A stretch of 64,000 nt of DNA from Alphaproteobacteria bacterium (GTDB lineage: Bacteria > Pseudomonadota > Alphaproteobacteria > Micavibrionales > Micavibrionaceae): NCBI GenBank assembly GCA_017302165.1, contig JAFLCW010000003.1:124001-188000 (forward strand), in the 5' to 3' direction. A program made the translations under genes and the position numbers. Shown one piece after another: positions 1-64,000 of the stretch; the stretch's first letter is position 1; each line of letters starts with the position of its first letter. The notes under the pieces are model-generated. The model saw only the letters and a list, made by a program, of their open reading frames with translations. It did not search any database and was not told where the DNA came from.

Positions 1-320
1 CCTATTTCGGCCATCATATCATCGTCCTTCTGGGTGGACGCATGGCCGATGATCACCGCCTTTCCCCCGCCCAGCGGCAATCCGGCCAGCGCGTTTTTGT
101 ATGTCATGCCCCGGGACAGGCGCAGGACATCCTGAAGCGCGTCACGCTCCGTGCCATAAGGACGCATCCTTAAGCCCCCCAAAGCAGGTCCCAAATTCGT
201 ATTATGAACAGCAATAAAGGCCGTCAAGCCGGATGAGAGGGATATCTTGCGCACGATTTCATGTTGATCGTATGAATCAAAGGTCGAAAGGGTTGAGTCC
301 GTTAAATCTTCATACTGCAT
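1..320 (-). CDS. Leucine/glutamate-type amino-acid dehydrogenase, N-terminal part (runs off left edge)
   Basis: Only the first 106 residues are present; the rest lies left of the window. The visible part matches the N-terminal dimerisation and substrate domain of the Glu/Leu/Phe/Val dehydrogenase family (NAD(P)-dependent oxidative deamination in the cytoplasm). It carries the signature GPALGGLRM, then MTYKNALAGLPLGGGK with the substrate-binding and catalytic lysines. The short N-terminus resembles leucine dehydrogenase more than hexameric glutamate dehydrogenase, but substrate cannot be settled from this fragment. The ATG at 318-320 has an AAAGG Shine-Dalgarno about 6 bases upstream. Confidence 0.85.
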   Translation of the reverse strand, partial: MQYEDLTDSTLSTFDSYDQHEIVRKISLSSGLTAFIAVHNTNLGPALGGLRMRPYGTERDALQDVLRLSRGMTYKNALAGLPLGGGKAVIIGHASTQKDDDMMAEI

Positions 321-402
321 GACAGGCCTTTATAGGGGAGTGTTAAAAATCAACTGGAGAAAAGATGTATCTGTCTTTCACAGGTCTGACAAGAAACAGC
401 CT

Positions 403-443
403 GCTTAAAACAAAAAAAGAGGCCGCCTTTTTAAGGGCGGCCT
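403..443 (-). terminator. Rho-independent terminator
   Basis: AGGCCGCC (420-427) pairs with GGCGGCCT (436-443). Read on the minus strand the stem is followed by a run of seven T, so it stops leftward transcription, presumably from rluD or from an unseen transcript in 451-838, before the dehydrogenase gene. Confidence 0.8.
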
Positions 444-642
444 GTAGTTTATGGGTACCAGATCGGTAAAACGAAGTGTGGGTCTAATGTCTTACAAAAC
501 TTAAAAAGGGTTAAAGCTCGTCCGCTTAGCCTTTGTCGATAAGGAGCCTTTCTCGAATTCCTTATAGTTTTAGGATATCTAAAATTTTATATATATGGCA
601 AATTATACGGCCATCTCATTGAAATAAAACAATAATATATAA

Positions 643-672
643 TTGACATAATTTTATATCTAGGGGTATAGT
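643..672 (+). promoter_or_regulatory. Sigma70-type promoter
   Basis: TTGACA at 643-648 and TATAGT at 667-672 are separated by 18 bases. Transcription would start near 679-680, which is exactly the ATG of the small ORF that follows. No annotated plus-strand gene lies downstream, so the promoter implies an unrecognised transcript. Confidence 0.6.
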
Positions 673-679
673 TCTTCCC

Positions 680-808
680 ATGCGCTTACTTGGCCTTATC
701 TCTAGTGGTTTACGAAGCTGGTTTGAACCAGCGGTCACTCCGCTCGGGTTCAATAATGAGCGGGACGGAGTTATAATGGGATGGATTACCCTATATCATA
801 ACGGGTAA
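680..808 (+). CDS. Possible 42-residue leaderless small protein, or part of a structured RNA
   Basis: An ATG lies at the predicted start of transcription, so translation would be leaderless. The frame stays open for 42 codons to TAA at 806-808 (begins MRLLGLISSG, ends LYHNG). The same bases form three hairpins: 717-722/727-732, 740-745/758-763 and 785-791/803-809. ACTCCG (737-742) can also pair with CGGAGT (766-771). The hairpins argue at least as strongly for a non-coding RNA, and no family is recognised. Only the promoter and hairpins are seen directly; coding is speculative. Confidence 0.3.
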   Translation: MRLLGLISSGLRSWFEPAVTPLGFNNERDGVIMGWITLYHNG

Positions 809-838
809 TGAGACTTATAGCCCTCGCGCAGAAATCGG

Positions 839-1834
839 TTAAATTTTCTGAAGGGTCTGGCGCAAGGATTGAAGATCTGTGGGTAAATCTGATTCAAATG
901 ACATCTCATCATCTGTACCCGGATGAATAAAATGAATCTCGCGAGCATGAAGTGCCTGACGCGGGAAAGAGGCGATAATATGTTGATCTTTATCCTTCAG
1001 GGTCGCATGAGACAGAATACTGCGCGCTTCTTGATCTGGCAGACCATACAGCGGATCACCAATCAACGGATGTTTTAAATACCCCATATGTACCCGGATC
1101 TGGTGTGTGCGTCCGCTTTCGAGCACACACTCCACCCACGATGCCCGGTCACCATATGATTCCTTCACTAGATAATGCGTGGTCGCCTCACGGCCTTCAC
1201 GTCCCCGCACGGCCATTTTCAAACGATGGGTTGGATGCCGTCCAATAGGTTGAGTGACAGACCCTTTAATCGGCGCCGGTACGCGCCAAACAAAAGCAGC
1301 ATAAACCCGTCCCAACGTACGATCCGCCAGCTGAGCCGATAGACCGTGATGCGCCCGGTCATGTTTGGCCACCACCATTAAACCGCTGGTATCCTTATCT
1401 AACCGATGCACAATCCCGGGGCGTTTCACCCCGCCAATCCCGGATAACGTCGAACCACAATGATACAAAAGCGCATTGACCAGCGTGCCTTCGCGTTGTC
1501 CCGCGCCGGGATGAACCGTCAAGCCGGATTGTTTGTTGATCACCAAAAGATCATCATCTTCATAGACAATATCCAGCGGAATATTTTCAGAGCGCGGTGT
1601 ATCATCCACGGGTGGCGGTATCACCATTTCAATCTCGTCACCAGATGTCACTTTATACTTTGAATCCGTAATCACTTTTCCACGTATGCTAAGGGCTCCC
1701 TCTTCGATCAAGGCCTGAATCCGCGTGCGGGAATAATCGGCGATTAACCCGGACACGGCTTTGTCCAGCCTTTGTCCTGCCCATTCTTCGCTCACGCTCA
1801 GAGTGATCACATTGTCGTCCAGTTCATCATCCAT
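839..1834 (-). CDS. rluD: 23S rRNA pseudouridine synthase, RluD family
   Basis: This enzyme isomerises uridines to pseudouridine in large-subunit rRNA (helix 69 for E. coli RluD). Residues about 14-70 form an S4 RNA-binding domain (RLDKAVSGL, SRTRIQALI). The catalytic domain follows, with the family motif HRLDKDTSG at 143-151 whose Asp is the catalytic residue, and RTHQIRVH near the C-terminus. The length of 331 residues is normal for RluC/RluD enzymes. The gene lies 4 bases after the stop of the secreted-protein gene upstream on the same strand, so they are probably co-transcribed. RluA/RluC specificity cannot be fully excluded. Confidence 0.9.
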   Translation of the reverse strand: MDDELDDNVITLSVSEEWAGQRLDKAVSGLIADYSRTRIQALIEEGALSIRGKVITDSKYKVTSGDEIEMVIPPPVDDTPRSENIPLDIVYEDDDLLVINKQSGLTVHPGAGQREGTLVNALLYHCGSTLSGIGGVKRPGIVHRLDKDTSGLMVVAKHDRAHHGLSAQLADRTLGRVYAAFVWRVPAPIKGSVTQPIGRHPTHRLKMAVRGREGREATTHYLVKESYGDRASWVECVLESGRTHQIRVHMGYLKHPLIGDPLYGLPDQEARSILSHATLKDKDQHIIASFPRQALHAREIHFIHPGTDDEMSFESDLPTDLQSLRQTLQKI

Positions 1835-1838
1835 ATTT

Positions 1839-3170
1839 TTATCTTTTCGTTGTCATGCGTCCGGGTACACACGGATCTTTATAGGGCTCCAGCGAGATCG
1901 CCCCAAACATCCACCCATCAAAGACGCTTTCTTCAATATCTTCAGGCTTTTCGGCTTCTGATAAACGTGTTTGCGTATAGCCTGATACCAGCCTTTCACC
2001 ATTTAAGCCATAGCGCATCGTTAATCCTCGCCCACCCATAGATTCGCTAAAATCCTCAGCATTCATCAAATAACCACGGGGGGACAAAATCAAAAGGCGG
2101 GTATGGGTCTGCTGTTTCAAGGTGAAAGCCTGTGCATCAAGCAAGATCGTTGATCGTCCATCTTGAGGGTGCGTCAGAACCTGCCGTGCATTCATGTTGT
2201 AATCATTGGTGTAATAACGTTGCCAGAGCACATTGCCTGTCGTATCCACATGCATCACCCATGCCGCCCAGCGCCCCCCATCCAACGGGCGCGTTCTGCC
2301 ACTTAAGATCATGGTTTTATTATCAAAGATCCCCACCGAAAAAAGGGAAGACTCAAGGCCTCTAGGATAGGTTCTTTGCCACTGAATAGCTCCTGACCCG
2401 TTGATACGCAAAAGCCAGCCGACCTGCCGTCCATCTTCGGCACGAACATCCCCTGTGAGCGCATAATCACCCGTCCCCAAGGATTGAAGATTATTAAACA
2501 TGGTTTGCATACCCGGCGTATAGGCACGACGCCAAACCTTTTCCCCCGAAGACGTCAGACGATAAATCACCCCGTACTGTCCGGCCTCACCTTCTTTGAT
2601 CGGCGTATATTGGGCGGCGACGATAAATCCATTTCCATCAGGTGTCAGGACAACCGCCTTTGCGTCCAGATCTCCCGAAGGTTCAAGAATTTGCTTACTC
2701 AGCGTTTTTTTGCCCTGTTCATCAAACAAAGCTAGATAAATTCCATCCTGCCGCTTGGCGTCTTTCACGTCACCAATCACGGCAAAACCTTTCCCAAAGG
2801 CCACGATTCGGTCAACGGATTGAAATCCAGGCGTGTCCTCCCGTATCTCCCACGCAGTTTTGCCTTTGGGATCGAACTTCACAATCAAGGGACGGTAGGT
2901 TTTATCGCTTTCGTCTTTTGTGTACGAACCGGCGGCAATAATCGCGCCGTCCGGTAACACCAAAAAGTCGGCAAATTGATCCATGCCTTTTTCGCCGTAA
3001 ATTTTATCCCACACCGTATAGGCCGTGAAATCAGGGGATTTTAATGTCTCGATTTCTTCATACGAAGCCCGGCATTCCGCCGGAATGTCTTGATCCCGTG
3101 CCAGTGCATAGCCCGGGATCAAGAACAAGCAGAGCGTCCATAAAAAAGATAAGGTCTGGTGTCTCATCAT
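1839..3170 (-). CDS. Secreted protein of unknown function, probable beta-propeller
   Basis: I do not recognise a named family. The N-terminus (LSFLWTLCLFLIPGYALA) is a signal peptide with an Ala-X-Ala cleavage site, so the 443-residue product is probably periplasmic or exported. The mature part has irregular repeats of the type 'GxxxxxxxDxxGxxxWxRxY' (KAWEIRE, KVWRRAY, IQWQRTY, VLWQRYY). These are spaced 50-60 residues apart, as in PQQ-like or delta-60 beta-propeller repeats. Two adjacent ATGs are possible starts. It sits directly upstream of rluD with a 4-base gap. Role unknown. Confidence 0.6.
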   Translation of the reverse strand: MMRHQTLSFLWTLCLFLIPGYALARDQDIPAECRASYEEIETLKSPDFTAYTVWDKIYGEKGMDQFADFLVLPDGAIIAAGSYTKDESDKTYRPLIVKFDPKGKTAWEIREDTPGFQSVDRIVAFGKGFAVIGDVKDAKRQDGIYLALFDEQGKKTLSKQILEPSGDLDAKAVVLTPDGNGFIVAAQYTPIKEGEAGQYGVIYRLTSSGEKVWRRAYTPGMQTMFNNLQSLGTGDYALTGDVRAEDGRQVGWLLRINGSGAIQWQRTYPRGLESSLFSVGIFDNKTMILSGRTRPLDGGRWAAWVMHVDTTGNVLWQRYYTNDYNMNARQVLTHPQDGRSTILLDAQAFTLKQQTHTRLLILSPRGYLMNAEDFSESMGGRGLTMRYGLNGERLVSGYTQTRLSEAEKPEDIEESVFDGWMFGAISLEPYKDPCVPGRMTTKR

Positions 3171-3231
3171 CGTTCAAGTGTAAGATTGCCCACAGTTAAT
3201 GTCACGATAAATAGAAGAAAATAGTTTATCC

Positions 3232-4266
3232 ATGAAAATCCTGATCGTCAGCGATGCCTGGCACCCTCAAATCAACGGCGTTGTCAGAACATATGAATAT
3301 CTGATGGCAGAACTGACGCGTATGGGGCATCAGATCAAGGTCATTGGCCCTTCTGATTTTAAATATACCTTCCCCCTGCCCGGTTATTCTGAAATACACC
3401 TCACGGTGGGGGCAGGAAAAATACTCCGCCAGATGATACGGGCTTATGCGCCAGATTTACTTCATATCGCTACAGAGGGCCCCTTGGGGCTAGCCGCGCG
3501 GCGATATGGTCTCTCTCACAGAGTTGAATTTACCTCCTGCTATCACACGCATTTTCCTGATTATGCCGCCAAACGCGCCGCGAAATATCTGCCGTTTTTA
3601 TATAAACCAGTGCAGGCACTGGGTATTGCTTATGTCAGATGGTTTCATCGTCATGCGTCTTGTCTTTTTGTGGCCACGCCCAGTTTAAAACAAACGCTGG
3701 AGCAATGGGGTTTTACTTGCCCCATGAAATTCATGACTCGCGGGATCGACGCTGATATTTTTTATCCTGGGTCTTCCCCCGTCATGAACGATATCCCCAG
3801 ACCGATTGCTTTGTATGTGGGGCGCGTGGCGATTGAAAAAAGTCTGCCGGATTTTTTAGACGCACCGTGGCAAGGATCAAAAGTCGTGGTCGGAGACGGT
3901 CCCGATTTGAATTACTTGCGCGTCCGATATCCGGACGTTCATTTCGTGGGTAAAAAAACAGGTAAAGATTTGGGTGATTATTACCGAAACGCGGATATTT
4001 TCGCTTTTCCCTCGCGCACGGATACATTTGGGATGGTGATCATCGAGGCCTTAGCCTGCGGGGTGCCGGTGGCGGCCTATCCCGTCACAGGCCCTATCGA
4101 TATCATCACCGAAAAATTTTTAGGATGTCTGGATAAATCTTTGGCCAAAGCCATGCAATCCTGTCTTGATACGGCATGTTTGAGTGAAAAGAAAAAAAGA
4201 ATTGATCATATCACTCAACATTATAGCTGGCACGTCGCCGCTCAACAGTTTTTAGAAATGTCTTAA
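3232..4266 (+). CDS. GT4-family glycosyltransferase (MgtA/SqdX-like)
   Basis: This is a GT-B fold glycosyltransferase with the opening MKILIVSDAWHPQINGVVRT typical of the lipid mannosyl-/sulfoquinovosyltransferase group. The donor-binding half has YVGRVAIEKS, VVVGDGP, and PSRTDTFGMVIIEALACGVPVAA with the E-x7-E motif. Length (344 aa) is normal. It likely transfers a sugar from a nucleotide donor to a lipid or envelope acceptor at the inner membrane; the sugar and acceptor are not determinable here. It stands alone, divergent from the secreted-protein/rluD pair and upstream of cpdR. Confidence 0.8.
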   Translation: MKILIVSDAWHPQINGVVRTYEYLMAELTRMGHQIKVIGPSDFKYTFPLPGYSEIHLTVGAGKILRQMIRAYAPDLLHIATEGPLGLAARRYGLSHRVEFTSCYHTHFPDYAAKRAAKYLPFLYKPVQALGIAYVRWFHRHASCLFVATPSLKQTLEQWGFTCPMKFMTRGIDADIFYPGSSPVMNDIPRPIALYVGRVAIEKSLPDFLDAPWQGSKVVVGDGPDLNYLRVRYPDVHFVGKKTGKDLGDYYRNADIFAFPSRTDTFGMVIIEALACGVPVAAYPVTGPIDIITEKFLGCLDKSLAKAMQSCLDTACLSEKKKRIDHITQHYSWHVAAQQFLEMS

Positions 4267-4359
4267 ACCTTGATCCAAAAGACTTAAAAAGAATGGCGAA
4301 AGCAGAAACGCTGTGTCACATTTCATGGAAGATTTCCCTTAACAGGTGATGGCATTATC

Positions 4360-4722
4360 ATGGCAAAAATACTCGTGGCAGAAGATGATCCCTCGATGCG
4401 CCAATTTATTGTATCGGCGCTAGAACGGGTGGGGCACCGGGTCACATCTGCCGCAGATGGCCTCGAAGCCCTTCAGGCGCTGGAACAATCACCAGATACC
4501 CATGTTCTGCTAGCGGATATTGTGATGCCCGGCATGGACGGCATAGAATTGGCGCGGCAGGCTGGCCACCGCTGGCCCCACCTTAAAATCATGTTTATTA
4601 CCGGCTTTGCCGGGGTATCGATGGGGGACAAACCGGGTGAGACGTCGCCCGCCCGAATCCTCTCCAAACCCTTTCATCTGGGGGATTTGGTCAAACAGGT
4701 GGACGATCTTTTAGGGGAATAG
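4360..4722 (+). CDS. cpdR: Single-domain response regulator CpdR
   Basis: The 120-residue protein is only a receiver domain. It has the acidic pair at E8-D10, phosphoacceptor D53 in LLADIVMPGMDGIELAR, and the CpdR-like tail KIMFITGFAGVS...LSKPFHLGDLVKQVDDLL. In Caulobacter, unphosphorylated CpdR primes the ClpXP protease for cell-cycle substrates and is controlled by the CckA-ChpT phosphorelay that also controls CtrA. This fits the CtrA-type boxes found elsewhere in the window. ATG at 4360 follows a weak AGGTG ribosome site. Confidence 0.85.
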   Translation: MAKILVAEDDPSMRQFIVSALERVGHRVTSAADGLEALQALEQSPDTHVLLADIVMPGMDGIELARQAGHRWPHLKIMFITGFAGVSMGDKPGETSPARILSKPFHLGDLVKQVDDLLGE

Positions 4723-4785
4723 ATAAAAAAGCTTGAAAAGAGGCCTGCCTGTGGGTATGGATACCCCATCTACCGATGAAAATGT

Positions 4786-4860
4786 GGGCGGTTAGCTCAG
4801 CGGTAGAGCACTTGCTCGACACGCAAGGGGTCACAGGTTCAATCCCTGTACCGCCCACCA
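4786..4860 (+). tRNA. tRNA-Val (GAC), integration site
   Basis: The gene folds fully: acceptor GGGCGGT/ACCGCCC, D-stem GCTC/GAGC, anticodon stem CTTGC/GCAAG, T-stem ACAGG/CCTGT, encoded CCA. The seven-base anticodon loop is TCGACAC, giving anticodon GAC (Val) with C rather than the near-universal U at position 33. The 3' part from 4811 is repeated at 10755-10807, showing that an integrative element entered here; the 3' half now attached was supplied by the element. Confidence 0.9.
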
Positions 4861-4863
4861 TTT
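4811..4863 (+). repeat. attL: left direct repeat of integrative element
   Basis: This 53-base stretch (tRNA-Val anticodon arm to 3 bases past CCA) is repeated in the same direction at 10755-10807. The first 25 bases are identical. There are three mismatches, all in the T-arm: G/A and C/T in the stem, which compensate each other, and A/G in the loop. Confidence 0.9.
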
Positions 4864-4928
4864 TTATCTAACTTAATCAATAGGTTAGATAAATCCAGGC
4901 CAATCAAAAAATTCACTGAAAGCAGCTT

Positions 4929-4970
4929 GCTACAATAACGCTACATTGGAGCTTGCTACACATGGCTACA
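4929..4970 (+). repeat. GCTACA repeats, probable integrase arm sites (left)
   Basis: GCTACA occurs at 4929, 4940, 4955 and 4965 in direct orientation (spacings 11, 15 and 10). The first pair, GCTACA-N5-GCTACA, is reproduced at 10579-10595 near the right end. Short direct repeats flanking the core site are typical arm-type sites of tyrosine integrases. Here the last two repeats flank and enter the integrase start, suggesting autoregulation. Confidence 0.55.
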
Positions 4971-5954
4971 TTCATAAAACGGGACGGTAAATATCAGGCC
5001 GTCATTCGGCGTAAGGGCTTTCCCACAGTCTGCCGCTCTTTTCACCTCAAATCAGATGCTCAGGAATGGGCAAGACACATGGAGATAAAGGCCGATAGAG
5101 GCGATTTGCCGACCCCTGTAAAGGTTCTGGACGGGTACAAGGTAAAGGATATTCTTGAACGCTATCGGGACGAGATAACACCAAAGAAGCGCAGTAGTGA
5201 CACGGAAATCTATATCCTCGATGCGTTCCTGCGAAACCCGATAGCCAATCTAACGCTGGCACAGATAACCCCTGCTCATTTCAGCGCGTACCGCGATAAA
5301 CGGCTTAAAGATGTAAAGCCGGGTACAGTAAACAGGGAATTAGGGATCATCAAACACGCTTTCGACATTGCGGAGCGTGAATGGAATATCCCTATCAAGC
5401 ATAACCCACTGGCAAAATTAAAGAAGCTCAAGGCACAAAATGCTAGAAGCCGCAGACTGACAGATGACGAATACAAAACCTTAATTGATGCCGTAGATAA
5501 AACCCGCAACCAGCATATCAAAGCCCTCATTAACTTTGCGATTGCAACAGGAATGAGACGTGGAGAAATTTTGCGTCTTTATTGGCATGATATAAACTTT
5601 GAGACAAAGACTTTGTTTATTCCGCTGACAAAGAACGGGCATAGCCGTACTATTCCTTTATCCAATCAGGCAATCGGTATTCTGAGAGATATTCAGGCCA
5701 AGAATGATACAGATAAACAAAGGCCATTCCCTCTATCCGATAATGCTGCAAAGTTAGCATGGCAAAGATTGCTTCGCCGCTCTGGTATTGATGATCTGCA
5801 TTTTCACGACTTCCGACACGAAGCAATCAGCCGTTTCTTTGAACGTGGCCTATCTGTGCCAGAGGTTGCCCTTATCTCAGGTCACAGGGATTTCCGGATG
5901 CTGTTTCGCTATACGCACTTAAAAGCGGAGGATGTGGCACAAAAGCTCGTATAA
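4962..5954 (+). CDS. Tyrosine-type site-specific integrase
   Basis: The enzyme catalyses integration and excision of this element at tRNA-Val. From the ATG at 4962 it is 330 residues: an N-terminal arm-binding region (1-50), a core-binding SAM-like domain (about 60-150) and a catalytic domain (165-330). Catalytic residues are R199 (TGMRRGE), H282 and R285 (HDFRH), H308 (SGHRD) and nucleophile Y317 (FRYTHL). The ATG at 4962 is preferred over an upstream TTG (4953) because GGAG at 4948-4951 is about 10 bases upstream. It lies about 100 bases from attL and is transcribed away from the tRNA, as is usual. Confidence 0.93.
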   Translation: MATFIKRDGKYQAVIRRKGFPTVCRSFHLKSDAQEWARHMEIKADRGDLPTPVKVLDGYKVKDILERYRDEITPKKRSSDTEIYILDAFLRNPIANLTLAQITPAHFSAYRDKRLKDVKPGTVNRELGIIKHAFDIAEREWNIPIKHNPLAKLKKLKAQNARSRRLTDDEYKTLIDAVDKTRNQHIKALINFAIATGMRRGEILRLYWHDINFETKTLFIPLTKNGHSRTIPLSNQAIGILRDIQAKNDTDKQRPFPLSDNAAKLAWQRLLRRSGIDDLHFHDFRHEAISRFFERGLSVPEVALISGHRDFRMLFRYTHLKAEDVAQKLV

Positions 5955-6017
5955 CAAGCATTTATTAGCCGTTAAACGGATTGACGGACTTTCATCGTTT
6001 CCTTAACGTGGCTATCA

Positions 6018-6216
6018 GAACTTCGAGAGAAGTTCCGGGGCGTGATTACCCCTTCCGAGACGGCCTCTAGCATCGGGCCGTTATCAAGCGATGCCTTCTC
6101 GACCTATGGTCGGGGAGGCGGCTGAATATAATAGCGCAAGCAAATAGGCTGCGCCGTTCTCGGACGGTTAATCAACTCCCCGGCTGCCAGAGAAATCTGG
6201 TAGCCGTTTTACTTTT
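6018..6216 (+). ncRNA. Candidate structured RNA: chain of hairpins ending in a terminator
   Basis: Between the integrase stop and the next gene, six or seven hairpins are packed head to tail: 6018-6024/6029-6035 with a GAGA (GNRA) loop; 6037-6040/6049-6052; 6060-6065/6076-6081; 6094-6104/6108-6118 (11 pairs, two G-U); 6134-6141/6148-6154; 6154-6157/6164-6167; and the terminator stem 6181-6191/6196-6206 with a GAAA loop. CTCCCC (6176-6181) could alternatively pair with GGGGAG (6112-6117), which would compete with the long hairpin. TTGACG at 5981 is a possible -35, but no good -10 follows. No known RNA family is recognised. It could be a free RNA or a cis-regulatory leader of the membrane-protein gene at 6232. 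Confidence 0.6.
6181..6216 (+). terminator. Strong rho-independent terminator
   Basis: An 11-pair stem (6181-6191 with 6196-6206, one G-U) is closed by a GAAA loop and followed by TTTTACTTTT. It ends the hairpin chain 15 bases before the start of the next gene, so it terminates the upstream RNA or attenuates the gene at 6232. Confidence 0.85.
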
Positions 6217-6231
6217 AAAAACGGAGTAGTC

Positions 6232-6972
6232 ATGAAGACCGCTATTATATTGGTAATTGTTTCTATTATTGATATTCCGAGCATCATATCAATCATTGGA
6301 GGCTTAAAAGCTAAAAAACTTTGGCAAGTATTTTTGGTCGCATTTGTTGCTGCCGTTATCGGTGAGGTATTGAGTGTGTCACTTAATTCAGCTTACAGCA
6401 TGTTGTCGTTCTTTATGTACAAGCTGTTTGCCCAAATTATAGTAGCTCTTACCGTGTTTGCTATAGTACAAAAAATACGAAAACATAATTCTTCTCGCCC
6501 AGATCAAATAAAGAGAAATATGTTTATTTTTTCTGCTTTCCTGCTTTTGTCATTTTGTAGTTTAAGTGCGGGGATTATCTTCTTGGGCGTATCTAAGGGA
6601 AAAACATTCATAAGTGACAGTAAGAATCAGTATAAAAAAGATTCTTCGGTACAAGTTTCTTCGTCTAAAAATATCAATGAGGGCGATAAAGGTAGAACTG
6701 GAAACATTCTTCTCTATCGAGAAACTGTAGAAACATATTGGAACGATTGGACTGGAGAAAAGTTGTCAGGCGGGAAAGTGCTTATAAAGGGGATCGGAAA
6801 AACGGCTGCATTCGAGGGGGCTGTTCAACTGAAATGTGAAAGCGAGTCAGGCTATGATTGGCTGGAAGCAAAAAATAGCTATGATGGCTTTGAAATAATG
6901 GAATCTGATCTTGATCGAATAGTTCCTGTACAGGTTATTCCGGCTGCATTTGCAGAGTTTTGCGGGAAATAA
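6232..6972 (+). CDS. Membrane protein of unknown function (element cargo)
   Basis: The 246-residue product is not recognised. Four hydrophobic segments lie at about 3-23, 30-50, 57-82 and 96-120. A soluble C-terminal domain of about 125 residues follows and contains YRETVETYWNDWTGEKL and a KCESESGYDWLEAK stretch with no known motif. The start ATG has CGGAG seven bases upstream. A terminator ends only 16-25 bases before it, so expression may depend on read-through of the structured RNA or on a promoter hidden inside it. AT-rich composition matches the element rather than the host. Confidence 0.65.
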   Translation: MKTAIILVIVSIIDIPSIISIIGGLKAKKLWQVFLVAFVAAVIGEVLSVSLNSAYSMLSFFMYKLFAQIIVALTVFAIVQKIRKHNSSRPDQIKRNMFIFSAFLLLSFCSLSAGIIFLGVSKGKTFISDSKNQYKKDSSVQVSSSKNINEGDKGRTGNILLYRETVETYWNDWTGEKLSGGKVLIKGIGKTAAFEGAVQLKCESESGYDWLEAKNSYDGFEIMESDLDRIVPVQVIPAAFAEFCGK

Positions 6973-7044
6973 TGTAAATCGCCCTAGCCCATTGATTTTA
7001 AATGTTTTTTGGCTTTTGTGTTGTTTTTGTACCAAAATACTAAT

Positions 7045-7059
7045 ACATACTTTGTATGT
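7045..7059. promoter_or_regulatory. Inverted repeat, possible operator
   Basis: ACATAC-TTT-GTATGT is a perfect 6-3-6 inverted repeat ending 27 bases before the ATG of the gene at 7087. Size and position suit a dimeric repressor site. No binding protein can be named. Confidence 0.35.
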
Positions 7060-7086
7060 TTATTACAATTTAGGGTTCGATCATAA

Positions 7087-7728
7087 ATGACGGAAAAGAA
7101 CACATTTAAAACCCCTGCTCAAAAAAACTATGCCCTTAAAAAAGAAAAGCTGGACGACTTAAGAAAGGCGGCCAATAAAGGCTCAATGGAAGCCGTTAAA
7201 GCATGGAAAGCCTTAAATCCTGACTGTGTTGATTTGGCTGTGAAGCCCTTAAATTTTGCCTACATCAAAAGGAAAGACTCGACCACAAAAGCAATTATAG
7301 CAGTTGCAAACGCAATGATGCGTCCGTCTAACGAGGGAAAAACACAGGCTGGTATTTTGAAAGAAGTGCAAAATCAGTTCCCTGAAACCCCACTTTATGA
7401 CAGTCTCTGGCAAAGGCAGCTTTCCCCCGGCCTTCTGCGAAGAATTGAAATCATAGTTAATGATCCGCTACCAAAACCTATAAGCCTTAAAGGGTGTAAG
7501 ACGCTCTCGCAAATTAGGAAAAAGCTCGATACCTCTCGGGAGATTACAAAGGGAGCGCGGAGCTTTAAGGTAAAAATCACTTTCACTGGTAAAACTGTTC
7601 TTATCGGAAAGAAAATTTATAATTTAGAAAAAAGATCATCTGGCTATTTTATTCGCGTTCTCGACAAAAAGGGAAAGCGAAGATTGGTAAATATGGACGG
7701 ATTGGCAGCGGCATTATTAAATGCCTAA
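7087..7728 (+). CDS. Basic protein of unknown function (element cargo)
   Basis: I do not recognise a family in this 213-residue lysine-rich protein. Residues 1-50 are predicted helical and strongly charged, 85-150 are mixed, and the C-terminus (SSGYFIRVLDKKGKRRLVNM) looks like a small beta-rich domain. There is no signal peptide or membrane segment, so it is presumably cytoplasmic, and its basic character would suit nucleic-acid binding. It converges on the methyltransferase gene with 74 bases between stops. A small palindrome lies just upstream of the start. Confidence 0.6.
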   Translation: MTEKNTFKTPAQKNYALKKEKLDDLRKAANKGSMEAVKAWKALNPDCVDLAVKPLNFAYIKRKDSTTKAIIAVANAMMRPSNEGKTQAGILKEVQNQFPETPLYDSLWQRQLSPGLLRRIEIIVNDPLPKPISLKGCKTLSQIRKKLDTSREITKGARSFKVKITFTGKTVLIGKKIYNLEKRSSGYFIRVLDKKGKRRLVNMDGLAAALLNA

Positions 7729-7802
7729 TCTAGTATAGATTTTGAGGCGTACATTTTTTTTAGTCTAGTCGTACTACTATTTATTCTTTTCTTCAAACAT
7801 CT

Positions 7803-8663
7803 TTATTGTGCAATTTTCCTATAAGGTAATTCAACATGCTTACTGTAAAAGAGAACTTCTGAACCTGATGGGCTTGTGTGGGAAATGCTATAACGAAGAT
7901 TATAAACAGCTTTGTTTTTTAGATCGTATATCTCGTTGATTTCCTGCGCGTTATCATAGGTAACTATCCAGTGCTTTAAAGGACTTTTCTTAATGGCGTT
8001 GGCTACCTTCACATGGTCATCATGACCATAAAAACTAGTGTACAGTCTCTTTCCCTGTACATAGTAGGGAGGATCGAGAAAGACTAAACCTTTAGATTTT
8101 TTATTCGGGATGGTTTGTGTGATGAATTTGAGAGCGTCTTGTCTGTATATCTTGATTTGCTTCGAGTGATTGGCAATAAGGTTTATTCTTCGAACAAGCT
8201 CTTCTTTATTGTATCTTGCATTGATCTTGTAATTGCCAGTTTGATCGTTCCCGCCAATTACTCCTGCATTTATAACGCCTGATCTGTTTGTTCTATTTAG
8301 AAAGAAAGTTGAAAAGCCCAAATCAAGATAATCATAGTCGTCTTTCTTTTCTTGGATAAGTTTCTGCTTTTTCCATTCCTTCATGTTTACGGGTGTGTCC
8401 CATATCCGTTTAATAAATTCGTCTGTTTCACGAAGTGCCGCATACCAAAAGCTGTATATAGACTTGTCAAAGTCGTTTATATGAATTTCTGAAACGTAAT
8501 CCTCAATCAAAAGTCCTAGAGCAATGCTTGCGCCTCCTGCATAGGGTTCGCTGTAACTGCCACCATCTAAACCATTGTGCACAATTAAATCTTTAACAAA
8601 CTGAAATAATTTTCCCTTGCCTCCCGGATAACGTAAGGGGGAGTAATGCGTGTTCCCGTTCAT
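7803..8663 (-). CDS. D12-class N6-adenine DNA methyltransferase (Dam family)
   Basis: It transfers methyl from S-adenosylmethionine to adenine N6 in DNA. The 286-residue protein has the Dam-family order: RYPGGKGKL (11-19, next to the SAM site), PYAGGAS (40-46, motif I), FLNRTNRSG (121-129), then catalytic DPPY at 197-200. Target sequence is not readable. Its start overlaps the stop of the ParB-like gene by one base (TAATG), so the two are translationally coupled. It could protect the element's host from the partner protein, act in regulation, or mask the element from restriction. Confidence 0.88.
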   Translation of the reverse strand: MNGNTHYSPLRYPGGKGKLFQFVKDLIVHNGLDGGSYSEPYAGGASIALGLLIEDYVSEIHINDFDKSIYSFWYAALRETDEFIKRIWDTPVNMKEWKKQKLIQEKKDDYDYLDLGFSTFFLNRTNRSGVINAGVIGGNDQTGNYKINARYNKEELVRRINLIANHSKQIKIYRQDALKFITQTIPNKKSKGLVFLDPPYYVQGKRLYTSFYGHDDHVKVANAIKKSPLKHWIVTYDNAQEINEIYDLKNKAVYNLRYSISHTSPSGSEVLFYSKHVELPYRKIAQ

Positions 8664-10054
8664 TAGGCTGCCTTTTTGTTTTTGGCTATAAGGGAATCAA
8701 GCAGAGACAAAATAAATGGCTCCAGCGTGGTAAAATCTCCTCGTAACTGGTATGCAGATTTTGAGTGGTATGTTCCCGAATGTTTATTTAAATTTCCTGT
8801 TTCAGAAATATCTTTCAATGGTTTTGCAAAGTCTTTTTTCTGAATTTTTGTGTAACCCATGTTATTCATATAAGAGCCAAGAAAACTATCGAAGGACGTT
8901 CCTTCTTTTTTGCCCATGAGCGCGCTCAAGCTCTCGAAGAAACTCCACGCCCCTGCATAAAGTAGCTGTGGATGCTGATAGAGCGATACAGTACAAAGAG
9001 ACTTATAAAGCCCTATTAACTTTTGAGACTTTAACTCAGATAATTTTTTAGTAAGACCATCTGATTGTTCTATACCGTAGCTTTTTTTGTCTTTTGGAGG
9101 TGATGTTGCTACACTTGTACTTGTACCCGTTGTAACAGCAGTGGTAGTTCCCACCCCTCCACTATTAACTGCGCTAGTTCCTGTCCCGGATCTTGTCCCA
9201 GTTGGTGTTCCAGCGGGAGGTTGAGCACGTGCATTGTCAGGAGATAAAGCAAATTGGCTAATGTACTCATCGACAGACTCTTTATCCGCATACTTTCCAC
9301 TACGAGACAGACTAAGGTCTTTATCTTTCATTGCAGTTAAGAAGCGATTCACCTTATCAATAGCATCTTTAAGTAACTTTTTGTCTGCGCTGGTTTTTAT
9401 GCGTTGGTTTCTATCAGAAAAGAGGCTTCGTGATATTACTCCCTTGTCCAAGGCTGATTTAAAAATCCTACGAAAAACCTCATGTGAATAATCGGTGGAG
9501 TCTATAAAATCTGTCCATATAGGATACTTGTTTTCTGTTTCAAGAAGCAAGGCAAGAGAGTACCAATCATTACCTTCCTCTACTTGCTGATCGTATCTAA
9601 AACGTGCAGCACCATATGCACTCCAACCTATTCTTGACTTACCTTGACCAGCCGCATGACGCTCATAGACGGTTTTGAAAATTAACTGCTTATCGCTTGA
9701 TACCTGCGCCTGAATATCTGAAAAATCAACTTTGTGCTGCAAAAGTAATTTCTCAGCATGATCCCTAATAGCCTCAGTAGGTGAGTATTTTTGGGGGTTG
9801 CTCAAAACTTTTAATGCCGCTAAACGACGATTACCATCTAGCACAATGTTTTTACCCTTATGCTGGTAGACGAGCAACAGCTCACCGAGATCATCCTCTG
9901 CAACGCTGGTAATCAAATTTTTAAAATTTTGTTGGCTCGCTAAGAAAATTTTTTCAATACATGCCTTCTGATTGGGAGCTGCTTTAAACCGATAGTTGTC
10001 TTCATCTAGTAAAAGCTCATCAACTTTGAAAGGTTCTATTTTTTTAAAGCGCAT
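8663..10054 (-). CDS. ParB-fold protein with HEPN-like C-terminal domain
   Basis: This 463-residue protein has three parts. Residues 1-100 look like a ParB/Srx N-terminal domain, with the CTP/nucleotide-site-like motif DGNRRLAALK at 73-82. A helical middle follows to about 270, then a Gly/Thr/Ser-rich linker (about 275-330). The C-terminal 130 residues are helical and end with NLNKHSGTYH near 421-430 and a TTLEPFILSLL helix. That arrangement resembles the terminal N-x-x-H helices of HEPN domains seen at the end of some ParB-fold proteins. The HEPN assignment is inference. It is not a chromosome-partition ParB: there is no ParA or parS-binding HTH. It is coupled to the methyltransferase by a one-base overlap. 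A role in defence or element maintenance is plausible but unproven. Confidence 0.65.
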   Translation of the reverse strand: MRFKKIEPFKVDELLLDEDNYRFKAAPNQKACIEKIFLASQQNFKNLITSVAEDDLGELLLVYQHKGKNIVLDGNRRLAALKVLSNPQKYSPTEAIRDHAEKLLLQHKVDFSDIQAQVSSDKQLIFKTVYERHAAGQGKSRIGWSAYGAARFRYDQQVEEGNDWYSLALLLETENKYPIWTDFIDSTDYSHEVFRRIFKSALDKGVISRSLFSDRNQRIKTSADKKLLKDAIDKVNRFLTAMKDKDLSLSRSGKYADKESVDEYISQFALSPDNARAQPPAGTPTGTRSGTGTSAVNSGGVGTTTAVTTGTSTSVATSPPKDKKSYGIEQSDGLTKKLSELKSQKLIGLYKSLCTVSLYQHPQLLYAGAWSFFESLSALMGKKEGTSFDSFLGSYMNNMGYTKIQKKDFAKPLKDISETGNLNKHSGTYHSKSAYQLRGDFTTLEPFILSLLDSLIAKNKKAA

Positions 10055-10690
10055 ATCTTGTCCCCGCCCCGGCGAATAAAGTTTTTGTGTAATTTACGAT
10101 CATATTATTTTCCATTTTAATCACAAATATGGATGAGAATACATGCACCTCGTCCCATTATCCCAAAAATCCGGCCTGAATTTTCGAGAGGGCTTTTATA
10201 TTAGCTAACGCGAATCTTTCCCCCGTGGGCATGCCGGATTGTGGCGGGGCATGGTCAGGGTAGGGAGATAATCGGTTTTCATATAGCAATATCCGTAATG
10301 CCGTTTCCGACTCAATACAGCTTCATAGAGCGCGGTCTGGACGTAAGATGGTATCACCCTAGCGGAGCAACGCCGGACTCGCCAGTGATTCTCCTAGACG
10401 AAAATAGGGCTATCTGTAATTCGCTTGCTTTGTAGTACGAACAAGGCAACCCAAAATCTAATTGTTACCTTATATAGAACCATGGGCCTGTCCGAGAATG
10501 GCCTCATTATGTAGTGAGAGCGCACCCATTCGTGCGGCACATCTATCTGTTTTGCTTGTGCCGTATTTCTTGCCGCTTGCTACACTCTCGCTACACTTCT
10601 GATGCCCCCGCCGGAAATTTGGCTTGATGTTCAAAAATCATCTGTGCTATATAAGGCACAGAGAACAGGTTGTTTTCACTACGTTTTTTG
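10055..10690. other. Non-coding right part of the element
   Basis: About 640 bases separate the ParB-like gene from attR. A GTG-started frame of 64 codons (10241-10435, +) is open but has no ribosome site and no recognisable features, so I do not call it a gene. The integrase arm-type pair at 10579-10595 lies here. Otherwise I see only weak short stems and the promoter region of the ParB-like gene. Confidence 0.5.
10579..10595 (+). repeat. GCTACA pair, probable integrase arm site (right)
   Basis: GCTACA at 10579-10584 and 10590-10595 has the same 11-base periodicity and orientation as the pair at 4929/4940, and both pairs are preceded by GCTT. Position about 160 bases inside attR fits an arm-type site. 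Confidence 0.55.
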
Positions 10691-10754
10691 ATTAAAAAGC
10701 GGTAGAGCAAAGGCCGATAAGACCGACTGTAAGGAGGTCGTGAGGCCGCCAAAT

Positions 10755-10807
10755 CTTGCTCGACACGCAAGGGGTCACAAGTTCGATCCTTGTACCGCCC
10801 ACCATTT
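10755..10807 (+). repeat. attR: right direct repeat (tRNA-Val 3' end)
   Basis: This is a copy of the tRNA-Val 3' part with T-arm ACAAG-TTCGATC-CTTGT instead of ACAGG-TTCAATC-CCTGT. It is the displaced original chromosomal 3' end. A second tRNA-like scrap, AGCGGTAGAGCA (10698-10709), identical to the D-arm bases of the intact tRNA, sits about 45 bases upstream. Confidence 0.88.
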
Positions 10808-10872
10808 CTTTCAGCACTTTTTTATATGAACGTTTCCTATGACGATCTAAAAAAGAAACAGAGGTTAAGATA

Positions 10873-11436
10873 ATGACACACAGCATCACTTATATTTCAC
10901 CTGCGATTGCCCAAAACTGGCTGGATCAAAAAGAAGCGGTCATGATTGATGTGCGAGAACCTTCGGAATTCAATGATGAACACATCAAAGGTGCGATCTT
11001 AAACCCCTTGAATCAATTTCAACCAGACGATGTTAAAAAAGCGGCGGGAAGCCGTAAAATTATTTTCCAATGCCGAAGTGGTAAACGCGCCAGCATGGCC
11101 ATTGAAAAATTTATCTCGGCTTGTCCCGATATCTCACCGGATCGTATCTTCTCCCTTGAAGGATCAATCATGGGATGGAAAGAGGCTGGCATGCCCACCC
11201 TTAAGCCTCAGCCCGTGTCACTGGATCGCCAGATATTCATGATTGCGGGCATGGTCACCTTGGTGGGTGCCGGGCTATCTGCGTTTGTCTCCCCTGCTTT
11301 TATTGTTATTCCGGCCTTAACGGGTGTCGGGCTTTTTCTATCCGGTGCGACGGGCGTTTGTTTGCTTAAAAAAATGCTGATGAAACTTCCGTATAACCAG
11401 CCTAAAGAACCTGCCAATTTCTGCGCGATACGTTGA
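10873..11436 (+). CDS. Rhodanese-domain membrane protein
   Basis: Residues 1-105 are a rhodanese domain, with the DVREPSEF signature and active-site loop QCRSGKRAS (catalytic C67), for sulfur transfer. The C-terminal 70 residues hold two hydrophobic segments (DUF2892-like), so the rhodanese domain is tethered to the inner membrane. The gene follows the right end of the integrative element by 65 bases. GAGGTTAAG upstream of the ATG serves as ribosome site. The sulfur donor and acceptor are unknown. Confidence 0.85.
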   Translation: MTHSITYISPAIAQNWLDQKEAVMIDVREPSEFNDEHIKGAILNPLNQFQPDDVKKAAGSRKIIFQCRSGKRASMAIEKFISACPDISPDRIFSLEGSIMGWKEAGMPTLKPQPVSLDRQIFMIAGMVTLVGAGLSAFVSPAFIVIPALTGVGLFLSGATGVCLLKKMLMKLPYNQPKEPANFCAIR

Positions 11437-11604
11437 TACACACCCAAATCAATCAAATTTTATGAAAATTTGAACAGAAAAACCGTGCCGTGCCCCCCAG
11501 AAGTGCGGTATAATAAATTATTGATGTTTGTCGTGTATCTTTGTTCCTGAAGGTACTTTCTTCCCCTACGTTTCCGTCAGTTTCTTATACATCAGGGTAT
11601 ATAT

Positions 11605-12165
11605 ATGAAAATATTTTTCTGGGTCGTTTTTATAGTCTTCGGGTGTTTACCGGCGGCACACGCGCAGGATTTATTACCGCCCGTCGCCCCTGCCATGGGC
11701 GGGGTCACCGAAACATCCCTGCCCCCCGACACAGACAGCATGATCCGTTTAACCCCGGATAAATCAGAACTGGTTCGGTTAGATCAAGACGCTGTCAGCG
11801 TTGTCGTGGGAAATCCCACCCATTTAAGTGTGCTTCTGGATACGCCTCGATTATTGATATTGGTGCCCAAGGCACCTGGTGCGACCTCCTTCTCGGTGCT
11901 GGACGGTAAAGGCCAGGTCATTATGCAACGGCACGCCATTGTGGCGGCACCTAAGGAAAAATATGTTCGCATCCGCCGGAGTTGCAGTGGTGCCAATAAC
12001 TCGGGCGATTGCCGGCAGACCAGTGTTTATTTTTGCCCTGATATATGCCATGAAGTAGATGTGACCCAGTTGCAGGAAACCCCAGTTTCAGCGACGGGCA
12101 CAACGGAAGAAGCCCCCACAGGGACCGTCACCGCGCCAGTCGGCGAAGGTACGGCGGTCGAATAA
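11605..12165 (+). CDS. Tad locus periplasmic protein with pilus-assembly N-terminal domain
   Basis: The 186-residue protein has a signal peptide (FFWVVFIVFGCLPAAHAQ). The domain at about 50-115, with SELVRLDQDAVSVVVGNP and HLSVLLDTPRLLILVPKAPG, matches the N-terminal domain of type II/III secretins and CpaC (compare the same domain in cpaC at 18539-19984). The rest is a Cys-containing tail (four Cys around 128-145) and a Thr/Glu-rich end. It lacks a secretin channel domain, so it is probably a periplasmic accessory to the pilus secretin. It is followed by tadD with a 43-base gap. Confidence 0.75.
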   Translation: MKIFFWVVFIVFGCLPAAHAQDLLPPVAPAMGGVTETSLPPDTDSMIRLTPDKSELVRLDQDAVSVVVGNPTHLSVLLDTPRLLILVPKAPGATSFSVLDGKGQVIMQRHAIVAAPKEKYVRIRRSCSGANNSGDCRQTSVYFCPDICHEVDVTQLQETPVSATGTTEEAPTGTVTAPVGEGTAVE

Positions 12166-12208
12166 TTCCTTCTGACGTCTTTGATTTTTATTGGCAAAGG
12201 CTTTTGGC

Positions 12209-13081
12209 ATGACCTCTCTTGATTTCAAACCCTTTCTTATAGGGACGATGATGGTGTCCGCTCTGGCGTTAGGGGCGTGTAGCACCACGACGCCCTCAAC
12301 TGGCACCAAGCCCGTCTCCTCTGTGTCCACATCCGGGACGGAAGACCCCGCAAAATCAACCGTGCAAAACACAATCGACACCGCCCTTGAACAAGCGATC
12401 GTTGATGCAGAATCACGGGGTAACAAACAGGAAAGCCTGACCCTGCTGGATCAAATATCCAAACGTAATCCCAATGACCCGATGGTGGCCGCACGCTTCG
12501 CCAGAGCCCTGCGGGAAGATGAACAGTTAAAACGGGCACGCCAAGTGCTTTCTCCGTTTATATCGGGCAAGAATGCACATCCGGAAACCTTGACGGAAAT
12601 GTCGATGGTTAATCTGGGTATGGGCGAATACAGCAATGCCATCACGAATGCACAGCGCAGTATTGATCTTGACCCAAAACAAGGACGCGCTTTTCTGGCC
12701 TTGGGCACCGCGCTTGACGCGCAGGGGGATCATGCCGGTGCCGAAAAAGCCTTTCGTCAGGGATTAAACATCTGGAAGGGTGATCCGGCGCCTATTTTAA
12801 ACAATCTTGCACTTAATCTCGCCGCGCAAGGCAATATCGACGAAGCCTTGAATGTGCTTGACCGCGCACGCAAGCTGTCGCCCGGCCGCATGGAAATTGA
12901 ACGTAACTACCGGATCATTTCCACTTTGAACGAAGGACAGATCAAGAAAAAGCCAACGGCGACACCGGCGTCTTCGACTCCAGATAAAAAACCGGCGACT
13001 GCCCCGGCCAAGCCTTCGGCGGAAAAACCTGCCGTAAAGCCCCCGGCTGATAAGGTCACAAACGAAAAACCAAAAATGTAG
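12209..13081 (+). CDS. tadD: TadD-like TPR lipoprotein
   Basis: From the ATG at 12209 (AAAGG eight bases upstream; a TTG at 12191 is less likely) the product is 290 residues. A lipobox ALGAC directs lipidation. Four to five tetratricopeptide repeats span about 65-240 (NPNDPMVAARFARAL, YSNAITNAQRSIDLDPKQ, HAGAEKAFRQGL, IDEALNVLDRARKLSP). The C-terminus is Pro/Lys/Ala-rich and disordered. TadD-type lipoproteins help assemble the outer-membrane pilus secretin. It faces the main tad operon, and a terminator follows the stop. Confidence 0.85.
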   Translation: MTSLDFKPFLIGTMMVSALALGACSTTTPSTGTKPVSSVSTSGTEDPAKSTVQNTIDTALEQAIVDAESRGNKQESLTLLDQISKRNPNDPMVAARFARALREDEQLKRARQVLSPFISGKNAHPETLTEMSMVNLGMGEYSNAITNAQRSIDLDPKQGRAFLALGTALDAQGDHAGAEKAFRQGLNIWKGDPAPILNNLALNLAAQGNIDEALNVLDRARKLSPGRMEIERNYRIISTLNEGQIKKKPTATPASSTPDKKPATAPAKPSAEKPAVKPPADKVTNEKPKM

Positions 13082-13106
13082 GATGATATTAATGGATATC
13101 CTATTT

Positions 13107-13134
13107 AAAGGGGCGCGTATGCGCCTCTTTTTTT
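13107..13134 (+). terminator. Rho-independent terminator after tadD
   Basis: AGGGGCGC (13109-13116) pairs with GCGCCTCT (13121-13128, one G-U) around a GTAT loop and is followed by a T run. It lies between the convergent tadD and tadC genes, its tail touching the tadC stop. Confidence 0.8.
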
Positions 13135-14086
13135 ATCCACCGACACCGGCGGCGGACGCCGAGATTCCGGCTGGACCTAAAATCACGATAAACAAGGCGG
13201 GTAAGAAAAATAAAATCATGGGCACCGTTAATTTAGGTGGCAGAGAAGCCGCTTTCTGCTCAGCGTTTGACATGCGGACATCCCGAAGTTCGTCAGCCAT
13301 CACACGAAGAGCTTGCGAGACCGACGTCCCATATTGCTCAGCTTGAATAAGCGCCGTTGCAAACGATTTACCGTACCCACCCACACGTTTACCAAAATCA
13401 CCGAGTGCCGCCCGGCGGTCACTCAACATCGCCATTTCGGCACTTAATATCCCCAGTTCCTCCGCTAGCACAGGGGACTGTTCGGCAATTTCATGGGCTA
13501 CACGCTCGACGGTCTGCTCCAGTCCAATACCGCCCTGAACGCAAATCAACATGATATCCAATGCGTCCGGGAAGGTGAAATTCAATTCCTCAATCCGCTT
13601 CATCGCCTGATTTTTAACAATGATTTTGGGTAAATAATATCCCGACAACATCGTACATCCCAGCACCAGCATTTGTACGACGCTGGAAACCTCTTTATCT
13701 CCTTTGCTTAACACCAACATGGCAAACCCTGTTAGTACTAAGGGCAACGTAATCTGTGCCAAAATAAATTTAATCGGTGCCTTAGGATCACGGATACCTG
13801 CTTGAAGTAATTGCTCCCGAATGCCCTCACCCATTTCACCAAACATTTTCTGAATTTTAAAAAATGTGGCGACTGACTCTCTGGCTGACAGGGCTTTTTG
13901 ACCTTTTTTATCAAGACTATCTTTTGTCTGTTGGTATAAATCCTGACGACGTTTTTCAATGATGGATTTAAACCGTTCCTTTTTCTGAGATCTATTCAAC
14001 AAAGGCAAGACAAACGCCGCAAAGGATAAGGCCGCACCTAGGGCACTTCCGATGATAATCAACATATCTGTGCTGATACCGAACAT
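13133..14086 (-). CDS. tadC: TadC pilus inner-membrane platform protein
   Basis: The 317-residue protein has a T2SS-F (GspF-like) domain (FTFPDALDIMLICVQGGIGLEQTVERVA ... VSQALRVMADELRDVRM, quoted in parts) and hydrophobic segments near 8-28, 120-165 and the C-terminus. TadB and TadC form the membrane platform that couples the TadA ATPase to pilin extrusion. It is the last gene of the minus-strand operon, eight bases after tadB. Confidence 0.92.
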   Translation of the reverse strand: MFGISTDMLIIIGSALGAALSFAAFVLPLLNRSQKKERFKSIIEKRRQDLYQQTKDSLDKKGQKALSARESVATFFKIQKMFGEMGEGIREQLLQAGIRDPKAPIKFILAQITLPLVLTGFAMLVLSKGDKEVSSVVQMLVLGCTMLSGYYLPKIIVKNQAMKRIEELNFTFPDALDIMLICVQGGIGLEQTVERVAHEIAEQSPVLAEELGILSAEMAMLSDRRAALGDFGKRVGGYGKSFATALIQAEQYGTSVSQALRVMADELRDVRMSNAEQKAASLPPKLTVPMILFFLPALFIVILGPAGISASAAGVGG

Positions 14087-14094
14087 CGTCTATC

Positions 14095-15066
14095 CTAAAC
14101 CTTAAAGTTAATCATTTGGCGCATGACGAGAATACCAATACCCATCCAAATTACCGCACCCGTTAACAGCATTTTTCCTGTGGGCGTTGTAAACAGCAAA
14201 ATAATGTAGTCATAATTTACAAAGTAAAGACCCGTCGCCACCAGATTAGGCAGGGCACCAATAATCATGGCAGATGCTTTGGCTTCGGATGACAAGGCTT
14301 GTACTTTTCGCTTTAATCTAAATCTGGCACGTATCAGGGCGGCCAAATTTTCAAGGACGTCCGATAAAGATGATCCCGTCTGGGATTGAATGGAAACAGC
14401 CGTCGCAAACATACCCATTTCAGGTATAGGAATGCGCCGCGCCGCCGATAAAACCGCTTCAGAGAGAGAGACACCGATCTTTTGTTGATCAAAAATACGT
14501 CCCATTTCTTCACCTACGGGACCTGAATATTCGCGGGCAACCATTTTAATGGCTTCAGAAACCGGCATACCCGCTCGAAGCAGGCGAGTCATGGCGTCCA
14601 GACTATCAGCAAAGTCATCCAGAAATTTTTTCTGGCGTGATGACGCCATCATCGAAAGAACGAGGCGTGGTAACCCTAGTAACCCGATAACACCGATAAA
14701 AAGGGTGACCAGCAAGGACATATCAAAAATATAAGCTGTGAGGACGCTGAATACACAGGAAATGACGGAAAAAACCCAGAATTTTCCTTCCGATATCTCA
14801 AGTCCTGCCTGTGTGATACGATCTTTGAGTGTTACTTCTCCTTTTTTTCTTTTTTTTGTTTCGTTTTCGTCACCCGTTCCTTTCAGTTTTTTAGCAATTT
14901 CAGCTCGGCGCTGATTAGGGTCTCCCTTACGGGTTCGTTCTGCCGGGCTGACCCCCACAACCTGCATCAAACGTTGTTTTTTTTCTGACTGGGCATTGAT
15001 ATAGATAAAAATGCCCATGCCCAGAACAATAAATGTAATCAAGCCGATGAGAATAAAGGTCAGCAT
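14095..15066 (-). CDS. tadB: TadB pilus inner-membrane platform protein
   Basis: The 323-residue GspF-domain protein has an N-terminal membrane segment (LTFILIGLITFIVLGMGIFI), a basic cytoplasmic loop, paired segments at about 115-155, the F-domain core (FADSLDAMTRLLRAGMPVSEA), and two C-terminal membrane segments. Its start overlaps the tadA stop by one base (TAATG), implying coupled translation and matched stoichiometry. Confidence 0.92.
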   Translation of the reverse strand: MLTFILIGLITFIVLGMGIFIYINAQSEKKQRLMQVVGVSPAERTRKGDPNQRRAEIAKKLKGTGDENETKKRKKGEVTLKDRITQAGLEISEGKFWVFSVISCVFSVLTAYIFDMSLLVTLFIGVIGLLGLPRLVLSMMASSRQKKFLDDFADSLDAMTRLLRAGMPVSEAIKMVAREYSGPVGEEMGRIFDQQKIGVSLSEAVLSAARRIPIPEMGMFATAVSIQSQTGSSLSDVLENLAALIRARFRLKRKVQALSSEAKASAMIIGALPNLVATGLYFVNYDYIILLFTTPTGKMLLTGAVIWMGIGILVMRQMINFKV

Positions 15067-16580
15067 TAATCAAACGCCTCTTCCATCGCGTCCAAAACCA
15101 TGCGCTCAACGCCAAATTGGCGGGCTTTATCCCAGAATTTAGGACGCATCCCGGATGATTTAAGACGGGTGATCAGTTTACCTGTCTCATCTTCACCCTC
15201 GATTTCCAGCTTAAAGAGATCCTGCATGGTGACAACGTCCCCTTCCATGCCTGTGATCTCTGAAATATGGGTGACCTTACGTGATCCATCACGCAGACGT
15301 TGTACCTGTAGAATTACATTCACCGCAGAGGCAATCTGTTCCTTGACGGCTTGTTGTGGCAGGTTAAGCCCCCCCATCGCAATCATGTTTTCCATACGGG
15401 AGATGGCTTCTCTGGGGTTATTGGCGTGCACCGTTCCCATGGAACCATCGTGGCCTGTATTCATGGCCTGCAGTAGATCAAAAGCTTCGGGGCCTCGAAC
15501 CTCCCCCACGATAATTCTTTCAGGACGCATCCGAAGACAGTTTTTGACCAAATCCCGCATCGTAATTTCACCGACCCCTTCTAAATTGGGCGGGCGTGTT
15601 TCAAGACGTACGACATGGGGTTGCTGGAGTTGAAGTTCACACGCATCCTCGCAGGTGATAATGCGTTCACCGGGTTCAATATACCGGGTCAGACAATTCA
15701 GCATGGTTGTTTTGCCAGATCCGGTTCCCCCAGAAACCAGTACATTCACCCGGCAACGACCGACTGCCATAATCAGTTTCGCGGCACTGGGGGTCATCGC
15801 CCCAAATTCCAACAATTTTTCGAGCGTCAATTTATCTTTTTTAAATTTTCGAATGGTCAAGCAGGCTCCATCCACTGCCAGCGGCGGGATAATGGCATTC
15901 ACACGAGAGCCATCAGGCAGACGCGCATCGCATATAGGGGACGATTCATCGACCCTGCGGCCAATCGCGCCTACAATGCGTTGGGCGATTGTCGTCAAAT
16001 GCTGATTATCCCGGAATTTTATTTTTGTTTTTTCGATCTTACCTTTGACTTCAATATAAGTAATATCAGGACCATTAATCATGATATCGGCGATATCATC
16101 ACGTTCCAAAAGTTCTTCCAAAGGGCCAAAGCCCAACATATCATCGGAACATTCTTTAGATATTTTTGACAATTCTGCCGGCGTGACATCCAGATTCCGA
16201 AAGCGGGCAATTTCTTCAACGGCGGATTTAACTTCAGATCTGGCTTCTTCGGCCTTCATACGCGCCAAAGCCTTGAGGTCAATCCCGTCCCTGAGGTCAA
16301 GCCATATACGGTTGCGGGCACGTTGAAGCCGCAGGGTTGTCATCGGGTCGGCGTGTTCTGCCTCTTCGGCCGTAGGCTCCGCCCCCATGAACATACCATC
16401 ATCAAAGGTCGTAGCTTTTTTTTCCTTGGGTACAACAGGCACCGATTTTTCTACCTTAGCAACCTTAACCTCAGAAACAGGTGATGTTTTGACGTCAGCG
16501 ACATTTGCCGCCTCTGGCTTGGGCGGCGGAGAAGATGATGCTGAGGGTGGAAGACCACCAGATGATTTTTTTCCAAACAT
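15066..16580 (-). CDS. tadA: TadA/CpaF pilus secretion ATPase
   Basis: This is the motor ATPase of the Tad pilus (504 residues). A Pro/Ser/Lys-rich N-terminus (1-60) precedes the CpaF N-domain. The ATPase core has Walker A GGTGSGKTT at 284-292, the Asp box in TCEDACELQL, Walker B region RPERIIVGEVRG and the His box (GHDGSMGTVHAN). It is a cytoplasmic hexamer docking on TadB/TadC. It follows cpaE by three bases. Confidence 0.96.
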   Translation of the reverse strand: MFGKKSSGGLPPSASSSPPPKPEAANVADVKTSPVSEVKVAKVEKSVPVVPKEKKATTFDDGMFMGAEPTAEEAEHADPMTTLRLQRARNRIWLDLRDGIDLKALARMKAEEARSEVKSAVEEIARFRNLDVTPAELSKISKECSDDMLGFGPLEELLERDDIADIMINGPDITYIEVKGKIEKTKIKFRDNQHLTTIAQRIVGAIGRRVDESSPICDARLPDGSRVNAIIPPLAVDGACLTIRKFKKDKLTLEKLLEFGAMTPSAAKLIMAVGRCRVNVLVSGGTGSGKTTMLNCLTRYIEPGERIITCEDACELQLQQPHVVRLETRPPNLEGVGEITMRDLVKNCLRMRPERIIVGEVRGPEAFDLLQAMNTGHDGSMGTVHANNPREAISRMENMIAMGGLNLPQQAVKEQIASAVNVILQVQRLRDGSRKVTHISEITGMEGDVVTMQDLFKLEIEGEDETGKLITRLKSSGMRPKFWDKARQFGVERMVLDAMEEAFD

Positions 16581-16583
16581 TTT

Positions 16584-17831
16584 TTATGTTTTCAATTTAC
16601 TGATGATTTTGTCTAAAACACTGTCTGAAGATGATTTTTTATCGTGAGCCTCAGAAAAAGAGCCTGACACCACTTTTTTAGCGAGCGGTAACAGGCGTGA
16701 GACGATCTCATCCGAAGCCTTATGGTGGCCAATGGCATGACCTTCGTTCTCGCTACCGATAAATAATTTAGAATCATACGAGATAATGGCTGACGGCTTT
16801 TGATCCAGAACTGTATTGATATCAGACAGTGAAATTTCTTTGCCGATAGCCATACCTTGCATATTCAGAACAAGGTCAACGCCTTCGAGTGACCCTCCAT
16901 GCAAAGATTTTATTTCTGCCATGATAGAGCGTGTAAAGCGCAAAGAGGACAATGTCGGCGTTGTTACAATGATAATCTGGTGGGAGCGATTTAATAGCGT
17001 CCGTTTCAAAGAGGGGATAGAGGACGATAAATCTGCTACCACAACTGGGTTCAACCCCATCATCATGTCAATGAGTGTTTCATATTGCTGTGCTTGAACC
17101 GAGGCCTCTAACATGGCTTCGCCACCACACGCCAAAACTTTGAGCTTGTCTGACGCCTGAAAAATCATACGTTTTAGGGTATCATGATCTTTATTGACAG
17201 CGGCGCGAACGGCTTCGGCTAGGCTGGCTTGGGGTTCATATCCCATTGTCACACCCAGAGATGACCATCCCCCTGCGGCATCCAGAAAGAAAGTCTTTTC
17301 GCCGACGCGGTCGGCTATACCCCATGCCAGGCATTGTGCCAACGAAGAGGCACCCACGCCCCCCTTCGCACCAATAACACTAATCAGGCGACTTTCAGAT
17401 GCACCCAATTGGGATATCAGACCACTGGCTAGCGTTTCACCCAAAATATCAGTAGGCACAGAACGCACCAAATAATCGCTAATCCCCATCGCGGTTAACC
17501 GGCGATACAAATTCACATCATTGACGGGGCCAATGACAATCGCATTCGTCCCTTCGGCGCAATAGGCCGATAAGGCTTCCAGTCGGTTGGTAAAGCTTTC
17601 ATCCGTTGTATCTGTTTCAATGATAATCAGTGCCGGAGAGGATACCTGCTGATAATTTTGTATCGCGGTTTCAACATCTCCTTCTTCGATACTGATGGTC
17701 ACCCGCGCAAATCGCCAATCATCGCTTAAGGCACGCGCCGCCTCGATCGTAGATTTATCCTTAAGAAAAAAATCTACGGTGGCAGATGGCAAAAGCACTG
17801 ATGTGCCTTTGTTTTTTTGTTGATCACTCAT
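16584..17831 (-). CDS. cpaE: CpaE/TadZ pilus localisation protein
   Basis: The 415-residue protein has an N-terminal receiver-like (atypical) domain to about residue 135. A ParA/MinD-like ATPase domain follows, beginning SVIGAKGGVGASSLAQCLAW (deviant Walker A KGGVGAS), then FLDAAGGWSSLGVTMG. CpaE/TadZ proteins mark the pole where the pilus is built. The order between cpaD and tadA is standard. Confidence 0.92.
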   Translation of the reverse strand: MSDQQKNKGTSVLLPSATVDFFLKDKSTIEAARALSDDWRFARVTISIEEGDVETAIQNYQQVSSPALIIIETDTTDESFTNRLEALSAYCAEGTNAIVIGPVNDVNLYRRLTAMGISDYLVRSVPTDILGETLASGLISQLGASESRLISVIGAKGGVGASSLAQCLAWGIADRVGEKTFFLDAAGGWSSLGVTMGYEPQASLAEAVRAAVNKDHDTLKRMIFQASDKLKVLACGGEAMLEASVQAQQYETLIDMMMGLNPVVVADLSSSIPSLKRTLLNRSHQIIIVTTPTLSSLRFTRSIMAEIKSLHGGSLEGVDLVLNMQGMAIGKEISLSDINTVLDQKPSAIISYDSKLFIGSENEGHAIGHHKASDEIVSRLLPLAKKVVSGSFSEAHDKKSSSDSVLDKIISKLKT

Positions 17832-17863
17832 CCCCCGTCCCTGCCCTTATACCCATATCTTTG

Positions 17864-18523
17864 TTATTCGGTTTGAAGATCTGAACGTTCAAACCGGTCT
17901 AATGTTCTACGAATTTCTGATTCTGGCATATCTCTGTAAGCTTCGGAGACAGCTGTTGCACGTCTGCCATCGCCTGATTCCAGCGTGCCTGTACCTTTTA
18001 AGTCGGCAGGTCTATAGATTTGTCGTGCCAGCTGTGTTTCGATACCACACCCAAAACGATAACCTTCTTGAAACGATCGATTGGTTTCATATCCATCCAT
18101 GCCGGGCATGGGAGAACAATCTTTTGGCGCGCTCACCGAAACAGTTTGATAATGAATGCTCAAGGCCGGATCTACGCCCTTTGCCGGTAAGGTTGAGGTC
18201 TTGACATGCGAAACACCCTTAACCCTTAGCGTTTCCGCCATCCGGGAGAGATCATTCACCGCTTTCATGGCCGTATATGTGCGTGAGGATGGGTCAAAAC
18301 TCACCGTTAATTCAACGGGGCCCTCTCCATACCGGCGGTAATTTTCGGCGAGCAGGGATAAATGTGCTTCGGTAACATCTTTCACAGGGATTTGATCCAT
18401 CTGTGTTTGTTCCGTCAACCGGGGCTTATTTTCGTTCATCATCGAGGGTGTTGTCTGCGTACACCCTGAGACAACCAACGAAACAGCAACAACGAGAGAA
18501 AATTTTAACATGTCATGTGTCAT
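17864..18523 (-). CDS. cpaD: CpaD pilus assembly lipoprotein
   Basis: The 219-residue protein has a lipobox (LVVSGC) after a hydrophobic leader, and a CpaD-type domain with repeated beta strands (ELTVSFDPSSRTY) and two Cys (DCSPMPG, RFGCGIE) in the C-terminal half. CpaD is an outer-membrane lipoprotein associated with the Tad secretin. GAAGG sits about nine bases before the chosen ATG; a second ATG four codons later is possible. It follows cpaC by 15 bases. Confidence 0.88.
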   Translation of the reverse strand: MTHDMLKFSLVVAVSLVVSGCTQTTPSMMNENKPRLTEQTQMDQIPVKDVTEAHLSLLAENYRRYGEGPVELTVSFDPSSRTYTAMKAVNDLSRMAETLRVKGVSHVKTSTLPAKGVDPALSIHYQTVSVSAPKDCSPMPGMDGYETNRSFQEGYRFGCGIETQLARQIYRPADLKGTGTLESGDGRRATAVSEAYRDMPESEIRRTLDRFERSDLQTE

Positions 18524-18538
18524 GAGTGATGCCTTCCC

Positions 18539-19984
18539 TTAATCCATGATATATCCAAAGGTGCCTTCATCTTTCATCAGACTAACGGGTGTTTTTTGGC
18601 CATAGGTGCGGCGCATATTTTCCGTGAAAGCAGACGAGAGTTTTGACGGTTCTTTTGGCATTGGGGCTTCGGCGGGTCCTTCGATTGGATCATCCGAAAC
18701 CATTTCGGCATTATTCTGGCCGTATGGAGATACTAGATAAGGCGTGACGATAACGACAACTTCTGATTCATCGCGCTGGAACGTATCTGATTTCACCAGA
18801 TCACCAATCACCGGCACCTTATTGACGCCCGGCAGACTGGTGAGCCCTGAAATGGTGTCAGATTGAAGCAGACCCGCAATCATAAGCGTCCCGCCGCTTG
18901 GCAATTCAACCGTTGTCTGGGCGCGGCGCACATTGAAAGTTGGGATATTGACGCCATTGAGCTGAAGATTTTGGTCGAATGATGTTGTCGAAACTTCGGT
19001 TGTCATCTCAAGTGAAATCCGGTTATTGGACATCACCAGCGGGCGGAAGTTCAACGACACCCCGAATGGCCGGAAATCATAGACAAGGTTTCCGTTCTGA
19101 TCGAGCTGGGTGGGGATGGGGAATTCCCCCCCGGCCAAGAACCCGGCTTGTTCACCCGAAATCGCCGTCAAATTAGGTTCGGCCAGCGTATTCACAATAC
19201 CTTCTTCTTCCAGTGCCCGGGCAATGAAACTTAAGGGGCCAAAACTGCCGCTCGCATAGTTCAGAGCCATAATCCCGAGTTGTGCGGGTGCCGATAATCC
19301 AAGGGCCGGCGCCGTGGTTAACGTAGAGACGATATCCTGATTGCTGGGGCCTTGGTTAGCCGATAATCCTAAATCTTTCAGCGCAGAGCGTGACGCTTCG
19401 ACAATTTTTACACGAAGCATGACCTGTTGTTCGCCCCTGACAGTCAGCATGTTGGTAATCACATCATCCGTAGAAGCGGCGGCGCCTTGCGTTTCGGCGG
19501 CATATTGTGCCACAAGATTAGCAATACTGTTGGCGACCGAAGGCGTCGATACCTCTCCGGTCAACACTAATTGATCTGTCATCCCCGTCAGCGTGATTTT
19601 TTCATCGGGGTAAAGTTTTTCCAGCATGGATTCCAGTTTTTCGGTATCCATTTGAACATGAACGTTCAAGCGTTTTAAAATATTACCATCCGCATCCATT
19701 GCCATGATGTTGGTTTCACCAAGTGATGCACCCACCAGATATAAACGGTTGGATTTAACCGCCATCACATCGACCACCGAAGGATCGGCCACCAACACAT
19801 CCGACACATCCCCTGGAATATCGACCATTTCAGCTTTGCCCAGCATAATGGATAGCATAGGATCCCGCGCCAATTTGCCCAGTTCGGGCAAGCTGGCCTT
19901 ATCTGTGGCCGCCTGAGATATTCCGGCAGGTATGCCAACGAGCAGGATGGCAAGCGATAAAATTTTAAGGGTGTGTTTCAACAT
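18539..19984 (-). CDS. cpaC: CpaC/RcpA pilus secretin
   Basis: The 481-residue outer-membrane channel protein has a signal peptide (ending SQAATDK), a pilus-assembly N-terminal domain (about 45-115, SDVLVADPSVVDVMAVKSNRL in part), a BON-like domain, and the secretin core. The core carries the VPVIGDLVKS signature of type II/III secretins and LPSGGTLMIAGLLQ. Length is normal for the family. It follows cpaB by 11 bases. Confidence 0.94.
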   Translation of the reverse strand: MLKHTLKILSLAILLVGIPAGISQAATDKASLPELGKLARDPMLSIMLGKAEMVDIPGDVSDVLVADPSVVDVMAVKSNRLYLVGASLGETNIMAMDADGNILKRLNVHVQMDTEKLESMLEKLYPDEKITLTGMTDQLVLTGEVSTPSVANSIANLVAQYAAETQGAAASTDDVITNMLTVRGEQQVMLRVKIVEASRSALKDLGLSANQGPSNQDIVSTLTTAPALGLSAPAQLGIMALNYASGSFGPLSFIARALEEEGIVNTLAEPNLTAISGEQAGFLAGGEFPIPTQLDQNGNLVYDFRPFGVSLNFRPLVMSNNRISLEMTTEVSTTSFDQNLQLNGVNIPTFNVRRAQTTVELPSGGTLMIAGLLQSDTISGLTSLPGVNKVPVIGDLVKSDTFQRDESEVVVIVTPYLVSPYGQNNAEMVSDDPIEGPAEAPMPKEPSKLSSAFTENMRRTYGQKTPVSLMKDEGTFGYIMD

Positions 19985-19995
19985 CTTTTTCTTCC

Positions 19996-20865
19996 TTATT
20001 CCTGATCCGGTAAGGGCTGGCGGACATTCATGATCATGACATCCTGACCGTTAAAAATTCTAACCTTGCCGCCGCTTCCCTCTTCAGATGATTGTGCCTG
20101 TGCCAGATTTTTTAGAACCCGGCTCATTTTCACATCTGTAGTCATAGGGCCTTGTTTTTTCTGTGTGTTGTCGCCAATACCGCGCAGAGACAATGTGACA
20201 TCTCCCATGCGCGTGGCGAGCGCCAGTTTTTCAGCACCTTCCGAGTCAACCTCCAGCGTTATCGTGCGCGCAACCTTGGCTTTATCTTCTTCGCGTATGG
20301 CTTGTTGATCTGAAGCTAAAACCCGGACATTTTCTAAAATGGTTTCGCTGGCCTGTTTATTAACCATGGATTGTACCGCCGGGTTGGGACGTCCATCCAC
20401 ATTCACTTTATAGGTCACAATCACATCCACGTAATCACCGGGCCCCACAAATCCGCCAGCAATATTTTGGGCTTTGACGGAAATACCCATGGCACGCATG
20501 CCTTCTTTTAATTTTGCCGCCAGAAAATTAGCTTTTGTTTCCCCGATCAATAATCCGGGATGAACCGGCTGGCCTGATTTGATGGCTTGAATGACGCGGC
20601 CTTTAGCGGCCTCTTGGGCGGGCATATTATCCTGACGAATAATCGCGCCATCAAACAAGAAGGATTCAGGCCAAGTCTGCCATTTAATATCGCCTTCTTT
20701 GATTTCTCTGCCGATAGGCAGATCACGTCCTGCGACCAGAATTTGAACTTTAGGTGTTCCGCTCTCGTCACCTTTTTTGCCTTTTAAACTGGATTGAACC
20801 AGCACAGCCACAAGCACCGCAATCAGGAATCCCCCGACCAGAACTATGATGATATTTTTATTCAT
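19996..20865 (-). CDS. cpaB: CpaB/RcpC pilus assembly protein
   Basis: The 289-residue protein has one N-terminal membrane segment (NIIIVLVGGFLIAVLVAVLV), then an SAF domain (VLVAGRDLPIGREIKEGDIKW in part). The RcpC region follows with VGPGDYVDVIVTY and the C-terminal beta domain. It is thought to bind peptidoglycan or stabilise the secretin. It is separated from the prepilin peptidase by 159 bases that contain a small stem (TGTCC/GGACA near 20951). Confidence 0.92.
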   Translation of the reverse strand: MNKNIIIVLVGGFLIAVLVAVLVQSSLKGKKGDESGTPKVQILVAGRDLPIGREIKEGDIKWQTWPESFLFDGAIIRQDNMPAQEAAKGRVIQAIKSGQPVHPGLLIGETKANFLAAKLKEGMRAMGISVKAQNIAGGFVGPGDYVDVIVTYKVNVDGRPNPAVQSMVNKQASETILENVRVLASDQQAIREEDKAKVARTITLEVDSEGAEKLALATRMGDVTLSLRGIGDNTQKKQGPMTTDVKMSRVLKNLAQAQSSEEGSGGKVRIFNGQDVMIMNVRQPLPDQE

Positions 20866-21024
20866 GACATCACCTTTCTTTGTGGCACGCGGAATTTTTG
20901 AAAAATCATCCCACGCAAAAAGACCAGAAAACTTAGGAGAACTTTTTTAAAGTGTCCGGCAGGACATCTCAGAGAACACAGGCATTATTCCACCTATCAC
21001 CATAAGCCGTAAGTTCTTAATTTT

Positions 21025-21588
21025 TCATGAACCACTCACCAGACCCACAAGGCGATCCAGCGAGAGATACCCATTTTGAATAAAAGCCACTAAGGCGCCA
21101 AAGAATATGGCAATTCCATAGGGAACAGCACTCTGTCCGGCCTGTGTTTTAGCAATCCAACTCTGTTCGGCCGGGTCTTTAAAGGGTTTGTATTTTTTAA
21201 TCAGCAAGGCCGCGATCCCCAGGACGCCGCCCACCAGTGTGGTATAAAACAGAAAAGCTGGCATACCCACCATCCCCACCCAAAGCGCATAAGCCGAGGC
21301 AAGTTTTGAATCACCGGCTCCAAACCACCCGAGCGAAAAAAGAATAAAGGTCACCACAAACATAAGACCGCCCGATATCAGGTGCGTTTTCAAAGATCCA
21401 AAATAAAGCGCCTCGGGCGGTGCCAGAAAATGATAGGCTGGCCAGGCAAGCAGAAAGGCCGCCACAATCAAGACGGGATAAATGTTGGAGATCATCAATC
21501 CCTTGAAATCCGTCCACGCGCTCATCAGGCCGGAACCCAATGTCACCAGCACGCAAAAAGCCAGAATAAAAACGAGTAATGTGCCCAT
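21025..21588 (-). CDS. cpaA: CpaA/TadV prepilin peptidase
   Basis: The 187-residue A24-family aspartic membrane peptidase cleaves the leader of Flp prepilins. The two catalytic aspartates are D27 (SAWTDFKGLMISN) and D93 in the GxGD motif (FGAGDSKLASAY). Five to six hydrophobic segments cover most of the protein. It is directly downstream of the flp pilin and its terminator. Confidence 0.92.
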   Translation of the reverse strand: MGTLLVFILAFCVLVTLGSGLMSAWTDFKGLMISNIYPVLIVAAFLLAWPAYHFLAPPEALYFGSLKTHLISGGLMFVVTFILFSLGWFGAGDSKLASAYALWVGMVGMPAFLFYTTLVGGVLGIAALLIKKYKPFKDPAEQSWIAKTQAGQSAVPYGIAIFFGALVAFIQNGYLSLDRLVGLVSGS

Positions 21589-21645
21589 GAAGATGATGTG
21601 GAAAAGGTTACGGAAATTTACAGAATCTTTTTAAGGAGGGAAAAA

Positions 21646-21687
21646 GAAAGCCTGCCTGATTGAGAATAACAACCACGGCAGGCTTTC
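21646..21687 (-). terminator. Terminator after flp pilin
   Basis: GAAAGCCTGCC (21646-21656) pairs with GGCAGGCTTTC (21677-21687), an 11-pair stem with a 20-base loop. On the minus strand a T-rich run (CTTTTTCCC) follows. It separates the highly expressed pilin from cpaA, allowing far more pilin than machinery. Confidence 0.8.
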
Positions 21688-21711
21688 TGATCAGTCAAAA
21701 ACCCTTGTGGC

Positions 21712-21891
21712 TTATGATGTCGTACCTTCAAGGGCAGAGCCCATATCTTCAAACAAGGCGGTCAGGTCTTCCCCGAACGCAAACACAGCCGCGGCAATCG
21801 CGAGCGCAATACCGGCCGCAATCAGACCATATTCAATGGCGGTCGCACCGTCTTCTTTTTTTGCATAAGCAATAGCAAGTAGTTTCAACAT
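21712..21891 (-). CDS. flp: Flp/Fap-type major pilin
   Basis: This 59-residue prepilin is too short for usual cut-offs. It has a basic leader (MLKLLAIAYAKKEDG) and the Flp processing site G/ATAIEYGLIAAGIAL with Glu at +5 and the EY pair, then an acidic tail. CpaA would cleave after the Gly. A strong AAGGAGA ribosome site precedes the ATG. A CtrA-type box sits about 110 bases upstream, as for Caulobacter pilA. Confidence 0.93.
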   Translation of the reverse strand: MLKLLAIAYAKKEDGATAIEYGLIAAGIALAIAAAVFAFGEDLTALFEDMGSALEGTTS

Positions 21892-22000
21892 GTAGAGATC
21901 TCCTTCGTTTTTTGGTTTTAGTTAGTTTTTTTGTTTACCCACGCCCCAAAAAGATTTTGAAGCACTAACCGTTACACAAACAAGAATATAACACGAGCTT

Positions 22001-22015
22001 TTAACAAGCGGTTAA
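22001..22015 (-). promoter_or_regulatory. CtrA-type box upstream of flp
   Basis: TTAA-CAAGCGG-TTAA is a perfect TTAA-N7-TTAA match to the CtrA consensus. It lies 110 bases upstream of the flp start, within a promoter-sized gap (21892-22148). Control of pilin by CtrA is established in Caulobacter; here it is inferred. Confidence 0.65.
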
Positions 22016-22148
22016 AAAAAATGCACAAAGATTAATTTTTTACAGAAAAAGGAAAGGCCGATATATTGATTCTATTGAACTCTTGAGGATAGAAGTCCGC
22101 TCAATTCTTAATAAATACGCCTCAAACTTAGGTCAAATTCAAAATAAA

Positions 22149-22631
22149 TTAAGAGGCTGTCTTGTCTGTTTCGACACTGACAATGGGAAATCCGTCTTCA
22201 TCTAACGGCAGTGTATTGGTGACTTCTTCGCCCCACCGGGTGATCAAAGCCTGTTTTTCTTTTTCAATTTGTTTGACCCGCGCTTTTCCTTTTTCAGACA
22301 TGATACCAATAACAATACCGGTCATTGCCCAATCAATCATATAACCAATCGCGGCGGCAAAATACATGACGACAATCGTGCGAGGCTCCATCAGATAGCC
22401 CATGGCATTATCAAAGGTATGACCCCGCATCCAGAGCTCAAGAATGAACGGAACACACCCGGCCAGATTCATGGAACCAATCGTGAGTGTCCTAACCTTG
22501 CCACGTGTCTTATCAATCAACAACGCCGCGCCTGTCGGCAACATGCCGACAGCAAGAATGATCGTGGTTGGCAGGAAGACAACCCCCAAAAGTGTCCCCA
22601 CGGTAATAAAGAGATTTCGCTTCCAGCTCAT
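22149..22631 (-). CDS. Membrane protein, partner of the pseudokinase
   Basis: The 160-residue protein is not recognised. Hydrophobic segments lie at about 9-38, 49-65 and 85-115. A charged cytoplasmic tail follows (KGKARVKQIEKEKQALITRWGEE in parts). It begins two bases after the stop of the kinase-like gene upstream, so they form one transcript and probably one membrane complex. Confidence 0.65.
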   Translation of the reverse strand: MSWKRNLFITVGTLLGVVFLPTTIILAVGMLPTGAALLIDKTRGKVRTLTIGSMNLAGCVPFILELWMRGHTFDNAMGYLMEPRTIVVMYFAAAIGYMIDWAMTGIVIGIMSEKGKARVKQIEKEKQALITRWGEEVTNTLPLDEDGFPIVSVETDKTAS

Positions 22632-22633
22632 GC

Positions 22634-24733
22634 CTATCCCATAAATCCTGTCATACCTTGGCCATTAAAGGCCAGATATGTCGACACAATAATCACCAGT
22701 GCCGCAATGATAAAAGACGTTACGCCCGCCACTTGACGTCCCAGATCACGCCCATAGACATCCCCCCGTGCCAATTTGGCCTCGAGTGTGCGTTGTTCAA
22801 CGGACAAATCATAAAAATAACGCATATTTTTGAGGAACTCCCGCTTATCCATCATCATCAATTCAGGATTGTCGATTTTGGCCACCAATTTAACAATATC
22901 GCCTGTTTCCCCCAAAGCCGTGACCTGTGACTTTAATTTTTGGCGTAATTCACGGTCATGAATACGTTCATAGATGGGATCTAAATAACTGATGATCCAT
23001 TTAGCAATGCCGGGGAATGGGGGCAGTCGCCCTCTTTTTTGTATCATCGCCAATGTTTTAATTTCACCCGAAATCCGTTTATGAACCTCTGGTGCACTTA
23101 AATCACCGATAAACGTGTCAACAGATTGACGATCCTTAACAGACACAAACGCAATGATGTGGCGATCTAACATATAGGCTGGACGTGCCGGGGACGCCGA
23201 TAATGCCTCGAGCGCATACATAACTTCATCTACATTTCGCGCCTGATAAAAACCGATTTTATCGCCCAAACAGTAGGATTCCGGACATAAAAGATAAATA
23301 CATCGTTCAATGCCATAGCCGATATTTTTCTGCCGTAAAAATGTGCGGCAGGAATCAAATTTTGAAATCAGTGCGCTTGAATCAATACCCGCCCCTTCAT
23401 GCATATCCACCCATTGCAGAACGATATATTGTTCGATGAGTTCCTGATAAATCTGGATATCTTTCTTTCGGATATAGGCTTCGGTTAAGGCCTTGCCAAT
23501 GCCTTCGGGTAAAAGGCTTAAGCCTTTATACCGGATGGGGGCAGAGGTATCGAGCGCAATGGATAGGCGGGTTACCAAACGTTCCGGAAAGCCAGGGCCT
23601 CTACCGTTTTCCATGGCAATATTGACGGCCTTTTGAATACGTTCTGCCAAAATCTCATCATCTATTGCCCGGACAAGCCATTGATCCATTTCCCCGCTAT
23701 CAATCAACTGCACGGCTTCGGTTGTATTAAGGTGCAAATTTCTGGCCAATGGTTCAGGACGCATGTATTTTTCGCCCAGAAAAATCAGCGGCCTGTTTGC
23801 CTTGAGCTTACGCGCCCCTTGCTTGGGTGTATTACGCCGTCCCTCAAGCCATGCCTTGACATCATCCAATGTCCAGCGTTGCGCCGGATCATCAAAGAGA
23901 AGCCCCCTGAGCAATTCCAAGATAGCCCCCGTAAAACGGTCTTTTCCTGTGAGTGCCTGATAACTACCGATTTCCATTTTTTCGGCGATGATCTGAGCAT
24001 CTGAATATCCCCGCATCGGATCACTGGATCTTAAAATCACCGCCAACGACACACCCAGCGCATACAGGTCGTCATCAATCGTGGCCAGCCCACGCGCCAC
24101 CGGGTCTGTCATACCGCGTTCAAGGGTCTGATATAAAACAGGCGGATGATAGGATATCGGCAAGGTTAAACAATCACCCAATACGACACGATCAAAATTT
24201 TTGGTGCCTCCGTCAAACATGTTGGCTGGGTGAATACTCCCGTGGAACGTGTCTTTATTTCGAAGATCCAGCAGAACATTGATGATGGGCTTAACAACAA
24301 CATCCATCACCTTGTCTGGTTTCCAATCTAAACCGCCTTCGCGGTCGTCAGGCATAATGGATGCACCCAGTTTATGTTCATAGATAAAAACATATTTACG
24401 TTTTTTTTCAGCCGGCCACGGCATCGCTCCGTGGGCAATAAGCCGCACCAGTGAGGGATTTAAAATAGTAGAAAATTGAGTAGCCTTGGTAATGCATGGA
24501 ATAAGCGAGTCATCACAGACCATGGCAAAAATGGGCACCGATATCTTAGACGTGCCATAGGCCGCATAGGCCTTGACGGGGCCTTTATCATACTGGGGCA
24601 GACGTTCCCCGGATCGCACTGTAATATTATCATTAAAAACATAGTCCAGTGGGGGACTTAAAGACGCGCCGCCAGCGGATGACGAGGGGTCATTCGCCGT
24701 GGAGGGAGAAGCCGTTTGAGCCGGGTTATTCAT
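22634..24733 (-). CDS. Membrane-anchored pseudokinase-like protein
   Basis: The 699-residue protein has a disordered N-terminus and a protein-kinase-like domain (about 30-310). Where active kinases have HRD-xxxx-N, this has HGSIHPAN (164-171), so the catalytic Asp is Ser. The DFG motif is replaced by LGD (187-189). A usual VAIK lysine is not evident. It is therefore probably a catalytically dead scaffold or sensor. An unassigned helical region (about 320-660) follows, with a membrane helix near 674-694. It lies next to the Tad locus with its small membrane partner, suggesting but not proving a surface or pilus role. Confidence 0.7.
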   Translation of the reverse strand: MNNPAQTASPSTANDPSSSAGGASLSPPLDYVFNDNITVRSGERLPQYDKGPVKAYAAYGTSKISVPIFAMVCDDSLIPCITKATQFSTILNPSLVRLIAHGAMPWPAEKKRKYVFIYEHKLGASIMPDDREGGLDWKPDKVMDVVVKPIINVLLDLRNKDTFHGSIHPANMFDGGTKNFDRVVLGDCLTLPISYHPPVLYQTLERGMTDPVARGLATIDDDLYALGVSLAVILRSSDPMRGYSDAQIIAEKMEIGSYQALTGKDRFTGAILELLRGLLFDDPAQRWTLDDVKAWLEGRRNTPKQGARKLKANRPLIFLGEKYMRPEPLARNLHLNTTEAVQLIDSGEMDQWLVRAIDDEILAERIQKAVNIAMENGRGPGFPERLVTRLSIALDTSAPIRYKGLSLLPEGIGKALTEAYIRKKDIQIYQELIEQYIVLQWVDMHEGAGIDSSALISKFDSCRTFLRQKNIGYGIERCIYLLCPESYCLGDKIGFYQARNVDEVMYALEALSASPARPAYMLDRHIIAFVSVKDRQSVDTFIGDLSAPEVHKRISGEIKTLAMIQKRGRLPPFPGIAKWIISYLDPIYERIHDRELRQKLKSQVTALGETGDIVKLVAKIDNPELMMMDKREFLKNMRYFYDLSVEQRTLEAKLARGDVYGRDLGRQVAGVTSFIIAALVIIVSTYLAFNGQGMTGFMG

Positions 24734-24876
24734 GAATTATAAAAAATAAGACGCGTGGATATAAGAAATATAAAGGTGCCGGACAGAATGCCCCGCACCT
24801 CTGATTGTAAGGCTGAATGGATCAGAAGTAAAATCAGAAGTCTGATCTGCTCAAGCCCAGATACTGCCCCCCAGCC

Positions 24877-26169
24877 TTAACCCGCGAAGGGATCTTGCAT
24901 CAAGATGGTATCATCCCGTTCGGGGCTGGTGGACAGCAAGGTCACCGGTGCCTCGATCAATTCTTCGATATAGCGCACGTATTTTACGGCTTCGGCGGGT
25001 AAATCCGCCCAAGACCGCGCCCCTTGCGTGCTTTGGCTCCAGCCTTTGACGGTTTCATATATCGGCTTGATGTCTGCTTGATAAATTTGAGAGGCCGGAT
25101 AATAAGAGACACGCGTACCGTCCAGTTCATACCCCACACAAATCTTCAGTTCATCAAACCCATCCAGAACATCCAGCTTTGTTAAGGCAATGCCATCAAT
25201 ACCACCTGTTTTAATGGCCTGACGCACCATCACCGCATCAAACCAGCCACAGCGGCGTTTACGCCCCGTCACCGTCCCAAATTCATGGCCACGTTGCCCC
25301 AGACGCTCACCGATATCATTGGCTTGTTCGGTCGGGAAAGGTCCTGATCCCACGCGGGTTGTATAGGCTTTGGTAATCCCCAGAACAAAACCGATTGTTT
25401 TGGGTCCGACGCCTGAACCGGCCGCGGCCTGCCCCACCACCGTATTGGAACCTGTGACATACGGGTATGTCCCGTGATCCACGTCCAGCATATGGCCTTG
25501 GGCACCTTCAAAAAGAATTTTCTCATCTTTGGCTTTTGCTTCATCCAATCGGCGCCACACAACGCCCATATACGGCAGTATCTGATCCGCCACCGACATG
25601 ACGCCGTCATAAATATCATTCGGGCTCACGATGTCACTACCAAGACCTTTGAGCAAGGCATTGTGATGAAACATCATGGCTTCAATTTTTTCGCGAACCA
25701 ACGCGGGGTGCAAAAGATCACAGACCCGAAGGCCACGCCGCGCGACCTTGTCCACATAGGCGGGGGAAATACCGCGTCCGGTTGTTCCAATCGGGGTTTT
25801 ACCCCGCGCCGCCTCAAGGGCTTTGTCCATCACCGCATGAATAGGAAGAATGAGATTGGCATTTTCTGCCACCATCAAATTTTGAGGAGTCACTGATACG
25901 CCGAGTGCCTGAACCGACGCGATTTCCTTGAGCAAGGCATGTGGATCAACCACCACCCCGTTGCCGATAATCGACATTTTCCCAGGACGCACAATTCCAG
26001 ACGGCAAGAGACTTAATTTATAGGTCTTGCCATCAATCACCAGCGTGTGGCCGGCATTGTGCCCGCCTTGAAAACGTACCACGACATCCGCTCGGCTAGA
26101 AAGCCAGTCGACGATCTTACCTTTGCCTTCGTCTCCCCATTGGGAACCAATAACTGCGACATTTGCCAT
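24877..26169 (-). CDS. purA: Adenylosuccinate synthetase
   Basis: PurA joins IMP and aspartate using GTP, the first committed step to AMP. From the ATG at 26169 ([17 protein letters not shown]) the protein is 430 residues, the normal length. The GTP-binding WGDEGKGK motif, NAGHT, and catalytic Asp/His residues are all present. An upstream in-frame extension of 26 codons overlaps hisZ and is unlikely to be used. It follows hisZ by four bases, a conserved alphaproteobacterial pair. Confidence 0.96.
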
Positions 26170-26173
26170 GATA

Positions 26174-27247
26174 TTATCCTCTGATAACGGTAAAGCCTTG
26201 GGTTTGTAATTTTTTAACATCCTCCCAGGATGTGTCTGCGGGAACATGCTTAAGGTTTTTGTCTTTTATCGGGGGAAGGGCTGATAAAATCGTATCCATA
26301 TACAACGTGAACCCCGTGGCGGTTTCTTCACGCCCGGCATGGGGACGGTAACGCCCGCCTGCCCCCAGCTCCCCGCGCACTTGTTTGGAAAAAATGGAAA
26401 AACTGACCCCGGTTTCATAATCAAGGCCACGATGTTCGATCGGGTCAATCGTGATATTGACGGGCAGGTTATAGGCTAAAAGACCTTTTTCAAGACTAAG
26501 GACAGCCTCTTTCAGTGCCGTCACATCTTGCGCCGCAGACATCGGCAGTTCGATATTCGCCAGTTTATCGATTCCGTCCCTTGCGGCGCCTGATGCTTCC
26601 ATCAACCGAAGGAGTATCTGTCCCTTGGGGGGGGATATGTTCGAAAGTGCCGATTTATCCCGGCGTTTTAAGATCTCAATCACGTCACGGCGCGTCTTCG
26701 TATCAAAATCTGTTTCATCCAGCACCGCCCCCACGACGGCTGGAACCGTGATATCAATCGACAAATCACGCAGACCAATGGCCGTCAAAGAATGCAAGGC
26801 CAGAAGCATGATCTCAGCATCATCCTGCGGCGGAATTGCGCCGATTAATTCACAGCCAACTTGCGTGAACTGCCGCGCGGGACGAAGCTGGGTTCCGTTG
26901 ACGCGTAAGACATCTGCCGCATACGACAAACGCAGGGGTCTTTTTTCTTCGGCCAGCCTTGACCCTGCAATACGGGCAATCTGTGAGGTGGTATCCGCCC
27001 GGACGCCCATCATGCGCTGGGAGACCGGGTCCATCAGGCGAAAGGTCTGACGGGTCATGGCCGCCCCCGGCCCCGCAGATAATAATGAATCTTCAAATTC
27101 CACCAGCGGCGGCTTCACGCGCCGATACCCAAATGCGGCAAAAGCCGTCATCAGGTCGGTAATGGCACGGGCTTCGGCTTCGGCCTCTTCAGGTAGAAGA
27201 TCCATTAAACCATTGGGCAACAAAGCAGTGTTGAGATCAGTCATCAA
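26174..27247 (-). CDS. hisZ: ATP phosphoribosyltransferase regulatory subunit HisZ
   Basis: The 357-residue class II aminoacyl-tRNA-synthetase-like protein regulates the short HisG enzyme at the start of histidine synthesis. It begins [13 protein letters not shown] and contains [13 protein letters not shown], then VGCELIGA and [13 protein letters not shown]. These are HisZ/HisS-like motifs without the synthetase C-terminal anticodon domain. The presence of HisZ implies a short HisG elsewhere in this genome. Confidence 0.92.
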
Positions 27248-27284
27248 GGGGTGTTTATAGCCGACCCCGGCGGTTTTTCAAAAA

Positions 27285-27557
27285 CTATTCTGTACCGGTT
27301 TTCAGGGGCTTGAATTTGGCAGAAAACCCGCCCTCAGGCAGGACGCCCATTTTTGCCAAGGCGCGCATCTCCCGCGCCGCCATGAGGGTCTTCCGCGCGT
27401 CCATATGACCATATTGGGTAGCGATATGAAGGGCGGTGCGCCCTTGCGCGTCCCGTGCCTCGATATCCACGCCTTCAACCACCAGACGGCGTATCACGGC
27501 GCAATCCCCCTGCCGGGCGGCTATCCATAAAAGTTTTTCGGGGGACATCTGTGTCAT
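27285..27557 (-). CDS. Small ankyrin-repeat protein
   Basis: The 90-residue protein has two ankyrin repeats (EKLLWIAARQGDCAVIRRLVVEGVDIEARD in parts; GRTALHIATQYGHMDARKTL) and a short basic tail. It has no signal peptide. It is a probable protein-protein adaptor of unknown partner, between hisZ and the next hypothetical gene on the same strand. Confidence 0.75.
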   Translation of the reverse strand: MTQMSPEKLLWIAARQGDCAVIRRLVVEGVDIEARDAQGRTALHIATQYGHMDARKTLMAAREMRALAKMGVLPEGGFSAKFKPLKTGTE

Positions 27558-27576
27558 AAGAACATCCTACCCCAAT

Positions 27577-27966
27577 TTAAGGACAGGTACCACCATAGGA
27601 TCTGTCAAAATCATTAGGCAAAATCTGATAATTCGCCTCGGGGCAGAAACTACGGTGAATACCGGGAACCGGAAGCCGGCTAACACATGTCCAAGAGTTC
27701 ATCACATGATCTTCAGGAACGTTGCCTTCTAAAAAACTGACCCGGGCTGTGCCAACATATTTTTTGTTATCTTGTTCATACCACCCTTCAAATCGGCCAT
27801 CGAACCACGCCAAATAGGTCTCAAGGGTTGATAGCGAGCGATCAAAACTAAGGGTAGCTGAAAACTCGTCAGATAAATGAATGGGATTCTGACCCTTACG
27901 GAGTGTTTCTCCCTCAAGATCAATAATATAAAAAATACGAGATGTCATAACACGTGGTTTAGACAT
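27577..27966 (-). CDS. Hypothetical protein
   Basis: The 129-residue protein matches no family I know. It has no clear signal peptide, an aromatic-rich middle (YLAWFDGRFEGWYEQ) and a Cys-containing C-terminus (WTCVSRL, HRSFCPEA, GGTCP). It is 19 bases upstream of the ankyrin gene. In-frame length and host-like composition support it as a real gene. Confidence 0.5.
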   Translation of the reverse strand: MSKPRVMTSRIFYIIDLEGETLRKGQNPIHLSDEFSATLSFDRSLSTLETYLAWFDGRFEGWYEQDNKKYVGTARVSFLEGNVPEDHVMNSWTCVSRLPVPGIHRSFCPEANYQILPNDFDRSYGGTCP

Positions 27967-28001
27967 CTATGACAATGTTGTCAATATGTATATTAGTGGG
28001 G

Positions 28002-29360
28002 TTAACCCGCTGATTTTTCAATAACCGCGCACAGGTCAGAGACAAGCTTTTTGACCTGCGTTTCATTTCGGCCTTCGGCCATGACGCGGATCAAGGGCTC
28101 TGTGCCAGATTTACGGATCAGCAATCGACCATCATTTGCCAGCTCTTTTTCAGCGCGTTCAATCGCGGCCTTGACCCCGGCATCATCCAGCGGCTTATGG
28201 CCGTTTGTAATACGCACATTTTGAAGTACTTGGGGGAACGGGTCAAAGACACGGCAGAACTGAGAGGCTTTTTGGCCCGAAGCCATCAAGGCATTTAACA
28301 CCTGAAGCGCGGCCAGCAAACCATCTCCCGTCGTGCCAAAATCAGACAAGATCACATGGCCGGATTGCTCCCCGCCCAGGTTAAATCCGCCTTCGCGCAT
28401 TTTTTCAACGACATAGCGGTCACCGACGGGCGTGCGAATGAGCGAAAGCCCCAGACCTGATAAAAATTTTTCCAGACCCATATTCGACATAACCGTCGCC
28501 ACGACGCCGCCACCTTGAATAAAGCCCTGTTCCTTTTTAAGACGTGCCAGCACACCTAAGATCTGGTCACCATCAATGCGGGTACCTGTTTCGTCCACCA
28601 AAATCAAGCGATCCGCATCCCCATCCAACGCAAGACCGATATCGGCTTTTTCCTCAATCACTTTTTTCTGAAGCCAGTCCGTATGAGTAGCACCGCATCC
28701 TTCGTTGATGTTACGGCCATTAGGACGATCACCGATGGTGATGACATCTGCCTCAAGCTCCCAGAGCAATTGAGGCGCCACCCGGTACGCCGCGCCATGG
28801 GCGCAATCCAGTAAAATCTTGATACCCTTTAAGGTGCCGCCGCGCGGTAGTGAGCGTTTCAAAAACTCAACATAACGTCCCGGGGCGTCATCTAAACGCG
28901 TGGCCTTACCGATTTTATCCGGCGGCGGCAATAACACATTCTGATCCATATCAATCGCGGATTCGATTTCGATTTCCAGCGCATCAGATAATTTACATCC
29001 ATCTGCCCCGAATAATTTAATGCCGTTATCCTGATACGGGTTATGCGAAGCCGAAATCATGACCCCCACATCTGCCCGTAGGGATTTGGTGAGTTGCGCC
29101 ACGGCGGGGGTGGGAATAGGGCCAGTTAGAATGACTTCCATCCCCATGGCGACAAAACCTGCGGCCATCGCCTGTTCCAGCATATAACCAGACAGACGTG
29201 TGTCTTTACCGATCAAAACACGATCCAGTGAGCCGCTTTCCTGACGGTGCCGAAGCACATAGGCCGTGGCCATCGCGACCTTAAGGGCCATATCCGCCGT
29301 CATTGGATGAATATTGGCGGTACCGCGAATACCGTCTGTACCAAAATATTTACGAGACAT
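28002..29360 (-). CDS. glmM: Phosphoglucosamine mutase
   Basis: GlmM converts glucosamine-6-phosphate to glucosamine-1-phosphate for UDP-GlcNAc and peptidoglycan/LPS synthesis. The 452-residue protein has the start FGTDGIRG, the phosphoserine loop [14 protein letters not shown], the metal loop DGDADR, the sugar-binding GEQSGH, and the phosphate-binding [12 protein letters not shown]. It is four bases downstream of the gene at 29365, in the ftsH cluster. Confidence 0.96.
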
Positions 29361-29364
29361 GATG

Positions 29365-30210
29365 TTATTTTTTCTCCAGACAGGTCACGTCAAAACCACG
29401 GACAAATTCACGCGCCAGCGTCATGTCCATATCAAGAGGTTTACGCGCCGCCACATAATCCCCCATATATTGATTAAAACACTTCTGGTGCCGATATTGC
29501 GAAACCCATTCTTCATCGCTCTGTGCATTTTGATCCAGAATATCGGTCAACAACGTCATGCCAACTAATTCATCATTTTTATAATTGGCGGCGGCATAAC
29601 AACTAGCGGCACTTGATTCCAAATCATCATACGGCACAATAATTTCTTTGCCTGAAATAACGTTCACGATATCTGCTGGGGTCATGAAAACAGAATAAAA
29701 AACATCATCCCCTTCGGCCTTGACAGCAAAAACACCGCCGTTACACCGATCCCCGCCTGTCAGTACTTTTTTCAAGGACAAGGTATGGTTCGTCAATCTC
29801 ACCACGGCGATGGTATCAAAAATGCCCGTACCTCCCCCGGATTCCTGATTAAATATTACAAAATCACCATTCAAAAGCTTACCGACGGGTTTGTATGATG
29901 TATAGGGAACCCCCATTAGACCAGCTTCTTCGGCATTATATTCATATCCAAAAAAACCTTGATCATCCGGTGCCCAGCGATTATCCGAGGAAATCATCGT
30001 TTCAGGAAGCAAACAATCATCCAGTCTGGTTGTTCTGTCATTCGTCCCCGACCCCATGATTTTATAGACACACATCGCATCAACGGGTTTTCCTTGATGC
30101 ATAAATGTATCCGGCAAAGGCTGGGATTTTTTAAAATAGTAAGCAGACGAAACCGCCACGATCCCGGCTATAAAAACAAACACCGAAAAAAAACGAAACC
30201 GTTTCGACAT
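29365..30210 (-). CDS. Membrane-anchored hypothetical protein
   Basis: The 281-residue protein has a single N-terminal membrane anchor ([20 protein letters not shown]) and a presumably periplasmic domain with at least six Cys (for example CVYKIMG, DDCLLPE, GDRCNGG, SCYAAAN). This suggests disulfides. It is three bases after ftsH and four before glmM, so it is co-expressed with them. No family recognised. Confidence 0.6.
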
Positions 30211-30213
30211 GGA

Positions 30214-32127
30214 TTAAATACCTTGCGGTTGTTGTATCCCGGTTTTTGTGGCCGACGACGGCACCGATGAGCGTGATCCACCCGTTGGCTCTTCGGGTTC
30301 ATCCCGAAGAATAGGTTCGCCGCGAAGCAACGCCTTAATCTCATCTCCACTCAGCATTTCATATTCCAGCAACGCTTTGGCAAGGGTGTGTAATTGATCC
30401 AACTGCGCGTTCAAAATATCTTTGGCACGTGCATACGCGTTTTCAACAATCATTCGGATTTCTGAATCCACGATTGAAGCCGTATTATCAGACATGTTTT
30501 TAGTTTGCGCCACGGAATGACCCAAAAACACTTCTTCTTGATCCCCGCTATACCGAAGCGGCCCCAATTTGTCAGACATACCCCATTCCGTGACCATACG
30601 CCGGGCGATATCTGTCGCCATGCGAATGTCCGATGATGCTCCCGTGGTGACTTTTTCCGCGCCGAAAATAATTTCTTCGGCAATACGCCCCCCCATGGCC
30701 ACGGCCAGATCGGCTTTGAGCTTAGCCTTGGACATGGAAATTCTATCGCCTTCGGGTAGGCGCATCACCATCCCCAATGCCCGCCCGCGCGGAATAATCG
30801 TCGCCTTGTGAATAGGATCAGATTCCGGTTCATGAAGTGCCACAATCGCGTGTCCGGCTTCGTGATACGCCGTCAGTTTCTTTTCCTGTTCGGTCATGAC
30901 CATCGATTTGCGCTCTGCACCCATCATAACCTTGTCTTTGGCGTCTTCGAATTCCTGCTGTCCTACCACCCGTTTGCCACGACGGGCGGCCAACAGGGCG
31001 GCTTCGTTGACCAGATTGGCCAGATCAGCCCCCGAAAAACCAGGGGTGCCGCGCGCCAAGGTTGACGCGACCACATTTTGTGATAACGGTACTTTCTTCA
31101 TATGGACGTTCAGAATTTTTTCACGTCCCTTCACATCCGGAAGCGGCACCACGATCTGCCGGTCAAAACGACCGGGACGCAATAACGCCGGATCCAGAAC
31201 ATCCGGTCTGTTGGTGGCCGCAATCAGGATCACACCCTCTGTCGCCTCAAACCCATCCATTTCGACCAGTAACTGGTTGAGCGTTTGTTCGCGTTCATCA
31301 TTCCCGCCGCCCAGACCTGCACCGCGGTGACGACCAACGGCATCAATTTCGTCGATGAAGATAATGCAAGGCGCGCTTTTTTTCGCCTGTTCAAACATAT
31401 CCCGAACCCGCGAAGCACCCACGCCGACAAACATTTCTACGAAATCAGAACCCGATATCGTAAAGAAGGGGACATTGGCTTCGCCGGCAACAGCGCGCGC
31501 GGTCAATGTTTTGCCGGTTCCGGGTGGGCCCACCAATAAGGCACCTTTCGGAATTTTCCCGCCCAGCCGCTGAAATTTTTGCGGATCTTTCAAAAACTCG
31601 ACGATTTCCTGAAGCTCAACTTTGGCTTCGTCAATACCTGCCACATCCTCAAACATGACCCGGCCATGTTTTTCAGTCAGAAGACGCGCCCGGGATTTGC
31701 CAAACCCCATCGCCCCGCCGCCGCCTTTGCCCTGCATCTGACGCATGAAGAAAATCCACACGCCAATCAACAGCAACATCGGAAACCACGACAAAAGCAC
31801 AGAAAACGCGCTGACCTTTTCAGGATCCGGCGGCTCCGCCGTGATGCGTACCCCAGAGCCATCGAGACGTTCCACCACATTTTCGCCCACCGGTGCCATG
31901 GTCGAGAATTTTTCGCCCGTGCTGGTCAAGTGGCCGGAAATATCCTGCCCCTTGATCGTGACATCCGTAATACGGCCAGCCTTGGCATCGGCCATGAAAT
32001 CGCTATAGGCAAGGGTTTGTGTTTTTGATGTGCCTGTCACCTTGGCACCCTGAAACACATTGAAAAGGAACATCAGCATCAAGCCGATGCCAAGCCAGAA
32101 TAAAACATTTTTTCCCATGCCGTTCAT
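30214..32127 (-). CDS. ftsH: ATP-dependent zinc metalloprotease FtsH
   Basis: This is the inner-membrane AAA protease for quality control and for turnover of regulatory proteins (637 residues). It has two membrane segments (about 7-24 and 105-125) around a periplasmic domain, the AAA module with Walker A GPPGTGKT, Walker [13 protein letters not shown] and arginine finger region, and zinc site HEAGH. A short Pro/Ser-rich tail ends it. Position next to tilS and glmM is typical. Confidence 0.97.
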
Positions 32128-32251
32128 GTATCAACCATCCGTTGTTTATAATGTGTACAATCTAGGGCGAAACAGACCCAAAGTCCAAGAAAACAGGCAT
32201 CAACACCCGGTTTTCTGCCGTTTTTTATGATAAAACGATATCAAAGCAGAA

Positions 32252-32917
32252 TTATGGCAGAGCTTCTGTCCGGCTTGTCTGGGGTAAAATGGCCGCCGCC
32301 CCGCCCTGCCCATCTTTTTCAATCTGGGCAGAAAGGGCGGTGCTGGTAAAGGTCGCCTGCCACTGAAATTCAAATTCATCGGCGGATAATGTCATTACAA
32401 TGTTGGTTTCGGGTGTGTCCCACACGGCTTTGATCTTTAAATCCTCGGTCAGAACGGCAATCCCCCAATCGTCGGGATAATCTTTATGGGTCTCATTGAC
32501 CCATGTCATGTCTAATTGTGCTGGGCCATATTTTTTTTCAATTTCACCCTGCGCTTTCATGAACTCATCAATGGCATGGCGCGGCCGTTCAAAACTTTTT
32601 TTGAAATCAAATCGTGCCTGCCATAATTGATTCTTATAAAAACGATAATTCAACAAGGTTCTGCCGCCCAGCACCCGATCCAGATAGAAAAAAGCCAGAT
32701 GCCCGTCTTCCTGCTCGACCTCATCGAAAAAAGTGGCCTGCTCAAATCGGCGGATATCATTAGGCTTAACCCCCCAGACAAACCCACGAATATTACCGAA
32801 ATCAGCCGGGCCAAATTCAAGCGGCGGCAAGGGAATGCGTTTTTTGGACGGCGTATCAGCCCAAACCTGTGCTGAGAACGAACACCACAAGACCATCAGA
32901 AAAAAAATAACGCGCAT
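32252..32917 (-). CDS. Secreted hypothetical protein
   Basis: The 221-residue protein has a signal peptide (FFLMVLWCSFSAQVWA). Its mature domain contains IRGFVWGVKPNDIRRFEQATF and FYLDRVLGGRTLLNYRFYKNQ (each within a predicted alpha-beta fold). This resembles small periplasmic proteins of unknown function that track input size and truncation defects; no firm family. It follows tilS by one base and precedes ftsH by 124 bases. Confidence 0.6.
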   Translation of the reverse strand: MRVIFFLMVLWCSFSAQVWADTPSKKRIPLPPLEFGPADFGNIRGFVWGVKPNDIRRFEQATFFDEVEQEDGHLAFFYLDRVLGGRTLLNYRFYKNQLWQARFDFKKSFERPRHAIDEFMKAQGEIEKKYGPAQLDMTWVNETHKDYPDDWGIAVLTEDLKIKAVWDTPETNIVMTLSADEFEFQWQATFTSTALSAQIEKDGQGGAAAILPQTSRTEALP

Positions 32918-32918
32918 G

Positions 32919-33878
32919 TTAATTCCTGTGTTCCTTCCTGAGAATTAATAATGCCTGATCTTTGCCCCCACATGCAAACAAGCATCCCCCCAGCGTCGCA
33001 CCTTTGAACATGCCGGACAAAATATCCCGGGTTAATTCTTCGGTACGTTCCAGACGCGGAGCATAATCCTCGTCCGGACGAAAACAGGATAATGCGCGCA
33101 TCATCACGCGCAGGGCAATTTCTTCCGGTACGGCTCGCAGAGCCTGAAGATCTATCGTGAGCAAGGAAGTGCCCGCCTGAAACCCCAAAACATGATCGGA
33201 TATGAACTGATCCGTCATGATGTCCAACGCCTCACGGGCGCGGGCCAGACGTTTGGCCGTGAGAGATAATCTTTTAGCAGTCAGCCCCTCTTCGGCCAAG
33301 ATGGATTGCGCTGCGCGCAATCGGGGACGCAAGAAATTTTCATTTTGATTGCTGGGATCTTGCACATAAGGAATGTTAAACCGGGCGCAATAATCGAGTA
33401 ATTCTGATTTAGGCGTATTCAACAAAGGGCGTTTGATCATCAGTCCGCCCACATCCATTTCCGATGACATACCGCAAAGCCCATCCAGACCGCTTCCCTT
33501 TGCCAGACGCATTAGTACCGTTTCAGCCTGATCATCCTGATGATGTGCCACGTATAAAGAAGAGAGGCCGTGCGCCTCGCAAAAAGCCCCCATCGCGTCA
33601 TAGCGTGCCTGCCGCGCCTTTTCCAAGATACGGGTGTGCGGCTTATCCCCACCCCATGTCAAAATATGATGTGTGAGAGGCGCGATCCCCGAGAGCCACT
33701 GTCCTACTTGCCGGGCTTCAGTAGAACTTTCGAGTCGCAATCCATGATCAAAGGTGAGCGCGTAAATTTGGCTGACCCCAGATGCCACCAGCATATGCGT
33801 CAATGCCATGCTGTCTGCCCCGCCTGAAACCGCTACGGCCACGGAAGTCTGGCCACCTGTATCTATCGTCATGATCAA
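32919..33878 (-). CDS. tilS: tRNA(Ile)-lysidine synthase
   Basis: TilS attaches lysine to C34 of tRNA-Ile(CAU) using ATP, so that it reads AUA codons. The PP-loop SGGADSMAL is at 19-27, with HHQDDQAETVLMRLAKGSG downstream. The 319-residue length is the short form lacking the full C-terminal domain, as common in alphaproteobacteria. It lies between cpoB and ftsH as expected. Confidence 0.94.
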   Translation of the reverse strand: MIMTIDTGGQTSVAVAVSGGADSMALTHMLVASGVSQIYALTFDHGLRLESSTEARQVGQWLSGIAPLTHHILTWGGDKPHTRILEKARQARYDAMGAFCEAHGLSSLYVAHHQDDQAETVLMRLAKGSGLDGLCGMSSEMDVGGLMIKRPLLNTPKSELLDYCARFNIPYVQDPSNQNENFLRPRLRAAQSILAEEGLTAKRLSLTAKRLARAREALDIMTDQFISDHVLGFQAGTSLLTIDLQALRAVPEEIALRVMMRALSCFRPDEDYAPRLERTEELTRDILSGMFKGATLGGCLFACGGKDQALLILRKEHRN

Positions 33879-33915
33879 AATAGATTAACAGAAAAAAAGC
33901 GGCACGCACGCGCTA

Positions 33916-34857
33916 TTAACGACAATCGAGGGTCGCCATCTCCTGCTCCGCCTTACGAAGCACGGGGGCGGGTCCGTTTGGATATTCCTTGGCCACTTGA
34001 GAAAGCGCGATGCAAGCTTCTTTCTTTTTGCCTGTTCCGGATAACGACATCCCCAGTTTCAAAAGATTATCTGCGCCTTTAGGCCCGCCGGGGTATTTTT
34101 GATAGGCCTGCGCAAAGGTTTTAGAGGCTTGATCAAATTGACCCTGCACATAATAACTCTCGCCCAACCAATACATGGCATTGGCCGACAAAGCGTGATC
34201 CGGATATTGCTTAATAAAATCATTAAACCCGGCTTCGGCCTGATCATGATTACCACTTTTCAGATGACCATAGGCCATTTCGTACAAACTGGCCGGATCT
34301 GATCCTTTTTGAGGCGTTAGCGTTTTCATACTCGCAGATGGAGCAGACACAGACGGAACATCCGGCTGGTCACCGGGTAGTGCAGAATCTTCAGGCTTTA
34401 ACCCGTTTGGATTTAATCCCGCCGACGGGGTCTGATCTGTCGCAGGCGGTATTGATGCAGGGGGCATATCTGCGTGATCTGTTTTTGATTGGGTTTCCAG
34501 CCGATCCATCTGTGTTTGGATTTGCTGGATATCAAATCCCTGCTGTTCCAACTTACCGGTCAGTTCACGAAGTTGGTTTTCAATTTGCTGAAGTCTTATT
34601 TCCATGTTGCCACCGGACATAGGTTCAGTCGATGTCAGCGGTGCCGGCATATCTACCGCCTTATCCCCGCGATACACGGCACGGTTCAATGTATCGAGCT
34701 CATTCTCAATGCGGCGCAAACGATTCTGTAACTCGTCTGACTGAGCGGATGCCGGGCTAGAAACGGCAAAGGACAAAAGACCGATGGATAAAAGAGAAAG
34801 GCACAAAGACGATATGCTCTGTGCCTTTCTGCTATATATATACGACGTCAATGTCAT
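33916..34857 (-). CDS. cpoB: CpoB (YbgF) Tol-Pal accessory protein
   Basis: The 313-residue periplasmic protein has a signal sequence (ends SSPASAQS), an N-terminal coiled coil (DELQNRLRRIENELDTL and a second heptad stretch near 85-125), a Pro/Ser-rich linker, and three TPR-like repeats (SLYEMAYGHLKSGNHDQAEAG in part). It coordinates peptidoglycan synthesis with outer-membrane constriction together with Tol-Pal. It is 14 bases downstream of pal. Confidence 0.92.
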   Translation of the reverse strand: MTLTSYIYSRKAQSISSLCLSLLSIGLLSFAVSSPASAQSDELQNRLRRIENELDTLNRAVYRGDKAVDMPAPLTSTEPMSGGNMEIRLQQIENQLRELTGKLEQQGFDIQQIQTQMDRLETQSKTDHADMPPASIPPATDQTPSAGLNPNGLKPEDSALPGDQPDVPSVSAPSASMKTLTPQKGSDPASLYEMAYGHLKSGNHDQAEAGFNDFIKQYPDHALSANAMYWLGESYYVQGQFDQASKTFAQAYQKYPGGPKGADNLLKLGMSLSGTGKKKEACIALSQVAKEYPNGPAPVLRKAEQEMATLDCR

Positions 34858-34871
34858 CGATAAACGCTTGA

Positions 34872-35423
34872 TTATTCTACGCGGGTGACGGCTCTACGGT
34901 TTTGCGCCCACCCAGCCGGATTGGCACCCACGACAGCCGGTTGTTCTTTACCATAGCTGATCGTGTTCAGTCTGCTTGATGATACGCCCATTGAGACCAG
35001 ATAGTTTTTCACAGACGTTGCCCGGCGATCACCGAGCGCGATGTTGTATTCGCGGGTACCGCGCTCATCGGCATGACCTTCGATGGTAATATTCAAGTTG
35101 GGGTAACGGTTCAGCCACTCTGCTTGTTTATTGAGTGTTGCCAAGGCCTCAGGTGCCAGATCAAACCGGTCATAGCCAAAGAAAACGCGGTCGCCCACAT
35201 TGACAACCAGATCCTGCTGAGATCCGGGGACAACCTGACCATCAACCCCGGTCATGCCTTGTCCGTTCATCATTCCATCACCGCTGGTCAAACCACCTTG
35301 GTTCATACCGTCATTGGTGACAACGGGGGCTCCCATTTCGTCTTCTTTTTTGGAACACGCCGTGAAAGTCAGGGCGATCAGTCCGAGCATCAACGTGCGG
35401 GTCAATAAAGAGGTCGTTTGCAT
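34872..35423 (-). CDS. pal: Peptidoglycan-associated lipoprotein Pal
   Basis: The chosen ATG at 35423 has AAGGA seven bases upstream; an ATG six codons earlier has no ribosome site. The 183-residue product has a lipobox (LTFTACSKK), a Gly/Met-rich linker, and an OmpA-like peptidoglycan-binding domain (YDRFDLAPEALATLNKQAEWL in part; ITIEGHADERGTREYN; NRRAVTRVE). tolB, which usually precedes pal, is not in this window: the gene before is SirB1-like. Confidence 0.95.
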   Translation of the reverse strand: MQTTSLLTRTLMLGLIALTFTACSKKEDEMGAPVVTNDGMNQGGLTSGDGMMNGQGMTGVDGQVVPGSQQDLVVNVGDRVFFGYDRFDLAPEALATLNKQAEWLNRYPNLNITIEGHADERGTREYNIALGDRRATSVKNYLVSMGVSSSRLNTISYGKEQPAVVGANPAGWAQNRRAVTRVE

Positions 35424-35611
35424 AGGCGTATCCTTATCCATGAAAAAGTTTATGAGTTAATGCGAAAAAAAGCTTGAGACACATCAAGGTGAATACCTCG
35501 CGAATCACAAAAATTTCGTGACAAAGCTAGAACGGCACGCGGCTTGTGACAACCCCCCGCATGAAAATACCTTAGGCTTTCCACATTTTTGCCCCATATG
35601 GGCACGGATGC

Positions 35612-36454
35612 TTATTGCAGACCCTGACGGATTTCACGGATCAACCGCACCGCATCCTCGGCATCCCGAGGTGATGGTGCATGATCCAGATAGGATTCAA
35701 GCATTTCAAGTGCCCGGCTTTTTTGTCCCACACGCGCGTATAAGACACCGGCATCAAACAAGACGCGATATTCGTCCGGGGCTATCAGGCGCATTTTTTC
35801 AATCGTCTGCACCGCGTGCTCATACGCCTCAGCCTTGACCTGACGTAATTTGATATTGTTCAAAAGCCTAACCAACAAATCCCGCGTGGACACAGGTTCA
35901 AACCATTCGGCCGACAATTCTGTTTGTTCACCCATCATACGTTTGGCAAGGGCTCTTAAGTCGGGTGCCATCAGCGTCGTGGCCCGGTCAAACGGGTCAA
36001 ACACTAACCGGTCTCCGCCGCAATCAATCCGGCACAAAACATGTGCTGGAAAATTGAGACCCCGCACATCCCAACCCATATGGCGAGCGCAGGACACATA
36101 TATCAAGGCCATGGAAACCGGCAAACCCCGTCGGCGATCTATCACCCGTACCATATCGGCATTATCCAAATGGTCATAGGTGTCCCGGTCGCCTTCATAT
36201 CCTTCTTGATCGGCCAGAACATGCTTTAACACCGACAAACGCGTTGAGGCCTGATCATGATCGCCGAGTGACAGGGCACTTTGAAACGCCTCGGTGGTTT
36301 TTTTCTTTAATTGTTCCAGATGAAAAACATACCTCCCCCACGACAACCCGGGGTGTTCCGAGGCACATAACGCCAAGGCGGCCAGCACGGGATCAATATC
36401 CCTATCCGGAAGCGTTCCCAAGCTGGATAAATAAATGTCGGGGTCAAAATCCAT
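35612..36454 (-). CDS. SirB1/UPF0162 transglutaminase-like protein with TPR
   Basis: The 280-residue cytoplasmic protein has the SirB1 core (RRRGLPVSMALIYVSCARHMG, in part; GLNFPAHVLCRI) with the Cys-His arrangement of the transglutaminase-like superfamily, then TPR-like helices (YRVLFDAGVLYARVGQKSRAL in part). Its function is unknown even in model organisms. It is transcribed with the BON-protein gene upstream (18-base gap after accounting for their stops and starts). Confidence 0.82.
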   Translation of the reverse strand: MDFDPDIYLSSLGTLPDRDIDPVLAALALCASEHPGLSWGRYVFHLEQLKKKTTEAFQSALSLGDHDQASTRLSVLKHVLADQEGYEGDRDTYDHLDNADMVRVIDRRRGLPVSMALIYVSCARHMGWDVRGLNFPAHVLCRIDCGGDRLVFDPFDRATTLMAPDLRALAKRMMGEQTELSAEWFEPVSTRDLLVRLLNNIKLRQVKAEAYEHAVQTIEKMRLIAPDEYRVLFDAGVLYARVGQKSRALEMLESYLDHAPSPRDAEDAVRLIREIRQGLQ

Positions 36455-36472
36455 TACAAAAGAATCTCAAGG

Positions 36473-37207
36473 TTAATCCAAGGGAACGGCTTCAACGCTG
36501 GCGGGACGTCCCGGGGGGCCTGTGATATCCATGGGCGCATCCCCCGAAAAACCAGACGACGAATCCGCGGAGTCAGAAGACGGCCGTGCGGCCGAAGACT
36601 CTGTTGAAGTGACCCCACCTGATATTTTCTCTCCGGGCATCTTCACATAGGACACAACTTGTTTGACATGGGGCACGGTGCGCGCTGTTTCGATGACCCG
36701 GTCAAGTTCAGCCTGATCCCGCGCCACCCCCATCAGATAAACCACCCCTTGAACCGTATCGATGGTGTAATGGATGGAATCAACATTACGGTCGAATAAA
36801 ATCGCGCCGCGCAGACGGGTGGATATCCACTTATCTCTGACAAACCCCTGAAAGCCCTCACTGTTGGCCACGCGAATTTCATTGATGACCTGCTTCACAC
36901 CTTTCACCTGCCACGCGAGGCGAACCGCCTCAACGCGCGCATCCGGATTCTGGACAACACCTGTGATCAGCACACGACCTTGCTCCACCGTGGTGTCCAA
37001 CTTGGCAAAGGTGTCGATGTCATACTTAATCCAGGCATCGTTGATCTGGGTTTGAATCCATTTATCGTTAACAGCACCCGATATACCGCCTTCCTTGGCT
37101 GACGCTATACCCGCGGATGCGCCTACCCCGGTCGCAAGGCCAATGGGCGTGCATCCTGACGCACCTAACATCAAGACCGGAAGCAAAAAAATCATCAGTT
37201 TATTCAT
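36473..37207 (-). CDS. BON-domain lipoprotein
   Basis: The ATG at 37207 is chosen because it begins a proper leader (MNKLMIFLLPVLMLGASGC, lipobox LGASGC); the longer frame to 37327 would place a charged stretch in front. The 244-residue product has two BON domains (about 45-115 and 120-190, each with VxxGVVQN or YLMGVARD strands) and a Ser-rich disordered tail. BON proteins (OsmY/DolP type) act at the outer membrane or periplasm in envelope integrity. Confidence 0.85.
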   Translation of the reverse strand: MNKLMIFLLPVLMLGASGCTPIGLATGVGASAGIASAKEGGISGAVNDKWIQTQINDAWIKYDIDTFAKLDTTVEQGRVLITGVVQNPDARVEAVRLAWQVKGVKQVINEIRVANSEGFQGFVRDKWISTRLRGAILFDRNVDSIHYTIDTVQGVVYLMGVARDQAELDRVIETARTVPHVKQVVSYVKMPGEKISGGVTSTESSAARPSSDSADSSSGFSGDAPMDITGPPGRPASVEAVPLD

Positions 37208-37256
37208 GAAAAAACCCGTGAAGTGAAAAAGACGATAAAACAGATATGTGAAAACC

Positions 37257-37616
37257 TTATGATCTGGGTTGCCACGCATTCTCAATATGACGAATAAAAA
37301 ATGGCGGCGATATGGCGATGATATCAAACCGCGCGCTTAAAGACATATTTTTTTGTTCGGCCATGAATAACTGAGCGGCACGCATAATTCGGTTTTGGGC
37401 TTGGGGCGTCACAGCATAAAGCGCTTCGTCCAGATCAGGGCGATACTTGACTTCGGCGAAAATCAACTGCTCTCCTCGGCGGGCAATAATATCGACTTCG
37501 CCGAGCGGCGTTTTATACCGAATGGTTAAAATCTGGAATCCTTTGACCCAGAGATAACCTGCCGCCAGATATTCCGCCAGCCACCCCCGTGTATAAGAGT
37601 CTTGTCGTGATCTCAT
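37257..37616 (-). CDS. yraN: UPF0102 endonuclease-like protein YraN
   Basis: The 119-residue protein has the YraN fold of restriction-endonuclease type: GWLAEYLAAGYL, GEVDIIARRGEQLIFAEVKYR with the D-ExK-like motif, and the R-I-M-R-A helix. Its molecular role is unsettled. It overlaps rsmI by four bases (ATGA), the usual neighbour in proteobacteria. Confidence 0.92.
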   Translation of the reverse strand: MRSRQDSYTRGWLAEYLAAGYLWVKGFQILTIRYKTPLGEVDIIARRGEQLIFAEVKYRPDLDEALYAVTPQAQNRIMRAAQLFMAEQKNMSLSARFDIIAISPPFFIRHIENAWQPRS

Positions 37617-38494
37617 TTCCCAGAGAGTTTAAGCGCCAACATGTAGATGGCTTTTTTGGGTTTGCCTGTGGCGATCGACACCACTTCGGCCGCATCACGC
37701 ACTGACATGGTTTTGAGCGCCAGTTTTAATTGGGATTCAATGCTGGTGCCAACTTCCTGTTCTTCGGGTTCCGGGGCACCCACAATAATACAAATCTCTC
37801 CCTTGGGGGAACCGGCGCGATCGTAATGTGCGATTAACGCCGAGAGTTTATCCCGCTTAACCTCCTCGAATAATTTGGTGATTTCACGCACAACCGCGGC
37901 GGGGCGATCCCCCAGCACGGATTTCATATCTTTCAAACTTTCCAGCAACCGGGGGGCGGTTTCATAAAAAATAAGCGTGCTGTCCGTTTCCCTCCAAGGC
38001 TCCAGCTTGGTTTTACGCCCAACACTTTTAGGCGGTAAAAACCCTAAAAACGAAAAACTATGCGAAGGAATACCCGATAACTGAAGTGCCGATAGGGCGG
38101 CATTTGCCCCCGGAATGGCACTGACCATCGCGCCAGCCTGATGCACGGACTGAACCAGCTTATATCCCGGGTCTGAGATCAAGGGCGTACCGGCATCGCT
38201 AACCAGTGCGACAGATTTCCCTGATAAGATTGTGTCCATCAGGCTGATTCTCTGGCGGCTACTGGCGTGATCATTATACGTGATCATCGGTTTTTTGATC
38301 CGGTAGGCCGACAGTAATTTACCCGTCACACGGGTATCCTCGCAGGCCACCACATCAACAGACGAGAGAATATCCAGAGCCCGAAACGAAATGTCGCGCA
38401 TATTCCCGATGGGTGTTGCCACCAGATAAAGTCCGGGTTTCAAGGAAACGGATTGCGGCGCAGGCAAATCTTTTTGTATAGTCTTTGCATTCAT
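37613..38494 (-). CDS. rsmI: 16S rRNA 2'-O-methyltransferase RsmI
   Basis: RsmI methylates the ribose of C1402 in 16S rRNA. The 293-residue protein has LYLVATPIGNMRDISFRAL, DTRVTGKLL, SDAGTPLISDPGYKLV, ALSALQLSGIPSHSFSFLGF and GKPKKAIYMLAL, all standard. Its ATG is one base from an ATG of the divergent LpoA-like gene, and no clear ribosome site precedes it, so the true start could be slightly internal. Confidence 0.95.
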   Translation of the reverse strand: MNAKTIQKDLPAPQSVSLKPGLYLVATPIGNMRDISFRALDILSSVDVVACEDTRVTGKLLSAYRIKKPMITYNDHASSRQRISLMDTILSGKSVALVSDAGTPLISDPGYKLVQSVHQAGAMVSAIPGANAALSALQLSGIPSHSFSFLGFLPPKSVGRKTKLEPWRETDSTLIFYETAPRLLESLKDMKSVLGDRPAAVVREITKLFEEVKRDKLSALIAHYDRAGSPKGEICIIVGAPEPEEQEVGTSIESQLKLALKTMSVRDAAEVVSIATGKPKKAIYMLALKLSGK

Positions 38495-38513
38495 AATGCG
38501 AAAGGATACGCTG

Positions 38514-39701
38514 GTGACACGCCGAATTCATCTTCTTTCTTCAGTTTTCCTGATCTTGTGCGCGGTTTTATCTCTGGCGGCATGCTCCGGCCAACCCAGC
38601 GTCTGGAACGCCCCGTCCCCTTCGACATCCCCTGCTCCGCCTGCGCCCGCACCGGTAATCAATGGCCCAGCCCCCATGTCATCGGTGCCGGGGTCAGCCG
38701 TTTCGCAAAAACCTGTCAAGGTTGCCTTGCTGGTGCCCTTGACGGGCACCCATGCCAGCATGGGTCAAGCGATGCTGTCAGCGGCGCAGTTGGCTGTTTT
38801 TGATATCGGCGGCGACAATTTTGAATTACTACCCCGGGATACGGGGATGTCACCGGAAACCGCCGCACAGGCCACACAATCTGCACTTAACGAGGGCGCG
38901 CAGATTATTCTGGGCCCCGTATTTGCCGATGCGGTCAAGGCCGTAAAACCCATCGCACAAACCAGTAAAGTGAATATGGTGGCCTTTTCAAATGACCTGA
39001 GTGCCGCCGGCGGTAATACGTATCTTTTGGGAATTACCCCCCAAACCCAAATCGACCGGATGGTTCGATACGCCGCCCTGAAAGGCATAAAAAATGCCGC
39101 CCTTATTTCAGGCGTCGATGCGTATGCGGATATGGCCACGCGTGAATTTCAAAATTCCGCCCAGCGGCACGGCATCACGATCACCGAAACCTTACGGTAT
39201 AACAGCAAATCTATGCCCAGCGCGGACGCCATCAAAAAATTGGGCACCTCTAATATTCAAGGGGTCTTTTTACCCATGGATGGCCAAAGTGCCGGTGCGG
39301 TTGCTGGCTTACTCCCCAAGACGATTCAAAAAATGGGCACAGGATTATGGGACGACCCGCGCACCCTATCTCACCCGGCGTTAGACGGCGCGTGGTTTGC
39401 GGCACCCTCACCTCGGCAATTTTCGGTGTTTGAAAAAAAATATCGCATGACCTACGGCAACACGCCGCCGCGTCTGGCGTCTTTGGCCTATGATGCCACG
39501 GCTTTGGCGGCGGTGCTGGCACGATCTGGCAAAGGGTTTGGTGCGGACGCCATCACGGGCGTCAACGGGTTTGCCGGGATGGATGGTATTTTCCGGTTTG
39601 ATCAAAATGGTCTGGCAGAGCGTGGGCTGGCCATCATGGAAATTCGTCAGGGACAGGTACAGGAAATAGACCCCGCCCCGACAACGTTTCAACGGCCATA
39701 A
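38514..39701 (+). CDS. LpoA-like penicillin-binding-protein activator lipoprotein
   Basis: The protein has a lipobox (LSLAACSGQ), a Pro-rich linker, and a type-1 periplasmic binding-protein domain (VALLVPLTGTHASMGQAML in part; NEGAQIILGPVFADAVKAV). This is the family of outer-membrane lipoprotein activators of penicillin-binding proteins, usually divergent from rsmI. GTG at 38514 is preferred over ATG at 38496 because AGGA at 38503-38506 is seven bases before it, whereas the ATG is one base from the rsmI start and has no site. Confidence 0.85.
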   Translation: MTRRIHLLSSVFLILCAVLSLAACSGQPSVWNAPSPSTSPAPPAPAPVINGPAPMSSVPGSAVSQKPVKVALLVPLTGTHASMGQAMLSAAQLAVFDIGGDNFELLPRDTGMSPETAAQATQSALNEGAQIILGPVFADAVKAVKPIAQTSKVNMVAFSNDLSAAGGNTYLLGITPQTQIDRMVRYAALKGIKNAALISGVDAYADMATREFQNSAQRHGITITETLRYNSKSMPSADAIKKLGTSNIQGVFLPMDGQSAGAVAGLLPKTIQKMGTGLWDDPRTLSHPALDGAWFAAPSPRQFSVFEKKYRMTYGNTPPRLASLAYDATALAAVLARSGKGFGADAITGVNGFAGMDGIFRFDQNGLAERGLAIMEIRQGQVQEIDPAPTTFQRP

Positions 39702-39706
39702 TGATC

Positions 39707-40666
39707 TTATAAACTGGCGCGTTTTTTCTCAGGGGGCAGGGTTGTCACCTGATGTGACTTAGCCTCACATCGACGTTGCATCGCCTGAAGGATGGTGCGC
39801 GCGACATTCACGCCGGATGCTTTTTCAAGCCCTTTGAACCCCGGGAATGTATTGGCTTCGCACACCGTATAGCCGCCGCCTTCGGCAAAAAGCAAATCAA
39901 TCCCGCCAATCTGGATATTCAAGACATCTGCGGTTTTAAGCGCAAGATCAATGGCCGCCTGATCCGGCGTAAAAGGATGCACCGACCCGCCGGATGAATA
40001 ATTGGCCTTGAAATCCCCCTCTTTGGCGCGGCGTTCCATCGACGCCACCACCTGCCCGTCCACAGTAAAAAGACGAATATCCCGCCCCCGGCTATAGGCC
40101 ACAAATTTCTGGAAGATGAGTTGCAAATGGGGGTTGGTCTGACCGATTAGATCCATCAATTCCTTAAAAGCCCGGGCACTTTCAATCAGAAAGACCCCAA
40201 TCCCTAATGCCCCGTTTAACGTTTTAACGACCACCGGGAAGCCAATCGTACTTTCGATCAAATCCATATCGACCGGAAACTTGGCCAGCATGGTGACGGG
40301 TGAGGGTATGCCTGCTTCGGCGATAATCTGGTGGGTGTGCAATTTGTCGCGGACGGTTTCAATGGTGTTGGCATTATTATAAATAATACAGCCCATACGT
40401 TCGAGCTGACGGGCTACCGCCAGCGAAAAATAACTATGGTCATGGTGGTTAAAATACGGAAATACTACATCCGGCAGGGGAACGCTTTCCCCATCTATCA
40501 AAACAGAATCCCGGGTATCCTGCGTAACCAAAAGATCAAATTGATCTGGTCGATAGACAGAGAGTTCCACGCCCAATTCGATGGCTTCTGATTGGAATCG
40601 TCTGACCTCATGCGCCAAATCGGCACTCGATTCCACCTGATCCCCATAGAGTATCCAGACCTTCAT
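39707..40666 (-). CDS. RimK-type ATP-grasp ligase
   Basis: The 319-residue ATP-grasp enzyme has a pre-ATP-grasp N-domain, the ATP-binding lysine region (GFPVVVKTLNGALGIGV), RGRDIRLFTVDGQVVASMERR, and the Mg site VCEANTFPGFKGLE. This is the RimK group, which adds glutamate or other amino acids to a carboxylate. Many relatives of this locus have glutathione synthetase gshB here; motifs fit RimK better. Substrate unknown. It converges on the LpoA-like gene with five bases between stops. Confidence 0.85.
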   Translation of the reverse strand: MKVWILYGDQVESSADLAHEVRRFQSEAIELGVELSVYRPDQFDLLVTQDTRDSVLIDGESVPLPDVVFPYFNHHDHSYFSLAVARQLERMGCIIYNNANTIETVRDKLHTHQIIAEAGIPSPVTMLAKFPVDMDLIESTIGFPVVVKTLNGALGIGVFLIESARAFKELMDLIGQTNPHLQLIFQKFVAYSRGRDIRLFTVDGQVVASMERRAKEGDFKANYSSGGSVHPFTPDQAAIDLALKTADVLNIQIGGIDLLFAEGGGYTVCEANTFPGFKGLEKASGVNVARTILQAMQRRCEAKSHQVTTLPPEKKRASL

Positions 40667-40952
40667 ACGTGCCCCTCTTATTTTTTATCACGGATAGAAG
40701 ACGCATCCTAACGTTTTGGATGAAGTCTGTCATGACATTTCATCAATTCATTTAAAAACAAATGGTTAGTCGTTCTGCCTCATATGTCACCATAAAATAA
40801 GGTGGCCTTTTCGCCCCACCTAGTCGTGGATAAATATCAAAGCTTGTGGACATCCGCGCCGTATCGATTGAGATTTTTCTATGTGCGTTATAAAAACGGG
40901 GCGTATTCAAATATCGTAGCGATTCGCTTTTTGACCTCAAAGGAGATGCCCC

Positions 40953-41564
40953 ATGTTGGTTTCCGCCGCGCAGACTTATCAGATTGATGACAGCAAAGGA
41001 AAAGCCGGACGCCCCCGGTCAGATGAATCCCACCGCGCCATTCTGGACGCCACCCGCCGCCTGTTAACCCATATGCCGGTACATAAGTTATCGGTTGAAG
41101 CGATCGCCAAAAAGGCCGGGGTTGGCAAAACCACCATTTATCGCTGGTGGCCGAATAAACAGGCCGTGGTGATGGATGCGGTGTTTTCTCAGCCCGCTTT
41201 TTTGAACATCCTGCCCGCTTCGGCCACGGCCTTTGAGGGGATCAAGGTGCAAATTGAGAAACTGCTTCGTCAACTGGCGGGTAAAAATGGGCGGATGGTG
41301 GCAGAAATTCTGGGGGAAGCCCAAGGCGATATGGAGGCCTTGAAATCATTTTCCCAAGGGTTTTTCCAGGAACGATATGACGCGCTGGCGCGTTACTTGA
41401 GCGAAGGCAAAGACAGCGGGGAATTTCGGGCAGATCTAGATATGGAATCAGCCATTGATTTGATCATGGGGCCTATTTTCTTCCGGTTGATCACCGGACA
41501 GGATTTCGACCCCGCCTTTGAAAAAAACCTGATCGACAGCCTGCGCCGGGGATTATCGGCCTAA
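40953..41564 (+). CDS. TetR-family transcriptional regulator
   Basis: The 203-residue protein has an N-terminal helix-turn-helix (SVEAIAKKAGVGKTTIYRWW) in the TetR position (about 40-70), preceded by the GRPRSDESHRAILDA helix. A C-terminal ligand domain is typical of the AcrR/C-terminal-33 type. AAGGAGA precedes the ATG. Nearest genes are the ATP-grasp ligase (divergent) and a glyoxalase (convergent); its target is unknown. Confidence 0.92.
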   Translation: MLVSAAQTYQIDDSKGKAGRPRSDESHRAILDATRRLLTHMPVHKLSVEAIAKKAGVGKTTIYRWWPNKQAVVMDAVFSQPAFLNILPASATAFEGIKVQIEKLLRQLAGKNGRMVAEILGEAQGDMEALKSFSQGFFQERYDALARYLSEGKDSGEFRADLDMESAIDLIMGPIFFRLITGQDFDPAFEKNLIDSLRRGLSA

Positions 41565-41571
41565 TTGTCCC

Positions 41572-42030
41572 TTACCACGTCCCTGTATTAGGCATGGAAA
41601 CCCATGGTTCTGCCGGGGGCAAATGCGCCCCGTCCTGAAGCAATTCTAGGGATATTCCGTCCGGCGTTTTCACAAACGCCATGTGACCATCGCGCGGTGG
41701 GCGGTTGATGATCACCCCTGCGTCTTTTAACCGGGCACAGGTCTCATAGATATTCGTGACGCGGTAAGCCAGATGACCAAAATTGCGCCCCCCTGTATAT
41801 ATCTCACCCTTCCCGTTTTCATCCGGCCAGTTATACGTGAGTTCCAGTAAAGGACTTTTACTCTCGCCCGAAGCACGGTCAAAATCCGCGTCCGCCGACA
41901 GGAAAATCAAAGTAAAGCGCCCGGCTCCATTCTCGGTACGCCTGACTTCTTTCATGCCCAGCAGGTCGCAGAAAAAATGAAGCGATTCTGCCATGTCCCG
42001 AATACGTATCATGGTATGAAGATAATGCAT
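41572..42030 (-). CDS. gloA: Glyoxalase I family (VOC) protein
   Basis: The 152-residue protein has two beta-alpha-beta-beta-beta modules: [20 protein letters not shown] with His ligand, LLELTYNW with Glu, NFGHLAYRV with His, and [11 protein letters not shown] with Glu. These are the four metal ligands of lactoylglutathione lyase, which detoxifies methylglyoxal. Length is slightly longer than E. coli GloA. Other VOC activities are possible. Confidence 0.82.
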
Positions 42031-42142
42031 GCGAAAAACCTCTGTTCAAATAATCTTACAATAATCAGGGCGTTGACTTACCTGCGCGTAACATCCTGAC
42101 ATAGATTGTCAGCCAGACCCATTCTGATTTAAGGTAACACCC

Positions 42143-43441
42143 ATGGATATCAAGAATACAACGTTGGTTACTTTGGTCAATGATGTGGGTTTGTGGATGC
42201 AAAAACATGTCTTCACCCCGGACACCGCCATCCAGCTGGCATTAATTGCGCTGGCATTTTCCTTGGCGTCCATCATCACACGTTATGCCCAAAATCATTT
42301 GAACGACCGGGTGAATGCCTTACGTATTCCCTATCGTCTCACGGAAATTGTCCATTCTTTGATACGGCTTTTGCTCCCCGCCACCGCTCTGCTTTTAATT
42401 TTTGCCGGGGGAGAAATTATCGCCCTTAAACCGCTGGGCTTTAGTCACGGGCTCTGCGAGGTTGTCTCCAAACTGTTGTTCGCCTGGATTTTAATTCGTT
42501 TATCCGTTCAATTTATTTCAAACCGGTTTTCCCGCAACATTGTGGCCTTTGTCATTTGGGGAATCGCCGCCTTAAGTATTTTTGGTATTTTAGAACCAAC
42601 AATGGCTTTGCTCGATTCCTTTGGGATGGATCTAGGCGATTTTCGTTTCTCTGTGTTGACCGTCATCAAAATCATGATGGCGCTCTTCATCCTGCTTTAT
42701 GGCGCCTTGTTTCTGGCGTCGTTTATTGAACGCCGGATCAGTTTGGCCGCCAGTTTGACACCCTCCTCCCGGGTGCTGATTTCAAAAATCATCCGGGTGA
42801 TTTTGATTGTCTCGGCCATTCTAATCGGTATTACCACGGCCGGCGTCGATCTCTCCTTGCTGGCGGTATTTTCGGGGGCGGTTGGCCTGGGGTTGGGCTT
42901 TGGCCTTAAAAACGGTATGTCGAACCTGTTTTCGGGCATGATGTTGTTGATGGATCAATCCATCAAGCCCGGCGACATCATCGAAATGTTTTCCCAAGAC
43001 GGCAAAAGCTCGACCTTTGGCTGGGTTCAATATATGGGATCGCGCTACACGGAAATTGTGACCCGAGACAATAAATCTTATTTAATCCCCAATGAACAAT
43101 TGGTCACCCAGCAAGTAGTGAATTGGTCACATGGGGATACGCTGGTTCGTCTTGAGGTGTTTTTTCATGTATCCTATGACACCGATCCGCATATGATAAA
43201 AAAAATAACGGCCGAAGCCGCCGCCAAACCATCCCGCGTGGTCTCTTCGCCCGCTCCTCAGGCGCATATTGTGGAATATGATGGTGCGGGTTTCAAATTT
43301 GCGCTTCGTTTCTGGATACGCGATGCCGAAAAAGGGGTCACGAACATCAAAGGCGATGTGCTTTTAGCCATTTGGGACGCCTTTAAAGAACATCAGATTT
43401 CTGTCCCACCGCCCAGATTATATGTCACGGTTGAGAAATAG
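42143..43441 (+). CDS. MscS-family mechanosensitive channel
   Basis: The 432-residue protein has about five or six membrane segments in the first 270 residues, then the MscS pore/beta domain signature (FSGAVGLGLGFGLKNGMSNL, in part; GDIIEMFS; YTEIVTRDNKSYLIPNEQL). The cytoplasmic C-terminal domain follows. It protects against hypo-osmotic shock in the inner membrane. A short inverted repeat CTGACA-N5-TGTCAG (42096-42112) lies upstream. Confidence 0.93.
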   Translation: MDIKNTTLVTLVNDVGLWMQKHVFTPDTAIQLALIALAFSLASIITRYAQNHLNDRVNALRIPYRLTEIVHSLIRLLLPATALLLIFAGGEIIALKPLGFSHGLCEVVSKLLFAWILIRLSVQFISNRFSRNIVAFVIWGIAALSIFGILEPTMALLDSFGMDLGDFRFSVLTVIKIMMALFILLYGALFLASFIERRISLAASLTPSSRVLISKIIRVILIVSAILIGITTAGVDLSLLAVFSGAVGLGLGFGLKNGMSNLFSGMMLLMDQSIKPGDIIEMFSQDGKSSTFGWVQYMGSRYTEIVTRDNKSYLIPNEQLVTQQVVNWSHGDTLVRLEVFFHVSYDTDPHMIKKITAEAAAKPSRVVSSPAPQAHIVEYDGAGFKFALRFWIRDAEKGVTNIKGDVLLAIWDAFKEHQISVPPPRLYVTVEK

Positions 43442-43443
43442 AA

Positions 43444-43475
43444 AAACCCTTGCGGGATTGCTCCCCCAAGGGTTT
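43444..43475. terminator. Bidirectional terminator
   Basis: AAACCCTTG (43444-43452) pairs with CAAGGGTTT (43467-43475). T-rich tracts flank both sides, so it can end both the mscS-family gene (+) and ahpD (-). Confidence 0.75.
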
Positions 43476-43493
43476 CATTTTTGAGTGATATGA

Positions 43494-44048
43494 TTATGCG
43501 GCTTTGGCCATCGGCGTCGATGACATCGCCGATTCTGCCGCCAATGTCGCGCTCGTGGCCTGAATAACGGCGGCCATACGCACGGCTGTTTGAACGATCA
43601 CGGCACTGACGCCATGGTCACGCAATTTCTTATCATGCGCATCCACACAGAATTTACAGCCATTCATAGCCGATACCGCCAATGCCCAGAGTTCAAAGTC
43701 GATCTTATCTGTGCCATGAGACGCCAGAATATTCATCCGGAGTTTAGCCGGCATGGTTTTGTATTCTTCATTCGCAATCATACCCACGAATTTATAATAT
43801 ACATTATTCATGGCCATGATGGATGCCGCCGCCTTGGCCCCTTGAAAGGCCTCAGTGGATAAACGCGCTTTAGCTTCGGATTCGATCTCACGAATGACAA
43901 ATTCATTCCCGGTCGCCAGTGCACAGGCAAACAATGTTCCCCATGTTTGTTGTTCGGTCATGTCTGTTTCATTCATGAAACCGCTGAGGTTCAATTTAAT
44001 ATCCTTCGCATAGTCAGGAAGGGCGTTTTGAATGCTTTCAAGTGACAT
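43494..44048 (-). CDS. ahpD: AhpD-type alkylhydroperoxidase
   Basis: The 184-residue carboxymuconolactone-decarboxylase-fold protein has the AhpD redox motif CKFCVDAH (C131, C134, H138). With AhpC it reduces organic hydroperoxides, AhpD regenerating the oxidised AhpC. It begins three bases after the ahpC stop. Confidence 0.94.
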   Translation of the reverse strand: MSLESIQNALPDYAKDIKLNLSGFMNETDMTEQQTWGTLFACALATGNEFVIREIESEAKARLSTEAFQGAKAAASIMAMNNVYYKFVGMIANEEYKTMPAKLRMNILASHGTDKIDFELWALAVSAMNGCKFCVDAHDKKLRDHGVSAVIVQTAVRMAAVIQATSATLAAESAMSSTPMAKAA

Positions 44049-44051
44049 GGA

Positions 44052-44639
44052 TTAGGCCGCCTTTTTCAGTTTGGCCGCTTCGGCATGAAGATCAATCGTG
44101 TCGCCGCCAACCTGACGGTTGCACGGACACAGCTCATCGCTCTGCAGAGCATCCAAGAGTCTTAAGATTTCCTTGGGATTCCGCCCCACATTCAGGCTGT
44201 TGACGGTGACTTGCTGAATAATGTTGTGTGGATCGACGATGAAGGTTGCCCGAAGCGCGACGCCCGCTGATCTGTCACGAATGCCTAATCCATCGGTCAG
44301 AGATCCGTTGGTGTCGGCAAAACTCCATTGATTAAGCTGATGAAGGTCTTTGTGTTCCCGGCGCCAAGCCAGTTTGCAGAATTCGTTATCCGTCGATCCA
44401 CCCATCACCACACAATCACGATCTTCGAAATCCTTGTTGAGTTTGGCAAATTCAACGATTTCCGTCGGACACACAAATGTAAAATCCTTAGGATAGAAGA
44501 ACATAACCTTCCATTTGCCCTCAAAGCTTTTGTTTGTAATCGTCTCAAACGCGCTCTGCCCGTTTTCTTCATGCGCCATGAAACCCGGTTTTACGCCCGT
44601 GACAGAAAATTCTGGTAATTTATCGCCAATACCCAACAT
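44052..44639 (-). CDS. ahpC: Peroxiredoxin AhpC
   Basis: The 195-residue 2-Cys peroxiredoxin has the peroxidatic Cys at 57 (FTFVCPTEI) and C-terminal Cys residues at 171 and 173 (LCPCNRQ). It reduces H2O2 and alkyl peroxides in the cytoplasm. It is divergent from oxyR with a 15-base OxyR consensus in the shared gap, so it is very likely OxyR-activated. Confidence 0.95.
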   Translation of the reverse strand: MLGIGDKLPEFSVTGVKPGFMAHEENGQSAFETITNKSFEGKWKVMFFYPKDFTFVCPTEIVEFAKLNKDFEDRDCVVMGGSTDNEFCKLAWRREHKDLHQLNQWSFADTNGSLTDGLGIRDRSAGVALRATFIVDPHNIIQQVTVNSLNVGRNPKEILRLLDALQSDELCPCNRQVGGDTIDLHAEAAKLKKAA

Positions 44640-44729
44640 ATGATGTTCTCCTTTAGAAAATGGGATGATGTGAAAGGCATCGTAATCCTGCCTTTTTTAA
44701 AAAGCCAATTGAAAAAACCTTTTTTATTA

Positions 44730-44744
44730 ATAGATAAAATCTAT
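44730..44744. promoter_or_regulatory. OxyR-binding site
   Basis: ATAG-ATAAAAT-CTAT matches the OxyR half-site ATAGnTnnnAnCTAT at every fixed base, and the inverted repeat extends one base further on each side (44729-44745). It lies between ahpC and oxyR, suited to autoregulation and activation of ahpCD. Confidence 0.8.
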
Positions 44745-44776
44745 TATAATTAATGCTACTAAAAGGAATTATCTAT

Positions 44777-45673
44777 ATGAGTTCGCCCAGCCTGCGTCAG
44801 CTTCAATATCTCATGGCCCTCTCGCGCACCGGACATTTTGCGAAGGCGGCAGAACTGTGTCATGTCACGCAACCCACCTTAAGTGCGGGTATCGCAGATC
44901 TAGAAGTCATCTTAGGTCATAAATTGATTGACCGGCAAAACCGAAAGAAAAATATGCTGACCCCGTTTGGACGGGAAATTTTAAAACACGCAGATCACAT
45001 TTTATCTGGCGTAGACCATTTACTCACTTTCGCCCGGCAATATGATGCCCCCATGCGCGGTATCGTTCGGCTGGGGATCATTCCGACGATTGCCCCCTAT
45101 CTTTTGCCCCGGATGATCAAGCCTCTGGAATCAAAATACCCGGAACTCACCTTTCAGATTTTTGAATATATGAGTTCTGATTTACTCTCGAAGCTTGTGG
45201 AAGGCGACCTTGATGCGGGCATTATGGCCTTCCCTTTTTCTTTACCCGCTGGCCTCACGAGCAAAATACTGACCCATGAAGCGTTTTTTTATGCTGTTCC
45301 TAAAGGGGCCTTCAAAGATAAAAAATCTCTATCGAACAAAGATCTTCACGGACATAAACTTTTATTATTAGAAGATGGTCACTGCCTTCGGCAACATGCC
45401 TTAAGTGCCTGTGCGCTCCAACTTCCCCATGAACAAAAAACATTCAGTGCCACGAGTCTGGCGACGCTTATTCAACTGGTGGCTGAAGGCTATGGTATTA
45501 CGCTTTTGCCCAAAATGGTTCTTCCGCATGTGGCCAGTATTCGGGATGTACAGGTTCTCCCCTTTACCCCGCCCGCGCCCACCCGGCAGATTGGCATGGT
45601 CTGGCGGCAATCTTCGCCGCTCACCACAACGCTTAAAACTCTCCATCAGGCACTGGTGCCATTAATACCATAA
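44777..45673 (+). CDS. oxyR: LysR-family peroxide sensor OxyR
   Basis: From the ATG at 44777 (AAGGA about ten bases upstream) the product is 298 residues. It has an N-terminal HTH (GHFAKAAELCHVTQPTLSAGI in parts) and a substrate domain with redox cysteines C203 and C212 (DGHCLRQHALSAC), spaced as C199/C208 of E. coli OxyR. It is divergent from ahpCD, its classical target. An in-frame extension to 44753 would start inside the AT-rich promoter and is unlikely. Confidence 0.94.
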   Translation: MSSPSLRQLQYLMALSRTGHFAKAAELCHVTQPTLSAGIADLEVILGHKLIDRQNRKKNMLTPFGREILKHADHILSGVDHLLTFARQYDAPMRGIVRLGIIPTIAPYLLPRMIKPLESKYPELTFQIFEYMSSDLLSKLVEGDLDAGIMAFPFSLPAGLTSKILTHEAFFYAVPKGAFKDKKSLSNKDLHGHKLLLLEDGHCLRQHALSACALQLPHEQKTFSATSLATLIQLVAEGYGITLLPKMVLPHVASIRDVQVLPFTPPAPTRQIGMVWRQSSPLTTTLKTLHQALVPLIP

Positions 45674-45732
45674 GGATTAACCCTGGGAATCAAGATTGAA
45701 ATTTAAGGCAAAAATCCGTATATGATGGGTCT

Positions 45733-46617
45733 ATGTGGCATGTGGCGGCACTTTATCGTTTTGTGGGTACGGGATCTGATCTTCCCGGGCTTCAGAGCCG
45801 TTTGAAACAGGCGGCACTGGCGCACGATATTTGCGGCACGCTATTACTGGCGCCCGAAGGCATCAACGGCACGATTGGCGCGCCCAGTGCTGAACAACTG
45901 GCCAGTATGATGTCCGTTTTACAAGATGAACTGAATATAAATTTGGGCGAAGTTAAATATTCACGCGCTGATGACAAGCCGTTTCTGCGGATGAAAGTAC
46001 GGCTTAAAAAAGAAATCGTGACGCTTCGGGCACCCGAAGCCAACCCTGCCTATCAAGTGGGCACCTATGTTGACGCGCAGAAATGGAATGACCTGATCTC
46101 TCGGTCTGATATGACCGTTCTGGATACACGCAACACATACGAAACAGATATCGGTATCTTCAAAGGGGCAATTGACCCCCGTATTGAAACCTTCACCCAG
46201 TTCAAAGATTTTGTACAAAAAAACTTAAACCCCAGTGATCACCCTAAAATCGCGATGTTCTGCACGGGCGGCATACGGTGTGAAAAAGCGTCATCTTATA
46301 TGCTTTCTCAAGGGTTCAAGGAAGTATACCACCTGAAAGGCGGTATTTTAAAATATCTGGAAACTGTTCCCGAACAAGAAAGCTTATGGGAAGGCGGATG
46401 TTTTGTCTTTGACCGGCGGGTTGCGATTACTCACGGGCTTGCCGAAACAGATCATGATCTGTGTTATGGATGCCGCGCCCCGCTATCGGCCCAAGACCGC
46501 TTACATCCAGCCTATGAAGAAGGGGTAGCCTGTGCGAACTGTGCCGATACGCTGACACCGCTACGCCGCAAAGCCTTAAAAGAACGCCACATCCAAATGA
46601 CACGGCAATCTCTATAA
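45733..46617 (+). CDS. trhO: tRNA uridine(34) hydroxylase TrhO
   Basis: The 294-residue rhodanese-like enzyme (YceA/UPF0176) hydroxylates U34 of certain tRNAs towards cmo5U using O2. It has the N-terminal GTLLLAPEGINGTI, rhodanese loop MFCTGGIRCEKAS with the catalytic Cys, GFKEVYHLKGGILKYL, and a C-terminal Cys-rich metal-like site (CYGCRAPL, CANCADTL). Confidence 0.93.
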   Translation: MWHVAALYRFVGTGSDLPGLQSRLKQAALAHDICGTLLLAPEGINGTIGAPSAEQLASMMSVLQDELNINLGEVKYSRADDKPFLRMKVRLKKEIVTLRAPEANPAYQVGTYVDAQKWNDLISRSDMTVLDTRNTYETDIGIFKGAIDPRIETFTQFKDFVQKNLNPSDHPKIAMFCTGGIRCEKASSYMLSQGFKEVYHLKGGILKYLETVPEQESLWEGGCFVFDRRVAITHGLAETDHDLCYGCRAPLSAQDRLHPAYEEGVACANCADTLTPLRRKALKERHIQMTRQSL

Positions 46618-46629
46618 TTAAATTAAGTT

Positions 46630-47034
46630 CTAATCTTGATATTTGCGCGTATTGCTTGTGGGGCCTCTGCCGTCTGATCGTTTGGGTTCACGGCGAAATG
46701 ATCCTTTGATCTCAACTGGCTTCTCATCACTCTCAAATAGTCTCACCTCGGGTTTATGCTTTGCCTGACCAGCATAAGTGGGAAATTTTTTCTCTTCGAC
46801 CATAAATTTGTAAGACTGTTTGCGCTTGATATCAAAGGTCTCTTCGATCGGCATATCAATTTCTAAGGTTCGGCGTTGACCCTTTTTTTCTTCAATTTCA
46901 ATACGTTTATGGCCGCCCATGGGTGCCGCCCGCATTTCAGTGACTCGGCCAATCAGCTCCTGCTTACTCCCCTTTTCACCTTCAAAGCTAAATCGTTCAG
47001 GCTTATCTGAATGAGGTTGACCAAATTGGGGCAT
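46630..47034 (-). CDS. Small charged protein of unknown function, CtrA-box controlled
   Basis: The 134-residue hydrophilic protein is not recognised. It has a beta-rich middle (KQELIGRVTEMRAAP, HKRIEIEEKKGQRRTLEID) and a disordered Arg/Lys-rich C-terminus. It has no signal or membrane segment. AAGGAG is placed ten bases before the ATG. A perfect CtrA-type box begins 28 bases upstream, so cell-cycle or motility-linked expression is inferred. Confidence 0.6.
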   Translation of the reverse strand: MPQFGQPHSDKPERFSFEGEKGSKQELIGRVTEMRAAPMGGHKRIEIEEKKGQRRTLEIDMPIEETFDIKRKQSYKFMVEEKKFPTYAGQAKHKPEVRLFESDEKPVEIKGSFRREPKRSDGRGPTSNTRKYQD

Positions 47035-47061
47035 ATTTAAAAAACTCCTTACTTTTAAAGT

Positions 47062-47076
47062 TTAACAAAAAGTTAA
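47062..47076 (-). promoter_or_regulatory. CtrA-type box
   Basis: TTAA-CAAAAAG-TTAA matches TTAA-N7-TTAA exactly. On the minus strand it reads TTAA-N7-TTAAAC, 28 bases before the start of the gene at 46630-47034. Confidence 0.55.
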
Positions 47077-47098
47077 GATCTCACGCAAATTTACAAAA

Positions 47099-47127
47099 AA
47101 ACCCGCCATAAAGACGGGTTTTTTTAA
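47099..47127 (-). terminator. Terminator after EF-hand gene
   Basis: AAACCCG and CGGGTTT form a short stem flanked by T runs on both strands, directly downstream of the minus-strand EF-hand gene. Confidence 0.65.
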
Positions 47128-47143
47128 CCTTATGACACGCCGT

Positions 47144-47476
47144 TTATTCAACAGGCGGAGTTTGAACAGCCTTTTTTTCCTTTATTTCCTCGCGTTTTTC
47201 CTTCATGGCTTCACGACGATCTTTCATCTTTTCTTTCCATTGGGCGCGGTGCGTATCAGATTCGGCCTTAGTAATTTTTCCATCGCCATCTTTGTCAATT
47301 TCAGAAAACTTGGTTTTGGCGTGATTTAAAAATTCTTCCTGAGTTACAACGCCGTCATTATTGGCATCATTCTTGGCAAAAATACCTTTGGAATCTTTAT
47401 CATCCGAAGATTCGGCCAAAGCTGGATAAGCCGATACAGCAACCAATGCTGTTGCTAATAGAAGATGTTTTTTCAT
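47144..47476 (-). CDS. Secreted EF-hand calcium-binding protein
   Basis: The 110-residue protein has a signal peptide (LLLATALVAVSAYPALA) and two EF-hand loops: DANNDGVVTQEE and DKDGDGKITKAE, both with intact Ca-coordinating positions. The rest is Lys/Glu-rich helix. It is a probable periplasmic calcium sensor or buffer with no known partner. Confidence 0.85.
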   Translation of the reverse strand: MKKHLLLATALVAVSAYPALAESSDDKDSKGIFAKNDANNDGVVTQEEFLNHAKTKFSEIDKDGDGKITKAESDTHRAQWKEKMKDRREAMKEKREEIKEKKAVQTPPVE

Positions 47477-47604
47477 GTTTGTTTTCCTTTCAAATTAAAA
47501 AATCATAAAGTTACAAAATAAATATCATTTAAAATTATGTCAGTCTGTTTACTGATGTATGGTCATTATAAGACAAATTCAGGCAAAATTAAGTCCTATC
47601 CATC

Positions 47605-48648
47605 TTAGACATCAAAAATCCGGCGCGCCGAAGACCGCAAGCCCACAATCATATAAATCATCACACCGACACACCATCCTGCAAACAATATATATTCCGG
47701 AACGCCCACGATAAAAGAGAGCCCTATCATCGCACAAAGGCCGACTGACAACATAACCAGTAATGAAGTTACACCTACGGAAAAACCACGATCCAGAAAG
47801 CGATGATGAAGATGGTTTCGATCTGCCGAAAACGGGTGGCGTTTATGCCGTATTCTTAAGAAAAATAACATCAAGGCATCAATCACCGGCACGGCTAGCA
47901 GCCAAATAGCACTGACGGGCGGAAAAGCATGAGGAATTGTGTGAGTCATCTGTATACAAAACCACCCCAGAATCAACCCCAGCGTGAGTGAACCTGAATC
48001 CCCTAAAAAAACTGCGGCTTTTTCCCGCCAAGGATGGCGCATATTAAAATAAAGAAAAACTATCAACGGCACCAACAGGCATAACAACCCTATGGCGGAA
48101 GCACCAGCATAGGTCACCACACAGATAAAAGATATTAAGATAACAAACGTCACACCCCCAGCCAGCCCATCCAGCCCATCCATCATATTCAAGGCATTCA
48201 TCATCATCACAAGACAGGCAATCGTAAAGGGGACTGCCGCCCATCCTAAATAAATGTCCCCCGTGCCCAAAATATTGCCCAGGGTATCAATACTGCTCTC
48301 CCCGGCCAGTACGACCAAACCCGCCACAAAAATTTGAATGGCAAATTTTAAGCCGGCACGCATATTTATCCGGTCATCCATAACGCCCATCAAAAGAAGA
48401 ATGACGATTCCCGCAAGTAATGCCCAATCCTGAAGGGCATTCGTCTGCAAAAGTAAATAAAGAACCATGAACATAGGAATAATCACAAGGCCGCCAATTG
48501 GTGGGACAGCGCCTTGATGTTGTTTTCGCCCACCAGGACGGTCAATAAACCGAAACTTCAGCGCCCACTTACGCCCTAGCATAAAAGCCAAGAACGTGAA
48601 GGCGCCGCCGGCACATAAAATTAAAATCTGTGAAATAGAAATAGACAT
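47605..48648 (-). CDS. WecA/MraY-like polyprenyl-phosphate sugar-1-P transferase
   Basis: From the ATG at 48648 the protein is 347 residues with about ten membrane segments. Signature motifs are NALNMMDGLDGLAGG (Asp-Asp catalytic region), FLGDSGSLTLG and RNHLHHRFLDRGF (His-rich loop). This family starts O-antigen, exopolysaccharide or teichoic-acid chains by moving GlcNAc-1-P or a related sugar-phosphate onto undecaprenyl phosphate. It fits the polysaccharide genes at 51 and 58-64 kb. Confidence 0.9.
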   Translation of the reverse strand: MSISISQILILCAGGAFTFLAFMLGRKWALKFRFIDRPGGRKQHQGAVPPIGGLVIIPMFMVLYLLLQTNALQDWALLAGIVILLLMGVMDDRINMRAGLKFAIQIFVAGLVVLAGESSIDTLGNILGTGDIYLGWAAVPFTIACLVMMMNALNMMDGLDGLAGGVTFVILISFICVVTYAGASAIGLLCLLVPLIVFLYFNMRHPWREKAAVFLGDSGSLTLGLILGWFCIQMTHTIPHAFPPVSAIWLLAVPVIDALMLFFLRIRHKRHPFSADRNHLHHRFLDRGFSVGVTSLLVMLSVGLCAMIGLSFIVGVPEYILFAGWCVGVMIYMIVGLRSSARRIFDV

Positions 48649-48710
48649 GATTGGGCGAAGCATGACACAAGCCGCCCCGGTGATCAATCAATCTGCATAC
48701 AGAAAAAGGA

Positions 48711-48881
48711 TTAGCGGTTTAATGCCTCAGGTAGTTCATCATATAATAAATTATAAACATCATCCCCAAAGGCGAATACAGACGCCGCAATGGCAACGGC
48801 AATTCCAGCGGCAATCAAGCCATATTCAATGGCTGTGGCTCCCTTTTGACTTAAACACCATAGACCTATGGTTTGGAACAT
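48711..48881 (-). CDS. Second Flp-type pilin (orphan)
   Basis: The 56-residue prepilin is too short for usual cut-offs. Its leader MFQTIGLWCLSQKG is followed by ATAIEYGLIAAGIAVAI, matching the tad-locus pilin almost exactly around the cleavage site, with an acidic tail (DDVYNLLYDELPEALNR). AAAGG precedes the ATG. It lies about 27 kb from the tad operon, with no CtrA-type box in its upstream gap, so it may be a minor or conditional pilin. Confidence 0.88.
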   Translation of the reverse strand: MFQTIGLWCLSQKGATAIEYGLIAAGIAVAIAASVFAFGDDVYNLLYDELPEALNR

Positions 48882-48975
48882 AGGGAGCCTTTCTTTAAAA
48901 AAATGCCCTTACATTTTATTATACCATAAAGGCGGGTTCATATTTCGTTTATTTTCGATCAAATTTGAAACGATC

Positions 48976-50700
48976 TTAAGAGCGGCTGAGAAAACGGCCG
49001 GGGGATAGCGCCAACGCGGTGTCCGACGGCAAACAAACCACGCCGCCCCGCACAAGGTCGGCCAAATAATGCGCCCCCGCCAAGGTTGAAATTAATCCAT
49101 GCGAGCCATGCGCCAACGACAGATAAACGTTATCGTCTTTCTTCCCGATCATCGGAAATCGGTCACGTGACGAACATCTAAGCGCCGCGCGCGCATTTTT
49201 GGGTTTAAATTCCCCCAACGACGGCACCGCCTGATTCAATTTGGTAATATTGTCCATATCATCTTCAGACATGACAACGGTATGAGAAAGCCATCTTTGA
49301 AAACTGGAACCAATCACATGCTCTCCCTCATGCGCAGAAGATATATATCCCCCATAACATAAATTAGTGCGGAGATTGGCACTCACTTCATTTGGCTGTA
49401 CATACGTGATTTGCCCCCGGACCGTATGAATTGGTAGATCAGGATAGATATCCAGCGCGTCAATCGCCTGACATAAAATGATGATATCGGCGTCTATAGA
49501 GCGAATATCTTTAACCGGACTTGATATCCGAACATCAATTTCCTGCGTATAAAAATGGCACAAATCATGCGGAGAAATCGACCCAGCATCGGGTAAATAT
49601 AAGGCACTATGATTCAGCCTTACCCCAGATATTTCCGAAGATTCTTCAGGGGTTAATAAAGTCATATGATCCGTATGCCAATGCCAGTGATCAACCGTGC
49701 GGGAAAGTTTTTTTTGCTTTTCCGTATCATTTAACAAATGAAGCGTCCCAGAAACTTGAGCCTTTTCATCAGAAAACAGGCAAGCCATACGTGTCATCAA
49801 AGCAAAAGCACTGGTATAAAAATCTGACGACGGATCGCGGAATGCACTGAATCGGGGATTATATAACCCCCGTCTATTCCCTGACGCGCCAGAGGCCACC
49901 TGCGCTGATTGTTCATAAATTGTGGGTGAGGCACCATATTGCCGGAGCGCATAGGCACACGCAGATCCTGCTAAGCCTGCCCCGATGATAGCGATTTTTT
50001 TGGAGCCCAGAGGTTCAGGGCGGCGATTCCCCTGCCCCGTATACAAACCGCGCATCATCTCGCGCTTAAATCCAAAACCTTTTGTCTTTTCAACATGAAA
50101 TCCGGCCTGTTCAAGCCCCCGGCGTACATGCCCGGCGGCGGTAAACGTGGCAAAACTTGTGCAAGAGGCAGATAGACGCGCCATATGTTGAAACACGTGA
50201 TCCGTCCACATATCCGGGTTCTTAGCCGGGGTAAACCCATCCAGAAACCAAGCATCCACATGCGCGTTAAGACGCGGCATAGCCCATGACACATCTTCAA
50301 AAATCAATGTCAACGCCACGCGCTGATCAAAAACCAAACGATGAAAGCCGGGAACACGCAGAGGATATTGCGCGCATAACATATCTATTTCTCGTCCGAT
50401 ATGTCCCCGCCACGGCATGAGATATCGTGCAATGTCCTGTGCCGTTAAGGGATATTTCTCAATCGAGACAAAATCTAAAAACGCCCCGGGTTTTGCCGTA
50501 TCCTGAAAAGACTTCCAGCAGGTTAAAAAATTAAGCCCTGTCCCGAACCCTGTTTCGGCGACCGTGAATTGATCTACCTCTTGCCAGCGATGGGGCAAAT
50601 TATTCCCAGTCATAAAAACATGCTGTGTTTCGGCCATACCGTCTTGCGCCGAAAAATATACGTCATCAAATTGTGCCGAACGCGGGGGAAGCTGAGTCAT
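48976..50700 (-). CDS. mnmC: Bifunctional tRNA-modification enzyme MnmC
   Basis: MnmC completes mnm5(s2)U34 of tRNA. Residues 1-230 are the SAM-dependent methyltransferase domain (FTVAETGFGTGLNFLTCWKSF in parts; DAWFLDGFTPAKNPDMW). Residues 240-574 are the FAD-dependent oxidoreductase domain (KIAIIGAGLAGSACAYAL). At 574 residues it is shorter than E. coli MnmC (about 668) but carries both domains. Confidence 0.93.
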   Translation of the reverse strand: MTQLPPRSAQFDDVYFSAQDGMAETQHVFMTGNNLPHRWQEVDQFTVAETGFGTGLNFLTCWKSFQDTAKPGAFLDFVSIEKYPLTAQDIARYLMPWRGHIGREIDMLCAQYPLRVPGFHRLVFDQRVALTLIFEDVSWAMPRLNAHVDAWFLDGFTPAKNPDMWTDHVFQHMARLSASCTSFATFTAAGHVRRGLEQAGFHVEKTKGFGFKREMMRGLYTGQGNRRPEPLGSKKIAIIGAGLAGSACAYALRQYGASPTIYEQSAQVASGASGNRRGLYNPRFSAFRDPSSDFYTSAFALMTRMACLFSDEKAQVSGTLHLLNDTEKQKKLSRTVDHWHWHTDHMTLLTPEESSEISGVRLNHSALYLPDAGSISPHDLCHFYTQEIDVRISSPVKDIRSIDADIIILCQAIDALDIYPDLPIHTVRGQITYVQPNEVSANLRTNLCYGGYISSAHEGEHVIGSSFQRWLSHTVVMSEDDMDNITKLNQAVPSLGEFKPKNARAALRCSSRDRFPMIGKKDDNVYLSLAHGSHGLISTLAGAHYLADLVRGGVVCLPSDTALALSPGRFLSRS

Positions 50701-50803
50701 TTGGCCATCATAGCGGGAATAAATATAAAATTCATCTGATCTTGCCTCTTTTCCTTTGGTCTGTAAGGTTTTAAGATCATCCGTATCTTTACGGAGCCCT
50801 TAG

Positions 50804-51178
50804 ATGAATAATCCCTTGGATGGAACCTATCTTGTTACCAGCACCACCAATTATGAGGGGCCGCTGGAGAAAAAAAGCGATGGCGTCACCGAAATTCGCG
50901 ATGGGATGACCAAACGGTATGATGATTATAATTGCCTATGGACGAGCCATTTTAAAATTTTGAGCGATACAGAGGTCGAAATGGTCTCTATCGCTGACCC
51001 CAAGGACGCGCATATTGATTTTCTCTTACGCCGCCCAGACGGAAGCCCCACCCGTGAACCTGTGACCTATACCACGCACCTGAAATTCGCGCGCAAGGGG
51101 GATAAAATCCAGATGTCCGGACAAATTCTGTACGGCGATGAAATTGTCTTTTTGACCTTGCGTAAGACTGGGGTTTAG
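50804..51178 (+). CDS. Hypothetical protein (lipocalin-like strand pattern)
   Basis: The 124-residue protein has no signal peptide. Alternating strands (GTYLVTSTTNYEG, HFKILSDTEVEMVSIADP, THLKFARKGDKIQMSGQI) suggest a small beta-barrel, but I recognise no family. It is eight bases before the glycosyltransferase and probably co-transcribed. GGAGC precedes the ATG. Confidence 0.6.
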   Translation: MNNPLDGTYLVTSTTNYEGPLEKKSDGVTEIRDGMTKRYDDYNCLWTSHFKILSDTEVEMVSIADPKDAHIDFLLRRPDGSPTREPVTYTTHLKFARKGDKIQMSGQILYGDEIVFLTLRKTGV

Positions 51179-51186
51179 ATTTTGTT

Positions 51187-52263
51187 ATGAAGGCAAACAA
51201 ACATAAGATTATTTTTGTTCTACCCTCTTTTTCTGCGGGTGGAGCCGAGCGCGTTTTAATTTCACTGATGAACGGACTTAACCGGGAAAAATTTTCACCT
51301 GAATTCATATGTTTAAAAAAAGGAGGTAGTTTACGCTCCTTGATTGCGCCGGATACTCCGGTACACGCCCCTTTTAACTTCCCGAAAGTCATGTTTTCCT
51401 TATCATATCTATGGTGGATGATCTGGCGTCTTCAACCCGACACTGTTATCTCCACTATGGCACATATGAATTTTGCATTGTTGATCGTTCGTTTTTTTCT
51501 ACCCAGGCGGATTAAATTTATCGTCCGCGAAGCGATCACGCCGTCTTATATGCGGGGGATGACCCGTTATCCTGCCTTGATTGAATGGCTCTACCGGGTT
51601 TTATATCCGTCTGCCGATATCGTGATCTGCCCCGCGCAACTGATTATTGATGAATTTAAGACGCTGACGGGTCTAAAGCCCAAGCGATTTCAGTTACTTT
51701 ACAACCCAGTGCAATTAGACCGTATTCGTGCCCACCTGCCGGCTTCGGCGCATAACCATATTCGTCATTTTATTTGCGCTGGACGACTACATCCTCAAAA
51801 AGGATACGCCCGGTTGATATCGGCCTTGGCAGATGCGGCTTTTGCCTTTGAATGGCGTCTTGATATCTGGGGGGACGGGGATGAACATGACGCCTTGCAG
51901 AAACTTATTCAGGAAAAGGGCTTAAATCATCGCGTCTTCCTGCGTGGTTTTACAAACCAGCCTTGGCCAGAGATGGCGCAGGCTGATGCGTTTTTACTGC
52001 CCTCGCTCTATGAGGGTCTGCCGAATGTGGCTCTGGAATCACTGGCCGTCGGGACGACCGTCATCGCGATGGAGAGTGCGGGCGGCATTGCCGAAATTGC
52101 CTCTGCCGTCAGCCCGGGACATGTCGTTGTGTGTCCACATATGAATGACTTCGTCTACGCTATGGCGCAAACCGTCAAAAAGAAAAACTATGGAGAAAAT
52201 CTGTTACCGCGGCGTTTTCATCCGGATCATGTCCTGAGCGAATTTGAGAAGATTCTAAATTAG
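51187..52263 (+). CDS. GT4-family glycosyltransferase
   Basis: The 358-residue GT-B enzyme opens IIFVLPSFSAGGAERVLISL and has the donor-site motifs FICAGRLHPQKGYARLI, DGDEHDAL, FLLPSLYEGLPNVALESLAVG (E-x7-E) and the terminal ESAGGIAEI. These match EPS/LPS glycosyltransferases that add hexoses. Its stop overlaps the convergent small gene by four bases. Confidence 0.88.
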   Translation: MKANKHKIIFVLPSFSAGGAERVLISLMNGLNREKFSPEFICLKKGGSLRSLIAPDTPVHAPFNFPKVMFSLSYLWWMIWRLQPDTVISTMAHMNFALLIVRFFLPRRIKFIVREAITPSYMRGMTRYPALIEWLYRVLYPSADIVICPAQLIIDEFKTLTGLKPKRFQLLYNPVQLDRIRAHLPASAHNHIRHFICAGRLHPQKGYARLISALADAAFAFEWRLDIWGDGDEHDALQKLIQEKGLNHRVFLRGFTNQPWPEMAQADAFLLPSLYEGLPNVALESLAVGTTVIAMESAGGIAEIASAVSPGHVVVCPHMNDFVYAMAQTVKKKNYGENLLPRRFHPDHVLSEFEKILN

Positions 52264-52469
52264 GCAGGCATCATAGGTGCCCACGAAGCTTTAGGTATCT
52301 CGGGCTGTGACATCGTAGGACTTGCCGCCCCCGGCACCGGATCTTGTGGAACCCTATTTAACGGATATCCCATACGTGACATGATCTCAGGACACACGCC
52401 TTCTTGTCCGGAGCACACAACATCTCGGGGCTTTATCTCTAATAGGGGGGTGCCAATTGGATATGTCAT
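52260..52469 (-). CDS. Small Cys/Pro-rich hypothetical protein
   Basis: From ATG 52469 this is 69 residues, Pro-rich, with two Cys (VVCSGQEGVCPE). It is ATGA-coupled to the stop of the preceding 95-residue gene. No family recognised. A longer frame to 52541 would overlap the upstream gene more and lacks a site. Confidence 0.45.
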   Translation of the reverse strand: MTYPIGTPLLEIKPRDVVCSGQEGVCPEIMSRMGYPLNRVPQDPVPGAASPTMSQPEIPKASWAPMMPA

Positions 52470-52753
52470 GAGTGATCCCCTCTTAATTCGACATAGGCTA
52501 GGGCTGTAATACAATCCGGAAAAGGCTCGCCAGCCGGACATTCCACTACCCCCACCTGCGAGGCATCGGATAGTCGTTTAAATACTTCAGCACATCGAAA
52601 CGAAAAATGCGCGATAGGTTCATGTCCGGCACGGAATTTAACATCGCGTGGGCTAATAGACACGGTATAGGTTTCTGCTGGCGGCAGTTTAACGGGCACA
52701 ACAATCGTTACACCGTGGTTTTCACCCAATAAAAAATCACATTCCGTGAACAC
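52466..52753 (-). CDS. Small hypothetical protein
   Basis: The 95-residue product starts at GTG 52753, with AAAGG about 11 bases upstream. It has three Cys, a beta-strand-like core (GVTIVVPVKLPPAETYTVSI) and no signal peptide. It is coupled to the gene at 52260-52469. Not recognised; both are short and could be lineage-specific. Confidence 0.45.
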   Translation of the reverse strand: MFTECDFLLGENHGVTIVVPVKLPPAETYTVSISPRDVKFRAGHEPIAHFSFRCAEVFKRLSDASQVGVVECPAGEPFPDCITALAYVELRGDHS

Positions 52754-52816
52754 GAAAATAATGCCTTTCCCCAGATCTCTAGGGTAAAGGTAAAAGATTA
52801 AGATTTCTCAAAAAGG

Positions 52817-53707
52817 CTATTTCCCCTGCTTTTTGAAAGTCTTAAACGGCCATATCAATTGCTGAAGGAACGGGGCGGGCATGGGTTCGGGAATGCCGAT
52901 ATCAATGGGGGGACGCCGGGTTTCATCCCGGAAATACGTGCCAAATATCTGATCCCACAACACCAGATTTTCGCCATAGTTTTTGTTGCCCTCACGCAAA
53001 TCCTGACTATGGTGCCAGCGGTGAAGCTCTGGCGTATTGAATGCCCGCGAGATCACCCCAAAGCGCATCTCCACATTGCAATGGGTTAACACGCCGATAA
53101 AGGCCGTGACCGCCGACACCCAGACAACCACTTCGACGGGTGCCCCCAGCAATATCAGAATGGTCATCGCTGATAAAACCCCGGTCAAAGAATCCACGAA
53201 ATGAAACCGCCCGGTATTGACCACCCAGAGGCGGGTAACGGAATGATGAATCGCGTGAAAGCGCCATAACGGATACCATTCATGCGCCAGACGGTGTTTC
53301 CAGTACAACATGAATTCAGCCGCCATCAGGCCCAACATCACCTGCCCCCAGAGAGGCCATGTCCTTGGCCACAGGCCGCCGTCGGATGCTTCTGACATTG
53401 GGGTCAGCAGATGGGTGAGTCCAACCACGCCGGCAAAACTGACCAGACCTTGAACAAACCCTTTATTGAGAATCGTATGGGCAATATTCGCCCCAGTTTG
53501 GCCATCCGGCTCATTCCATACCCTTTCATGGGGCATCAATCGTTCCAGCACCAACAGAGAAATAATCACCAGCGCATAAGCCATGTTAAAGAAGAGAATT
53601 TCTTGTCCCTTGGCAAACCCTATCGCCGTGATCGTAATGCCCAGACCCAACAAAAAGGGCCATAACAGGTAGGATAGATAATAACGCAAACGGGGAAATA
53701 ACGTCAT
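52817..53707 (-). CDS. Sterol desaturase / fatty-acid hydroxylase family protein
   Basis: The 296-residue membrane di-iron enzyme has about six hydrophobic segments and the His clusters HRLAHEWYPLWRFHAIHH and HRWHH that bind iron. Family members hydroxylate or desaturate sterols, fatty acids or carotenoids. Bacterial substrate unknown. Confidence 0.85.
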   Translation of the reverse strand: MTLFPRLRYYLSYLLWPFLLGLGITITAIGFAKGQEILFFNMAYALVIISLLVLERLMPHERVWNEPDGQTGANIAHTILNKGFVQGLVSFAGVVGLTHLLTPMSEASDGGLWPRTWPLWGQVMLGLMAAEFMLYWKHRLAHEWYPLWRFHAIHHSVTRLWVVNTGRFHFVDSLTGVLSAMTILILLGAPVEVVVWVSAVTAFIGVLTHCNVEMRFGVISRAFNTPELHRWHHSQDLREGNKNYGENLVLWDQIFGTYFRDETRRPPIDIGIPEPMPAPFLQQLIWPFKTFKKQGK

Positions 53708-53841
53708 GGAACAACCCTAAATCCTCAACATAAGGTCATCAAGGGGAAATCTCTCCTACACTTGTATTCATTCATATAACCTTAAGTTGTATCCGGCACC
53801 CTATGATATAAAGGTCATGAAAGATATCCTAAAGGACGGTT

Positions 53842-54162
53842 ATGATGCGCGTCACTTTCTGTAATAGACTTAACATTGAAGAACGCCCCCATATTGCCCC
53901 GCGGATACATTACACACATTCCCGGCGGCTGAATCTCAAAATCTTTATTGATTACCAACCTAGCAAAATATCAAATCCTCAGAAAAAGCAGGATGTGGAC
54001 TGGCGCATTAACCTTGAGGGCGACAGTGCCACGGTGTCCCATATGCGCGAGATTATCGTCAGTGAAATCATTACCTATCTCCGGCAACGCGTACGATCAG
54101 GTTTTAAGGCTCTCAGTTTCATGGATATATTGGCCTTAGCCGATATGCGAAGCATTCATTAA
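53842..54162 (+). CDS. Hypothetical protein
   Basis: The 106-residue protein is basic and His-rich at the N-terminus and helical at the C-terminus (MREIIVSEIITYLRQRV). AAAGGA sits five bases before the ATG. It is nine bases upstream of the CBS-domain gene and probably co-transcribed. No family recognised. Confidence 0.5.
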   Translation: MMRVTFCNRLNIEERPHIAPRIHYTHSRRLNLKIFIDYQPSKISNPQKKQDVDWRINLEGDSATVSHMREIIVSEIITYLRQRVRSGFKALSFMDILALADMRSIH

Positions 54163-54171
54163 GGCTCGGTG

Positions 54172-54567
54172 ATGTCACGCTCCCTGAACTCCATTTTTGA
54201 TATGAAAATACCTGCGTCTTTTGTCCTGATGGACATGCCGGTCAAAGACGTGATCATCCAGATGGAAAGCACCGGCGCCCGAAGCCTGCTCGTCAGGGAT
54301 GTCACAGGCAATGGGGTGGGGATAATTTCAGAACATGACCTTGTTAAGGCTTTCGCAACTTATGGCGACTCAATTAAAAATGAACGTGTTGCGAGTTTCA
54401 TGACCCTTGATCTGGTCGTCACAGAAGAAACAGCGGATATCGACTTTGTCATCAAATTGATGGCTGAACATAATATCCGCCATATGCCCGTCATATCAAA
54501 CGCGGGTCGTGTCATTTCCTTTCTTTCTGTGCTTCAGATCTTAATGGCCAAAATTGCAACGCCCTAA
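54172..54567 (+). CDS. Stand-alone CBS-domain protein
   Basis: The ATG at 54172 is preferred over a GTG one codon earlier because AAGG is seven bases upstream. The 131-residue product has two CBS motifs (SLLVRDVTGNGVGIISEHDLVKA in part; IRHMPVISNAGRVISFLSVLQI). Such proteins bind adenosine nucleotides and regulate partners. It is ligand-binding only, with no attached effector. Confidence 0.85.
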   Translation: MSRSLNSIFDMKIPASFVLMDMPVKDVIIQMESTGARSLLVRDVTGNGVGIISEHDLVKAFATYGDSIKNERVASFMTLDLVVTEETADIDFVIKLMAEHNIRHMPVISNAGRVISFLSVLQILMAKIATP

Positions 54568-54599
54568 AGCATGTGTTGAATGCTGGACGGCTTGAATTC

Positions 54600-54616
54600 A
54601 TCTGGAAGTTCCAGAT
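54600..54616. promoter_or_regulatory. Perfect inverted repeat, possible operator or stem
   Basis: ATCTGGAA-G-TTCCAGAT is an 8-1-8 palindrome in the gap between the CBS gene and the gene at 54687. It could be an operator or the stem of a weak terminator; no T run follows. Confidence 0.35.
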
Positions 54617-54686
54617 TGATTTGGCGTTTGCTGTGCGTTAAGACGTATTTACTCCATATAACCCTGTATAAGGAATCGCAAAACCG

Positions 54687-55250
54687 ATGGATATAAGCGG
54701 TTATGCTTCGTTGATCTCACGGCAAACACGTGCTCAGGGCGCGCCGATATCGCTTACCGCGCGTTTGCCCGCAGACGATAAAAACGCACAGCGCCCGAAT
54801 ACATCATCAGATACGACCTCGCTTTCCCGTGATGTGGTAGTTCGGGATGCCGTCTCCCGCGCGGGTGCAGGGCAGACACGCCTGATCTCTGAAACGATTG
54901 AGACCCGGCCTCAGGGCTTTCGCAAAACACAGACATTCGAACGCCCGGATGGCCGCACCTTCACCCGCATCGAAGACCTGGCCGTAACGGATAAAGGGGC
55001 ACGGCGGAGCCTCATTCAACAAAATGTCTCCGGGACGATCACCCGACTTGAGGATATCCTGGAACGTCAGGATGCGGGTACTTTTCGACGGACACAAATT
55101 TTTACCGATGAAACCGGCGAAACACAGGTTAACATCGACCCGAATGTTATTAGCCCTGATCCGTTTATCCTGTCGGGCGGAGCCGCATCCCGCCCGGACG
55201 GCAGGACAGATCGTACTTATCGGGGAAGTCAGCTTGATCTCACGGCTTAG
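54687..55250 (+). CDS. Hydrophilic repeat protein of unknown function
   Basis: The 187-residue protein is Arg/Thr/Asp-rich with no signal or membrane segment. A degenerate unit repeats: QGFRKTQTFERPDGRTFTRIEDL and DAGTFRRTQIFTDETGETQVNID (each quoted only as landmarks), plus ETIETR. The start MDISGYASLISRQTRAQGAP resembles N-termini of some flagellar/pilus-associated unstructured proteins, but that is weak. Function unknown. Confidence 0.5.
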   Translation: MDISGYASLISRQTRAQGAPISLTARLPADDKNAQRPNTSSDTTSLSRDVVVRDAVSRAGAGQTRLISETIETRPQGFRKTQTFERPDGRTFTRIEDLAVTDKGARRSLIQQNVSGTITRLEDILERQDAGTFRRTQIFTDETGETQVNIDPNVISPDPFILSGGAASRPDGRTDRTYRGSQLDLTA

Positions 55251-55266
55251 TCTGATATCCTAAGAC

Positions 55267-56049
55267 ATGCTCAAAGATAAAACAGCCATTATCACAGGAT
55301 CCACCAGCGGTATTGGTCTGGCAATTGCCAGATCTCTGGCCAAGGCAGGGGCGCACATTGTGGTCAATGGTCTGGGTGACCCCGTACAGATTGATAAAGA
55401 ATGCCAGAACCTGTCTGCGCTTTCGGGATCAAAAGTAGTCTATGATCCCGCGGATATGACCCAGCCAGCGCAGATTGCCCAGATGGTTCATAAAACCCAT
55501 CAGAATTGGGGGCGGGTCGATATTATCGTCAATAATGCGGGGATTCAGTTTGTCTCCCCGGTCGAAGACTTCCCCCCCGAAAAATGGGATGCCATTCTGG
55601 CGATTAATTTATCGTCGGCGTTTCATACCATCCGAACAGCGGTGCCATATATGAAATCAGCAGGTGGGGGAAGAATCATCAATCTGGCCAGTGCGCACGC
55701 CTTGGTGGCCTCACCCTATAAATCAGCCTATGTCGCCGCCAAGCATGGTATGGCCGGCCTGACAAAGTCTATCGCGCTCGAAGTAGCTCAACATAACATT
55801 ACCTGCAATGCTATCTGTCCCGGATACGTGAAAACAGCCCTTGTCGATAATCAAATCACGCAGACAGCACAGGCACGTGGCTTGAGCGAGGAAGATGTGA
55901 TTAAAAATGTCATTCTGGGGGCTCAACCCACCAAAAAATTTACGACGGTCGAACAGATTGGGGCGTTATGCGTCTTTTTATGTTCGGATTCTGCCGATAA
56001 TATTACCGGCACGATGCTCCCCATAGACGGCGGCTGGACAGCACAATAG
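55267..56049 (+). CDS. bdhA: 3-hydroxybutyrate dehydrogenase (SDR)
   Basis: The 260-residue short-chain dehydrogenase has the NAD site TGSTSGIGLAIA, NNAGIQ, catalytic Ser (NLASAHA), Y-x-x-x-K (YVAAKHG), and the BdhA-type loop VKTALVDNQI. It oxidises D-3-hydroxybutyrate to acetoacetate in PHB turnover. It begins 16 bases after the preceding gene. Confidence 0.85.
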   Translation: MLKDKTAIITGSTSGIGLAIARSLAKAGAHIVVNGLGDPVQIDKECQNLSALSGSKVVYDPADMTQPAQIAQMVHKTHQNWGRVDIIVNNAGIQFVSPVEDFPPEKWDAILAINLSSAFHTIRTAVPYMKSAGGGRIINLASAHALVASPYKSAYVAAKHGMAGLTKSIALEVAQHNITCNAICPGYVKTALVDNQITQTAQARGLSEEDVIKNVILGAQPTKKFTTVEQIGALCVFLCSDSADNITGTMLPIDGGWTAQ

Positions 56050-56080
56050 GTCGCCATTCGCTCACTATAGAGGGTTGTTG

Positions 56081-56965
56081 TTAAAAAAGTTCCAGCAACA
56101 TGCATCGCGCAGAACCGCCGCCATAATATTCTATGGTGGGGATATCGGCTTCGATGATGGTTTTAAAGTGCTGGCCTAAAAACTTTTTCTGGGCAGATGT
56201 TAGCGTCTTAGCCCCGGCAGATGACATTACCAACATGCGGTGTCCTTCAGTGCCAATAACCTCCAGCGCATTCCCACAGAAGGCTTCCATCTGATCGGCG
56301 GAAAACTCAATCACTTCGTGATGCTTACGTAAGGATTGGATCACCGATTTATCGGCCACAACCTCAGGACAAATACCCGCTACATTCGTGCCGATCCACA
56401 TCATAACATCCGTATGATAGACGGATTTGCCCTTATGCTTTGTATCAAACGGGATCAGCGTATATCCCATCGTTTTACACCAAAGTCTGGCCAGATCTTC
56501 GTCACTCCGCGCGGAACGCGACATATAGGCAATTTTATTCACCCGGTCCATACACAGAGCCCCTGTGCTCTCCAAGGCTTTGCCGTGTTGACGATGCGCC
56601 GAAAAATCCATGACATCCGTATAAGATTTACGGATTACATCTAAAATATCTGCCCGGCGTTCCTTGGCTCTGTTTTCGGCCAGCATGGGATAAATCACCA
56701 TACGCCGTTGATCATGGGTAGATACAATGTTATTACAGAAAATATCATCCGGGCATCCTTTCTGCCCTTTGACTGTCGTGACAACGACGCCATGATCGAC
56801 CAGCGTGTCTCTGAACGCTCTGAATTCCTTGACCGCCTGTGCGTTGATATCTGATTCAGATTTTTTATCCGTATGCTGATACGCATTCGTGTCACGCGTC
56901 TGCGGATTTTCATGAAAATCCACAGGTTCCAGCATCATAATGTGGTTGGTTGATTGTTTCGTCAT
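56081..56965 (-). CDS. CtlX-like amidinohydrolase / arginine-deiminase family
   Basis: The 294-residue protein has the ADI/DDAH-type pattern: MMLEPVDFHEN, PDDIFCNN, FDTKHKGKSVYHTDVMM with catalytic His, and the C-terminal nucleophile Cys in SARCMLLEL. The closest known group is the citrulline-hydrolase-like CtlX. Its reaction on arginine, citrulline or a derivative cannot be fixed. A near-CtrA motif (TTAA-CGAAATG-ATAA) is upstream at about 57016. Confidence 0.78.
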   Translation of the reverse strand: MTKQSTNHIMMLEPVDFHENPQTRDTNAYQHTDKKSESDINAQAVKEFRAFRDTLVDHGVVVTTVKGQKGCPDDIFCNNIVSTHDQRRMVIYPMLAENRAKERRADILDVIRKSYTDVMDFSAHRQHGKALESTGALCMDRVNKIAYMSRSARSDEDLARLWCKTMGYTLIPFDTKHKGKSVYHTDVMMWIGTNVAGICPEVVADKSVIQSLRKHHEVIEFSADQMEAFCGNALEVIGTEGHRMLVMSSAGAKTLTSAQKKFLGQHFKTIIEADIPTIEYYGGGSARCMLLELF

Positions 56966-57081
56966 CTGAAAAAACCCCTAAAAAACCCCATTATATAACA
57001 TCGCAAAGAATCATTAACGAAATGATAACCTATTGAGAAAAAATGGAAAAGAATGTTGTATGAAAAATATTTGACTCAATG

Positions 57082-57594
57082 TCAGCTATATTTTTCAATG
57101 GCCGTACTAACCATTTTTTTGAGCTCCTCCCCCAGCGCGCCACCGTCATCATTCTTAAGATTTTCACGATATGCCACGCCCATTACATCAATATGCGCCT
57201 GAACGATGGTATATTGCTCTTTCAAGCTTAAGTCGGTCTTTAGAATATAATCACGCAAGGACGCGCCAAAATATTCCATTAGCGTATATCCGAACGTACC
57301 CGCCAAGTCTTTTACCTGATTGGCTGTATTTGACATTTTTTTTACTTTTTTGGCACGATCCTTGTCTTCGGATGTTTTGATCGCTTCCCACTCTTTATCG
57401 AGCGCAGCCAGCATATTTTTAATTTCCCTCGGGTATAAAGACGACATATTTTGAACGACCGTATTGGCACGTTCAACAGACCCGGAATCCAGCTTGCCGG
57501 GCCCATCGGTCAAGCCTCCACCAGCCTTTATCTTCAGGCGGTTCAGCTTATGCACCACTTCAACTTCAGGTTCCATATCCTCAGAGCTTTTCAT
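57082..57594 (-). CDS. Degenerate HPt-like protein partner of a response regulator
   Basis: The 170-residue helical protein has the stretch TANQVKDLAGTFGYTLM at 90-106. It aligns with the alphaproteobacterial HPt motif AHDIKGQGGTFGYPL, but the phosphorylated His is Asn (N92). It therefore probably cannot carry phosphate and may act as an inhibitor or scaffold. It overlaps the response-regulator gene by 14 bases. Confidence 0.65.
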   Translation of the reverse strand: MKSSEDMEPEVEVVHKLNRLKIKAGGGLTDGPGKLDSGSVERANTVVQNMSSLYPREIKNMLAALDKEWEAIKTSEDKDRAKKVKKMSNTANQVKDLAGTFGYTLMEYFGASLRDYILKTDLSLKEQYTIVQAHIDVMGVAYRENLKNDDGGALGEELKKMVSTAIEKYS

Positions 57595-58156
57595 GCGTCA
57601 CCTTCATCTTTTCTGGCGTCATGATACGCCGTTCTTCTTTTTTCCACGGAAGTTCTTTACGCCGACGATCGGGGCCAAAATATTCTGGCGATTTGATATA
57701 TGGGCGCGGCAAGTCAATCACAGATAAAATCCGTTTGGCCAGTTTTTCTCCCGATACCGGTTTCACCAGTGCCTCATTGGCTCCTATGTCTCGGGCAATT
57801 TTGACAATATCCTCGCTGGTAAACGCACTCACCAAAATGGTGGGTAGAAATTTCACCCGGTCATTCGCGTGATTTCGGATCCATTTGATTAAATCTTCCC
57901 CAGACCCTTCGGTCATCATCCAGTCGGTCAAGACAATATCGACCATGCGCATATCCGCCGATTTTGACGAGGCCATAACCGACAAAAGACCCTTGGCCTC
58001 ATCCGCACCAGAACACACAATAATATTTCCCACGCCAAAGGCGCGAAGCATACCCGTGATCAATTGTTGCAAAAATTCATAGTCCTCCACCAAGAGAACA
58101 CTGAAATTCTTCAAGCTGTAGGTATTCGTACTACTGGATTGGCGAATGGTCGACAT
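57581..58156 (-). CDS. Response regulator with C-terminal extension
   Basis: The 191-residue protein has a receiver domain (acidic E24-D25, phosphoacceptor D78 in DIVLTDWMM, lysine in ALVKPVSG). A conserved short tail follows (YIKSPEYFGPDRRRKELPW), found with HPt-like partners in alphaproteobacteria, but there is no DNA-binding domain. Output is presumably by protein contact, perhaps with the overlapping HPt-like protein. Confidence 0.82.
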   Translation of the reverse strand: MSTIRQSSSTNTYSLKNFSVLLVEDYEFLQQLITGMLRAFGVGNIIVCSGADEAKGLLSVMASSKSADMRMVDIVLTDWMMTEGSGEDLIKWIRNHANDRVKFLPTILVSAFTSEDIVKIARDIGANEALVKPVSGEKLAKRILSVIDLPRPYIKSPEYFGPDRRRKELPWKKEERRIMTPEKMKVTHEKL

Positions 58157-58175
58157 GAAAAGACAAAAGCTGGAA

Positions 58176-59462
58176 CTAAAGGGTCAAATAATGATAGGAA
58201 TGTGGATGGGATATTTCTTTCCAAATACCATGAATATCATAAAGGATGCCGCCGGGCTTCACAAGCCCCGAAAATATCTGACATCCCTGCTCTATAAATA
58301 TGCGGTGGCCAACAGACAGAATGACCGCATCATATGGATGGGTCGGCTCGGGTATCTGATCCAAAAGACTTAGACCGTAATGTGCGACGACATCATCGGC
58401 ATGCACATGCGGGTCGTAAATATCCACCACATGTCCCGCCGTTTTTAAGCTATGCACCAAATCTGCCACTTTAGTGTTTCGGATGTCGCTGATGTTTTCC
58501 TTAAAGGTGAACCCCAGAACAAGAATTCTCCCGGCCTGATCCCCTAGTTCTGTCATCAAGCGCGTGGCCAGATATGCCCCCATCCCGTCATTGATACGCC
58601 GGCCGGATAAAATAACTTGCGGGTCGTGTCCCAGACTTTCGGCACAATGCGCCAGATAATATGGGTCAACACCAATGCAATGCCCCCCCACCAACCCGGG
58701 ACGAAAGGGCAGAAAATTCCATTTCGTACGCGCGGCCGACAAGACGTCATGAATAGACACATCCATCGCATTTAAAATCTGGGTGATTTCATTCATAAAA
58801 GCGACATTAATATCTCGCTGGGCATTCTCAATTACTTTTGACGCTTCGGCAGTTTTAATCGACTTGGCCTTAAAAATATTGCCGCCATTGATACGCCCGT
58901 ATATCTCCGCAAGTAAATTTGTCACCTGATCTGTTTGTCCGGCAACCACTTTGGTAATTTTATCAACGGTGTGAACATGATCTCCGGGGTTGATCCGTTC
59001 TGGGGAATAGCCCAGGTAAAAATCTTGACCGCTTTTTAAGCCAGATATTTTTTCTAAAACAGATCCGCACACATCTTCCGTGACGCCCGGATAAACGGTG
59101 CTTTCGAAGACAACAATATTACCCTTATTTAACAAACGGCCAACGATTTCACTGGCAGAAATGACCAGCGATAAATCTGGCACATTTTCTGGGGTTACCG
59201 GAGTGGGTACTGTAACGATAAAAACATCTTGTTCTCCGATATCCTCTGCCTGATGCGTCAAACGCCATGAAGCCGATTTTAAGTCCGCTGAAAATGTTTC
59301 TCCATTCCTATCTATAGCATTATTTAATTCCTGAATACGGCCAGCACTAATATCAAATCCCGTCACGTTAAAATTTCGTGCCAGCGCAAGTGCCAACGGA
59401 AGCCCGACATACCCCAGCCCCATGACCGCAATGCGTAACGATGAATCAATTCTTACTGTCAT
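58176..59462 (-). CDS. Nucleotide-sugar dehydrogenase (TviB/WbpO-like)
   Basis: From ATG 59462 the enzyme is 428 residues. It has an NAD fold (IAVMGLGYVGLPLALAL), the catalytic Cys in GLVGGHCIGVDPYYL, and SDIRNTKV in the C-terminal UDP-binding domain. This group oxidises UDP-GlcNAc- or UDP-GalNAc-type sugars to uronic acids. ATGA overlap with the methyltransferase gene chains it to the polysaccharide operon. A longer frame to 59606 would overlap that gene by 148 bases. Confidence 0.9.
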   Translation of the reverse strand: MTVRIDSSLRIAVMGLGYVGLPLALALARNFNVTGFDISAGRIQELNNAIDRNGETFSADLKSASWRLTHQAEDIGEQDVFIVTVPTPVTPENVPDLSLVISASEIVGRLLNKGNIVVFESTVYPGVTEDVCGSVLEKISGLKSGQDFYLGYSPERINPGDHVHTVDKITKVVAGQTDQVTNLLAEIYGRINGGNIFKAKSIKTAEASKVIENAQRDINVAFMNEITQILNAMDVSIHDVLSAARTKWNFLPFRPGLVGGHCIGVDPYYLAHCAESLGHDPQVILSGRRINDGMGAYLATRLMTELGDQAGRILVLGFTFKENISDIRNTKVADLVHSLKTAGHVVDIYDPHVHADDVVAHYGLSLLDQIPEPTHPYDAVILSVGHRIFIEQGCQIFSGLVKPGGILYDIHGIWKEISHPHSYHYLTL

Positions 59463-60271
59463 TTTTTCCGTGCCAGAACTAAAATATAAGGAGAGAACAT
59501 CTGAGATACAGGTAACTGACGCCATTCTGACTCCAAAAGCCAGATCAATTTTGTTGGCGCCGATAATATCCGGGCAAGGATTTTTCCCTTCCATGATTTT
59601 TCCCATTTGGGCGCCCGAAGTAATGTAAAATTACAGGACATTAAATATCGCGAGTCAAGAATTTCAAATCTAGCGTCTTCATGCGCTTGAGTGATTTGCT
59701 CTCGGTCAAGTGGGATATGAATATCGTAAATTTCTTTGTCTAACCAGCGTTGCAGAAAGCCTAAGCCTCCCGACAGGTTCGGGATCGACGTCAAAATCAA
59801 GCCGCCGGGCTTTAAGAACATTCCGGCCTGGCTTAAAGCAGCACTTGTATCCGAAAAATGCTCCATCACCCCAAAAGACGTCACCAGATCATACGCACCC
59901 TGAAGGGTTTCCGGGGGGTTAAAAATGTCGGCTTCGTGAACGGTTCCTTTTAAACCCATTTCTTCCCACATGGCGCGCGTACGAAGGCATCCAATCCTTG
60001 AATAATCAATACCATCGGCCTCAATCCCTTGAGTATCACGCAAATATCTGGGCCAGATAGAGTAAGCGCACCCAATCTCAAGCGCGTTTTCAATCGGCTG
60101 AAGATTAAAGATATGCTGAAATATCGCGTGAATACGCATGTTAAAGGTATCATCTAAAGACGGAAGTTCTGGGTCGAAGGGGGACGGCATGGGAACATTT
60201 TTCCATGTCTTGTCCCAATATTGGGTTCCAGCCATATCGTGGCCGGGGGGATCTATCGATATATCTGTCAT
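59459..60271 (-). CDS. Class I SAM-dependent methyltransferase
   Basis: The 270-residue protein has SAM motifs NALEIGCAYSIWPRYL, ADGIDYSR and YDLVTSFGVMEHFSD. It is probably a sugar or lipid O-methyltransferase of the surface-polysaccharide pathway. Overlaps its two neighbours by four bases. Confidence 0.85.
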   Translation of the reverse strand: MTDISIDPPGHDMAGTQYWDKTWKNVPMPSPFDPELPSLDDTFNMRIHAIFQHIFNLQPIENALEIGCAYSIWPRYLRDTQGIEADGIDYSRIGCLRTRAMWEEMGLKGTVHEADIFNPPETLQGAYDLVTSFGVMEHFSDTSAALSQAGMFLKPGGLILTSIPNLSGGLGFLQRWLDKEIYDIHIPLDREQITQAHEDARFEILDSRYLMSCNFTLLRAPKWEKSWKGKILARILSAPTKLIWLLESEWRQLPVSQMFSPYILVLARKK

Positions 60272-61179
60272 GCGTTACCTGATAACTGCTTGAGTTTTGT
60301 CCATTGCGAAGGCGATACAAGGTCAGGATTATCACATAGGAAGGCTGGCCAATCTATCTGAATTCTATCTTTTAAGGCATGAACGCGTCTCCATGCCGTT
60401 TCTATGTCTTGCCATTGTCGTAAGTTTTGCGCACCTACCACGACATGATCCGGAAATTGGCTCTGGGCTAAAAATAGCAAAGCCCCTTCAAGCGGCTCAA
60501 GATCAACCTGCTGGCAGACCTTATGAAATCCCGAAATGAAAGGTATCAAGCCCGATAAATGCGCCGGCACCTCGTCTGCTTGCGCCAATAAAATCCCCTG
60601 AAGAAACGCAGACCGCACATGTATTTCAATATCAAGTTGCTTGAGGTTATCCTGAAACTGGACAGGAAATTGTGAACCATTGAGCACGTTGAAGGGAATT
60701 TGAACCACATCAAAAGAAAAACGATCCTTTAACGCGTCATAATCCTGTGCCAAATCAACCGAAAGTCCTCCGCGCCGCGTCATGCCTTCTTCTTTTATTT
60801 TATCAAAAAAATCATCCGGAACATAGTTATTGATAGACGGCGCATAATGAAACATCACGATATCAAATATCTCAACATCCAATTGATCACGCTGTCTTTT
60901 TAATTGATCCACGGCCAAATCTATATCCGCACGTGAGTGAGCAGGATTTCTTAATGTCTTCGTAATGATTTGAAATCGATGAGATCGTAAACGGTGATAA
61001 GATGAGATGATATCAATCGCAGAGCCATATGAGTCTGCCGTATCTAGAAAACGTACCCCGGAATGCCAAGCCTGATCGAGTATTTCAAAAATATGATCAG
61101 GTGAAGGTTGGCCATCCCGGTTAGTGACCCCGTAATCAAGGCCAAACTGCACAGTACCCAGAATAAGAGACTTCATCAT
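60268..61179 (-). CDS. Aldo/keto reductase
   Basis: The 303-residue TIM-barrel reductase has GTVQFGLDYGVTN, FLDTADSYGSA with Asp and catalytic Tyr, and ITKTLRNPAHS for the lysine. In this operon it probably reduces a keto-sugar intermediate, but general aldehyde reduction is possible. Confidence 0.85.
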   Translation of the reverse strand: MMKSLILGTVQFGLDYGVTNRDGQPSPDHIFEILDQAWHSGVRFLDTADSYGSAIDIISSYHRLRSHRFQIITKTLRNPAHSRADIDLAVDQLKRQRDQLDVEIFDIVMFHYAPSINNYVPDDFFDKIKEEGMTRRGGLSVDLAQDYDALKDRFSFDVVQIPFNVLNGSQFPVQFQDNLKQLDIEIHVRSAFLQGILLAQADEVPAHLSGLIPFISGFHKVCQQVDLEPLEGALLFLAQSQFPDHVVVGAQNLRQWQDIETAWRRVHALKDRIQIDWPAFLCDNPDLVSPSQWTKLKQLSGNA

Positions 61180-62078
61180 GTGCGAGATTTGAACAAAGCG
61201 CGCCCGGCCATTTTTAGACAGTCCACATAATGACCCGGGTGACGTATTGGATTTTGAAGAATACCCAAGGCAAAATGACGCGCGGCCTTACCGGGTTCAT
61301 GGCACCCCGCATAGGCATGCGCCACATACCAGTTTATAACACTTTTGACCTGAAGTCTTTTTTTTAACGGCCATGTACGCCAATGATCTTTATATTTTTC
61401 CTCGAAGGTTTCAGCGCGTTTTAAAATATAATCGCCCGGGCGCATCGGTGCCTTGTGGTAATAGGCTAAAGGCTCGTGCAGGATTTTTATGGTGGCTGTT
61501 TGTGTCACGCGGTAAAGCCAGTCGAGATCCGTGAAAAGGCGCAAGTTTTCATCAAACAGATGAGAGCCAATCGCCTTTTTAGATATAAGCAAATTCGTGC
61601 CTGTGCCGTATCCACAGCCTTTTGTCATCAAATATTCTGGGACAATCATCTCATCTTGTGTGGTGACAGGTACGGATTGATCATAATTCCCATCAACTGT
61701 GATAAAAAACTCACAAAAACAACCATCCATTTTCTCAGAATGCATAAACGATATTTGACGTTCTAATTTTTGTGGCAACCATTCATCATCTGAATCCAAG
61801 AATGCCAGATATTCCCCCCGTGCTGCCAGAATACCCGTATTTCGAGCACCAGCTTCACCCTTATTCTCAGGATGTCGAATAAAGACGACTGATAAATCAG
61901 CATAACGTGCCTTCAACTCTGGCATGATTTGATCTGTGTTATCCGTAGAGCAATCATCAACAATAATCACCTCAAGCGGCGGTAAACTTTGTGCAGAAAC
62001 ACTTCTCAACGTACGATCCAAAAGATCTGCCCGGTTATAAGAGGGAATAATGACGGATATCGAAGCATTTTTTTTCAT
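61176..62078 (-). CDS. GT2-family glycosyltransferase
   Basis: The 300-residue GT-A enzyme begins ISVIIPSYNRADLLDRTLRS and has VDDCSTDNT, AGARNTGI and the metal-binding YLAFLDSDDEW. It transfers a sugar to the growing surface glycan in the cytoplasm. Coupled by ATGA overlaps on both sides. Confidence 0.9.
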   Translation of the reverse strand: MKKNASISVIIPSYNRADLLDRTLRSVSAQSLPPLEVIIVDDCSTDNTDQIMPELKARYADLSVVFIRHPENKGEAGARNTGILAARGEYLAFLDSDDEWLPQKLERQISFMHSEKMDGCFCEFFITVDGNYDQSVPVTTQDEMIVPEYLMTKGCGYGTGTNLLISKKAIGSHLFDENLRLFTDLDWLYRVTQTATIKILHEPLAYYHKAPMRPGDYILKRAETFEEKYKDHWRTWPLKKRLQVKSVINWYVAHAYAGCHEPGKAARHFALGILQNPIRHPGHYVDCLKMAGRALFKSRT

Positions 62079-63535
62079 GGCAGATTCGTTTCCTGGATAA
62101 TACGTTCAGAAAGCTCTTGTGTATTATTTAATGTGGCGGGTGTAAACATATAATGAATAAACTCTATAACGGATACTCGATATTCTTGGCGGCGCGCCGA
62201 ATCTATCGATATCATATTTTTTATCATCTCCTTTAAGTCCTGTCCGGAATGCCAGTCTTGCTTAAGCGGCGTTGGAGGCATAAAGGAAAGCGGATCGAGG
62301 CTTGGATAAAGACCACAATCTATATGTATGACGGGTACACCGGAAAGTAGTGCTTCAATACAGGCCGACGTTCCGCCATAAAGGCATATACTCGCGCCTG
62401 AGATATCGGCCTCTAAAGTTGTACCTTCAGACACGTCAAACATCGTAGAAACATGAATAGGACACGCCGGATGTGTCCGAACCCGAACACGTGTGTCTAT
62501 TGGCTCTAATACCTGAGTAATGCATTCCATCAAGAGACGATCAGAGTCAAGACCTTGCAGAAGAACCAATACATATCCATCTTCAGGTATCGGCAAAATC
62601 AACAGATTCAAATTTTTACGAAATGAAACACCCGTAATCAAACGATCTTCTGGCATTTGGAAATGCGAGATTAATCGATCTGTTGCCCCTGCCCCGGACG
62701 TCATCACATAATCCGGTAACTGATCTTCATGAACCTCGTAGCTTAACTTGGTCATCTCATCCGGAAGCGCTGTATGTTGGTATCCAACACTCGTGATATG
62801 CTTCTCTTTTGCCGCCCGCACAGCACCAGACTCCCAGCTATTCCCTTCAAAAGGCAATAAAATTTTCTGACATTGTGTTTCTTCTATGACGCGTCTTAAT
62901 GCTCTTTTTATACTCATAGCCAGTGGTATCGGGGCACGAAAAGCATGATATATATCCTTGAAAATGGATTTCTTGTAAAATAAATCAGAAACCTTCACTT
63001 TTAAAAATACCATCTGACAAAAAATGACCAGATAATCCCAAAATGTTAGAAAACTATAGACAGAGTAAGCATGAATATTTTGATACTGATAGGTTGATTC
63101 TAATGATTGGTGTTCATCTATAAAAAGAATGATGTAATTTTCCTGATTTTTTTTAAGATCATGAACAAAATGACCCCAGATCGGATCTATCCCGGAGGCT
63201 AAGAAATCTCGATGACTTTGGTTAATCCATATCGATAAAACCACCGTATTTACTTTTGGAAGTTTGTACTGATCGGATTGGTAACGTGATAACAAAAACC
63301 TAAAGCCCTGATAAGCGTTATATATTTTATGTACACATAAAGAAAAAACTGATGATTCATCTAGCTTGCCCTGTGTTATATCAGACGTCAGAAGACTCTG
63401 CCAATGATTAAGCTTGGCTAGAGGGCTTGCCAGAACAACCCATTGATCAGAATTTAGAGACCTGACCTCACGGGATATTTTTTCAAATATACGAAAAGTC
63501 CGCTTATCCATGCATAGCATCAAAATGAGATGCAT
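62075..63535 (-). CDS. Surface-carbohydrate biosynthesis protein (GT-B-like)
   Basis: About 486 residues from ATG 63535, but no start has a clear ribosome site; TTG 63586 and ATG 63511 are alternatives. The C-terminal half contains LPFEGNSWESGAVRAA, VGYQHTALP, RVRTHPACP and a TSACIEALLSGVPVIHID segment. These resemble capsule/O-antigen transferases of the LIC13510 type. The family is inferred from this pattern only. Confidence 0.65.
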   Translation of the reverse strand: MHLILMLCMDKRTFRIFEKISREVRSLNSDQWVVLASPLAKLNHWQSLLTSDITQGKLDESSVFSLCVHKIYNAYQGFRFLLSRYQSDQYKLPKVNTVVLSIWINQSHRDFLASGIDPIWGHFVHDLKKNQENYIILFIDEHQSLESTYQYQNIHAYSVYSFLTFWDYLVIFCQMVFLKVKVSDLFYKKSIFKDIYHAFRAPIPLAMSIKRALRRVIEETQCQKILLPFEGNSWESGAVRAAKEKHITSVGYQHTALPDEMTKLSYEVHEDQLPDYVMTSGAGATDRLISHFQMPEDRLITGVSFRKNLNLLILPIPEDGYVLVLLQGLDSDRLLMECITQVLEPIDTRVRVRTHPACPIHVSTMFDVSEGTTLEADISGASICLYGGTSACIEALLSGVPVIHIDCGLYPSLDPLSFMPPTPLKQDWHSGQDLKEMIKNMISIDSARRQEYRVSVIEFIHYMFTPATLNNTQELSERIIQETNLP

Positions 63536-64000
63536 AATGTTTAAAGATAACAGGTCGCCAGAGTGCAATCCCCCCCCGATTTTCAAATGTATGAAGGATC
63601 ATGTCCGGATTGGGAACAGAAATGACGTGAACCCCTCGCGGAGGCAAGGTCGCTTCTGCTGTGTGACAGGGTTTCCCAGATCGGTCAAAAAATGTCAGAT
63701 TTATTTTTTGATGCTTATGTGTCGGATTGGTATACACAAGTTCAATATGAGATGAATCTGAAATGATTAACTGCGGATAATATTTGGAATGGGGCTTACT
63801 GGCCGTCACATAGGCGTAATCATGCCGACCCTTCTCATGTGCCAAGGATTGCAAATTGCCATGACAAAAACTCTTGATCTGATCCCCCTTGCGGCGATAA
63901 CCAATATATCCGCGCTCAGTCAAATGAGATTTCTGCGCCGAGAAGCGGTGTTCATGCCCTGAATGATGAAAAACAGAAAATCCACCTATACTGGTACGCG
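63504..64000 (-). CDS. Hypothetical surface-polysaccharide operon protein (C-terminal part, start beyond right edge)
   Basis: The frame is open to the window's right edge, so only the last 164 residues are visible. Landmarks are IGGFSVFHHSGHEHRFS, HLTERGYIGYRR and HFDAMHG at the C-terminus. The His-rich HHSGHEH stretch and predicted beta strands suggest a jelly-roll type fold. Its end overlaps the next gene. No family recognised. Confidence 0.55.
   Translation of the reverse strand, partial: RTSIGGFSVFHHSGHEHRFSAQKSHLTERGYIGYRRKGDQIKSFCHGNLQSLAHEKGRHDYAYVTASKPHSKYYPQLIISDSSHIELVYTNPTHKHQKINLTFFDRSGKPCHTAEATLPPRGVHVISVPNPDMILHTFENRGGIALWRPVIFKHYASHFDAMHG

Follow-up and report, generated by a model that had tools for sequence, protein, structure and literature searches.

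PD-Lambda-5 was found in E. coli by functional selection and is described as protecting against most phages tested and strongly against T-even phages (Vassallo et al., 2022, PMC9519451). In the literature that names the system, judged largely by title and abstract, no mechanism for it was found. Fusions of ParB and HEPN domains, as well as operons that combine a MAE_28990 HEPN protein, a ParB and a methylase, have also been described (Anantharaman et al., 2013, PMC3710099). Those fusions and operons, like the locus described here, bring together a HEPN-type domain, a ParB-like domain and a DNA methylase. The HEPN domains of the systems in PMC3710099 are, however, listed as active or mostly active, with the Rx4-6H motif kept, whereas in the present class the Arg is Gly and no Pfam HEPN model matches.

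Identification of the Gene Pair

The locus lies in a window of 64,000 nucleotides (i.e., the whole stretch of DNA that was analyzed) from an Alphaproteobacteria bacterium of the family Micavibrionaceae. Its two genes are adjacent, on the same strand and arranged as one transcription unit:

8663..10054, minus strand: component A, 463 aa, assigned to PD-Lambda-5_A, with a ParB/Srx-like N-terminus, a helical middle, a predicted disordered linker and a HEPN-like C-terminus (ORF, PADLOC, AlphaFold)
7803..8663, minus strand: component B, 286 aa, D12-class DNA N6-adenine methyltransferase, assigned to PD-Lambda-5_B (PADLOC PDLC04018, PF02086)

The stop codon of A (TAA) and the start codon of B (ATG) have a single A in common (TAATG; 'cattag' on the plus strand, 8660-8665), which bears out the one-base overlap, and with it the positions and strand of both ORFs, that had been given in a sequence-only reading of this DNA. 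Residues 1-461 of A are aligned with positions 1-470 of the 472 in PADLOC model PDLC04006 (PD-Lambda-5_A; E-value 9.4e-133, 441.6 bits), and residues 5-282 of B with positions 3-278 of the 291 in PDLC04018 (PD-Lambda-5_B; E-value 2.8e-117, 389.1 bits). Judged by these matches, the pair is almost certainly a member of PD-Lambda-5. It resembles the system of PMC9519451 in that both proteins match end to end, in the same order and size, and are carried on a mobile element, a likeness that is read through the PADLOC models and not against the tested E. coli sequence; its carrier is an integrase island at tRNA-Val, whereas that of the E. coli system is a P2-like prophage. The sequence-only reading had regarded the pair as an uncharacterized module. 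This view does not hold, as PD-Lambda-5 is already known from E. coli, where its phage protection was demonstrated in 2022 (PMC9519451), and as ParB-HEPN fusions and ParB/methylase/HEPN operons have been on record since 2013 (PMC3710099); the present pair is a further member. The defense role proposed at the same time is supported via membership of the pair in PD-Lambda-5, for which phage protection has been demonstrated for the E. coli system only.

The ParB-Like N-Terminus and the Linker of A

The AlphaFold model of A was built from 43 homologues and has an overall pLDDT of 83.6. In the model, the N-terminus is mixed alpha/beta, the middle helical, the linker disordered and the C-terminus helical and compact. 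The features of the first three parts are:

9653..10054, minus strand: predicted ParB-CTPase-like domain, about residues 1-134 (Foldseek and invariant residues)
9809..9838, minus strand: DGNRRLAALK, residues 73-82, corresponding to ParB box II, the phosphate-binding 'P motif' (sequence; GNRR in 43/43)
9083..9226, minus strand: low-complexity, predicted disordered linker, residues 277-324 (pLDDT <50)

The top Foldseek matches of the N-terminus are the ParB-CDP/CTP structures 7bnk, 6sdk and 7bnr (probability 0.99-1.00, best E-value 2e-3). Box I (N20-x-R22), box II (73-DGNRR-77) and box III (H133...G138) can all be located in this part, and N20, R22, G74, N75, R76, R77, H133 and G138 are invariant in all 43 homologues. 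The model supports a ParB-CTPase-like fold with a phosphate-binding box II, and NTP binding is predicted. ParB-fold proteins bind CTP, ATP or GTP, and their box II Arg is essential (PMC12704722). A has the GxRR of box II and the predicted ParB fold in common with these ParB-CTPase fold proteins, but differs from them in that its ParB-like domain is not recognized by PF02195 and in that no ParA partner is found on the island. Pfam searches returned zero domains in A or in its 43 homologues, and nothing relevant came from searching the PDB by sequence, whether with A or with a profile of its C-terminus. Gly, Thr, Ser and Pro are abundant in the linker, across about residues 275-328. The ParB fold, the nucleotide-type DGNRRLAALK motif and the low-complexity linker that the sequence-only reading had picked out were all supported, the fold by the Foldseek matches.

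The HEPN-Like C-Terminus of A

Two features mark the C-terminal part:

8666..9073, minus strand: HEPN-like helical domain, residues 328-463 (AlphaFold model and Foldseek)
8780..8797, minus strand: GNLNKH, residues 420-425, at the position of the HEPN R-N-x3-H, with Gly for Arg (45 homologous C-termini)

When modeled alone, the C-terminal ~136 residues are helical (pLDDT 92.8, pTM 0.88), and the PDB structure at Foldseek rank 1 is the HEPN protein 2hsb (probability 0.96, TM 0.51/0.54, E-value 0.16), with HepT HEPN toxins among ranks 2-5, all at weak E-values of 0.16 and above. With the full-length model, 2hsb is found at rank 11 for the C-terminus. As the E-values are weak, it is the consistency of the top ranks that points to a HEPN-like fold, and the models are suggestive of a HEPN helical bundle. 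HEPN enzymes possess R-[polar]-x3-H at the position of GNLNKH, together with an upstream acidic residue (PMC3710099). In the 45 homologous C-termini, this motif, which lies where the last two helices meet, has G in 45, N in 43, K in 44 and H in 45, while the upstream acidic residue E374 is E in 42 and D in 3. The Rx4-6H catalytic motif is incomplete in A, with Asn and His kept and Gly in place of Arg in every homologue. Read from the sequence, the C-terminus would keep all elements of the HEPN site except the Arg, and its RNase activity is putative. Class-2 A proteins, which are related to those of class 1 (hhalign probability 93%), have L-[N/H]-x-[Y/F]-V-H at the motif position and likewise lack the Arg.

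Because no Pfam HEPN model matches A or its 43 homologues, the HEPN assignment is based on fold and motif. Comparison of the C-terminus with HepT and Swt1 by hhalign gave probabilities <2%, and the control comparison of HepT with Swt1 was equally non-significant; local alignments to both place G-N-x-x-K-H in register with R-N-x-x-x-H, without statistical support. The resemblance to HEPN toxins that had been proposed from the sequence extends to the fold (2hsb at rank 1 and HepT among ranks 2-5) but not to the catalytic Arg, which is Gly in every member. The AlphaFold check of the domain gave a helical, HEPN-like fold; no sequence-profile match to a known HEPN family was found.

The Methyltransferase B

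B is a D12 N6-adenine methyltransferase (PF02086, E-value 7.9e-17) in which RYPGGK and DPPY, the SAM-binding and DPPY motifs, are intact and invariant (13/13), so that the Dam-type methyltransferase named in the earlier reading appears to be active. No nuclease match was found among the island proteins by family searches; a classical type II restriction-modification (R-M) system would have a separate restriction endonuclease of a known fold.

The Mobile Island

A and B are the last cargo of an island of ~6 kb, beside tRNA-Val, in a genome of ~2 Mb. Its other features are:

4786..4860, plus strand: tRNA-Val(gac), island integration site (ARAGORN)
4811..4868, plus strand: left att repeat, inside the 3' part of tRNA-Val (58-bp direct repeat, 91% identical)
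4953..5954, plus strand: tyrosine recombinase, the island integrase (PF00589, E-value 2.4e-33; two sibling genomes have relatives at 72% identity)
6109..6192, plus strand: sRNA-Xcc1-like RNA, after the integrase and before the cargo (RF02221, E-value 1.4e-6, 48.6 bits and so slightly below the gathering threshold of 53)
6232..6972, plus strand: ORF with N-terminal hydrophobic segments (no family match above cut-off)
7087..7728, plus strand: ORF, 213 aa (31% identical over 215 aa to L218:8960-9586, in the island that a sibling genome has at this tRNA)
10755..10812, plus strand: right att repeat (58-bp direct repeat; the same repeat bounds the related island in L218)

The 58-bp direct repeats, the tyrosine recombinase, the tRNA-Val and the low GC content of the cargo part (~0.36-0.44, vs. 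~0.47-0.54 for most of the flanks) substantiate the mobile island that had been suspected from the sequence. The non-coding block at 5978-6215 is better conserved than the integrase gene (80 vs. 67% DNA identity to L218), and the sRNA-Xcc1-like block recurs in 12 of the 31 genomes of the family and is conserved in related islands. In the sibling L218, an island at the same tRNA-Val (13785-13859; distal att at 6870-6921) has att repeats that are 96% identical at both ends, a 72% identical integrase and an ORF homologous to the 213-aa one; in the sibling L219, a 72% identical integrase is found beside tRNA-Pro. As the islands of L218 and L219 carry other cargo, this lineage appears to have a family of islands in which PD-Lambda-5 is one exchangeable cargo. 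Apart from the homologue of the 213-aa ORF, the L218 cargo is different and includes a Sel1-repeat-like protein. The integrase relative of L219 and a cargo whose genes, to judge from their sequences only, would be those of a type III R-M system (Mod and Res-like) are at L219:8378-12498 and 16283-17281.

Conservation and Co-inheritance of A and B

The pairing of A with B is far beyond chance. Among the 43 distinct class-1 relatives of A with enough flanking sequence, 41 have a homologue of B directly downstream on the same strand, in the order A then B and with a gap of about -4 to +85 bp, and the distance matrices of A and B are correlated (Mantel r 0.916, a value reached by 0 of 2000 permutations). 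This gene-neighborhood survey bears out the conserved coupling of the two genes. Both class-1 exceptions are at one locus (L073:5125-8032), where two tandem A-like genes are found with no adjacent methyltransferase. Two other candidates (L159 and L169) were removed from class 1 as short proteins with a chance match to the motif, giving the count of 41/43. Within 4 kb of the class-2 relatives L037, L039, L040, L041 and L043, there is no D12 methyltransferase; L043 has HsdM instead, and no methyltransferase was found for the other four.

The closest relatives of the pair are in a Rhodospirillales MAG (68% for A and 80% for B), two Mucilaginibacter (Bacteroidota) and one deltaproteobacterial MAG, which suggests that the two genes travel together from one phylum to another. 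Divergence from the closest copy at codon positions 1/2/3 is 0.25/0.18/0.57 for A and 0.19/0.09/0.55 for B, a pattern that indicates protein-level selection on both. The pair is also carried by the genome of Paracoccus phage vB_PkoS_Pkon1. A scan of viral contigs with the single protein A gave no relatives, whereas an alignment-based scan did.

Modular Relatives and Arrays

The C-terminal domain of A is also found fused to a GHKL ATPase (PF13589) in L065 (Granulosicoccus) and L067 (Phytobacter), where the gene just upstream encodes a C5-cytosine methyltransferase (PF00145, E-values 1.4e-63 and 2.2e-62, respectively):

L065:4984-6705 with L065:3820-4929: GHKL-HEPN-like fusion with C5-cytosine methyltransferase
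L067:4810-6474 with L067:3383-4798: GHKL-HEPN-like fusion with C5-cytosine methyltransferase

This reuse of the domain suggests that the constant is a HEPN-like effector with an NTP switch and a DNA methyltransferase, and not one methylation chemistry. The two loci are reminiscent of the paraMORC (GHKL)-HEPN proteins in R-M neighborhoods (PMC3710099), from which they differ in that their C-terminal domain is of the A type (GNxxKH) and is not detected as Ymh by Pfam. A third fusion (L066:78-1454) has the same C-terminal domain on a different N-terminus; the overlapping gene that follows it has a CxxC motif and possibly encodes an HNH-type protein.

In a three-gene variant, the first protein is short and ParB-like and lacks the HEPN part, and the next, of ~330 aa (42 sequences), has conserved residues (D..G.D..AW...Q..SG..W..K) that are PD-(D/E)xK-like and mark it as a putative PD-(D/E)xK protein. 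A methyltransferase is often nearby, mostly on the opposite strand, and is D12 or, in an E. coli phage (L188), C5. The middle protein was considered as a MAE_28990 HEPN and rejected, as Pfam gives nothing and the residues look like PD-(D/E)xK. In that phage (vB_EcoM-12474III), which is P2-like, the ParB-like, nuclease-like and C5 methyltransferase genes (L188:4974-8010) are between the portal gene and gene A. This locus was also considered as the PD-Lambda-5 reference and set aside, being the three-gene variant with a C5 methyltransferase.

At six loci from different groups (L097, L100, L107, L111, L120 and L137), the pair of ParB-like and putative PD-(D/E)xK proteins adjoins A and B, and each array has a single methyltransferase. 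As predicted from their proteins, the arrays at these loci are literal, uncompacted 'RM + Abi' arrays. Elsewhere, the class-2 A of L043 is inside a type I R-M operon, in the order HsdM, HsdS-like, A, ATPase and HsdR-like (HsdM being called by Pfam, HsdS-like and HsdR-like by sequence reading), and A of L040 adjoins a Gabija-like ATPase and helicase, as read from their sequences. PrrC and RloC, the anticodon nucleases associated with type I R-M, are likewise back-up HEPN effectors tied to R-M, and L043 has its class-2 A between HsdS-like and HsdR-like genes; the switch is, however, ParB-like here and not an ABC ATPase, and most loci have one small methyltransferase instead of type I R-M. Given the GHKL fusions, the three-gene variant, the arrays, the R-M operon and the Gabija-like context, methylation-guarded defense is the natural reading. 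Tentatively, and with somewhat less than even confidence, we suggest that the GNxxKH domain may define a distinct, Arg-less family of HEPN-type effectors in such defense, with ParB-like and GHKL proteins as interchangeable NTP switches and a neighboring DNA methyltransferase of one chemistry or the other as the guard, and that PD-Lambda-5 may be the compact form of the array, whose single methyltransferase would shield the host from two effectors, a PD-(D/E)xK DNase and a HEPN-like killer.

Proposed Mechanism and Alternatives

We propose, with slightly better than even confidence, that the pair is an anti-phage system in which B marks self DNA, the mark holds A off and unmarked phage DNA triggers the HEPN-like effector. 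B would methylate the host DNA wherever a short motif occurs. A would bind NTP and DNA via its ParB-like part and would close or load, like ParB on parS, only at unmethylated sites, so that methylation would mask the host sites from it. On incoming, unmethylated phage DNA, A may load or assemble, by which the HEPN-like domains would be brought together and activated; these would then act, probably on RNA, and the infection would be stopped in that cell. Confidence in this mechanism is limited mainly by the missing HEPN Arg and by its computational basis.

The missing Arg would also fit a two-gene R-M system in which A is a restriction nuclease whose ParB/Srx-like domain nicks or cuts unmethylated DNA, while the HEPN-like domain only dimerizes or binds nucleic acid. 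Nuclease activity has been recorded for ParB/Srx proteins (cited in PMC12839542), and the three-gene variant has a putative PD-(D/E)xK protein in place of the HEPN part. That separate nuclease-like protein, however, also suggests that the ParB-like part is not itself a nuclease, and the near-invariant N, H, K and upstream acidic residue of the HEPN-like domain go beyond the need of a mere dimerization domain, so that we regard this possibility as unlikely. Less likely still is an addiction (toxin-antitoxin) module that stabilizes the island, in which A is kept in check by B or by B-dependent methylation, a cell that loses the island is killed by A, and phage defense is a side effect. One-base coupling, carriage on an island and a HEPN-like domain are what such a module would have, but E. 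coli PD-Lambda-5 is described as protecting against most phages tested (PMC9519451), and relatives are found in an R-M operon and beside Gabija-like genes. Addiction is not exclusive of defense, as R-M systems are themselves addictive.

The mark could also act with the opposite polarity. In GmrSD-type enzymes, which recognize modified DNA, an effector is joined to a related ParB-like/DUF262 domain, and T-even phages have modified DNA. By analogy, A would be a type IV-like enzyme that attacks modified DNA, with B being an invader marker or an unrelated orphan methyltransferase; the strong action of PD-Lambda-5 on T-even phages (PMC9519451) would agree with this, and a ParB and HNH architecture is mentioned in PMC12839542. 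This is the least probable of the readings and, in our view, very improbable. B is coupled to and co-inherited with A in 41 of 43 cases, the methyltransferase chemistry varies (N6A or C5C) while the HEPN-like domain is constant, and an effector that responded to B's own mark would turn on its own host. For the last reason, methylation as protection fits the operon better, and the modification-dependent attack on methylated DNA that had been put forward in the sequence-only reading is the less likely polarity.

Implications

New here are a HEPN-like effector that lacks the Arg, the recurrence of this effector alongside other switches and methyltransferases, and the arrays of four genes. Comparison with relatives gives the pair testable parts: a predicted NTP pocket of the ParB type, an incomplete HEPN site with named residues and a methyltransferase that is expected to be protective. 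The four-gene arrays make visible the R-M and abortive-infection origin that the discoverers of PD-Lambda-5 proposed (PMC9519451), and one effector domain is now linked to two switch proteins and two DNA-methylation chemistries.
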